Below, one piece after another: positions 1 to 34,473 of a DNA stretch of 34,473 nt. The notes beneath the pieces are model-generated. The model made no database searches and was not told where the DNA came from. It worked only from the letters and a program-made list of their open reading frames with translations. Source of the DNA: a virus. The position numbers were made by a program, and so were the translations under genes. Numbering within the stretch: position 1 is the stretch's first letter; every line of letters begins with the position of its first letter. The stretch is from positions 1-34,473 of the IMG/VR virus record IMGVR_UViG_3300032240_001921. One strand, 5' to 3'.

Positions 1-123
1 CATTTCTGCCAAGCCTGGCGGCGTGCTGGCGGCAAAGTCTATGTGGCACCTTGGGTGCAACTGTCCCACATCGGCACCTACGAATTTGAAGGTCGTCTGC
101 TCCCGGAGAACGAAAATGCCTGA
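1..123. repeat. Left copy of 123-bp terminal direct repeat
   Basis: Bases 1-123 are identical to 34351-34473. The repeat lies inside coding sequence: it encodes the last 40 residues and stop of the glycosyltransferase that is complete at the right end, and contains the methyltransferase start at 116. The simplest reading is overlap from assembling a circular or circularly permuted genome. A true short direct terminal repeat is possible but would cut a coding pair. Confidence 0.97.
1..123 (+). CDS. Glycosyltransferase C-terminal end (duplicate of the end of the gene at 33718-34473)
   Basis: Frame 1 reads without a start from base 1 to TGA at 121-123 and gives the same 40 residues that end the gene at 33718-34473, including the SHIGTYEFEG stretch. 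It is not a separate gene. On the circular map it is the 3' end of the glycosyltransferase, and its last 8 bases overlap the start of the methyltransferase at 116. Confidence 0.95.
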   Translation, partial: HFCQAWRRAGGKVYVAPWVQLSHIGTYEFEGRLLPENENA

Positions 124-670
124 GTTTACGCAAGACTGGTTTAGCCACAACATCCCCGGCCTAGAGTGCATGATAGCGCTGCTGCCGGAAAAGCGTCGTT
201 TTCTTGAGATTGGAGCTTTTGAAGGCCGCTCTACTTTATGGTTTCGCGACCAATTAGACAAATCCGGCGGCTTCGTTGACGTGATCGACACATGGAGCGG
301 AAGCGAAGAGCATGTCGGCATTGACTTTGAGGCGGTAAAGCACCGCTTTGATGCCAACGTCGAAGACAAAGACGATATTTGGCCGTTTGTTGGCACTTTG
401 TTTGAGTTTCTAGGTCAGATTGAATCCCCATTGTATGATTTCATTTACATTGACGGCAGCCATCAAGCCCATGACGTGCTCGGAGATGCCTGCATGGCTT
501 GGCCTATGCTTAAGCAAGGCGGCATTATGGTGTTTGACGATTACCTATGGGGCCTGAACGAACACCCACTCCACACGCCCAAAATGGCCGTGGATGCCTT
601 CATCGCCTGCTACCGCGAACAGCTAGAGATAGTCATGGCAGGCTACCAGGTCGGCATTAAGAAGCTGTAA
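116..670 (+). CDS. Class I SAM-dependent methyltransferase (Methyltransf_24-like)
   Basis: A 184-residue protein predicted to transfer a methyl group from S-adenosylmethionine. The SAM-binding motif I is EIGAFEGRST (about 31-40). A second hallmark, YIDGSH (about 111-116), and GGIMVFDDY (about 135-143) match the family often found beside sugar-modifying enzymes. I chose ATG at 116 because it overlaps the glycosyltransferase stop by 8 bases (ATGCCTGA) and removes 31 unlike residues of an upstream extension. Coupling to the glycosyltransferase suggests the pair modifies a glycan, virion protein or host surface sugar; the substrate is not visible. It is the last gene of the plus-strand operon that crosses the join. 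Confidence 0.85.
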   Translation: MPEFTQDWFSHNIPGLECMIALLPEKRRFLEIGAFEGRSTLWFRDQLDKSGGFVDVIDTWSGSEEHVGIDFEAVKHRFDANVEDKDDIWPFVGTLFEFLGQIESPLYDFIYIDGSHQAHDVLGDACMAWPMLKQGGIMVFDDYLWGLNEHPLHTPKMAVDAFIACYREQLEIVMAGYQVGIKKL

Positions 671-709
671 TCTGGAAAACCGATTTTTCTTGTGGCGGGG
701 GAAGGTTTT
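671..709. other. Short convergent intergenic spacer with hairpin
   Basis: This 39-base gap separates the convergent ends of the methyltransferase and the leftward late cluster. A GGGGAA/TTCCCC stem (698-703 with 713-718, 9-base loop) overlaps the last codons of the minus-strand gene and could act as a weak bidirectional stop, though no clear U-tract follows on either strand. It also holds a 17-base sequence, AAAACC followed by GATTTTTCTTG (676-692), that recurs with one inserted base at 25070-25087. Confidence 0.45.
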
Positions 710-922
710 TCATTCCCCTGACGGCATGAGCAGTCCACCCAAATGCATATACAACCCATGCACCATGGCCGAGGATGCCGGTATGCTCGCATAACCAAAC
801 TGCTTGTGGGTCTCATACACAATCAAGATGCACACCGGATCACGCGCCAGCACCTCTTCCAATGCGTCCCTAGCGTGCTGTGCCAGCTTCGCATCATCGG
901 GGTCTATGGTAGGCACCTTCAC
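710..922 (-). CDS. Small hypothetical phage protein (last gene of late cluster)
   Basis: A 70-residue protein beginning MKVPTIDPDDAKL and ending in LLMPSGE. The start is GTG at 922, forming a 4-base GTGA overlap with the stop of the metallophosphoesterase; a longer ATG-started frame reaching 985 would overlap that gene by 67 bases and is less likely. The middle is mixed helix and strand (ARDALEEVLARD then VCILIVYETH). No recognised domain. It is the most distal gene of the leftward late operon. Confidence 0.65.
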   Translation of the reverse strand: MKVPTIDPDDAKLAQHARDALEEVLARDPVCILIVYETHKQFGYASIPASSAMVHGLYMHLGGLLMPSGE

Positions 923-1929
923 TCCGCACGGCCCGCCTGCACCCTTACGCGCGGTTTCCCGGCTATCTCCTGGCCGCGCCACCAAGCCACACCGTTGATA
1001 ATCTCACAAAGCTCTGGCGGCATCAGCACCCCGTTCCTAAAGGTCAATACGGCAAACCCAGGATTCCACAACCGCGTGTTACCCTGCATGTACGCAAAGC
1101 ACGGCCAAGCAGGGTCGGCAAGCATCCCAGTTTGCACGCCGTAACGCCGCCCCCTCATGTCCACCATGGGTTTATACTCAAGGGCATGCGTATCACCCGA
1201 CACAAACGACACACCCGACTTGAGTGCATTGTTCCAAGCCGCGTGCATGCCGTTGTGATACCTGTGCATGACAACCACGTCATTGATGTCCAGCCGGTGG
1301 CACATCCGCCAATCGGAAAAATGACCGGAAAAATCAAAGCCAGACACGCCCTCAAACATGGCACTGTGCAATGATAGATATTTATCAAACCGATCATCGT
1401 GATTGCCCCGCACCCACCACCTGGCAGCCCGCGGAGCCAACCCCATAATGTCATCCAAATGCTTTTTGGCAGCCTCTAACTCGTCCGCTACCTTAATGCG
1501 TTTATGCCAGCCCAGCGGATCATGCCGGCTAGGCTCGCCCATGTCCAAAAGGTCGCCCACGCTGAGCAAAATGTCGGGCTTGACCTGTGGTATGACCTTT
1601 AGCAGCGCCTCATGAGCCAAACTGCGAGGTTGGTGTATGCTGGTCCAGTGCGCATCGCTAAAGGCCACGACCACAGCATTAAGATGAGTGATTTTCTCAG
1701 TCAAATCCGATTTCGGTGGATTGTCCGGATCGTACGCAATCGCATCTTTGTGCAGTTTGCGTATATCAGCCTTTCTGAATTTCAAAATCGCCGCATCGTA
1801 ATGGTTCTGGGCCGTTGCAACCGCCATGGGCGGAATAAACGCTCTAGCGGCTTTGCTAACAGAACCGTGAATGCCTACTAAATTGTAAACCGGCTCAACA
1901 TCTTCCCATTTGTACCCGGCTTGGGCCAT
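919..1929 (-). CDS. Calcineurin-like metallophosphoesterase
   Basis: A 336-residue protein with all main motifs of the two-metal calcineurin-like phosphoesterases in order: DAH (about 92-94), GDLLD (125-129), GNHDD (175-179), a histidine in VVVMH (about 222) and GDTHA (245-249). The N-terminal 60 residues, with VGIHGSVSKAARAF, resemble a small helix-turn-helix as in related phage enzymes. ATG at 1929 has a GGGGG stretch a few bases upstream; an upstream TTG at 1941 is less likely. Substrate is unknown; phage homologues could act on nucleotides, nucleic acid ends or phosphoproteins. Its place at the distal end of the structural cluster suggests late expression. Confidence 0.88.
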   Translation of the reverse strand: MAQAGYKWEDVEPVYNLVGIHGSVSKAARAFIPPMAVATAQNHYDAAILKFRKADIRKLHKDAIAYDPDNPPKSDLTEKITHLNAVVVAFSDAHWTSIHQPRSLAHEALLKVIPQVKPDILLSVGDLLDMGEPSRHDPLGWHKRIKVADELEAAKKHLDDIMGLAPRAARWWVRGNHDDRFDKYLSLHSAMFEGVSGFDFSGHFSDWRMCHRLDINDVVVMHRYHNGMHAAWNNALKSGVSFVSGDTHALEYKPMVDMRGRRYGVQTGMLADPAWPCFAYMQGNTRLWNPGFAVLTFRNGVLMPPELCEIINGVAWWRGQEIAGKPRVRVQAGRAE

Positions 1930-1947
1930 ATGAACCCCCAAAGCGCG

Positions 1948-2091
1948 TCATCGTCGCGCGGTGCGCTTGCTCTTTCGGAACGCTTTAGCCGTAGGAGCAC
2001 CCTTGCTTCCAGGCTTCCTCATACGTTCGCCGCTACCTTGCGCAATTCGCCGTCTTTTTGCGTGAATGTTTGAATACAATCCGGGTTTCAT
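1948..2091 (-). CDS. Small basic conserved phage protein (MKPGLY family)
   Basis: A 47-residue, strongly basic protein starting MKPGLYSNIHAKRRR, with GERMRKPGSKGAPTAKAF in the centre. I recognise this as a small protein seen repeatedly in phage structural clusters, usually beside the portal or head genes; its function is unknown and its charge suggests nucleic acid contact. ATG at 2091 makes a 4-base ATGA overlap with the upstream gene and has GGTGG at a sensible distance; an ATG at 2097 would add two residues. Confidence 0.75.
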   Translation of the reverse strand: MKPGLYSNIHAKRRRIAQGSGERMRKPGSKGAPTAKAFRKSKRTARR

Positions 2092-2345
2092 CGGCATTTC
2101 CACCTACGCAGAGAAGCCCTAGCCCTAGTGGCAGGCCCTTTAGACTTGCGCACCACGCCCTTCATGCGCGCACAGAACGAAGCCTTACGCCCCTTCTCGC
2201 GCTTGTTCTTAGGGCTAGGCGCTGGGGCTTTCAGGCGGCTGCCTGTGGCCTTGTTGTAGCGCGCCCTACCCTTAGCCGTGAGACCCGCCCCACGGCTGGC
2301 TGGCAGTTTCTCACCGCGCCCTACGCTAAGGCTGTCTGAGGCCAT
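2088..2345 (-). CDS. Small basic conserved phage protein with SFCARMKG motif
   Basis: An 85-residue, lysine/arginine-rich protein. It carries KGRARYNKATGSRLKAPAPS near the middle and SFCARMKGV followed by a C-terminal LRRWKC, a pattern I recognise from a widespread small phage protein family (DUF6321-like by memory). The conserved cysteines and basic charge suggest a structural or DNA-contacting role, but no activity is established. The opposite-strand frame over this region lacks such motifs. It overlaps the following small basic gene by 4 bases. Confidence 0.8.
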   Translation of the reverse strand: MASDSLSVGRGEKLPASRGAGLTAKGRARYNKATGSRLKAPAPSPKNKREKGRKASFCARMKGVVRKSKGPATRARASLRRWKCR

Positions 2346-2346
2346 C

Positions 2347-2691
2347 CTAGAAGCCCTCGCCGGGGGTTACATACACAATGCCAGTCAGGGTCGCCGTGAT
2401 AGCAGACACATAAAACTGCGGCGTTGCGTTACCCGGCACACGCGGTGCGGTCACGATAATGCTGGTGTTGTTGTGCAGCACTACGCCGTAGCCAGGCGTA
2501 CCAGCCGCCGGAATCACCGCATCAGACGTTGACGTAGTGCCACAACGGATAAACACCTCCTGCGCGGTGCCGTTGTGAATGCGGAGTTGGCTGCAAGGGC
2601 TGTCAGCAACCACCGCCACCGTGTTCGCCGTGGTGCTTACGTTGATCCTGACGGTCTTGCCCATTTCCTGAAAGGCGATGTTATTAGCCAT
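2347..2691 (-). CDS. Hypothetical virion-type protein
   Basis: A 114-residue protein rich in Thr, Ala and Val with alternating hydrophobic residues (NTVAVVADSP, SIIVTAP, ATLTGIVYVTPG), typical of small all-beta virion proteins. It starts at ATG 2691, sharing one base with the stop of the upstream gene (TAATG), and is followed after one base by the SFCARMKG gene. Its position among virion genes suggests a minor structural or decoration protein. No named family recognised. Confidence 0.7.
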   Translation of the reverse strand: MANNIAFQEMGKTVRINVSTTANTVAVVADSPCSQLRIHNGTAQEVFIRCGTTSTSDAVIPAAGTPGYGVVLHNNTSIIVTAPRVPGNATPQFYVSAITATLTGIVYVTPGEGF

Positions 2692-2939
2692 TAGTAAATC
2701 TTCCTTCCCGGCTTAGTGGTGGGGCTGTTTTTGGTGTCAGTCGGGTTATCGCCAAAACCCCAAATGCTCTGAAAACCACCCTTTGGCATTGCACCAGAGG
2801 TGTAAATCGGCAAACCACCCGCGGTGTGGTCACGAGGAAGCTGCGGCCTAGTAGCCTGCGGCACTTCCTGACGATCCTCGCGGCTATGAACAAACCGCGT
2901 GGCTTGCCCATCGCCCTTGCTAGTCTTGGGTTTCAGCAT
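2691..2939 (-). CDS. Small hypothetical protein
   Basis: An 82-residue polar protein starting MLKPKTSKGDGQATRF and including GGLPIYTSGAMPKGGFQS, so it looks largely disordered. AAAGGA lies 7 bases upstream of the ATG. Its stop overlaps the next start by one base (TAATG). An overlapping minus-strand frame at 2684-2911 is a shadow. Function unknown; small Gly/Pro-containing proteins of this type are common in phage head-tail clusters. Confidence 0.65.
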   Translation of the reverse strand: MLKPKTSKGDGQATRFVHSREDRQEVPQATRPQLPRDHTAGGLPIYTSGAMPKGGFQSIWGFGDNPTDTKNSPTTKPGRKIY

Positions 2940-3132
2940 AGGATTTCCTTTGGCCTTTCAAACTCGGGATGTACACGGCAAGGGCGAAAAACGCCACAAG
3001 AGCCAGGCGCTCGTAACTCGGTTCTACCATGGCCCAGCAGAAAAGCGAGAAAGTCATTAGCATCGCGAGCAGGGAAAAGGCCCGCTCCCCAAGTACCTGA
3101 AGCGAAATACGGATAACCCTGATGGCGTCCAT
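2920..3132 (-). CDS. Small two-helix membrane protein
   Basis: A 70-residue protein with two likely membrane segments: FSLLAMLMTFSLFCWAMV and LALVAFFALAVYI, separated by a short polar turn (EPSYER). I chose ATG at 3132 (MDAIRVIR) because AGAAGGAG sits 8 bases upstream; an ATG at 3153 lacks this. The hairpin topology would suit a holin, antiholin or inner-membrane accessory protein. A separate holin-like gene lies at 11982-12149, so the role is open. Confidence 0.72.
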   Translation of the reverse strand: MDAIRVIRISLQVLGERAFSLLAMLMTFSLFCWAMVEPSYERLALVAFFALAVYIPSLKGQRKSYAETQD

Positions 3133-3162
3133 GTTCGTGTCTCCTTCTGTCATGAGACATCT

Positions 3163-3372
3163 TTAACCTTCATCGGTGTCATCGGTCAAGAAACCCACGC
3201 CGTACTGATCGTCCGAAACCTTCTGCTTGATCTTCTCAAGGTTCAAGGCGCGGTCGATCACCCGCATTTTGTCGATCAGGCTGGTTTCAGGGCTGTTCAG
3301 CACTTCCTTGAGCATCTTGCTGATAGCCGCCTCCAGATCGGGGTTGATGCCCTTAACGCTCTGCTTAACCAT
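3163..3372 (-). CDS. Small helical hypothetical protein
   Basis: A 69-residue, mainly helical, charged protein (NPDLEAAISKMLKEVLNS, DKMRVIDRALNLEKIKQK) with an acidic C-terminus. It starts at ATG 3372, overlapping the upstream stop by one base (TAATG). Proteins of this shape are common near phage virion genes; no function assigned. The composition suggests a small soluble partner or chaperone for the larger virion proteins upstream. Confidence 0.7.
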   Translation of the reverse strand: MVKQSVKGINPDLEAAISKMLKEVLNSPETSLIDKMRVIDRALNLEKIKQKVSDDQYGVGFLTDDTDEG

Positions 3373-4898
3373 TAACGGCGCTCCTCTTCTACGCGCCCAA
3401 CGGCAGCGGCCGGCACGGTAGCCACCGAGGCTGGGCCGTACAAATCAAACTCAGCAATCGCCGGCCTACCTTCCGCACGCCGCCGCTGCATAGTACGCGC
3501 CGCTTCCGTCCTGACCGGCAACGTACCAATCGCTGATAAAATACGGCTAACGGAACCACCTGTTGGCGGCACACGCCCCTCAGCACCGCGCGTAAGACCA
3601 GTGAGGTTGGTTTCACGGCCAGCCAAAGCCAAATCAGACAAAGCGTTGTTGGCAAAGCCTCTGGAAAAGCCGGAATGCTGCGATGCCATTTGGTCGCCTA
3701 AAGCCAACATATCCACATCACCGCCACGCGCATAACCGCGGTCAGCCAAACGCTCCAACTCAGCAAATGCGCCATATCTGCGGTTGTTCAAATTGAGCGC
3801 GTTTTGGGTGGCTGCTCTATCAGCTTGTGGCAAACCGTTAATAAACACAGTGTCCAACGCATCCAACATTTCGCCCGCTTGCATGCCGTCAGGGCCACCG
3901 CGCCGCGCTATAGCACTTAAGTTAACGCGCAAACGTTGCAAATCCTTGCCTGGAATTTGCGCCGCGCCGCCGCCTTGTGGGAAACGATTTAGAATATTGT
4001 CAGCCGTGCTGATAACTTGCGTTTCGCCAGCAGGCATAATTGAGACTATTCTATCCCTTATGTTCTGCATGGCGCTTTGGGCGCTAACATCTAAATTGAC
4101 CGGCCGGTCAAAAATGCGTTCGTATTCAGCGCCCAAAGTTCTGTTTCTGCCGCGTAGCCAAGCAGCATCAGCCCTAGGCGATTCTTCCCCCGCAAAGCGA
4201 GTGACCGCGCGATTAATGTTTTCTTGATTGGCTCCGCGCCTACCGAGTGCGCCCGGCGATTGCAAAGGCTCAGACCGCGCTACTTGCGTCGGGTCTAGCA
4301 CAATACCTTCCCGTTCCAGCTTGCGAGCAGAACTTTCGAGGGCAGGCGACGTTCGAGGAATAAGCCTACCCGCCGTCTCGGAAAAGCCGCGGGTCAATAG
4401 TCTAGACAAACCACCGATAGGGCTAAAAAACGATCCCAATTCACGCAGCGATTCCTCATCCCGCGTTCTAGGGCGTCCGTAAGCGTAATTGGCAACCCGC
4501 TCAGATGTAGGCAACGCAGACCGCTCACGCACGTTAACGCCAGCAGCCCGCAAACCAGCGCGGCCCGCCGTCTCTAAGTCGCCAAACTGCCCCGGAATGC
4601 CAGCCAAAGTGCCTTGAGTAAGCGTTTGCGCACCACGGCCCGCAGTAGGCAAATCCGCAGTCGTTCCGCGCAAAGCGGTGCCGTATTCAGACAGTTTAGT
4701 GCCAACAAAATCCTGGAAAGACTCAGCGGCCTGCCGAGTAGCGCCAATTCGCTCCCGCCCCGCTTGCGCCAACGATGGGCGCGGCCCAGGGACAGGCGCA
4801 GCGGCAGGTTGCGCACCATCCACGACCGGAGCAACCTCCCAAAAATTCCCACTCTGAGGTTGTTCTACAACCGGAGCGGCCTCCCAAAAATTACTCAT
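3372..4898 (-). CDS. Probable internal virion / ejection protein
   Basis: A 508-residue protein with an N-terminal duplicated motif (NFWEAAPVV then NFWEVAPVV), a Pro/Ala-rich linker and a long charged helical region with many Arg, Gln and Asn. It lies at the end of a run of three very large proteins in the late cluster, the place where podophages keep proteins ejected into the host. It starts in a 4-base ATGA overlap with the preceding gene. Assignment rests on size, composition and context; I see no enzymatic motif. Confidence 0.6.
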   Translation of the reverse strand: MSNFWEAAPVVEQPQSGNFWEVAPVVDGAQPAAAPVPGPRPSLAQAGRERIGATRQAAESFQDFVGTKLSEYGTALRGTTADLPTAGRGAQTLTQGTLAGIPGQFGDLETAGRAGLRAAGVNVRERSALPTSERVANYAYGRPRTRDEESLRELGSFFSPIGGLSRLLTRGFSETAGRLIPRTSPALESSARKLEREGIVLDPTQVARSEPLQSPGALGRRGANQENINRAVTRFAGEESPRADAAWLRGRNRTLGAEYERIFDRPVNLDVSAQSAMQNIRDRIVSIMPAGETQVISTADNILNRFPQGGGAAQIPGKDLQRLRVNLSAIARRGGPDGMQAGEMLDALDTVFINGLPQADRAATQNALNLNNRRYGAFAELERLADRGYARGGDVDMLALGDQMASQHSGFSRGFANNALSDLALAGRETNLTGLTRGAEGRVPPTGGSVSRILSAIGTLPVRTEAARTMQRRRAEGRPAIAEFDLYGPASVATVPAAAVGRVEEERR

Positions 4899-6793
4899 GG
4901 TTTTCTCCGGGTTTGTCCGTCAGGTCCAATAAACAACGCTCCTGGCGGCAACGCTTCGTAGGCAGCGCGCCCAGCGGCATCATTGGTTATTCTAGTCGGT
5001 TGGCCCGCAGGAGCGGCGGAAGGCTGGGGGGCCGCATTACCCCCAGCAGCAGGAGCGGGAGCAGGGGTTTCTCTGCGTGGGGCGGGCCTTTGCTCACCAG
5101 CGGCTGGCGGCACAATGCCCACTTCCCTAAACATATCTGCGAACGTCGCCGTTTGGTTTTGCGAATTTACAAAACGGTTAACGTCTTCAACGCTAAACGG
5201 CACCACATCCTGAATTGTCGCAAGGTTCTGGCGCAATACTTCCTTCAATGGCTCAGGCGTATTGGGGCTTCGAATTCTAACCTCAATAATACGCTCAAGC
5301 TGCTGCCTCATAGCCGCAAATTTGGTTAGCACAGTATGCTGGCTATCGCCCTCACGGACGGCAAAGACACGCTGGCTGGCTTCAATGTCAGACACAGGCA
5401 CCGTTCTGCCGCCGCGCTGCACTTGCGCTAGGAACTTACCAAAGTTTGCAATCTCAACGTTGTACCGCTGCGCTTCATCACTCGTTAACGCGTTAGTCAA
5501 AGCGCCCAAAGGTGCAGTCATAAGGCCGGTAGTGTTGCGGCCTTGGAATATACCAGTGCTAGCCTCCGAACCCATGCTAGTAAGGTTTCTGAGAGACGCC
5601 GCAGCTTCGTTAGCCGCGCCAACAACAATGTCGCCAAATCCAAACCTATCGCCCGCGGCAGTGCCCGCGCCACGGGGCGGCGGTGCCTGCAACGGTTGGC
5701 CTCTAGGGTCACGGATGGGCGTACCGTCACGCCTCACATAGACAAACGTGCCTTCGCGCTCGCCTGGCACCACAAGCGGCGTTCCGTTTTCAACTCGCGC
5801 TCTCTCAGCGTCCCTACGCGCCTCCGCTTGCGCCAACGCCGTTCCAGCCTGTTGCAATACCTGCTGGCCGGCCGCAAGGCTTCCGCGTTCTGCAGCAATG
5901 TTTGGCAGTGTAGCGCCAAGAGCCAACGCTGCCACCTGAAACTGGCTGCGCGCCGCCTCAAGATCGGTTTGGGCCAACCGCTGCGCACGGCTAAACGCTT
6001 CCTGCAATTGCCGGTTTTGCGTTTCAACTTGCCGCATACCAGTTTCAAAAGTCTGACGCTCGCGCTGGTACAAGTCTTGCCGGCCTTGGCGGTAGCCGTT
6101 CATCATGCCGGTCATTGCACCCACGGCCATGAGCGCACCTTGTTTGCCCTTGCCGCCCAGCATCGTGCCGGCAACCATCAACAAACTGGCAAACGCGCCT
6201 AAATCTCTTGCCGTTTCACGGGTAGGCACAAACTCAGGGATTGGCTGCAAACGCCGCTCTAAATCTTGCGCTAGCCGCCGCTGTGTGGCCGCGTAATCCG
6301 CAGAAGCACTTGCTTCGCCTTGGGCAATGGTACGCCTCTGAGACTGCTCAACTTCACCCTGCCGCCTAGCCAACGCAGCGTCTCGGTCAATCAAATCTAA
6401 CCGGCCGCCAAGCAATGCAGTTTGACCAGGGGATATGCCAGTCACGCTGCGCAAAGCATTCCTAAGACCAGTAGAAGGCGCAGCGGTTCCACCACCAGCA
6501 TCAGACCCCGATCCACCGGTATCATCCGCCGTTCCAGAACCGTCCGAGGCCTTCATAGCAGCCAATTGCCGCGGTGGCGCACCAGTAGCGCCCGCAAACT
6601 GTCCTGTTGCCTTAGACAAATTGCGCGCCCATTCAGGCTCACGAAATCCGCCAGGCGCTGCCGGCACAAGAGACCGGCGCTGGCTCATAGCCAACAAAGC
6701 GCCCTGCTGCTGTTCAGCCGGCAAACTCAAAATGGCATCACGCTCTGCCGTCAAATCGGCGTTGCGGCTATATATTTCGTTAGAGCCTGACAT
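4895..6793 (-). CDS. Large probable internal virion protein
   Basis: A 632-residue protein. The first half is rich in Ala, Gln, Arg and Glu with long predicted helices (about 170-330), including a hydrophobic Gly/Met-rich stretch near FASLLMVAGTMLGGKGKQGA. The C-terminus ends ALFIGPDGQTRRKP, a short cap I recognise from the end of several phage structural proteins. GGGGA lies 8 bases before the ATG. The hydrophobic stretch within coiled-coil-like helices would suit a protein that crosses or contacts membrane during DNA ejection; this is inference. Confidence 0.62.
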   Translation of the reverse strand: MSGSNEIYSRNADLTAERDAILSLPAEQQQGALLAMSQRRSLVPAAPGGFREPEWARNLSKATGQFAGATGAPPRQLAAMKASDGSGTADDTGGSGSDAGGGTAAPSTGLRNALRSVTGISPGQTALLGGRLDLIDRDAALARRQGEVEQSQRRTIAQGEASASADYAATQRRLAQDLERRLQPIPEFVPTRETARDLGAFASLLMVAGTMLGGKGKQGALMAVGAMTGMMNGYRQGRQDLYQRERQTFETGMRQVETQNRQLQEAFSRAQRLAQTDLEAARSQFQVAALALGATLPNIAAERGSLAAGQQVLQQAGTALAQAEARRDAERARVENGTPLVVPGEREGTFVYVRRDGTPIRDPRGQPLQAPPPRGAGTAAGDRFGFGDIVVGAANEAAASLRNLTSMGSEASTGIFQGRNTTGLMTAPLGALTNALTSDEAQRYNVEIANFGKFLAQVQRGGRTVPVSDIEASQRVFAVREGDSQHTVLTKFAAMRQQLERIIEVRIRSPNTPEPLKEVLRQNLATIQDVVPFSVEDVNRFVNSQNQTATFADMFREVGIVPPAAGEQRPAPRRETPAPAPAAGGNAAPQPSAAPAGQPTRITNDAAGRAAYEALPPGALFIGPDGQTRRKP

Positions 6794-6796
6794 TGT

Positions 6797-9247
6797 TTAC
6801 GTCCCCGTTCTCAGGGTGATTGTGTTGTTCCCGCCTGAACCGCCCAAGAACTGACCAATCGACGTGTACAATCCTTGCATAGCTTGGCGAGCCTGCGCAC
6901 TACCTTGCAATTGCGTCTGGATGGCTTGCAGCAGATAGGAATCCTTAATTCCAGCTTGTTGCAGCGCCGCCATAATACCTTGCGACGACAAGGCGTTAGC
7001 GTTTTGGCTGGCCCCCAGCCCAGTCGTAATGGCGTTTTGGCCCAAACTGTTGGCGTAATTATATTGATTGAGGCCCTGCAACAAAGCGTTGTTAGATAAT
7101 GTATCGCCCAAATTGGCTTGGTTGGTTCCGGCCGTTACGCCACCCAAGCCAATCTGATTAGCAAGATTTTGTTGCGCCAGACCAGTGCCAACAGCATTGG
7201 TTGCAGCCGAACTGCCAAGATTGGCTTGATTCAGGCCCGTGTTCACAGCCTGGCCGGCTATACCAGTAGCAAAATTGCCTTGGTTCAGCCCCGTGTTTAC
7301 GGCATTGGCCGCAGCCGAACTGCCCAAATTAGCCTGGTTCAACGCGGTGTTTATGCCCTGCCCAGACAACGCATTACCCAAATTGAATTGGTTTAGCCCG
7401 GTTTGCGCGGCATTGCCGCCCAGCACATCTGCTATATTAGCCTGAGACGCGCCAGCCGAAATGCCTTGCGCGGCCAACGCATCACCCATTTGACGGGCCG
7501 CAAGACCTTGCTTGTACTCGTCACCAAGCAATTGATTGCGCAACGATTCCAACTGTGTAGCAGATTGCGCCGCGGCCACCCCGCCTCGGTTAATACCAAG
7601 CTGCGCCAACCGCGCTTCCGCCGCTTGAAATGCTTGCGCGGCTGCGGGGTTTAAACCACCAGATAGCGCCATACGCGCCAGTTCATTGCCTTCCGTTTGA
7701 TAAGGCTTAGCAAGAGCAGAATACTTATTTTCTATGCCCGCGCTTCTATCTCTTGAACTCAACGCAATTGAATTCAACAACGCCTGTACATCAATACCCT
7801 TTTGTTGGGCTGCTGAAGCAAGCTGATTATATTGGTTTTGAACGTTAGGCCCTTGCGCTGAAATGCCAGCCGCAATATTCGCCAAATCAGTTTGCGCTCT
7901 GCCACCTTGCGCCGCCGCTGATGTCGCTAGATCGTTAATCTTGCTTTCGGCAACCGGAGCGCGATTAGAAATAGCGGCGGCAATATCTGTTAATTTATTT
8001 TGCGCCGTAGTGCCTTGAGCAGCCGCGTTAGCAGCAATAGCGTCAATTTGTTTTTGTATTTCCGGGGCGCGGGCGGCCGCATTGCTCGCCGTAGTAGCCA
8101 GGCCAGTTTGCGTATCTGCCGCTCGCTGATTTGCTACATCAGCTAGCTGTTGAATACCTTGCGTTGCGGTGTCAGCACGATTTTGCTGTTGATTTGCCAA
8201 TGCGTTCAATTGCTGATTGGCAACAGAACCCGCAGCTGAGGCATCACCTGCAATTTGCCGGATTTGGTTGGCAGCAGCGTTTGCTTGAGCCTGCGCCTGA
8301 TTGCCCGCTTTGATACCCGCCGCCGCCGTACCACCAGCAGCCAATAAACGCGCCAATCCAGCGGCTGTGAGGCCGCCGGCCAAGGTGCCTAAACCAAGAT
8401 TGCCTAAACCAAGGCTGCTGCTTAACCTTGATAAAAAATCAGGCTCTTGAGAAGCCCTTGTGGCAATGTCCGCCTCATACCGCATCCGCTCGGGATTATC
8501 TGCTGGCAACGCCGCAATTCTTGCCGCCTCGGGATTTTGAGCGTCAAACGCCGACCGCGCCGCTAATGCTTCAGGCGTATCTGGATCAGGCGGCAGGATA
8601 GGATTGCCTTGAGCATCCAAAAGGCTTGGGTCTATAGGCTCAGGTGTTGGCGCTTCCGTTGCGGCAACTGTTCCGCCTTGCCCTATACCCGCAAGAGAAG
8701 CGTTTACGCGATCATCTCGGGCTTGTTGTTCCGGGGTTAATGTATTGGCCGAAAGAAGCTGTACCCTAGGGTCCGGCGCAGCAGGCTGCTCGCCGCCAGG
8801 CACGGTTTCTGTTGGAAACTCATAGGAACCTGTGGCGTCCTGCACAGGGACGGCTTGTTCATACGAACCCGTAGCGTCTTGGGCAGGCTGCTCAGCCGTA
8901 GCACTTACATTTTGATCGGCGCCACCATCCCCAGCGTTAGGATCGTAATACTCGTACACATAATTTATCTCTGGCTGGCTGGCATCAAAACCGCCGCCGC
9001 CGCCACCGTAGTCGCCGCCACCAAAATCGCCAAAATCGCTAAAATCATCCTCAAACTCGGGCAAGCCGGTCTTGGGGTTGATGCTGCCACGCCCACCGCG
9101 GGCCTTGAGCAGCTTGGCTTCCTGAGGCGTGATGTGGGCCAACACCGTGTCGCGGCCACGCCCCTTCTTCCGCAGCATCTGTGCCAATTGGCGCAAATCC
9201 ACGTCAGCCAGAGAGTCAGTGCGGAGGGCGCGAGCCAATTTAGCCAT
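6797..9247 (-). CDS. Very large Ala/Gln/Asn-rich repeat protein, probable internal virion or tail protein
   Basis: An 816-residue protein. The N-terminus (1-60) is basic and includes MLRKKGRGRDTVLAHITPQE, followed by a Gly/Asp/Tyr-rich linker (about 68-95). Residues about 330-520 form helical repeats of roughly 21-22 residues, and about 590-750 form degenerate repeats with the core GLNQANLGSSAA. No enzymatic motif is visible. Length, composition and position between two other large virion-type proteins suggest a capsid-internal or ejected protein. A tape measure is a weaker option, as no other long-tail genes are present. It overlaps the previous gene by 8 bases. Confidence 0.62.
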   Translation of the reverse strand: MAKLARALRTDSLADVDLRQLAQMLRKKGRGRDTVLAHITPQEAKLLKARGGRGSINPKTGLPEFEDDFSDFGDFGGGDYGGGGGGFDASQPEINYVYEYYDPNAGDGGADQNVSATAEQPAQDATGSYEQAVPVQDATGSYEFPTETVPGGEQPAAPDPRVQLLSANTLTPEQQARDDRVNASLAGIGQGGTVAATEAPTPEPIDPSLLDAQGNPILPPDPDTPEALAARSAFDAQNPEAARIAALPADNPERMRYEADIATRASQEPDFLSRLSSSLGLGNLGLGTLAGGLTAAGLARLLAAGGTAAAGIKAGNQAQAQANAAANQIRQIAGDASAAGSVANQQLNALANQQQNRADTATQGIQQLADVANQRAADTQTGLATTASNAAARAPEIQKQIDAIAANAAAQGTTAQNKLTDIAAAISNRAPVAESKINDLATSAAAQGGRAQTDLANIAAGISAQGPNVQNQYNQLASAAQQKGIDVQALLNSIALSSRDRSAGIENKYSALAKPYQTEGNELARMALSGGLNPAAAQAFQAAEARLAQLGINRGGVAAAQSATQLESLRNQLLGDEYKQGLAARQMGDALAAQGISAGASQANIADVLGGNAAQTGLNQFNLGNALSGQGINTALNQANLGSSAAANAVNTGLNQGNFATGIAGQAVNTGLNQANLGSSAATNAVGTGLAQQNLANQIGLGGVTAGTNQANLGDTLSNNALLQGLNQYNYANSLGQNAITTGLGASQNANALSSQGIMAALQQAGIKDSYLLQAIQTQLQGSAQARQAMQGLYTSIGQFLGGSGGNNTITLRTGT
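7000..7480 (-). repeat. Degenerate in-frame repeats within the 816-residue protein
   Basis: The minus-strand coding sequence repeats units of about 18-20 codons with the shared core NQANLGSSAA and AVNTGLNQ. Two copies around 7200-7330 are nearly identical at protein level but differ at many synonymous positions. This points to old duplications kept for structure rather than recent slippage. Confidence 0.7.
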
Positions 9248-11195
9248 AATATGATCCCAATGGGTCTGTCTGCCTTAGGGAAGACCTATTCCAAGGCGAC
9301 TGTTGAGACGTACCAGGTTCCAAGTTGCTAGTATACTGACTTGTGTCAGCATTGCCACCTAGAGGCGAACTGTAGCCCGGATCACCCGGCGATGAAAGCA
9401 AACTAGCTAGCGTTGACGTACTCACAACGCTCGGCGTGCTAGGACGTGACGTGGCACTTGTTGTGCCGTAAATGCCTCCACCATACGAGTCTGTGCCACC
9501 GACGCCGCTTCCAGCATTCAAGAAATTGTTTAGCGCACTCATTCCAGTGCTTGTTAAATTTTGGCTAGAAGGCGCGCTTCCTGCAATGCTGCCGCTACCG
9601 CTGCCAGTAGGAGACAAATTGCCGTTGTCGCTAAAATTATCCGAACCCGTAAAACCACCAAAATTTCTATCAATGCCGCCAGAACTGGAACTACCGCCGC
9701 TAGGTGCTGCATCACTGTAGCCACCATACGTATTATTGGCAAAATTTGCGTTAGATGAACCACCTTGCTCAAAATTGCCGCTTCCGCCACTGGAACCCAA
9801 AAGCGCGCCCAATCCAGTTGAACTTAAAACGCCACCTGTGGCTGCGTTTGTCGGCGCTGATGTAATCGGTTGCGTCGGCGTAGCGCCTAAAGGAGCAGTG
9901 CTAGTAACAGGCGTATTGGTCAAAGGGGCGGTGCTAGTAACAGGTTGGGCCGTGTTAGAAGTAGGATATGGAACCCTTACTACAACAGTTTGCGGTGTAC
10001 GCTGTGTAACTGTTTGAGATGACGGCGTTGGTGCATCAGGCGCAAGTGCGTTGCCAACAAGAGTGCTGGCAATCGAGCCGCCTATAGAGCCTACCGTATT
10101 GCCTAAACCTAACGTATCTCCCACCAACGTGCTTGCAAAGCCACCAGCGCCGCCAGTAGCAAGCCCGCGAAGAATAGCATCGCCTACATCAGAACCCGAT
10201 ACCGCCGCCTTTGCACCACCGCTAGCGCCGCTCGCCAAACTACCCGAAAGGGTATTGACGGCCAGTTTACCCAACGAACTATCACCAAAAAGGCTATTGT
10301 CGCCGGTCAACAAATTGGTCAAGCCAGTTTTGCTTACATCGCCCACCAAACCGCCAACAGCACCACCCAAAGCACCTAAACCTGGATCACCACCCGTCAA
10401 CCCAGACGTAACCGCTCCGCGTCCAGCGCCAACCGCAGTTTTGGCAAGCGCCTCAACAAGACCCTTGTCGGTGATTGTGCCAAACGGCGTTTCTAACAAA
10501 GGCGACGCTTCCGGCACCAATGCGTTGCTGATAGCGCCGCTTATGTTCGTGAGGTTACTCACGCTCTCAACGGCGCCGCTAACCGCGTTGTAAACCGATG
10601 TCGCGCCGTCAATGATGGACGAAAACGCCGATGGCGCAGCAGCCTCCGCGGCACCAGCAGCAGCACCCCCCGCCGCCGCCTCCGCACCCCCCGCCGCCGC
10701 GGTGCTTACTCCCGTCTCTACCGCCGCTACAGCCGGCGCAGCTTCCGCCACAGCCGCTGTAGCCGCCCCCGCCTCAATAGCGCCTTCTGCCACCCCCGCA
10801 GCAACAGCACCCTCCAATCCACCAGCAGCCGCGCCGGCAGCAGCAGCGCCACCCTCTAACGCCGCAGCAGCCGGCCCAAACGCACCCAACAGCGTACCAC
10901 CGCTCAAGACCACCGCCACCGCAGCAAAAATGCCGGCGATGATGTTGAACGTACCCTTGTCGCTCTTACGCGCTAAAGTTTGCCGCTCTTGTTCATTTTG
11001 CCAGGCTTGCCCCGCTGGAGTACGCCGCCAAGCATCATCTGCAGCCTGCCGCTGCTCAGCAAGCATCGCGCTATATTGTGGGCTATTGTAGTCAAAAGCC
11101 TGCCGACCCGCTGCCGTTTCCGCCGCAGCATAAGCGTTGTAGCTGTCGGGAGTAGGGTCAGAACTTGCACCCGCATAGCTTGAGGATTCCGACAT
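9240..11195 (-). CDS. Large Ala/Gly/Ser-rich virion-type protein
   Basis: A 651-residue low-complexity protein. After a polar N-terminus, a hydrophobic segment (FNIIAGIFAAVAVVLSGG, about 83-100) precedes a long Ala/Gly-rich region (about 105-190). Next come Gly/Ala/Leu turns resembling a membrane-active or glycine-zipper protein (about 250-380), a Thr/Pro repeat (TSTAPL units, about 415-445) and a Ser/Gly-rich tail ending in YYG. With its large neighbours it probably forms the internal or ejection protein set. GGAGG lies upstream of the ATG. No specific family recognised. Confidence 0.6.
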   Translation of the reverse strand: MSESSSYAGASSDPTPDSYNAYAAAETAAGRQAFDYNSPQYSAMLAEQRQAADDAWRRTPAGQAWQNEQERQTLARKSDKGTFNIIAGIFAAVAVVLSGGTLLGAFGPAAAALEGGAAAAGAAAGGLEGAVAAGVAEGAIEAGAATAAVAEAAPAVAAVETGVSTAAAGGAEAAAGGAAAGAAEAAAPSAFSSIIDGATSVYNAVSGAVESVSNLTNISGAISNALVPEASPLLETPFGTITDKGLVEALAKTAVGAGRGAVTSGLTGGDPGLGALGGAVGGLVGDVSKTGLTNLLTGDNSLFGDSSLGKLAVNTLSGSLASGASGGAKAAVSGSDVGDAILRGLATGGAGGFASTLVGDTLGLGNTVGSIGGSIASTLVGNALAPDAPTPSSQTVTQRTPQTVVVRVPYPTSNTAQPVTSTAPLTNTPVTSTAPLGATPTQPITSAPTNAATGGVLSSTGLGALLGSSGGSGNFEQGGSSNANFANNTYGGYSDAAPSGGSSSSGGIDRNFGGFTGSDNFSDNGNLSPTGSGSGSIAGSAPSSQNLTSTGMSALNNFLNAGSGVGGTDSYGGGIYGTTSATSRPSTPSVVSTSTLASLLSSPGDPGYSSPLGGNADTSQYTSNLEPGTSQQSPWNRSSLRQTDPLGSYYG

Positions 11196-11641
11196 TAGAG
11201 TGCCGCCTCCAAGATATAGACGGGTGCCATCCTGCCCCCGACATACTTCATCTGGGTGGTCACATTAGGCTTCACGCCACCACGCTCCAAACCCGACTGG
11301 ATTACACGCATAACCGCAGGCTGCATGGCATACGAATAAACCTTTTGCAGGCCCATAGCACGCAATGTCTTAGGCAACACCGCCAGGCGCTGCATCACCT
11401 CCTGCATGCCCTCCGCGGTGTACATATGCACCTCAGCTTCCGTCTTTGGCAGCCAACGCCCGTCAGATGTAATGCGCGTACTCGTAAACACCGTGTTCCC
11501 AATCCGGGAAAGCATCAATACCTTGGACTTTACCAAAGCCCCGATGTGAATTAATGCCTTTTCCGTTTCTTTTGGAGACCCGGTTTCGGCGTTCATGCCC
11601 TGCCGCAAAATTTGGGTGGTGGTCATCTGCTGAGAGGGCAT
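11195..11641 (-). CDS. Conserved hypothetical phage protein (GNAT-like fold possible)
   Basis: A 148-residue protein starting MPSQQMTTTQILRQGMNAE. The pattern of a central strand-helix unit (EVHMYTAEGMQEVMQRL) and a helix beginning LRAMGLQKVYSYAM is reminiscent of the acetyltransferase-like small virion genes next to internal virion proteins in podophages. The acetyl-CoA binding signature is not clear, so I do not claim activity. It starts by a one-base overlap (TGATG) with the upstream gene's stop. Confidence 0.55.
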   Translation of the reverse strand: MPSQQMTTTQILRQGMNAETGSPKETEKALIHIGALVKSKVLMLSRIGNTVFTSTRITSDGRWLPKTEAEVHMYTAEGMQEVMQRLAVLPKTLRAMGLQKVYSYAMQPAVMRVIQSGLERGGVKPNVTTQMKYVGGRMAPVYILEAAL

Positions 11642-11982
11642 CAGGACAACCCCAACGAAGTTGCAATCTGCTCATGGATCGTCAGGTGCGTGGCAAGCCA
11701 ATCGTAAAACGATTCCTCGTTATTCCAGTCCGCATCCAGCATGTTAAACGGGTTTTGAAGACCCAAAATGCTCGCAAATTGCTGGTGTTCGACCTGGTGA
11801 GCCTGCAACCAGTCGTCCAAATTCTCAATATCGGCGTCCCCAAGCGGGTATGCCGGCACCTGAATGCCTTGACCAAAGAAAACCTGGCGAAACGTCTGGT
11901 GCTGCGCAGCATTGACAAACAAGAACTCGCTTAAGCTGTCCTTGTCCCCAAATTTGACAATGCTGAGCGTGCTAAAGTCCAC
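11641..11982 (-). CDS. Conserved hypothetical phage protein
   Basis: A 113-residue acidic protein with several aromatic and histidine-rich segments (HQTFRQVFFGQG, HQVEHQQFASILG, LTIHEQIATSLG), giving a repeated two-part look. I chose GTG at 11982, which shares one base with the holin-like gene's stop (TAGTG) and has AAGGG about 8 bases upstream. A GTG at 12012 would overlap the holin by 31 bases. The duplicated DWL-AHQ / DWLATHL pattern suggests internal duplication. Function unknown; the neighbours suggest tail or internal-virion accessory. Confidence 0.65.
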   Translation of the reverse strand: MDFSTLSIVKFGDKDSLSEFLFVNAAQHQTFRQVFFGQGIQVPAYPLGDADIENLDDWLQAHQVEHQQFASILGLQNPFNMLDADWNNEESFYDWLATHLTIHEQIATSLGLS

Positions 11983-12149
11983 TACCTGCCCTTTTTTTCC
12001 AGCATAGACCACGCCACACCGGCTAACGCGGTAGTAGCGCCAATGGTAGTATTAACGGTATCAGCGTCAGCGTAGCCTTTAGCAACAAAAACGCCGCCAA
12101 ATATAGTGAGAATATGACGAAAAAGGCCGAGCCACATATCGTTGTTCAT
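11982..12149 (-). CDS. Putative holin (Pam3_gp28-like)
   Basis: A 55-residue protein with the pattern RHILTIFGGVFVAKGYADA, then a polar stretch and a second hydrophobic segment (TTIGATTALAGVAWSML) ending in EKKGR. I recognise this as the small Pam3_gp28-type putative holin family. Such proteins make inner-membrane lesions that release endolysin. AGGAG lies 7 bases before the ATG. It sits between the coiled-coil membrane protein and a conserved hypothetical gene. The endolysin is encoded far away at 26899-27531. Confidence 0.78.
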   Translation of the reverse strand: MNNDMWLGLFRHILTIFGGVFVAKGYADADTVNTTIGATTALAGVAWSMLEKKGR

Positions 12150-12158
12150 GTCTATCTC

Positions 12159-12389
12159 CTATTTGTCTGCTTTACGGTCCAACTTGTTGAATATCTGCTT
12201 CACCATGTCCTTCAACTCAAGGATGTCCTGCCGGTAATCATCCTTGGCGACATAGTTGGTATGCAAATCACGCTCTATTTCCCGCAGATCGTGCTCCAAC
12301 GAGCGTACAGAGTCCCAGATGACCTTTACAAACCAGCCGATGGCCGCGCCGGTCGCCGCTACGGCTATGTTGTAAAGGTTCTGGTCCAT
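12159..12389 (-). CDS. Small membrane-anchored coiled-coil protein, lysis cassette candidate
   Basis: A 76-residue protein with an N-terminal hydrophobic segment (NIAVAATGAAIGWFVKVIW) followed by a heptad-rich charged helix (SLEHDLREIERDL, QDILELKDMVKQIFNKLD). This anchor-plus-coiled-coil layout resembles inner-membrane lysis helpers such as spanin-like or hemolysin/holin-associated proteins. It lies just before the holin-like gene and after the tail fibre genes, a usual place for lysis genes. No cysteine lipobox, so it is not an outer-membrane spanin. Confidence 0.7.
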   Translation of the reverse strand: MDQNLYNIAVAATGAAIGWFVKVIWDSVRSLEHDLREIERDLHTNYVAKDDYRQDILELKDMVKQIFNKLDRKADK

Positions 12390-12390
12390 G

Positions 12391-12552
12391 TCACTCCACC
12401 GGTTCGATTACGAGTTGCCCCTCTGCAACCAACACCATCATATTGGCATAGTCGGTATTGGCCGGATCACACGGCACCCATGACGGCACGTCATTAATAT
12501 CCACCGATATGACGCTATCGCTAATGTATTTGGCGTTTGTGTAAATCGGCAT
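12391..12552 (-). CDS. Small tail-fibre-associated protein
   Basis: A 53-residue protein starting MPIYTNAKYISDSV and containing WVPCDPANTDYANMMVLV and EGQLVIEP. The pattern VP-DP-N-DY followed by a short helix and an acidic end is typical of small proteins encoded right after tail fibres, related to tail-fibre assembly or attachment modules. It lies 3 bases downstream of the fibre gene and one base before the coiled-coil protein. Role inferred from position and pattern. Confidence 0.7.
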   Translation of the reverse strand: MPIYTNAKYISDSVISVDINDVPSWVPCDPANTDYANMMVLVAEGQLVIEPVE

Positions 12553-12555
12553 GGC

Positions 12556-13920
12556 TTACAACTCCGCTGTGAACGTCATAGCAGTCTGAGACGCGGCCGC
12601 GGTCTGGGAATGACCAACACCATTGGTGTAGATGTTAGGGCTGCTGTAGCCCGTGCCGCCGCCCGCAATGGTTGGAGCCGCCCGCATAACCGTTGGAAAC
12701 GAAAACATGGCCTGCGCAGCCGGCACATACGCGCCCAGCTTCTGATAATAGCGCGAGCACAATGCCAGCGTTTCACCATATGACCGGCGCTCAAACGGCG
12801 TGGCATTGCCTCCAACTTCTAACTGCACGTTGCCCAAATAGTATAGCGACCCAGTTGAGTCGTTTATTGTAAACGTAATTTCAATCCCAGTCGTCGCGGC
12901 GCTTGGCACCGAAAATGAAACAGTGTACGTCGCTATAGAAGAAGTGGTATTTACTGCGCCTGTCGCAATTTGCGTTTTGGTCGGACTAGCAAACGTACCA
13001 AACGTGTTGACGGTGTTTGCGTAATACGCCGTCCAAGCAATTGAAGTATTACCTCCAAATGGCGTCAGCCAATCGAAACTCAAAGTTGCGGTTTTACCAG
13101 CTAAATCATAACAATTCAACTGCTCAATTCTTTGGGAAATGTAAGCAAGAAATGCCGTGCCTGTTGCGCCTACTTGTATCAAATATTGATTTTGAGGACC
13201 GCCCGCAGGCGATAAGGCATATCGACTCGTAAACATGGTGCCGGCCGTAACAGAGGAAACGTAAAAAATCCATCTGTCCAACGTGTAAATCTGGCTACCG
13301 CTAGCAATGCCACTAGATTGGCTTCCGTTGTTGCGTTGGTCGACTTGCATAGCGCCGTTAATAATACGGTTCCGCAAATACCCGTTTGTAGGCGCAGTTG
13401 CCACATTGCTTAGCGTGACGTTGGAAATAGACCCGCCCGTGATAGTGACGTTGGCCGTGGTTAGGGTCACCGCATTGGTCACCGAGGCGTTGTTAATGCT
13501 ACCGCCCGTAATAGTCACGTTGCCGCTGGAAAAATTTGTGCCGGTTATCGAAGTGCCCGTGATAACCGCCGAGTTGGTCACGTTTGTAGCGTTAATTGTG
13601 CCGCCAGTGATGGTGACGTTGCCGCTTGAAAAGTTGGTGCCAGTAATGGTCGTGCCGGTGATGGTCGTGCCTGTAATCACTGCTGCATTGGTGACATTCA
13701 CCGCATTCAGCGTGCCGCCCGTGATCGTCACATTGGCGCTAGACACAGACACGTTACTGATGCTGCCGCCCGTGATAGACACGTTAGCAAGGCTGTTGGT
13801 GCCATTGCCAATGCCGTTCACGCCGTTAACCACGGCTGTAAAGTTGCTATCCAACTGCGAGAGCGGAATGGCCGCCGTAGCGCCAGCAAACGTATTTGGG
13901 ACCGTGATGGGAAGCGCCAT
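12556..13920 (-). CDS. Tail fibre / receptor-binding protein
   Basis: A 454-residue protein. The N-terminal about 45 residues (ITVPNTFAGATAAIPLSQLD) match phage fibres that attach to the tail. Residues about 46-175 are tandem repeats built on NVTITGGSI and VITGT, suited to a beta-helical shaft. From about 183 the motif RIINGAMQVDQRN and a Tyr/Trp-rich beta region form a globular head like carbohydrate-binding modules in fibre tips, with ERRSYGETLALCSRYYQK near the end. It starts by TAATG with the gp10-like gene. It would set host range, together with the 53-residue gene downstream. Confidence 0.85.
   Translation of the reverse strand: MALPITVPNTFAGATAAIPLSQLDSNFTAVVNGVNGIGNGTNSLANVSITGGSISNVSVSSANVTITGGTLNAVNVTNAAVITGTTITGTTITGTNFSSGNVTITGGTINATNVTNSAVITGTSITGTNFSSGNVTITGGSINNASVTNAVTLTTANVTITGGSISNVTLSNVATAPTNGYLRNRIINGAMQVDQRNNGSQSSGIASGSQIYTLDRWIFYVSSVTAGTMFTSRYALSPAGGPQNQYLIQVGATGTAFLAYISQRIEQLNCYDLAGKTATLSFDWLTPFGGNTSIAWTAYYANTVNTFGTFASPTKTQIATGAVNTTSSIATYTVSFSVPSAATTGIEITFTINDSTGSLYYLGNVQLEVGGNATPFERRSYGETLALCSRYYQKLGAYVPAAQAMFSFPTVMRAAPTIAGGGTGYSSPNIYTNGVGHSQTAAASQTAMTFTAEL
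13396..13785 (-). repeat. Tandem beta-repeat region of the tail fibre
   Basis: Five or six in-frame imperfect units encode NVTITGGSI followed by short VT/NV segments and ITGT steps. The DNA repeats GTGACGTTGCCGCT-type blocks with partial conservation, so some copies may be recent. Such tracts recombine easily and let a phage change fibre length. Confidence 0.75.
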
Positions 13921-15857
13921 TAGAACCTCGCTCTCAGTTCATATTCAAGCTCAAGAGTGTTCAACGTAAACAATGCGTTAGACGCTGTGATCGTCAAACC
14001 AAGGTATTTGCCATACTGCTGAGCATCGCTCTTATAAAGCGTGTACCCGTTGTTGAACCAATTTATAATCGCGCCACTGTTGTTTGTCCACGCGATTGTG
14101 TTGCCAAACACATTGGTCCAGGTGCCGTAACCAACACCGATGCTTGTCTGGTTAGACCTGGTTTCGTTGTCAATTGTGACGGCCAATGTGCCTACGGTCG
14201 TCGTCGTGGCTTCAATAGCCGCCTTCAAAGCCTGCTTGTCCCGGATCGGGTCGCTCATCGGCCACAATGCACTGCGGATGATGACATCACCACCCAAAGT
14301 GCTGCTGTTGTACAGTTTGTACAAGTTGGTGCTGGTGGTAGCGTACAGGTTAATGATGCCGTTTGCCGGCACGCTGGTCACATACGTCAGCGCGCCCTGT
14401 GAGGTAAAGAACCACCGCTTGTCAAAAAACACCGCCTGGATTTGCCGCGGAACGGACAACGGATCGTTATAAGTGAACGACCAAGCCGCGCACAAAATGT
14501 TGTTCAACAACACCTGACCGCCGGTCACAGGCTGCGTAAAATCAATCAACGGAAAAACCGCGTCAAGCTCGTTGCTCAACTTGGTCGTGGTACTGCCCAC
14601 CAACGCATACACCCCGTAATCGTTCAAAAACAGAACCGAACGGAAATACGGGAAAATGGTGTAAATGCGCTTTGTGCCTACTGAGGCAGTGACGTTGGTG
14701 TTGGTGAAGATGGTCGTGCCGTTCGTTTGTACACGAACATCCGAGAACACGTTGATGCTGCTATCGCCAAACACATAGAGAAAATTGTTCGATGAAAGTA
14801 GCCCTGTGATGTTATTGTGTAGCGTTTCGTCTTGCAGATTGATGTTGCCCGCGCTCACGCTCACAAAATCGTTGTAGCTGCCAGCGGCCGAATAATAGGC
14901 TGTACGCCCTTGCGCCACCCACACACGGCCTGAAAACGTGCTTACGTCCACACTAGTGTCCGTAGTCGCCACAGCCGTCGCAATCGCCGCACCTGCGCTA
15001 AACGTGATGGTGGGCGGCGAGGTGTAGTTGATGCCGTTGTTGCTGAAAACCAAGCCCACAACCGCGTTGCCCGACACAATAGCCGTAGCCGCGGCGTTGG
15101 TGCCGCCACCGCCCGTTATGGTGACCGTAGGAACCGACGCATAGCCGGTGCCACCGCTGAGCACATACGCGCCCACAGTGCCTTGTGCAAAGCTCAGCGT
15201 GCTTACCACGGCATTAGCGTTTGTGCCGCCGCCGCCTGAAAATGTAACGGTTGGCGGCGAGGTGTAGCCTGATCCAGCTTCTGTGAACAACAAACCACTG
15301 ACGCTGTTAGCCGTTACCACAGCTTGCGCGACCGCTTGTACGCCGCCAGTTTCATTGGGTGCGCTAATAGCAACAGACGGAACGGATGTGTAACCCGAAC
15401 CCCTGTTAACCATCCCGTAACCGCTGATAGACCCAAGCGACACTACGTTAGTGCCGTCCCAATTGAATAAACCCTTAACGCTATCAAGGATCAAAATGCG
15501 GTCAGTCTTCCACTGCGCTATGCGCACGCCAGAAGCCGAGAACTTACCGGCCGCAGCCACCGTGCCTGTAGCGCCCGTGTCCACCCGGTAATACTGCGCT
15601 CCACCGTTGGTGAAAAACGCAATAATGTAGTCCACGTTTTTAATGTTGCAACTATACAACGTTGAAGGCGTGCCTGACCAAGTAAACAAGCTCGCGCTCT
15701 GCGCAGGGATAGTTTTTAAATTGCCAAACCCAATAGGCTGCACATTTTCAAGCCACGCAAATTGGTCGCTATCAATGGCCGTGCGGTTAGCTTGGGTGTT
15801 TACACCCTTGAAGTTCTTAACGACCTGATAGGATTTTTTCTGCTCTGATGCGGCCAT
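13920..15857 (-). CDS. P22 gp10-like tail hub / DNA-stabilisation protein with inserted beta repeats
   Basis: A 645-residue protein. The N-terminus (YQVVKNFKGVNTQANRT, DQFAWLENVQPIGFG) and the beta-propeller-like body (WDGTNVV, FSGRVWVAQGRTAYYS, FLYVFGDSSINVFSD) match the gp10 family that closes the tail tube in P22-like podophages. Residues about 145-298 are an extra block of four similar units of about 40 residues with a core GSGYTSPPTVTFSGGGGTNA. These may be surface adhesin-like modules. The gene overlaps the tail fibre start (TAATG) and follows the adaptor gene by one base. Confidence 0.82.
   Translation of the reverse strand: MAASEQKKSYQVVKNFKGVNTQANRTAIDSDQFAWLENVQPIGFGNLKTIPAQSASLFTWSGTPSTLYSCNIKNVDYIIAFFTNGGAQYYRVDTGATGTVAAAGKFSASGVRIAQWKTDRILILDSVKGLFNWDGTNVVSLGSISGYGMVNRGSGYTSVPSVAISAPNETGGVQAVAQAVVTANSVSGLLFTEAGSGYTSPPTVTFSGGGGTNANAVVSTLSFAQGTVGAYVLSGGTGYASVPTVTITGGGGTNAAATAIVSGNAVVGLVFSNNGINYTSPPTITFSAGAAIATAVATTDTSVDVSTFSGRVWVAQGRTAYYSAAGSYNDFVSVSAGNINLQDETLHNNITGLLSSNNFLYVFGDSSINVFSDVRVQTNGTTIFTNTNVTASVGTKRIYTIFPYFRSVLFLNDYGVYALVGSTTTKLSNELDAVFPLIDFTQPVTGGQVLLNNILCAAWSFTYNDPLSVPRQIQAVFFDKRWFFTSQGALTYVTSVPANGIINLYATTSTNLYKLYNSSTLGGDVIIRSALWPMSDPIRDKQALKAAIEATTTTVGTLAVTIDNETRSNQTSIGVGYGTWTNVFGNTIAWTNNSGAIINWFNNGYTLYKSDAQQYGKYLGLTITASNALFTLNTLELEYELRARF
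14964..15425 (-). repeat. Four repeats of a ~40-residue beta module in the gp10-like protein
   Basis: Translation on the minus strand gives four units with the pattern G-GYTS-PTVT(F/I)SGGGGTNA followed by a variable A-V stretch. They are in frame and imperfect at DNA level. This module is seen in many phage virion proteins and is a plausible site of modular exchange. Confidence 0.75.
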
Positions 15858-15858
15858 A

Positions 15859-16494
15859 TCAATACGGCGTGCTGTAAGGATCAGGCATCCGGCGCGTGAA
15901 CGTGGTGTTCAGCACAGACAAAGCCTTGGCCTTGTATTGGTTGAGGAATATCTCAGACTCGCCGTACGACTGCTCTTTGAACTTCGCCAAATGGCAGGCG
16001 TAGTACGGCACCGGGTCCGTCCATGGGCTGATAATAGGGTCCGTCCCCGTGCTGGTGGTCAGCGCCGTAGGCAAAATGATAGTGTCCAACTCCATCTGGT
16101 ACACCTGGTCAGGCACCGGCCCTAAGTAAAACGACTGCTGCCCAAAAATGGAAAAAGCAATCGGCCGGCCGATGTAGTTCTGCCAAAAACGTAACTCGGA
16201 GTTAAACTGGGTCCAAGGCATATAACGCAAAGGTATGCGCGTGTTGCCCCAAATTAAATTGATGTTCAGAATGTCCATTGTTTGGATGCCGCTGGGCAAA
16301 TCGCTAAACAGATAGACTTCTTGGTTTGTTACGGTGGGTTCTGGCTGAATGGTGCGCAGGCAGCCCGTATCGCGCACCAGCCGCTCACGAGCGGAGTTGA
16401 TGTAGTCGGTTAACTCGTCATCAGTCCAAAAATTAGCGTTAGCATCATGCAGCAGCCTGCGGCATTGCGTGATGTAACTTGAGAGCGTTGCCAT
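15859..16494 (-). CDS. Head-tail adaptor protein (P22 gp4-like)
   Basis: A 211-residue protein with a helical N-terminus (ITQCRRLLHDANANFWTDDELTDYINSARERL) that matches the phage adaptor/head-completion proteins that plug the portal in podophages. The C-terminal half is more mixed (SPWTDPVPYYACHLAKFKEQS). GGAG lies about 6 bases upstream of the ATG. It lies between a short beta protein and the gp10-like hub, the order seen in P22-like head-tail junction genes. Confidence 0.8.
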   Translation of the reverse strand: MATLSSYITQCRRLLHDANANFWTDDELTDYINSARERLVRDTGCLRTIQPEPTVTNQEVYLFSDLPSGIQTMDILNINLIWGNTRIPLRYMPWTQFNSELRFWQNYIGRPIAFSIFGQQSFYLGPVPDQVYQMELDTIILPTALTTSTGTDPIISPWTDPVPYYACHLAKFKEQSYGESEIFLNQYKAKALSVLNTTFTRRMPDPYSTPY

Positions 16495-16506
16495 TTAAAC
16501 TCCACC

Positions 16507-16791
16507 TCATGATACAAGCGCAACAACCTTTGGCCGCTCTGCCTCGGGCTTCTGGTCGGCAATAACAAACCGATCCAACCGCTTTAAAGCTGCCGGCACG
16601 TCATTAGACGTGACAGCCCACCCTAGCCTGGCAAGCACGGGTACGCGATCAGCCAATCCGTACCCAAAGACGTGCCGCGCCACCTCCAAAGGTACGTTGA
16701 CAGACTTGCCGGCCGGGAACGTGTACTTGTCCCCATGCCACATATCCTCAAACGTCTCTTTAGTAGCGTTGGTGACCCAGACTTCGTTCAT
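16507..16791 (-). CDS. Small conserved phage protein (head-tail region)
   Basis: A 94-residue protein starting MNEVWVTNATKETFEDMWHG, with YTFPAGKSVNVPLEVARHVF in the middle. ATG at 16791 makes a 4-base ATGA overlap with the upstream stop; a TTG at 16812 would extend it by 7 unlike residues. The family is recurrent beside capsid and adaptor genes in podophages; function unknown, perhaps a head-tail connector component. Confidence 0.72.
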   Translation of the reverse strand: MNEVWVTNATKETFEDMWHGDKYTFPAGKSVNVPLEVARHVFGYGLADRVPVLARLGWAVTSNDVPAALKRLDRFVIADQKPEAERPKVVALVS

Positions 16792-17252
16792 AGGTTTACA
16801 ATGTCGCCCCAAACGCTGAAATTCACCGCCGAGTTAGCAACCGCCGTACCCACCTTCACAAACAAAGCGGGGGCGTTGTAAGCCGTGGTGGCTGCACCCG
16901 AGGCAAGGGTCAAATCCTGCCAAGTGTAAGAGCCGGTCACGTTGCCCAGCGTCTGACCGCCCGAGGTGGTCACGGCGTTGGAGGTGTTGCCATCGTTAGA
17001 CGTAAACACCACCACGTTGGCGGTCGCAATATTCGGCACCGAACCACCCGCCGTGTTAGACGGGTTGGTCACGGTAATACGCCGAATGATGTACGAGCCG
17101 TTGCCGTAAGGGCTGCCAATGCCGCCGTTAAGGATGGGCAGAGTAACCACGGCGTTGCCCGTGCTGGCAAGCGACTGCCCTGGCGCAAAAGAAATTCGGT
17201 AAGAACCAAAAAAATCCTGCGTATTTTGGGCTACTGCATCAGGATTAGCCAT
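16788..17252 (-). CDS. Beta-rich head decoration or minor capsid protein
   Basis: A 154-residue Asn/Thr/Val-rich protein with many alternating hydrophobic residues (NAVVTLPI, IIRRITVTN, ANVVVFTSN, ALFVKVGTA), the signature of an all-beta fold. A strong AAGGAGG lies 7 bases before the ATG. It follows another beta-rich protein and the major capsid gene. Likely a surface or decoration protein of the head; specific family not recognised. Confidence 0.75.
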   Translation of the reverse strand: MANPDAVAQNTQDFFGSYRISFAPGQSLASTGNAVVTLPILNGGIGSPYGNGSYIIRRITVTNPSNTAGGSVPNIATANVVVFTSNDGNTSNAVTTSGGQTLGNVTGSYTWQDLTLASGAATTAYNAPALFVKVGTAVANSAVNFSVWGDIVNL

Positions 17253-17265
17253 GGTTAACCCTCCT

Positions 17266-17628
17266 TTACCAAGCCGTGCCGGAACCGCTGGTCACGTTGC
17301 CGCCGCCGTTCACGGTCAGCAGCGTAACGGTCTGCGTACCCGTGGTGGCGTTGGCGCGCACGTTAAAGCCGTCCGAAATCAGCACACCGCCGACATTGTT
17401 CGCAATCAACGTGGTCCAGCTATTCGCCGTACCCGTGTAGTTGTTGACCTCAATGGTGACGTTAGCCGTGGGCAACAGCAGATAAGTGCCAGCCGGGACA
17501 AACTGAGAGTTTGTCATCGCGGTAGCGTTGCCGGCGCCGACGCTGGAAATGGTCACAGGCTGCAAATACGCGGCCGGCGTGTTAGCCGAGGCATTTGCAA
17601 CGATGATCTTGTTTAGACCGAGAGCCAT
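17266..17628 (-). CDS. Beta-rich head protein
   Basis: A 120-residue protein (MALGLNKIIVANASAN) with high Thr, Asn, Val and Gly content and beta-strand alternation throughout (TYLLLPTANVTIEVN, TVTLLTVNG). AAGGAGG is placed 7 bases before the ATG. The composition resembles the preceding decoration-like protein, and both lie next to the coat gene, so they may be paralogues or partners on the capsid. No named family. Confidence 0.75.
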   Translation of the reverse strand: MALGLNKIIVANASANTPAAYLQPVTISSVGAGNATAMTNSQFVPAGTYLLLPTANVTIEVNNYTGTANSWTTLIANNVGGVLISDGFNVRANATTGTQTVTLLTVNGGGNVTSGSGTAW

Positions 17629-17640
17629 TGTTCTGCCTCC

Positions 17641-18657
17641 TTAGATCGTAAGAGCGTTATAGCCAGTGACCTTGGTCATGGCGCGAGGCTTGGTATTAAC
17701 CAACTCGGCGATCATGAGCACGGCACCGACATAACCAATCTGCCAGTTAGGCAGAGTGGACTCAAAGCCCGTAAACACAAACGAACCCTGATCGTGGATG
17801 TACAACGACAGGTAGTTGGTGTTCAGGAAGTACAGCGTACCTTCAGGGCAGTACGGGTCCGGGTAAACCGGCACGCCAGCCACCATGAGCGCGCGGAACG
17901 CGGCCTGCGGGCCATTGGCATCGCCATCAAAGCCGGAACCCGGCGTAATGACGTACTGCTCCTGACCAACGTAGTCCTGCGCCAGCAGGGTCCAGGTGCC
18001 AAAGCCGCACACGGCAAAGGTCGGGACTTCCGCGCCGTTCTTGACGGTGCCGCTGATGTACTGGAGCACGTTCTGACGGGTCGGGTTGACCGAACCAGCA
18101 GCGTACACCTTGGAGCGCCACCAGGTGTTGACCGTGGTAGAGCGGGCAATGTTGCCGTAGGTGCCTAGCGTGGTGCCGTCATCCACCGCACCCGGCAAAC
18201 CAATGAACTGCTGGGTGTTGGTGGTGTTGTTGTACAGCGCCGTCGCCATACCATCCATCATGACGTTGGTAGCGTCATTCATGCGCGCTTCGATCAGCGG
18301 AATAACCGCGTGATCCTGCTGCACAGCGCCTTCCATACCAAGGAACGGCACCGGGGCAATCATCAGCTTGAGGTTGAACTCAGCGTTGTACGCGCCCTGC
18401 TGAACTGCGGGCTGAGTGAACGAACCGGAATAGTCCGACCACTGCGCGTTGATGAACTGGCTGCCCTGCACCGGCACGGTAACGGACGAAACACCGCCCG
18501 TGGCCTGCTGGCTGTTTGCAATCAGCGCCGCCATAAGCGGGGTGCTGTTGTAAATCTGGACAACGAGTTTCGGAATGAACGCCCTACGAGTAAGGTAGGT
18601 CAGTTCTGTGTACTGCGTGCTCCCCGATGCGGGGAGAATACCACCACCAATTGGCAT
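17641..18657 (-). CDS. Major capsid protein
   Basis: A 338-residue protein whose position and content fit the coat protein. It has TELTYLTRRAFIPKLVVQIY near the N-terminus, a conserved-looking TVNTWWRSKVY region and a C-terminal HDQGSFVFTGFESTLP segment, as in HK97-fold coat proteins of podophages. TAGGAG lies 6 bases before the ATG. The scaffold-like gene precedes it and two beta-rich head proteins follow, the usual head order. The exact coat subfamily is not certain from sequence alone. Confidence 0.88.
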   Translation of the reverse strand: MPIGGGILPASGSTQYTELTYLTRRAFIPKLVVQIYNSTPLMAALIANSQQATGGVSSVTVPVQGSQFINAQWSDYSGSFTQPAVQQGAYNAEFNLKLMIAPVPFLGMEGAVQQDHAVIPLIEARMNDATNVMMDGMATALYNNTTNTQQFIGLPGAVDDGTTLGTYGNIARSTTVNTWWRSKVYAAGSVNPTRQNVLQYISGTVKNGAEVPTFAVCGFGTWTLLAQDYVGQEQYVITPGSGFDGDANGPQAAFRALMVAGVPVYPDPYCPEGTLYFLNTNYLSLYIHDQGSFVFTGFESTLPNWQIGYVGAVLMIAELVNTKPRAMTKVTGYNALTI

Positions 18658-18687
18658 GTCTTTCTCCTAACTACTGTTGATACCGCA

Positions 18688-19230
18688 TCAGAGACCAATG
18701 GGACGGCGCGGGTTGCGCAGTTCCGCAAGAGCCTTGAACGCCTCGTCACGCGCTGCACGCTGCGGATTCTTCCAATAACCTTGGAGAGTATCGCGCGCTT
18801 TGGTGTCCAGCACATTCATGTTGAAGGACGATGCCGTCGGTGCGGCCGCTTCCTTCATCCAGCGGTGGTAATCCGCCGCCGTTTCGTGGTTGGTAATGCC
18901 CTTCTCAAGCATCACCTTCTCCACTTCGTGAATTTCGTCTTCGGTTTGAATTTTACCGGCCTTCATCAAGTCTTGCCGACGCCGGGCAAGCTCTGCAAGA
19001 GCATCTTTTTCTTGCAATTTAGACTCAAGCATCTGAATGCGCGCTTCAGCCGCGTTTGCAACCCGGTACATAGACTCATCAATTTCCAATTCTGGAATAT
19101 TGAGGCCAGGCTGGGCCTTCTTAGTCAGCCGCAGAAAATCCTTACGGGTATCCGGGTTTTCAGCAAGCGTGCGAGCCAAACGAGCCAGTTCGTCGCGCGT
19201 TTCAAAGCTCAAATCTTCAAGAGACGCCAT
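18688..19230 (-). CDS. Probable scaffolding protein
   Basis: A 180-residue, highly charged, mostly helical protein (ETRDELARLARTLAEN, ARIQMLESKLQEKD, IHEVEKVMLEKG) ending in a basic C-terminus (RNPRRPIGL). A position just before the capsid gene, high helix content and a basic tail that can dock on coat protein are the usual marks of phage scaffolds. AAGGTGAT precedes the ATG. Scaffold families diverge widely, so identity rests on context and composition. Confidence 0.8.
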   Translation of the reverse strand: MASLEDLSFETRDELARLARTLAENPDTRKDFLRLTKKAQPGLNIPELEIDESMYRVANAAEARIQMLESKLQEKDALAELARRRQDLMKAGKIQTEDEIHEVEKVMLEKGITNHETAADYHRWMKEAAAPTASSFNMNVLDTKARDTLQGYWKNPQRAARDEAFKALAELRNPRRPIGL

Positions 19231-19231
19231 A

Positions 19232-19417
19232 TCAGATCACCTTTTTACCGTCACCGGGCGGCTTGATGCTCATCCGGTTTTTAGAACCCGCGGCAGTAGC
19301 GTTCTTCAGGCCACCAAGCTCCGAATAACGCGGCGTGTTGATGATCTGACCGTTCTGCTGGGTGTTGTCAGTCGGGCGGCGGGGGTTAGAAGCCCCGCGT
19401 GGCTTAAAAAGGTCCAT
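19232..19417 (-). CDS. Small hypothetical protein
   Basis: A 61-residue basic, polar protein starting MDLFKPRGASNPRRP and ending PPGDGKKVI, likely disordered. GGAG lies 6 bases before the ATG. It lies one base before the scaffold gene and just after the Pro/Gly-rich protein. No function recognised; perhaps a small virion or assembly accessory. Confidence 0.65.
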   Translation of the reverse strand: MDLFKPRGASNPRRPTDNTQQNGQIINTPRYSELGGLKNATAAGSKNRMSIKPPGDGKKVI

Positions 19418-19426
19418 TTTAAACTC

Positions 19427-20020
19427 CTATCGGGGCATTCCCGGAAGCGGACCACCCGCACCCGGCATTGGGGGACCACCGGGACGGGGACCGCCCGGCA
19501 TAGGCATTCCACCAGGCGGCGGGCCACCCGGCATTGGCATACCGCCCGGAGGCGGACCACCAGGCATACCACCCGGCATCGGCGGTGGCGCACCCGGAGG
19601 ACCACCCGCACCAGCCATGCCAGGAATAGCCGGCATACCGGCCATCGCCTTCATTTCAGGCGTTGCGCCGCCAGCTTGAGGCAGATTCTGCAACAACTGA
19701 AGGATTTCGGCGTTCTGAAGCTCGCCAACCTTCTGCCGGCGCGGCCCCATCGCTCCTGTAAGCGAACGCAAAGCGGAAACCAGCTTCTGACCGTCAGGGG
19801 TCTCAGAACCAATTGCCGGCAAAGACTGCTCAATCAAGTCCATCGCCATGCCCACGTTGATCAACGCGGCTTCGCGGGAACCCATCTTAGGCTCAGGCGT
19901 GCTCATAGGCGCTGCCATTGGCGGCGTCGCGGCACCACTTTCACCCGGGTTAGGTGCAGTAAGTTCCGGTGCTTCTTTTGGGCGCTGGTTTTGCAGCAAC
20001 CTCATAACGCTTTCGGACAC
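19427..20020 (-). CDS. Pro/Gly/Met-rich head-cluster protein
   Basis: A 197-residue protein. The first two thirds are polar and helical (ALINVGMAMDLIEQSLPAI, GELQNAEILQLLQNLPQ). The last about 75 residues are a repetitive GGPPPGGMPMPGG tail. I chose GTG at 20020 because GGAG sits 6 bases upstream; a GTG at 20059 would add 13 residues without a clear ribosome site. It lies between the minigenes and the scaffold and may be a structural or assembly protein with a disordered tail. The tail's DNA repeats are prone to slippage. Confidence 0.65.
   Translation of the reverse strand: MSESVMRLLQNQRPKEAPELTAPNPGESGAATPPMAAPMSTPEPKMGSREAALINVGMAMDLIEQSLPAIGSETPDGQKLVSALRSLTGAMGPRRQKVGELQNAEILQLLQNLPQAGGATPEMKAMAGMPAIPGMAGAGGPPGAPPPMPGGMPGGPPPGGMPMPGGPPPGGMPMPGGPRPGGPPMPGAGGPLPGMPR
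19435..19620 (-). repeat. In-frame Pro/Gly/Met repeat tract
   Basis: The minus strand encodes imperfect repeats of GGPPPGGMPMP in the C-terminal tail of the gene at 19427-20020. The DNA copies around 19490-19560 are nearly identical, consistent with recent tandem duplication and likely length variation between strains. Confidence 0.8.
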
Positions 20021-20075
20021 TTGAAGCTCCACAATAACAATCTCGGGGGTAACACTCACCGCGCATCAAAGTCAA

Positions 20076-20104
20076 GCGGGACTATTTTTATCTTCCGGTC
20101 CCGC
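20076..20104 (-). other. Inverted repeat between minigenes and next late gene
   Basis: A perfect 7-base inverted repeat (GCGGGAC at 20076-20082, GTCCCGC at 20098-20104) with a 15-base loop lies between the second minigene and the Pro/Gly-rich gene. No U-run follows on the transcribed minus strand, so it is a doubtful terminator; it may protect or process the messenger RNA. Confidence 0.5.
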
Positions 20105-20146
20105 GCGGAAGTCGCGGATTAACGACTGCTCAAGGCAGTGCGTTAG

Positions 20147-20179
20147 TTACCGGCGAGCCTTACGACCCTTGCGACGCAT
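20147..20179 (-). CDS. Arginine-rich minigene, 10 residues (MRRKGRKARR)
   Basis: A 10-residue open frame, MRRKGRKARR, whose start is preceded by AAAGGAGG with a 6-base spacer, an ideal ribosome site. Seven of its ten residues are Arg or Lys. It lies 39 bases downstream of the stop of a second basic mini-frame that has an even stronger ribosome site. Two such signals on tiny basic frames are unlikely to be chance. The likely use is DNA or RNA binding, or a decoy or translational control; function unproven. Confidence 0.6.
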   Translation of the reverse strand: MRRKGRKARR

Positions 20180-20218
20180 GGGAAACCTCCTTTCATTGCT
20201 AGAGTTGAACACACCGCA

Positions 20219-20260
20219 TTAACGGCCACGACGGCGACCGCGCTTGACGGACTTGTACAT
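20219..20260 (-). CDS. Arginine-rich minigene, 13 residues (MYKSVKRGRRRGR)
   Basis: A 13-residue frame, MYKSVKRGRRRGR, preceded by AAAGGAGGTGAT, which fits the 16S anti-Shine-Dalgarno end almost completely, with a short spacer. It is in the same frame as the portal and as the 68-codon open frame that follows the portal's stop. It may be a real short peptide, or the start of translation inside a longer tail that needs stop-codon readthrough. Basic peptides of this kind condense DNA in some small phages, but no similarity to a named protein is claimed. Confidence 0.6.
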   Translation of the reverse strand: MYKSVKRGRRRGR

Positions 20261-20264
20261 GGTA

Positions 20265-20426
20265 TCACCTCCTTTCCGAACGCGCATTAGCGCGTGGCGC
20301 TGCCCTGTTACCAAGGCTGCGAATGGAGGATACCCTGTATTCCATGGACGGCGTAGCATTTCCTCGCGCAATATCTTTTGCTTGCGCTCTAGGTTGGTCG
20401 GCTTTGATCCTAAAATCTTGCGCCAT
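20265..20426 (-). CDS. Possible 53-residue protein overlapping the portal stop (competing frame)
   Basis: A frame starts at ATG 20426 by a TGATG overlap with the portal stop, has AGGG 8 bases upstream, and ends at TGA inside the ribosome site of the 13-residue minigene. Its product (MAQDFRIKADQPRAQ...) has no recognised feature. The portal-frame readthrough region on the same bases has a more protein-like composition, so this call is uncertain. Confidence 0.35.
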   Translation of the reverse strand: MAQDFRIKADQPRAQAKDIARGNATPSMEYRVSSIRSLGNRAAPRANARSERR

Positions 20427-22039
20427 CACTTACCCTGCTTGCCTGGTGGCTTACCCTCTGGAGGTGGGCTTGCCTTTTGCTGAGCGGTTTGCTTCTTGAG
20501 CCTATCCTTCAACAATTGCTTCATAGGCGGATCGAGCAGATCAATCAAGGACTCTTTGTCGATGGCTTGGGCTTTGAACAAATTGAACGCCAACTGCCGC
20601 ATGTCCTCCATAAAAATCGGGCTGTTGGAGTGCGCATCAACCTTTACCATAAAGTCCTTAGTGAACTGCTCGGCAATAAACTTATTGCCCTGCAAATCCG
20701 TAAAATGCGTGGGGTCGTACTGTTGCAACAGTTTAAGATACAACGTCGCCATCTTTTCCAGCGCGTCTTCAACGACCAAAGCGCGCTTTTTGATGCGCGA
20801 GGAACCCAGCCGCGCCAACTGAGACGCATGCCCCTGAGACCTAACGCCCGACTCACCCCGGCCCGACAGCACGCTAGAAATGCCCGACGCTTCGCTAAAC
20901 ATGGCGTCAATCGCGTCAATCTCGCGGAACAGGTCTGCCGGCATTTCAGGTGCCAGCCGCTCAACCTTGCCCTGCGCCATGTCATTGGACAACAAGCCGC
21001 CAGCGCGATTTAGCGCAAAGTTCTTCTCGTCCAGAATGCCCGTGAAACCCATCAAAGCCGTGGGCGGGTTTACCTGCTTGCTCAACAGGTCCAAGATTTC
21101 GGTCATACGGCGGTTGCGCATCTGCTGGAGGTAAACCAGCTTCTGCACCTCAGATTGCCCCCAGTAGTAGTCATACTGCGGATTCGGCGTGATCTGGATA
21201 AACGGCAGTTCACCCTTCATGAAAAGCTGCTCGCCGGGGCGGTCATAGATAATCACGTCTGGGTCCGCAATGGTCACGACCTGATAGTCGTTGGTCTCAT
21301 CGTCCCAAACGTAAAGCTCACGCATCTCAACCGTATCCTCGGCCACCCGCGCTTTCATGCGGTTATAGCCGTACAAGTCTAGGTTGATGGTGCCGTAAAT
21401 TGTCGGGTTGGTCTGGGACATCACAATGCGGTCCAAGCCCTCAGGCACATGGCTTACGGCATGCTGTGATGCGCTGATGCGGTCCATGATGGACTTTCGC
21501 TTGGGATGCCCGTACAGCCGCCGCGCCAAATCGGACTTGGTGATGTAGTAGGTCTGGACCATTGCCTCTTGGCGGTCAGTGTAAGGCGTATCTTCGCGCA
21601 GCACACCAACGCTGCCAGGCTCCACCATGTAGGGGTGAATGGACCCATTGCGCACAACCAACTTCACAAACGTAGACGAGTAAACCAACGCCCACGTCAT
21701 CGCCATGGCAAACACTTGGTCGCCGTTGCTGTCCTGCCATTTGTCATTCAACGCCGAGGTCAGCACCTGCACCTTCATATGCTCAGGCTGAGGCACCGAC
21801 GCGCCAAGGTTGATGCTAAACCGCGTGGTGTCGGCACTAAACAAAAACGCCGTAACCTGATCAATGTGCGGGTAAATCTTGTTGTAGTGCGCCGGGCTTT
21901 CTTCCGGCCCAGACCCAAAGAGATACCAAGAGCGCAGGCTGCTATAATCAGCCTTCCGCTCCTCGCGGGACACCAAACACTTCTCCATCAAATCCAGATA
22001 CAGTGTTTCGCGCTCAATCGGGTCTTTTGGAATGATCAC
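20426..22039 (-). CDS. Portal protein
   Basis: A 537-residue protein consistent with podophage portals. It has an N-terminal helical region (ERETLYLDLMEKCLV), central segments MIDR-type and a conserved-looking YYWGQSEVQKLVYLQQMRNRR block followed by KQVNPPTALMGF, then an acidic helix region and a basic Pro-rich tail (PPPEGKPPGKQGK). It starts at GTG 22039 in a 4-base GTGA overlap with the zinc-ribbon-like gene and lies between TerL and the scaffold/coat pair, as expected. The portal frame continues for 68 codons after its TGA stop, to the end of the 13-residue minigene. Confidence 0.88.
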   Translation of the reverse strand: MIIPKDPIERETLYLDLMEKCLVSREERKADYSSLRSWYLFGSGPEESPAHYNKIYPHIDQVTAFLFSADTTRFSINLGASVPQPEHMKVQVLTSALNDKWQDSNGDQVFAMAMTWALVYSSTFVKLVVRNGSIHPYMVEPGSVGVLREDTPYTDRQEAMVQTYYITKSDLARRLYGHPKRKSIMDRISASQHAVSHVPEGLDRIVMSQTNPTIYGTINLDLYGYNRMKARVAEDTVEMRELYVWDDETNDYQVVTIADPDVIIYDRPGEQLFMKGELPFIQITPNPQYDYYWGQSEVQKLVYLQQMRNRRMTEILDLLSKQVNPPTALMGFTGILDEKNFALNRAGGLLSNDMAQGKVERLAPEMPADLFREIDAIDAMFSEASGISSVLSGRGESGVRSQGHASQLARLGSSRIKKRALVVEDALEKMATLYLKLLQQYDPTHFTDLQGNKFIAEQFTKDFMVKVDAHSNSPIFMEDMRQLAFNLFKAQAIDKESLIDLLDPPMKQLLKDRLKKQTAQQKASPPPEGKPPGKQGK

Positions 22040-22494
22040 GGCTTCACCTGAAGGTTTTCATGATCACCTACATAACTCGCCGTCCGGGGTCCACGCAATT
22101 CGCCTGCTTCCCGCGGATTGAACCCAACACTCTCGCCGCGCACCGACTTGATGCCGCCGCCCAACACTGACTGCATGCTATGCCCCGCACCGCCGCCCCA
22201 GATCACGCCAGAGCCTGGTCGCTGCTCAGGGGGCTGCTCTACAGGCGGCGCGTTGTTGCGGGTCAGGTAGCCCTCTTGGTGCTCGCCCTCGCGGGTGCTC
22301 TTGATGTTCGTCATGTTGAACTCATTCGCCAGCCCCTTCAGGTTAGCATCGTTCCGCTTGGTTTTATCAGACAAATAGGCCGGCGCTTTCAGGAACGCCA
22401 CCTTGATGCCGTCCAAGCAGCCGTGCGTGCAGACAGCCTCCCAAGACTCAAAAAACCCGTGCTTTGGGCATTTGTAGTGCCGCTTAATTGCCAT
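22036..22494 (-). CDS. Conserved phage protein with N-terminal Cys/His cluster
   Basis: A 152-residue protein beginning MAIKRHYKCPKHGFFESWE, with further Cys residues (VCTHGC) within the first 26, forming a likely zinc-binding or rubredoxin-like knuckle. The C-terminal half is low complexity and Gly/Pro/Gln-rich. GAAGGAG is 7 bases before the ATG. It overlaps the HTH protein upstream by 11 bases and the portal by 4. Proteins of this pattern recur next to TerL and portal in podophages; function unknown. Confidence 0.75.
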   Translation of the reverse strand: MAIKRHYKCPKHGFFESWEAVCTHGCLDGIKVAFLKAPAYLSDKTKRNDANLKGLANEFNMTNIKSTREGEHQEGYLTRNNAPPVEQPPEQRPGSGVIWGGGAGHSMQSVLGGGIKSVRGESVGFNPREAGELRGPRTASYVGDHENLQVKP

Positions 22495-22879
22495 CCAACT
22501 GCTCCTTCAAGGTAGGCGTCATATACTGCGCCCGGTTTCTCATACCCACGTTCAGACGGATTTCACCGTCCACCACTTGCAGCCCAACGCTAGGCCGCAT
22601 GTCCAACACCGGCTCACGCCGATACCTAATCGCCTTGGTGCGGTTGGGGCGCTGATACACCTCGATCATGCCCGCCTCCCACTCATGCGCAAACTTGCTC
22701 AACGAAGATTGCAACCAATCCTGCATTGGACGGTTGCCGCGCTTGATGACCTCCTCAAACGTCTTCCGCGATACGCCGGTAAAATCCGTCAGCAAGTCCA
22801 TGCCAATGCCGCGGTCCTTGTCCGCCAAAAACCGGCGGTACCACTCCAGCAACTCTTTTTTTGGCCGCAAAGCAAACAT
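22484..22879 (-). CDS. Helix-turn-helix-like phage protein between TerL and portal
   Basis: A 131-residue protein starting MFALRPKKELLEWY. The segment LLTDFTGVSRKTFEEVIKRG has the shape of a helix-turn-helix, and the C-terminus is mixed. ATG at 22879 is used by TGATG overlap with TerL; an adjacent GTG at 22882 is possible. Its place next to TerL suggests a packaging partner or regulator. No family named. Confidence 0.7.
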   Translation of the reverse strand: MFALRPKKELLEWYRRFLADKDRGIGMDLLTDFTGVSRKTFEEVIKRGNRPMQDWLQSSLSKFAHEWEAGMIEVYQRPNRTKAIRYRREPVLDMRPSVGLQVVDGEIRLNVGMRNRAQYMTPTLKEQLDGN

Positions 22880-24639
22880 CACATACCCAGCCCGATGTTC
22901 TTAAGGTACTTGCTCACCACGGTACGCTCGCGGCCACGCTCCTCGGCATCCAACTCATCCAAAGCCCGGTTGCGCAGCTTGGTCAGGTTCATAGCTATCA
23001 ACCGCGGCTGCAACTGCTCGGCATACGCCGCCGCCGCCAACGCAGAAGCAATCACCCGGTCATCCTTACCGCGGCCCGCCGCCGCAATAGTCCCATCCTG
23101 GCGCGTCACCGTCTTCATCTCATCCAGCGTGTCCATAGACTTCACGATGAGCATCCCGCGCTCAAAATAGTCCTTCAAGTAGTTTAGCATCCGCTCCTTG
23201 CTGGCGCTTGTCGTCACCCACCCAATGCTGTTGGACAGCCCGCCCAAGGTATCGTTCTTGCGCCAAATGTAGTTCTGCATGTGGCCCAACACGTTCATCA
23301 AACTGGTGCCGTCCTTGCCGCCCATGGCAACCGCCTGACGCTTCAAATTCCGCAACTCATTGATGACGGCCTGGCCGGGACCATTCACCTCCAGATTGAG
23401 AATGCTGTTCTTGTACGCGCCGCCCAGATGGCTAATCACCCACGCAAACTGGTAGGTGTTCAACTCACTCGTAGCAAACTCCGCAACCTGCTCCAGCCCA
23501 TCCGCATAACAGCGAAACACCTGTATGCAAAAGCGGTCAGCCCAATCACTGCTGCCATAAGCAGGGTCGGCACCAATAACATAATACCCATTGTCAACCG
23601 GCTCCTCCCAAATGTGCAACGTCGCCAGCCGCTCCTGAGATTTCATCACCTCAGTGTCCTGGAACAACTGCCCCATCACATAACGATAATAGTCAGGCTT
23701 CATGGCCTTCGCCGCCTTGGCAGCATCCGTGCAGCGCGACGTGCTGAAAAACGAAGTACCCGACATGATGAACGCATAGTCCTCAGTCGGCGGAAACTCC
23801 TGATACATCAGCGCATCGTCCTTGATGCCCTCAGCCAGCTTCCACCGCCACCAAGCCATCTGCCGGCTGTTGATCTCAAAGCCGTACAGCTTCTTGATGT
23901 CCTTGACCCACTCCTTCTCTTCAGGGGTCAGTCGTCCATCCCAATATGTTTTATAAACCGGCGTTTCAGGGTCGGCGGTATAGAACTCGTTTCGCCACCA
24001 GCCGCAAAAGATGGCCCTCTGCGTACGGGCCTTTTTGGCCGTGACATACATATCATGGAACAGGTTGAAGCCGCGCGCTGTGCTCTCAAACATATACAGC
24101 CGGTCAGGGTTGGTCTCAGCCAACGAAGCCAGCAACGACGCCAGACCCTCTTCATCGCCCCATGAACTCGTCTCCGTACCATGCAAATAGGTAATAGCCT
24201 TACCACGCCCCAAGCTGCCCTTAGCCCGCAAGCCAGCCACCTGATAAAACAACCTACTACGGTTCTTCAGCAGCAACTGGTTGCGGTTATGACCCTCCAT
24301 CGGAATCTTGTACTGCCGCGGCAGATGCTCAAAATACATCCCCAAGGTGGACCGAAACATCTCCCGGTTTTCCTCAGTGTCCGTCACCAACGTGGCACCC
24401 AAGCCCGGATGCGTGAACACCCAGTACAAATCCAACGCCAGGCTAATCGTCGTCACGCCAAGCTGCCGGCCCTTCAGGATGGTGAAGAAATGCACATCCT
24501 CTTCCAGCCCGCGGGCTATCTCGTTCATCACATACGTCTGCGTACCCAACAGCTTGTCCAGCCGCTGCAAGCCCTTCTCCTTCGTCTCAATCTGCAACTG
24601 AGAGCAAAATTGATAAAACTTCTTGAGGTCAAACTTCAC
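22879..24639 (-). CDS. terL: Terminase large subunit
   Basis: A 586-residue DNA-packaging motor protein. The ATPase P-loop is GRQLGVTT (about 57-64), the variant common in terminases, and the acidic Walker B/C region lies near AITYLHGTETSSW. ESTARG (about 185-190) is a further terminase signature. The C-terminal nuclease has ADPAYG (about 357-362), LEVNGPG (about 416-422) and GKDDRV (about 524-529) with acidic metal ligands. Start is GTG at 24639 with AGGGG about 8 bases upstream. It is followed by packaging and portal genes in the expected order. Confidence 0.95.
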   Translation of the reverse strand: MKFDLKKFYQFCSQLQIETKEKGLQRLDKLLGTQTYVMNEIARGLEEDVHFFTILKGRQLGVTTISLALDLYWVFTHPGLGATLVTDTEENREMFRSTLGMYFEHLPRQYKIPMEGHNRNQLLLKNRSRLFYQVAGLRAKGSLGRGKAITYLHGTETSSWGDEEGLASLLASLAETNPDRLYMFESTARGFNLFHDMYVTAKKARTQRAIFCGWWRNEFYTADPETPVYKTYWDGRLTPEEKEWVKDIKKLYGFEINSRQMAWWRWKLAEGIKDDALMYQEFPPTEDYAFIMSGTSFFSTSRCTDAAKAAKAMKPDYYRYVMGQLFQDTEVMKSQERLATLHIWEEPVDNGYYVIGADPAYGSSDWADRFCIQVFRCYADGLEQVAEFATSELNTYQFAWVISHLGGAYKNSILNLEVNGPGQAVINELRNLKRQAVAMGGKDGTSLMNVLGHMQNYIWRKNDTLGGLSNSIGWVTTSASKERMLNYLKDYFERGMLIVKSMDTLDEMKTVTRQDGTIAAAGRGKDDRVIASALAAAAYAEQLQPRLIAMNLTKLRNRALDELDAEERGRERTVVSKYLKNIGLGM

Positions 24640-24657
24640 CGCGTTAGCCCCTAAACT

Positions 24658-25017
24658 TTATGCCAACACATAGCGGCCCTTGACGCTCTTAACAACCACC
24701 CCAGCACGCCTCAGCTTCGTCATCTCTATCGAAATCACATTCCGCCAAGTGCTCGGAAACTCATCACCCCACAACATCTCCGCAATCTGCGCAGCACTCA
24801 CCCCACCCTCAACTCCCAACATCCCCTCAATCGCCCTACCACGCTCACCACCACCCAACTTCCGCTTCTTCAACACCCTCACATCACCCTCAGCCCGCGC
24901 CTGCTTCACCACACGCATCACCGAACTAATGCTCACATTGCAACGGTTGCATACAACCCTCACAGGCACTCCACTTGCATACATGTCTAGCACCCTGTTC
25001 ACAATCACCGTGTCCAT
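24658..25017 (-). CDS. HTH DNA-binding protein in terminase small subunit position
   Basis: A 119-residue basic protein. The N-terminus (VNRVLDMYASGVPVRVVCNRC and following SISSVMRVVKQAR) reads as a helix-turn-helix, and residues about 70-115 (VSAAQIAEML then MTKLRRAGVVVKS) as a winged helix. It lies directly before TerL, where small terminase subunits are encoded, so packaging recognition is likely; transcriptional control is a fair alternative given its position beside the divergent control region. ATG at 25017 has AAGGAG with a 6-base spacer; GTG at 25020 is adjacent. Confidence 0.7.
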   Translation of the reverse strand: MDTVIVNRVLDMYASGVPVRVVCNRCNVSISSVMRVVKQARAEGDVRVLKKRKLGGGERGRAIEGMLGVEGGVSAAQIAEMLWGDEFPSTWRNVISIEMTKLRRAGVVVKSVKGRYVLA

Positions 25018-25100
25018 CACTCACTCCTTATCCTGACAACTACGTCATAACGTATATACACATACCGCAAAAACCAGATTTTTCTTGGGGGGAACAAGGA

Positions 25101-25125
25101 GAGGGGCACTCTCTTAGGCCCCCTC
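25101..25125. other. GC-rich hairpin near the late operon start
   Basis: GAGGGGC (25101-25107) can pair with GCCCCCTC (25118-25125) around a short loop, with one bulged C. Just upstream is the AAAACC-A-GATTTTTCTTG sequence that also occurs at 676-692. No U-run follows on either strand, so it may be a packaging, processing or regulatory element rather than a terminator. Confidence 0.45.
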
Positions 25126-25140
25126 GCGACCCATGCGTGC

Positions 25141-25231
25141 CCGCGCGCTTGCGTGTGTGCGTGCGTGTGTGCAGCGTGTGCGTGCTAGCGTGTGTGTGTG
25201 CGCATGCGGCGTGTGCGCGTGCTAGCGTGCG
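25141..25231. repeat. Alternating purine-pyrimidine (GT/GC) tract with direct repeat
   Basis: A 91-base stretch of mostly alternating GT and GC steps, able in principle to form Z-DNA. It includes two copies of GCGTGTGCG (25174-25182, 25209-25217), each followed by CGTGCTAGCGTG (25181-25192, 25218-25229), so a unit of about 19-21 bases is duplicated at about 36-base spacing. No gene is supported on either strand. Confidence 0.75.
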
Positions 25232-25368
25232 TTCTATTCTAATGCATTAAGACAGTGTCCCTTACCCAAATCCCGATTCTGAGCGGGCTACAGAGCGGTC
25301 ATGCCTGGCTGCGCTACCACCCTAGCGACCCCAATGGCCCAAAGGCTTCCAGCCCCCTTAGAATAGCC

Positions 25369-25535
25369 TATATACGTATATACGGGGCGGCGTGGGGTGT
25401 ATGTTACCTTCACCTATGCCCTATCTCGGATAGCCTAATGATATAGGACATAGACACTGCCCTAACGAGGGGGATGATATAACGTAACACGTCGAGGGCG
25501 ATGATACGTTATAACGTATATACGTATATACGTAG
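25369..25535. repeat. AT-rich palindromes and direct repeats (origin- or promoter-like)
   Basis: The perfect 14-base palindrome TATATACGTATATA occurs at 25369-25382 and 25517-25530, and a third perfect palindrome TACGTTATAACGTA lies at 25505-25518; a related sequence is at 25049-25058. The block CGAGGG-GATGATA is directly repeated at 25466-25479 and 25493-25506 (one mismatch, 27-base period), and ATAGCCTA repeats at 25363 and 25430. This fits protein-binding iterons and an unwinding element. Confidence 0.65.
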
Positions 25536-25583
25536 ATATAGAGTGTGGCCTGTGAACATGGACAAGGTTTAATAAATATCCTC

Positions 25584-25612
25584 TTGTCTGCATCCGTCAC
25601 AAGCGATACATC
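25584..25612 (+). promoter_or_regulatory. Putative rightward early promoter
   Basis: TTGTCT (25584-25589) and TACATC (25607-25612) are spaced by 17 bases, fitting a sigma70-type promoter for the plus-strand genes beginning at 25649. One operator-like repeat lies in the spacer and the second covers the -10 and just beyond, so a bound protein would block transcription. Untested prediction. Confidence 0.55.
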
Positions 25613-25622
25613 CGTCACAGGC
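25591..25622. promoter_or_regulatory. Paired CATCCGTCACA operator-like repeats
   Basis: CATCCGTCACAAGC (25591-25604) and CATCCGTCACAGGC (25609-25622) repeat at an 18-base period across the predicted early promoter. A near copy occurs on the minus strand at 29742-29756 by the start of the RHH gene. The arrangement suggests one phage DNA-binding protein controls both promoters; RHH proteins favour such half-turn spaced repeats. Confidence 0.6.
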
Positions 25623-25648
25623 AATCAAGCCTGAATGGGAAAGACACA

Positions 25649-25852
25649 ATGGAAATCTTTAATCGCATGGAAATTCTCAGCACCCACGCTAATGGCCGGT
25701 TCACTGCTATGCGCAACCGGGCGCGGTGGTTGCGCTGCATACTTGACGCGCGCCGCGATGGTTATGTGACGGCATGCGATGAATTATGGCGCGAATATCG
25801 CTCACTGCGAATGGCGGGCTATCTGTGCTCACCGCACAGCCATTTCGATTAA
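25649..25852 (+). CDS. Small hypothetical early protein
   Basis: A 67-residue, arginine-rich helical protein starting MEIFNRMEILSTHANGRF. The middle helix (AMRNRARWLRCILDARRDG) suggests nucleic acid or protein contact. GGGAAAG lies before the ATG. As the first gene after the operator-covered promoter, it may be an early host-takeover or regulatory protein. No known family recognised. Confidence 0.62.
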   Translation: MEIFNRMEILSTHANGRFTAMRNRARWLRCILDARRDGYVTACDELWREYRSLRMAGYLCSPHSHFD

Positions 25853-25858
25853 CAGGCA

Positions 25859-25898
25859 GGGGGTTATGCCCCCGCCACATAAACCGCTCTACGGGGGC
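25859..25898 (+). other. Mutually exclusive RNA hairpins between early genes
   Basis: GGGGG (25859-25863) can pair with CCCCC (25869-25873) around a 5-base loop, or GCCCCCG (25868-25874) can pair with CGGGGGC (25892-25898) around a 17-base loop. Both cannot form together. They lie right after the stop of the first early gene and before the ribosome site of the next, so alternative folding could change translation or termination. Confidence 0.5.
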
Positions 25899-25937
25899 GG
25901 CTTGTGCGGCGCATTGCCGATAACGAAAGGGAAAGAC

Positions 25938-26234
25938 ATGTTTACCGTCACCTATGAAATTGTCACGCCAGATAGCGCGGAGCATGGCGAGGCCGAGGAT
26001 ATGGGCTATGTCGCGCCCGGCCAGTGGCATTGCAGCGAACCCGCGCTAATGACACTGCGTGAGGCTTTGCAGCTTTGCAGCCCCGCTTATGATTGCGAAC
26101 GGTGGTGGGCAGAGCATGGTGGCGATAGGTGCGACTATCGCACGGGCGCGGTGGAAGTTCGCAATATCCACCCGCCGCGCAATATCACACCCGCTAGCTA
26201 CGCGCGCGTCACGCGCATGCTTGGTTGCCGATAG
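25938..26234 (+). CDS. Hypothetical early phage protein
   Basis: A 98-residue acidic protein starting MFTVTYEIVTPDSAEHGEAE, with ALTLREALQLCS-type helix and a C-terminal YRTGAVEVRNIHPPRNITPA followed by VTRMLGCR. I recognise the pattern of small conserved phage proteins with an EVR-IHPPRNIT motif, without a known role. ATG at 25938 follows GAAAGGGAAAG; an upstream extension to 25779 overlaps the previous gene and is rejected. Confidence 0.65.
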   Translation: MFTVTYEIVTPDSAEHGEAEDMGYVAPGQWHCSEPALMTLREALQLCSPAYDCERWWAEHGGDRCDYRTGAVEVRNIHPPRNITPASYARVTRMLGCR

Positions 26235-26246
26235 GGAGGCCGCACA

Positions 26247-26456
26247 ATGACCTACAACACATGGGAAGCGGATTATGATTGCGTTTGCCTGAGTGCATGG
26301 GAGCGCTGGACACAAAACGGTCTAGGGCTGGACACGGACGATTGTGACCTAACCATGAAATCGGTGCAGAATGCTGCCACCAATGCCTGGCAAGATGAAA
26401 TGACCACAAGCGCATGGCTGCACGCCACATTGCAGGCACTGGGGGCCGCAGAATGA
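26247..26456 (+). CDS. Small hypothetical early protein
   Basis: A 69-residue acidic protein (MTYNTWEADYDCVCLSAWER) with a helical C-terminus (SAWLHATLQALGAAE). GGGAGG lies 7 bases before the ATG. It makes a 4-base ATGA overlap with the tiny membrane protein that follows. No function recognised; an early anti-host factor is possible. Confidence 0.62.
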   Translation: MTYNTWEADYDCVCLSAWERWTQNGLGLDTDDCDLTMKSVQNAATNAWQDEMTTSAWLHATLQALGAAE

Positions 26457-26536
26457 CCATACTCAAAACCCTGGCCGAGGGCCTGGCATTCTTGGTGCTG
26501 CTAGGCGGCACCTGTTTCTTGGTGGTGGTGCTATGA
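26453..26536 (+). CDS. 27-residue single-span membrane protein
   Basis: The tiny frame encodes MTILKTLAEG followed by an uninterrupted hydrophobic stretch (LAFLVLLGGTCFLVVVL), a single transmembrane helix. It overlaps both neighbours by four bases (ATGA at each end), a strong sign of a coupled gene. Its short length fits mini-proteins such as antiholins or membrane regulators. It is close to the endolysin and another tiny membrane protein, which may form an early lysis or membrane-control module. Confidence 0.65.
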   Translation: MTILKTLAEGLAFLVLLGGTCFLVVVL

Positions 26537-26832
26537 GGGCCGCCGGATATATCGTCGTTGACGATTGCGCTATATGGGGCGGCGGCCACCATCCCTCCGA
26601 TGCTTGGGATGACCTGGCCGAGGGCATGCGTATCGCGCGCGTACCTCATATAAGCGAGGTGGATGTGGAAGATGAGAATTGCCCCCGCTATTGGTGCGAA
26701 GAGCAATTCAGGCTGCTGCCGGCAAGCGCAGCGCTGTTGGAAGCATTGGAAGGATGTGGCGGCCAAGTCGAATATGGGACCGTCAACGACGTGGCTGTGA
26801 CATGGCATGAATATGTTACTTCCGACGCGTAA
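26533..26832 (+). CDS. Hypothetical early protein
   Basis: A 99-residue protein starting MRAAGYIVVDDCAIWGGGHH, with an acidic middle and a helix-rich segment (QFRLLPASAALLEALEGCGG). It overlaps the 27-residue gene by four bases upstream and the next mini membrane protein downstream. No known family. Strong coupling to its neighbours suggests a shared role. Confidence 0.62.
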   Translation: MRAAGYIVVDDCAIWGGGHHPSDAWDDLAEGMRIARVPHISEVDVEDENCPRYWCEEQFRLLPASAALLEALEGCGGQVEYGTVNDVAVTWHEYVTSDA

Positions 26833-26902
26833 ACTCATTGCAACCGCGGTCGGGCTGGCGATAGCGTCATGCCTGGCCGCCATCTATTTGAGGCTCCGAT
26901 GA
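26807..26902 (+). CDS. 31-residue membrane protein just before the endolysin
   Basis: The frame encodes MNMLLPTRKLIATAVG, then LAIASCLAAIYLRLR, a hydrophobic span flanked by basic residues; IASC could also be read as a lipobox-like end. It overlaps the previous gene and ends in a 4-base ATGA overlap with the endolysin start. Position and topology suggest a mini-holin, antiholin or export helper for the endolysin, which lacks a visible signal sequence. Confidence 0.55.
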   Translation: MNMLLPTRKLIATAVGLAIASCLAAIYLRLR

Positions 26903-27531
26903 TTGACACGAAACTGTTGACCGGCTTGGATTGGGCAGCGCCTGCTATGTGGGCGCCGCTGCTAAACGAGTATATGGCCCGCGCGGGCATGACGGGGAAG
27001 CCCATTCGCGCGGCCATGGCGCTTGCTAATTTCGGGCATGAGACTAACGGCGGCCGCCGCTTAATTGAGAGCCTAGATTACAGCCCGGACCGCCTGGCCG
27101 CCGTGTTTGGCGCTAGGGCCACCACCCGCGCGCTCGATGCCTGCCGCCGCGTGGGCCATCCAGCGGACGAAAAGACTATTGCCAATGAGGTTTACGGGGG
27201 CGAATGGGGGCTGCGCAATCTCGGCAATAAGCTGCCGGGCGATGGCTGGGCATACCGCGGGCGGGGCTTGATCCAGCTTACGGGGCGGTGGTCATATGCG
27301 CGGGTTGCTGGCGTGCTGCAGCGCGAATTGACCGACGATTGGGTGGAAAGCCTTGGCACGCCAGCTGGCGCGGCCGAATCCGCATGCCTGTGGTGGTCTC
27401 GCATGGGGCTGAACGAACTGGCCGACAAGGGAGACCTAGGCCGGCTCCGCAAGGCAGTGAATGGCGGGCATGTGGGGCTTGACGACGTGAAGCGCCGCTA
27501 TGACCTGGCCCGCGCGCTGCTAGTGGGCTAA
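26899..27531 (+). CDS. GH19-type endolysin (chitinase/lysozyme-like)
   Basis: A 210-residue peptidoglycan-degrading enzyme. FGHETNGG (about 45-52) carries the catalytic glutamate of glycoside hydrolase family 19, and YRGRGLIQLTGRWSY (about 119-133) is the family's hallmark. I chose ATG at 26899 by ATGA overlap with the tiny membrane gene; an earlier ATG at 26869 adds residues unlike the family. There is no obvious signal peptide, so it should need a holin. It sits in the early plus-strand cluster, far from the holin-like gene in the late cluster. Confidence 0.9.
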   Translation: MIDTKLLTGLDWAAPAMWAPLLNEYMARAGMTGKPIRAAMALANFGHETNGGRRLIESLDYSPDRLAAVFGARATTRALDACRRVGHPADEKTIANEVYGGEWGLRNLGNKLPGDGWAYRGRGLIQLTGRWSYARVAGVLQRELTDDWVESLGTPAGAAESACLWWSRMGLNELADKGDLGRLRKAVNGGHVGLDDVKRRYDLARALLVG

Positions 27532-27868
27532 CTGTATGCATTGCATGCAGCCGTCCCAACCGTCACAACCGGAGCAACCCGTCACACTAACAGCGCGCCA
27601 TTTCCTTAGGCTTTCCAAGGCTTTCCGCGCCTAAACCCCTGCCAGCAAGCGCGCCATTCCCCCCTTGCATCCCCCCTATTATTGGCCCGTCAGGGCTAAA
27701 ATAGGGGGGTTGTAGGCTTGACGATATGCGTATGCCTGACGTGTAGCGTAGGGCCTACGATGGACGTTGATACATAGATATTTAGATAGCAAGAACCGTG
27801 CCAGGCGTAGGCATGCAAAGGGGCTTCCATGAATGACCAGAAAAGCCCCTATGCAAGAACCGTGCCAA
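27532..27868. other. Convergent intergenic region
   Basis: This 337-base gap lies between the endolysin and the minus-strand methyltransferase. It contains a near-palindrome around 27533-27551, two CCGTCACA motifs (27560-27567, 27579-27586), a repeated GGCTTTCC, and a long hairpin at 27671-27709. No coding frame is supported on either strand. Confidence 0.75.
27671..27709. terminator. Strong bidirectional hairpin terminator
   Basis: CCCCCCTATT (27671-27680) pairs perfectly with AATAGGGGGG (27700-27709), and within the loop GCCC pairs with GGGC around GTCA. Only a short T-run (TTGT) follows on the plus strand. Its place between converging operons suggests it stops both transcripts. Confidence 0.7.
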
Positions 27869-28411
27869 CTATGGATTGGCCGCAAAAAAAGCCTTCGCAA
27901 AGCCCTCCGGGGTGACACTGCGAAGGGCGGCCCTGTCAGGGCTAGGGCTAAACTTGATGATTTTAGACCCCTCAGTGGCTTCCACCGGGCGCTTGGGGGG
28001 CGGCGTAAAGTGTCCCCAGAGCAATGTGCGCTTCGTGTAGGGGTCACCATATTCGGACGGGTCAAAAGCCATGCGAGGCTCGCCTAGGTATCGCTTCAAT
28101 CGCCCGATAGGGTTTTCCAGCACCCACCATTGCGGGCGATGCACGGCGATGATCCGCATGCAGGCGTCAACCACCGCCAGGCCCTCTAGAATGGCCGCCT
28201 CGCCCTTGCTCTCCCAATATCGCGCGCCAGAGCTTGCGAAATGGGTGCATGGCGGGGCTGCTAGAACCCCGCGCACTGGAAACGGCAATGCTTCGAATAG
28301 CCGCACATCGCCGCCCCGCTTGATGTCCACCTGCACCACGTCATACCCGGCATCACGGTAGGGCTGAGACCATGACCCGGTGTAATCGCAGAGGCTTAAA
28401 ATGGTCATCAT
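27869..28411 (-). CDS. Short C5-cytosine DNA methyltransferase-like protein
   Basis: A 180-residue protein with LCDYTGSWSQPYRDAGYDV matching motif I, APPCTHFASSG with the catalytic PC pair, and VLENPIGRL matching the ENP motif of C5-cytosine methyltransferases. Typical family members are about 300 residues or more, so the target-recognition part looks reduced or absent. It might still modify DNA, or have lost sequence specificity. ATG at 28411 makes a 4-base overlap with the upstream gene. It may protect phage DNA or alter expression. Confidence 0.82.
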   Translation of the reverse strand: MMTILSLCDYTGSWSQPYRDAGYDVVQVDIKRGGDVRLFEALPFPVRGVLAAPPCTHFASSGARYWESKGEAAILEGLAVVDACMRIIAVHRPQWWVLENPIGRLKRYLGEPRMAFDPSEYGDPYTKRTLLWGHFTPPPKRPVEATEGSKIIKFSPSPDRAALRSVTPEGFAKAFFAANP

Positions 28412-29130
28412 TGGTCGCGCTGCAATTTTTCGAGCCTAGCCCGCGCGGCTTCCGCATATGGCCCGCCATTCGCCACCGCCTGTTGGTATCCGGCCATCAA
28501 AGCCCCAAGGCTTACGGGCGCTGCCCTATCCCCACGCTCTGGCCGCATCCGGTGTTCCCGTTCCGCAAGAGCCTTGTTCATTTGGTCAACCATAAATTGC
28601 GTTTTGGCGTCGTTGATCGCCTTTTGCACCGGAGATAGGTCAGTGAACGTTACCTTTTTGGGAGGCTCCGGTGGCTTGCGCCGCGCGATCCGCTCCATTG
28701 CCAAGACTTTGCTAAACAGGCGATTGGCTTCCGGCTGCACCACGGCCAGCACCTCGCTTGCGCTAGGCCAGAATTTAGACTTGGCGGCCAGGTCTATCAG
28801 CGCATCCTCGGTAAAAGCCTGTGCCGGTATCCTCGCGCATGCCTTCGCCACCGCGGCAGCCCATACGGCCGCCTCCCGCGCGCTGGGAGGGTTGCTAAAG
28901 CCCGCGTGGATAGGTGCCACCCATGACAGGACAAACGGCCCTGTAGGCGGCTGTAACGCGGCCCTAGCCTGCCTCGCGGCCCTGCCAGCCTCCTCTATCA
29001 GGGACGGGGCCAGAGCCTGCGCCGAGAAATCCCCGGGCGCGCTGGAAGCCTCCCGCCGCTGCTCATCGCCCACGGCTAGGGTCAGCGGTTGCGATAGTGT
29101 CGGCATACGCCGCACGACAATTTCATTCAT
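28408..29130 (-). CDS. Hypothetical protein, possible replication accessory
   Basis: A 240-residue protein with an Ala/Arg-rich helical middle (AAVWAAAVAKACARIPAQAF, then DLAAKSKFWPSASEVLAVV) and a charged C-terminus. The KFWPSASEV pattern reminds me of phage helicase-loader or organizer partners, but the signature is not decisive. It overlaps the short methyltransferase by four bases and the mini membrane gene upstream by eight. Position in an operon led by an RHH protein with a replisome-like C-terminus supports a replication role; inference. Confidence 0.55.
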   Translation of the reverse strand: MNEIVVRRMPTLSQPLTLAVGDEQRREASSAPGDFSAQALAPSLIEEAGRAARQARAALQPPTGPFVLSWVAPIHAGFSNPPSAREAAVWAAAVAKACARIPAQAFTEDALIDLAAKSKFWPSASEVLAVVQPEANRLFSKVLAMERIARRKPPEPPKKVTFTDLSPVQKAINDAKTQFMVDQMNKALAEREHRMRPERGDRAAPVSLGALMAGYQQAVANGGPYAEAARARLEKLQRDQ

Positions 29131-29236
29131 CGTCCCAACGCTCCATCATTTCGCGCCATGACGCGGCCACGATCACCAGCCCGGAAATCAACGCACCGAG
29201 GCAGCCGGCTGCAAACACGCCTACCAATGTCCACAT
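29123..29236 (-). CDS. 37-residue membrane protein
   Basis: The short frame encodes MWTLVGVFAAGCLGAL and then ISGLVIVAASWREMMERWDDE, a single transmembrane helix with an acidic cytoplasmic end. It begins in a TAATG overlap with the RHH gene's stop and has GGAGGAG upstream. A longer frame to 29491 is a shadow of the RHH gene. Likely a real small membrane protein; role unknown. Confidence 0.65.
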   Translation of the reverse strand: MWTLVGVFAAGCLGALISGLVIVAASWREMMERWDDE

Positions 29237-29718
29237 TAGAAAAGCTCCTCCGCGCTGCTTTCGACGATCGGCTGCACGCGGCGTGCCAGGTCTTCCCGGT
29301 TGCCCACGGCAATATCCTTGGGCGCGAAAAGCCCGCTCCAGCCATTTTCTATGCTTTGCCGAATGATAGAAGCCGGGCAGCCGCCGCCAGCCTCCCAATA
29401 AGTGACCAGCCGCGCGATAGACAGTTTCTTGGCGTGCAGGGTCCAAGCCGCGCCGCTTTTGGCTTTGCGGTAGGCATCCCATTCTAACCAAGCATCTACC
29501 GGGATGAAGGCTGGGATTTCCAGCGTCTCAACCGGCTTCATAGCCTTCTTGACAGCCTTGCGGGGCTGAATGGCGCTGCCGAAAACCTCCCCTTTCAAGC
29601 CCTCTTCCAGCAGTTTCCGGCCCACGCGGCTACGGGAATGCTCTGTGCGGCGGCAAATGGCGTCAATAGCCTCGGCCACTTCCACCGGCACGCGAATGGG
29701 GATTGTGATACTAGCCAT
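29236..29718 (-). CDS. Ribbon-helix-helix DNA-binding protein with replisome-organizer-like C-terminus
   Basis: A 160-residue protein. The first about 45 residues (SITIPIRVPVEVAEAIDAIC, then HSRSRVGRKLLEEGL) form a ribbon-helix-helix DNA-binding domain. After a basic linker, residues about 72-135 (PVDAWLEWDAYRKA, ARLVTYWEAGGG, IIRQSIENGWSGLF) match a helical segment commonly found at the C-terminus of phage replication organizer proteins. This is an unusual pairing. The predicted promoter and a 12-base palindrome upstream suggest autoregulation. It is the first gene of a four-gene leftward operon. Confidence 0.78.
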   Translation of the reverse strand: MASITIPIRVPVEVAEAIDAICRRTEHSRSRVGRKLLEEGLKGEVFGSAIQPRKAVKKAMKPVETLEIPAFIPVDAWLEWDAYRKAKSGAAWTLHAKKLSIARLVTYWEAGGGCPASIIRQSIENGWSGLFAPKDIAVGNREDLARRVQPIVESSAEELF

Positions 29719-29739
29719 TGTGTTGTTCCTTTCGGTTGT

Positions 29740-29763
29740 GTCGCATGCGACGGATGTGACGTA
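29740..29763 (-). promoter_or_regulatory. Operator-like palindrome and CATCCGTC copy at the RHH promoter
   Basis: GTCGCATGCGAC (29740-29751) is a perfect 12-base palindrome. On the minus strand the sequence CATCCGTCGCATGCG (29756 down to 29742) closely matches the repeats at 25591 and 25609. It lies just after the predicted -10 of the RHH gene, a usual place for autorepression by RHH proteins. Prediction. Confidence 0.6.
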
Positions 29764-29786
29764 GGGTATTTTCGTGGGGCTTGCAA
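29758..29786 (-). promoter_or_regulatory. Putative leftward promoter of the RHH operon
   Basis: On the minus strand TTGCAA (29786-29781) and TACGTC (29763-29758) are spaced by 17 bases. The -10 is followed at once by the operator-like palindrome. The RHH start is at 29718 with AGGA upstream. Weak match to consensus at -10, so moderate confidence. Confidence 0.45.
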
Positions 29787-29864
29787 GAGGGGTTTGCGTA
29801 AGCCATTATCTGGGTGCGGGTTCTCTCCCCCGCGGCCATGTGTTCCTTTCCCAAGCTATCAACT

Positions 29865-29895
29865 AGCCCTGGCCTAACCGCTGGGGCTTTTTTTT
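29865..29895 (+). terminator. Rho-independent terminator with T8 tract
   Basis: AGCCC (29865-29869) pairs with GGGCT (29884-29888), followed by eight Ts (29888-29895), a standard plus-strand terminator. No gene ends just upstream on this strand, so it would insulate the recombination operon from readthrough or end a short untranslated RNA. Confidence 0.7.
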
Positions 29896-29915
29896 GCCTT
29901 TGTGCATTTTCCCGC

Positions 29916-29943
29916 TTGACCTGGATAAAACCTCACCTAAAGT
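29916..29943 (+). promoter_or_regulatory. Putative promoter of the rightward recombination operon
   Basis: TTGACC (29916-29921) and TAAAGT (29938-29943) are spaced by 16 bases, a good sigma70-type match. It lies 38 bases before the first gene at 29981, after the T8 terminator, so it likely drives the operon that runs through the join to 670. Confidence 0.62.
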
Positions 29944-29980
29944 GTGTGTCGCGCCATCAACATGGAAAGGGACAGCGCAC

Positions 29981-30205
29981 ATGGAAGAGGTTTTCTTTGG
30001 TAAATACCATGACACGGGCGACTATTGGCAGGTCTATCTCGACATCGGAGAGGATACCGCCACGGTCCAAGTCGTGCTCGATCATGATGATGAGCAACTG
30101 ATTCGCGACACGGTATGGCTCCCGGTTGCCATGCTTCCGGCTTTGGCTACGGCCATTAACAACTATTTCGCTGGCACCCGTAAGCTGGTGGAGGTGGTGA
30201 TATGA
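29981..30205 (+). CDS. Small acidic hypothetical protein
   Basis: A 74-residue acidic protein starting MEEVFFGKYHDTGDYWQVYL, with beta and helix elements (ATVQVVLDHDDEQ, VAMLPALATAINNYF). It is the first gene after the predicted promoter and overlaps the next gene by four bases (ATGA). ATG at 29981 has AAGGG upstream; the extension to 29894 is unlikely. No recognised function. Confidence 0.65.
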   Translation: MEEVFFGKYHDTGDYWQVYLDIGEDTATVQVVLDHDDEQLIRDTVWLPVAMLPALATAINNYFAGTRKLVEVVI

Positions 30206-30573
30206 GCATTCCTGATTTCGGGGCCGAATTGGCCGAATACAAAAACCATCTGCTGAATGCCTACTATCGCGGCTTCGATGATGCGGTGGAAAGCCTGGTG
30301 CATACGGCGCAGGAAAGGGCGTTGAAAGGCCAGCCTCAGCCTCAATTGCCGCTGCCGCAGCCCAAGCCGCTCACTCAATTGGAGCGCGAGTTTGCGCCGC
30401 GCATTTGGACCAAAGCCGAGGATGACTATTTGCGCGAAGCGTGGGGCAAGATTCCGTTCCGCGAATTGAGCGTCACCTTTAACCGCAGCCCTGCCGCTGC
30501 ACGTTTGAGGGGGGGCGTTTTAGGGTTGCCGCGGATTCCTAAGAATCATGAATTTCCGGTGAGCGGCACATGA
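30202..30573 (+). CDS. Myb/SANT-like DNA-binding protein
   Basis: A 123-residue protein. Residues about 68-110 (IWTKAEDDYLREAWGKIPF then LSVTFNRSPAAARLR) match Myb/SANT-like helix-turn-helix domains used by phage regulators. The N-terminus is helical with a Pro/Gln-rich linker (QPQPQLPLPQP). It overlaps both neighbours by four bases. Likely regulates phage or host genes, or acts in recombination complexes. A second Myb-like protein occurs at 33353. Confidence 0.72.
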   Translation: MSIPDFGAELAEYKNHLLNAYYRGFDDAVESLVHTAQERALKGQPQPQLPLPQPKPLTQLEREFAPRIWTKAEDDYLREAWGKIPFRELSVTFNRSPAAARLRGGVLGLPRIPKNHEFPVSGT

Positions 30574-31478
30574 GCGGCTTTAGCGCAGACGAGCGCCGCA
30601 GCGCCTGGTGGAGCACCGATAGCCGCCGCGCTGTCAGCGGCAAGGCATTCGAGGTGGTGGCCGAGAAGATTGGCCGCACTGAGCGCCCTGACCTGAGCGA
30701 GGTGGAGGTGGTGCAGATGGGCCTCCGCATGGAAGCCACCATCGCGGCATTCGCATCTGAGGAATTGGGCGAACTAAAGGCCCTAGGCGATGCCGTGGCT
30801 ACCCATCCGCGGTATCCGTGGCTGAAATCCCATGGCGATTATATGGCGCAGGACAATTCGTTTTTGGTGGAGTGCAAGAACTACAACGCGCTGTATATCC
30901 ACCAATTCAGCGAACCTGGCGAGCCTGTCCGGGTGCCGAATACGGATTGGGCGCAGTGCTGCCACGAAGCCGCATGCTTTGGCGTAGATACAGTGTATCT
31001 ATGCATCCTGTTTGGCGGGCAGCGTTTCCGCACGTTCCGGCTGGATTTCAGCGAGGACGAAAAGGACGGGCTGATCCGTCAAATGGCGAAGCTCTGGGCG
31101 ATGGCGCAGACGGGCCAGATGCCCGACCCCGAGACCGTGGCGCAGTGCAAGACGGCCTACCCTGTTAGCACTGAGGGCGTTGCCACGGCCTCTCTGGAGC
31201 TTGAGCAGGCGGCTAAGCGCCTTGCCGGCATCAAGGCCAGCATCAAAGCCTTTGAGACCGAGGAGGACCGCTTACAGACGGCTATACAGCGTGCCATGGG
31301 CGATAACGCCGAGATGCACACGCTGGACGGCCGCATCTTGGCAACGTGGAAGAGCGCGAAGGCTTCCAAGCGTTTTAGTGCCGACCTTTTCCGGTCCGCA
31401 TACCCAGACATCTACGAGCAGTTCGTGCTGGAGCAGCCGGGATCACGCCGGTTTCTTTTGAAGGAGAAAGCAGAATGA
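30570..31478 (+). CDS. YqaJ-type viral recombinase (5'-3' exonuclease)
   Basis: A 302-residue protein whose catalytic core fits the lambda-exonuclease-like YqaJ family. GLRMEATIAAF supplies E55, SHGDYMAQDNS an aspartate at about 90, and FLVECKNYN the E-x-K pair (about 101-103). The C-terminal part is helical (RLAGIKASIKAFETEEDRL). It would resect double-stranded ends for the RecT-like annealing protein two genes downstream. ATGA overlaps the Myb-like gene upstream. Confidence 0.88.
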   Translation: MSGFSADERRSAWWSTDSRRAVSGKAFEVVAEKIGRTERPDLSEVEVVQMGLRMEATIAAFASEELGELKALGDAVATHPRYPWLKSHGDYMAQDNSFLVECKNYNALYIHQFSEPGEPVRVPNTDWAQCCHEAACFGVDTVYLCILFGGQRFRTFRLDFSEDEKDGLIRQMAKLWAMAQTGQMPDPETVAQCKTAYPVSTEGVATASLELEQAAKRLAGIKASIKAFETEEDRLQTAIQRAMGDNAEMHTLDGRILATWKSAKASKRFSADLFRSAYPDIYEQFVLEQPGSRRFLLKEKAE

Positions 31479-31726
31479 CTACCGATTGGAAAGACTGGCG
31501 GGTGGCCGATACCGACATCAACAAGAGGGTCAAAACCGTGCTCATGGCTAACGATCCGGCCATGACTTGGCATGACGTGCTCGGCATGAGCGAGCGTGAC
31601 CTGAGCGCATTGCCGCATATGGGAAAAACCAACCGCGCCCACCTGCTGTCCATCCTGCGCGATGGCGTGGCCGGCAAGCTGGTGAAGTGCAACCGCACAT
31701 TGGGGGAGGTGATTGGAGATGAGTAA
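31475..31726 (+). CDS. Small HhH-containing protein
   Basis: An 83-residue protein with a helix-hairpin-helix-like motif (LGMSERDLSALPHMGKTNR and AHLLSILRD) similar to the DNA-binding part of RNA polymerase alpha C-terminal domains. It lies between exonuclease and annealing genes. It overlaps the exonuclease by four bases. Likely a DNA-binding partner of recombination; alternative roles in transcription cannot be excluded. Confidence 0.68.
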   Translation: MTTDWKDWRVADTDINKRVKTVLMANDPAMTWHDVLGMSERDLSALPHMGKTNRAHLLSILRDGVAGKLVKCNRTLGEVIGDE

Positions 31727-32459
31727 CCTTGTGCCAATGGCCGACATCCAAAAGATGGCGAAGGTAGCTGCCGAGAGCAAAATGTTTGGCTTCAAGAGTG
31801 AGGCCGAGGCCATGGCTATCATGCTGCTGTGCCAGGCTGAAAACCTGCACCCGGCTGTAGCTATGCGCGACTATCACGTCATCAACGGCCGGCCCTCTAT
31901 GAAGGCGGACGCGATGCTGGCGCGGTTCCAACTGGCTGGTGGCCGGGTGTCATGGCCCAAGATGGAAGACACCGAGGTGACTGGCGTGTTTTCGCATCCT
32001 GCTGGCGGCGAAGCCACGATCACATGGAATGATGAAATGGTGCGGCGGGCCGATCTGCACCGCAATCCTACCCACCAGAAATACCCGCGGCAGATGAAGC
32101 GGGCGCGGTGTATCTCTGAGGGCATTAGGTCCGTGTTTCCTGCGTGTGTGGCCGGTGTCTATACGCCCGAGGAGGTTGCCGACTTTACGCCGCCCAAGGG
32201 CGTTGTGGTGGAGGTAGTGCCTGACCCTGAGCCTGAGCCTGCCGTTGAACTCAGCGTGCACCTCTACAAGCCTGACGGCACGATCTACGCTTCGTTTGAG
32301 ACCGAGGCGGAAGCCTACCAGGCTTACTACAAGGTGGTGGACGGCATCGCGGCCAATCAGCGCATCTCGGAAGAGGACAAGCTGGCGAAGCTGCGCGGCT
32401 TCAAGAACGCCAACATGTGTTGGATGGAACCTGATACGGAAGAGGAACCCGCAGAATGA
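31719..32459 (+). CDS. RecT-type single-strand annealing protein
   Basis: A 246-residue protein with features of the RecT family: LLCQAENLHPAVAMRDYHVI followed by NGRPSMKADAMLARFQLAGG and VSW, and RQMKRARCISEGIRSVFP. It would anneal complementary strands produced by the YqaJ exonuclease. ATG at 31719 overlaps the previous stop by 8 bases; TTG at 31713 is a weaker alternative. The C-terminus is acidic and divergent. Confidence 0.9.
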   Translation: MSNLVPMADIQKMAKVAAESKMFGFKSEAEAMAIMLLCQAENLHPAVAMRDYHVINGRPSMKADAMLARFQLAGGRVSWPKMEDTEVTGVFSHPAGGEATITWNDEMVRRADLHRNPTHQKYPRQMKRARCISEGIRSVFPACVAGVYTPEEVADFTPPKGVVVEVVPDPEPEPAVELSVHLYKPDGTIYASFETEAEAYQAYYKVVDGIAANQRISEEDKLAKLRGFKNANMCWMEPDTEEEPAE

Positions 32460-32755
32460 GCGGCACATACGGAGATCAACCCGGCAAGGGCGTTTTGTTC
32501 AGCGAAGAGAAGCGCGGCGAGAAATCGCCCGACTTTAAGGGCAAGCTGATCCTGGATCGGGATTATAAGGCCGGCGAAGAGGTGAAGATGGCCGGTTGGC
32601 AGAAGTCTAGCCGCCGCGGTCCGCTTATCAGCCTGAGCATCGACAGTTGGAAGCCGGACCCCAACTGGAAGCCCGATCCTGACAAGGTGAAAGAGCGGGA
32701 GAATACCTACCGGCCAGGTGGTAGCACCCGCTTTGATGATGACGTGCCCTTCTAA
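32456..32755 (+). CDS. SSB-like single-strand DNA-binding protein
   Basis: A 99-residue protein with an OB-fold-like pattern (GKGVLFSEEKRG, DFKGKLILDRDYKAG, MAGWQKSSRRGPLISLSIDS) and an acidic C-terminal tail ending DDDVPF, the usual SSB tail that binds partners. ATGA overlap with the annealing protein. It likely protects single-strand intermediates and recruits host enzymes. Short compared with bacterial SSBs but normal for phage variants. Confidence 0.82.
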   Translation: MSGTYGDQPGKGVLFSEEKRGEKSPDFKGKLILDRDYKAGEEVKMAGWQKSSRRGPLISLSIDSWKPDPNWKPDPDKVKERENTYRPGGSTRFDDDVPF

Positions 32756-33072
32756 TGGGCAAGGCGCAGCGCACTAAGGGGGCGACTTTTGAGCGGGACG
32801 TGGTGAACGCCCTAAAGGACGCCGGCATAGACGCTGCGCGCAATCTGGACCAGACGCGCGATGGCGGTGGAGACATCGACCTTGGCGCGTACATGGTTGA
32901 ATGCAAGCGTCGAGCCAGCATAGCGGTCTATGACTGGCTAGACCAATGCACACGCGCCGCCAGGCCGGGGCAGATACCGCTGGTGGTGGCAAGGGGCGAC
33001 AGACGCGAAGCCGTGGTCATCCTGCGCCTAGACGACTTCATACCAATGCTTCGAAAGGAGACAAAGGAATGA
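32755..33072 (+). CDS. Holliday-junction resolvase-like nuclease
   Basis: A 105-residue protein with a PD-(D/E)xK core: a glutamate at 13 (FERDVVNAL), GGGDIDLG with D40, and VECKRR with E49 and K51. This matches small Hjc/VRR-type junction resolvases. It would cut branched DNA formed by recombination before packaging. It shares one base with the SSB gene's stop (TAATG) and overlaps the next gene by four bases. Confidence 0.85.
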   Translation: MGKAQRTKGATFERDVVNALKDAGIDAARNLDQTRDGGGDIDLGAYMVECKRRASIAVYDWLDQCTRAARPGQIPLVVARGDRREAVVILRLDDFIPMLRKETKE

Positions 33073-33356
33073 CCAAACCAGCAAAAGACGAACCCGCTCT
33101 GTTAAAGCGCGCCGGCGAGGCAATACGGAAAGCTCTTATTAAACCGCCGGGCTGTACGGAAAGCACAGGCTGCGCGGTTGGGCCATGCCATTGCGCGCAT
33201 TTGGCCGCTGAAGCCTCCATCGCCGCAATCCGTGCGGCAGGGTGGGCGGTGGTGCCAGTTGAGCCGACTGAGGAGATGTTGCTTGCCGCGCGCCATTTCA
33301 AAGCCCGGAAATACTACTGCGCGATGCTCGCAGCAGCGCCGGGGGGGAAGCCGTGA
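33069..33356 (+). CDS. Hypothetical phage protein with Cys/His-rich segment
   Basis: A 95-residue protein. The middle has clustered cysteines and histidines (PPGCTESTGCAVGPCHCAHL), followed by a helix and VVPVEPTEEMLLAARH, a pattern of small phage proteins of unknown role that often end in a short Gly/Pro tail (APGGKP). It overlaps its neighbours by four bases on both sides. The cysteine pattern could bind a metal. Confidence 0.68.
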   Translation: MTKPAKDEPALLKRAGEAIRKALIKPPGCTESTGCAVGPCHCAHLAAEASIAAIRAAGWAVVPVEPTEEMLLAARHFKARKYYCAMLAAAPGGKP

Positions 33357-33721
33357 CAGCCAAGCGCGTGCAGTGGTCGCCGGAAATCATCGCCAGCCTG
33401 CATACGGGCGGCATTCCTTGGACCGCCGAGGAAAACAAACGCCTGTTTGACATGCTGCAAGAGGAATGCAGCCTGCGAGAAATCTCGATCAAACTCAACC
33501 GCAGCTATGTCAGCGTCAAAGACAAGGTGAACCGCCTATGCCGATCCGGCGAAAACGCCAGGCAACCCTCCACCCAAAAACGAGTGATAGCCCGCGACAT
33601 AAAGGAAAAGGCCGGTAAAACCAAAGTGAAGTGCCTAAAGTGCCTGAATTTATTTGACAGCTATGACCCACGACGCAACCGCATCTGTGTACGGTGCAAA
33701 GGAAACGAGGACTGGAAATGA
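33353..33721 (+). CDS. Myb-like HTH and zinc-ribbon regulatory protein
   Basis: A 122-residue protein. Residues about 22-65 (PWTAEENKRLFDML, REISIKLNRSYVSVKDKVN) form a Myb/SANT-like helix-turn-helix, and the C-terminus has Cys pairs (CLKC at 94-97, CVRC at 112-115) typical of a zinc ribbon. The combination recalls GcrA-type regulators. It begins with GTG by a 4-base GTGA overlap and ends by ATGA overlap with the glycosyltransferase. Likely a transcriptional regulator. Confidence 0.75.
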   Translation: MTAKRVQWSPEIIASLHTGGIPWTAEENKRLFDMLQEECSLREISIKLNRSYVSVKDKVNRLCRSGENARQPSTQKRVIARDIKEKAGKTKVKCLKCLNLFDSYDPRRNRICVRCKGNEDWK

Positions 33722-34473
33722 ACGAAAACGTAAAGCTTATGGTCGCCACTCCAATGTACGGTGGCATGTGTGTGGGCTGGTATAACCAATCCATGATGGC
33801 GCTCGCCAACGCCGTGAAGATGCGCGGCTGGGAGTTCCAGTCCACATGCCAATTTAACGAAAGCCTCATACAGCGCGCCCGCAACGCGCTCACCAAGGCG
33901 TTTCTCAAGACAGACTGCACCCACCTGCTGTTCATCGACGCGGACATCAAGTTCGACCCCATGCACATTATTGCCATGGTGGAGGCGGACCAAGACTTGC
34001 TCGCCGGCATCTACCCCAAGAAGGAAATCAACTGGTGGAGCGTGGAGCAGGCCGTACGGCGCGGCGTGCCGCATGACCAGCTCAAATACTACACCGGCAG
34101 CTTTGTCGTGAACCTCCTAGACGGCGCTGAGACGGCCACCACGCCGGCCAACCAGTGCATGGAGGTGCTGAACGCCGGCACGGGCTGCATGCTCATCAAG
34201 CGCCGCGTGTTCGAGGTTTTAGAGCCTATCACCGATAGCTACATGAATGACGTGTTTGACCTGTCCGGCACATTGCAGCCAGAGCCGATCCACGCATTCT
34301 TTGATGTCACAATTTGCCCCGAAAGTGACCGGCTGCTGAGCGAGGACTACCATTTCTGCCAAGCCTGGCGGCGTGCTGGCGGCAAAGTCTATGTGGCACC
34401 TTGGGTGCAACTGTCCCACATCGGCACCTACGAATTTGAAGGTCGTCTGCTCCCGGAGAACGAAAATGCCTGA
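33718..34473 (+). CDS. GT-A-type glycosyltransferase
   Basis: A 251-residue protein starting MNENVKLMVATPMYGGM, with FIDADI carrying a D-x-D motif (about 74-76) for nucleotide-sugar/metal binding and SEDYHFCQAWRRAGG near the end, as in GT-A glycosyltransferases. ATG at 33718 overlaps the preceding regulator by four bases. The stop lies at the last base of the window; on the circular map the methyltransferase starts 8 bases earlier. The pair may modify a virion protein, phage DNA base or host surface; target unknown. Confidence 0.85.
   Translation: MNENVKLMVATPMYGGMCVGWYNQSMMALANAVKMRGWEFQSTCQFNESLIQRARNALTKAFLKTDCTHLLFIDADIKFDPMHIIAMVEADQDLLAGIYPKKEINWWSVEQAVRRGVPHDQLKYYTGSFVVNLLDGAETATTPANQCMEVLNAGTGCMLIKRRVFEVLEPITDSYMNDVFDLSGTLQPEPIHAFFDVTICPESDRLLSEDYHFCQAWRRAGGKVYVAPWVQLSHIGTYEFEGRLLPENENA
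34351..34473. repeat. Right copy of 123-bp terminal direct repeat
   Basis: Exactly the sequence of 1-123. It forms the 3' end of the glycosyltransferase gene and, through its start at equivalent position 34466, the first codons of the methyltransferase. Confidence 0.97.

Follow-up and report, generated by a model that had tools for sequence, protein, structure and literature searches.

Are two arginine-rich reading frames of 13 and 10 codons, each placed behind a near-ideal ribosome site next to the head genes of a tailed phage, genuine genes, and what would such small peptides do there? The locus belongs to a 34,473-nucleotide viral DNA (IMG/VR record IMGVR_UViG_3300032240_001921), the whole of which is referred to here as the window. 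The initial annotation had reported two arginine-rich minigenes with almost perfect Shine-Dalgarno (SD) sequences at 20147-20260, and both were indeed found there, on the minus strand, as are all the features located below. Minigene A (20219..20260, ATG..TAA) encodes the 13-residue peptide MYKSVKRGRRRGR and belongs to a tyrosine-containing class, MYK..KRGRKTRR, that is kept in relatives. Minigene B (20147..20179, ATG..TAA), separated from A by a spacer of about 40 bases, encodes the 10-residue MRRKGRKARR, a member of the class M(A)R(R)KGRKARR that is likewise kept. The SD of A, AAAGGAGGTGAT (20264..20275), matches the anti-SD over 12 bases, which is the longest match before any start codon in the whole window, and the 9-base match of B, AAAGGAGGT (20185..20193), is equalled in the window by only one plus-strand gene (31719). 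When the window was scanned for short K- and R-rich frames behind an SD, A and B were returned together with three others located inside large genes.

The gene upstream of the minigenes (20426..22039) encodes the portal protein, as judged from PHROG portal families (best E 1.6e-10) and from its annotation as portal in the related phages MW202825 and MW202753. It is followed at its 3' side by tightly packed minus-strand frames, namely a basic 53-aa ORF (20265..20426), A and B. The start of the 53-aa ORF overlaps the portal stop (TGATG) and its own stop falls within the ribosome site of A, whose SD covers the last codons and the stop of the ORF (GAA AGG AGG TGA) in the order GAA AGG AGG TGA TACC ATG. 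Homologues of this ORF were observed in many relatives and no match to a known protein family was found for it. Beyond B come in turn a hairpin, an H-type pseudoknot named PK2, the hexamer TTGACT, a Pro/Gly/Met-rich ORF (19427..20020), a scaffold-like gene for a 180-aa protein (18688..19230) and the gene of the major capsid protein (MCP; 17641..18657; PHROG 9953 major head protein, E 4e-36). The Pro/Gly-rich ORF, which has a counterpart at the equivalent place in a distant clade, probably starts at GTG 20020, behind the SD GGAG at 20030-20027, and not at GTG 20059 as in the longest-ORF call. The scaffold-like protein is kept before the MCP in relatives and gave no significant family match in a profile search; its putative role is assigned from position only.

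Conservation was assessed with a strict rule requiring an ATG, 8-25 aa, at least 40% K+R and an SD. Among 59 dereplicated relatives that were collected through portal or MCP homology alone, 55 pass this rule, and the remaining four were each found to have a minigene on inspection: L227 falls just below the composition threshold, L232 contains MTNLPVLDARHKGRKGRK with a GGAG site and 33% K+R, and in L267 and L271 the minigene is located further upstream. In all 111 dereplicated loci, most of them metagenomic fragments and some of them found by the minigene pattern itself, a minigene was observed upstream in sense in 102 and antisense in none. Downstream of the MCP none of 79 loci has one by the strict rule, and Markov shuffles gave 2.7%. 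IMG/VR contigs with a homologous portal nearly all contain one or two such frames, sometimes three. In the same way, minigenes were found in a second contig set, collected through a capsid protein about 40% identical to that of the window, and they are present in a distant clade with an MCP about 40% and a portal 27-28% identical. The SD and the start codon are retained in relatives while the flanks change.

The two annotated relatives MW202825 and MW202753, which share about 70% nucleotide identity with the window over matched pieces, have at the equivalent place MYKKHKRSRKTRR with MARKARKTRKGRK and MRKAYKKTRKTRR with MARAKRKGRKARK, each behind an SD. In these records (L001:4897-5157 for MW202825 and L002:4866-5164 for MW202753) the minigenes are unannotated and are overlain by the antisense 'hypothetical proteins' UOF82412, UOF81572 and UOF81573.

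In parallel, the DNA pattern SD + ATG + ...GRKxRK + stop was searched in the 2.9 million viral contigs of IMG/VR, ignoring the neighbours. Among the pattern matches listed, 116 of 118 loci were found to combine homologues of the head or portal proteins of this phage with an in-frame minigene, and among these matches the sequence type appears essentially specific to this locus; further phage lineages with such genes may exist beyond the matches listed. Plasmids gave no match. No such minigenes were found in the stretches examined of more distant phages with a related MCP or terminase, that is Mx9, BUCT555, a Bradyrhizobium phage, Microcystis Mwe-JY13, a TM7 phage and Hydrogenobaculum phage 1. 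Capsid homologues were also observed in four contigs of metagenome-assembled genomes. Their bins are two uncultured beta-proteobacteria, one Balneolaceae and one Saccharibacteria bacterium, a set too inconsistent for a host to be named. The contig binned as Balneolaceae (L284, near 4637) has at the equivalent place a divergent minigene with an SD, MYGKMPKPMKKPPMRDGKRS, that is Lys/Pro-rich and not Arg-rich.

Could these frames nevertheless be due to chance, or be by-products of structured RNA from which no peptide is made? Structured RNA does lie beside the minigenes, which is what this explanation would call for. It is nevertheless extremely improbable, given controls near zero, a minigene in all 59 homology-found relatives, an SD and start kept amid changing flanks and the pN/pS of 0.25 described below. 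The earlier statement that chance would rarely place two such sites before tiny basic frames is thus borne out, and the proposed search of related phages for the region without the frames revealed that relatives keep them. The comparisons strongly support A and B as genuine protein-coding minigenes, members of a conserved set from one phage lineage. One to three such predicted genes per phage are placed before the head genes in a large uncultured freshwater phage group.

The minigenes had been described as lying between the portal and the head genes. This is the case in the window. On the contrary, in the most distant members (L128, L142 and L168) the portal gene runs in the other direction and the minigene stays on the MCP strand, ahead of the Pro/Gly ORF and of the scaffold-like and MCP genes. 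As the portal can be inverted and the minigene is constantly next to the head genes, the association is with the head genes. This position, together with the strong ribosome sites, leads to the view that both peptides are probably produced late and in large amounts. Many small phage proteins target host functions, and polycations acting late in infection on ribosomes, rRNA, RNA polymerase or membranes might attack or reprogramme the host, which would fit the strong SDs and the cationic character. Such a role is quite unlikely, since the minigenes are tied to the head-gene locus even in divergent phages, whereas host-takeover genes are usually early and variable.

The encoded peptides are mostly of 9-22 aa with a mean net charge of about +7, and K and R make up 63% of residues over 166 minigenes. 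Nearly all of them end in RK, RR, KR or CR, and some have a hydrophobic N-terminus. In five members of the distant clade (L232, L243, L246, L254 and L255) the C-terminal HKGRKGRK is constant and the N-terminus is variable, often hydrophobic (LPVL, IATF, ARVF). Neither Pfam nor PHROGs gave a match for one member of 22 aa and one of 21 aa; peptides of 10-13 aa are too short for the scan. Over 241 distinct minigene sequences a pN/pS of 0.25 was obtained, an uncorrected value from pairs that are not independent, and the nonsynonymous share of differences was 44% against 74% expected. Exchanges among A, G and S are common, K/R exchanges are about twice as frequent as neutrally expected, and a charge is gained or lost in 30% of the residue differences. 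At least two consecutive triplets of the type plus-plus-small (++x) were counted in 136 of 179 peptides as compared to 28 ± 5 after shuffling. For arginine, CGT and CGC account for 87% of codons in the minigenes versus 74% in the MCP genes, and AGA and AGG for 4% versus 11%. Taken together, the pN/pS, the exchange pattern, the triplets and the arginine codon use point to selection for a well-expressed periodic polycation and not for rare-codon stalling.

Codon use also bears on the earlier suggestion that the minigenes act through translation itself, by ribosome pausing at basic peptides. Its rare-codon version is disfavoured by the codon percentages just given and by selection on the peptide. 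The last sense codon behaves differently: when it encodes arginine it is CGG in 29% and AGA in 11% of cases versus 4% and 2% internally, a bias that is unexplained, and terminal lysine is AAG in 85% versus 53% internally. Pausing that is independent of codons, or an effect of the last codon, where CGG and AGA are enriched, may take part. The minigenes resemble the bar minigenes of phage lambda in being frames of few codons with ribosome sites. The latter code for dipeptides and act through peptidyl-tRNA drop-off. A bar-type mechanism, in which rare codons matter and the peptide is irrelevant, was considered and rejected on the same codon figures and on the pN/pS, only the last codon being biased toward CGG or AGA.

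More broadly, translation of the minigenes could be their whole function, as leader ORFs or coupling devices setting head gene expression through ribosome loading, pausing at the stop or peptidyl-tRNA drop-off. The overlap of the SD of A with the stop of the 53-aa ORF would be expected from such an arrangement, as would the enrichment of CGG and AGA among terminal arginine codons and a minigene stop that abuts or overlaps the Pro/Gly start in L245 and L250 of the distant clade. It is nonetheless very unlikely that translation is all that matters: the amino-acid sequence is under purifying selection, arginine codons are the common CGT and CGC, and in the window B is parted from the next likely start by 126 bases and PK2.

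The stretch following B is structured. Directly after the B stop a hairpin can be read from the sequence, TAACGcACTGC-cttga-GCAGTCGTTA (20120..20145), and many relatives have a hairpin at this stop (e.g. AATCC..GGATT). It is followed by PK2, CTTCCG-C-GCGGGAC-CGGAAG-ATAAAAATA-GTCCCGC (20076..20111), a pseudoknot predicted from a swap test and covariation, with an A-rich third loop and usually next to TTGACA. A scoring structure with TTG close behind was found in 49 of 79 loci of the window's clade, or 45 when four doubtful ones are left out. Stem 2 contains 31 two-sided changes versus 8.4 ± 2.2 after shuffling, and for both stems pairing within a sequence beats pairing swapped between sequences (0 of 1000 swaps). 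For stem 1 the swap test was used instead of counting on a MAFFT alignment, as loop lengths vary. The hexamer TTGACT (20070..20075) beside PK2 resembles a -35 box and is TTGACA in most relatives; no good -10 accompanies it here, and a consensus scan returned no full promoter at this site in the window.

Between A and B in many relatives a hairpin was observed, followed by a second H-type pseudoknot, PK1, AGGG..GGCTGCTT..CCCT..AAGTGGCC, both located just upstream of the ribosome site of B (e.g. in L153, L102, L138 and L068). In a set of 30 sequences, pairing holds in 94% of cells and 43 two-sided changes were counted versus 9.3 ± 4.3 after shuffling; the signal collapses on sliding the partner. 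As the pseudoknot rows were chosen by the pairing found, the swap and slide tests weigh more than the pairing percentage. PK1 was not seen in the window or its own subclade. No Rfam match was obtained at gathering score for the window and nine loci, covariance models not scoring pseudoknotted pairs as such, nor at a relaxed E-value for L153 and the window. In the distant clade, sequences viewed by eye have hairpins or almost no spacer after the minigene and no obvious PK2.

Two candidate functions of this region were dropped. Programmed frameshifting at PK1 was set aside by eye, there being no conserved slippery heptamer and PK1 lying after the stop of A. Intrinsic terminators are not a constant feature, as they occur only in some relatives and none was found on the coding strand beside the minigenes of the window. 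In four loci (L031, L097, L102 and L104) the stretch between PK2 and the Pro/Gly ORF contains a palindrome, GTTTGTA..TACAAAC, flanked by a TTGACA -35 and a TACAAA -10-like box; the palindrome is a possible operator of the head operon. In L001 a different palindrome (TTAGTAATTGTTTACTAA) is found there, after a terminator-like hairpin.

The conserved RNA structures around B suggest that regulation is also involved. The main rival explanation is that the peptides would act as arginine-rich RNA-binding motifs on the adjacent pseudoknots and hairpins, thereby regulating the minigenes and the head operon. Short Arg-rich peptides are known RNA binders, two covarying pseudoknots flank B in the wider clade of the window, and the place next to the head operon is conserved. 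In length and composition the peptides are comparable to the Arg-rich motifs of lambda N and HIV Tat and Rev. However, those motifs form part of larger proteins and have a defined RNA partner, whereas any partner of the minigene peptides is hypothetical. Moreover, the distant clade has minigenes although pseudoknots are not evident there by eye, PK1 is not seen in the window itself, and the peptide sequence is loosely conserved, unlike that of most specific RNA binders. RNA binding is thus considered unlikely, and is still favoured over an attack on the host and over a role of translation only.

The best explanation, held at not quite an even chance, is that the tiny cationic peptides bind nucleic acid in trans as cofactors of head assembly or packaging. 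The charges of an (RKx)n peptide would bind nucleic acid electrostatically, and the peptides would neutralise or condense the packaged DNA, or bridge DNA and capsid. The near-universal place ahead of the Pro/Gly ORF and of the scaffold-like and MCP genes, the divergent clade included, supports this reading, and the favourable arginine codons with strong SDs argue for high expression. On the other side stand the charge-changing differences, at almost a third of the total, the RNA structures by B and the more distant related-MCP phages that lack minigenes in the stretches examined. All evidence being of sequence, translation, abundance, lateness, nucleic-acid binding and presence in heads are inferred. 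The condensation of DNA in the capsid proposed by the initial annotation is compatible with the data, since it is the charge and not the precise sequence that is kept, and the minigenes accompany the scaffold-like and MCP genes. A more specific version, in which tandem genes of 9-22 codons provide (RKx)n counterions for packaging or assembly under the control of the pseudoknot pair, possibly via peptides binding those RNAs, is possible and rather doubtful.

As possible small internal components of the head, the peptides call to mind the internal proteins and peptides of phage T4 and protamine-like virion proteins. T4 produces its internal peptides by proteolytic cleavage of head precursors, whereas here the peptides would be encoded directly as minigenes. 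The closest parallel in mode of work would be microvirus protein J/VP8, an internal virion polypeptide rich in Arg and Lys and with an important part in DNA packaging (PMC11281519). Like the minigene products, J/VP8 of phiX174 and SpV4 is very short, Arg/Lys-rich and phage-encoded. However, its gene is single and longer (VP8 ends at residue 38), whereas the minigenes, mostly coding for 9-22 aa, usually occur as one to three in tandem. Moreover, J/VP8 belongs to ssDNA T=1 phages and has a C-terminal hydrophobic or aromatic capsid anchor, while the present phages are tailed dsDNA phages, with a terminase, a portal and a tailed-phage MCP in the genome, and their minigene peptides have no such anchor. 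Virus type and C-terminal anchor having both been found to differ, membership in the J/VP8 family is not claimed and the peptides are best regarded as a putative analogue in working, with no demonstrated homology. Motor-packaging tailed phages are described as a class without Arg-rich capsid arms (PMC7096446), which implies that such peptides are not generally required. That separately encoded peptides here fill the role of these arms is speculation.

No description of such minigenes was found in the open-licence literature, and published small-gene catalogues may list some of the frames without a function. Genes this short are below the reach of gene callers and profile libraries, and the finding of a near-universal gene of 9-22 codons in a large environmental phage lineage would imply that conserved phage genes are being missed. 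In addition, two new conserved RNA pseudoknots are described beside the head operon, and with the minigenes the idea that motor-packaged phages encode polycation cofactors can be put to the test. If the counterion reading is true, they would represent a virion or assembly component of a new class and would count among the shortest conserved protein-coding genes so far known from phages.
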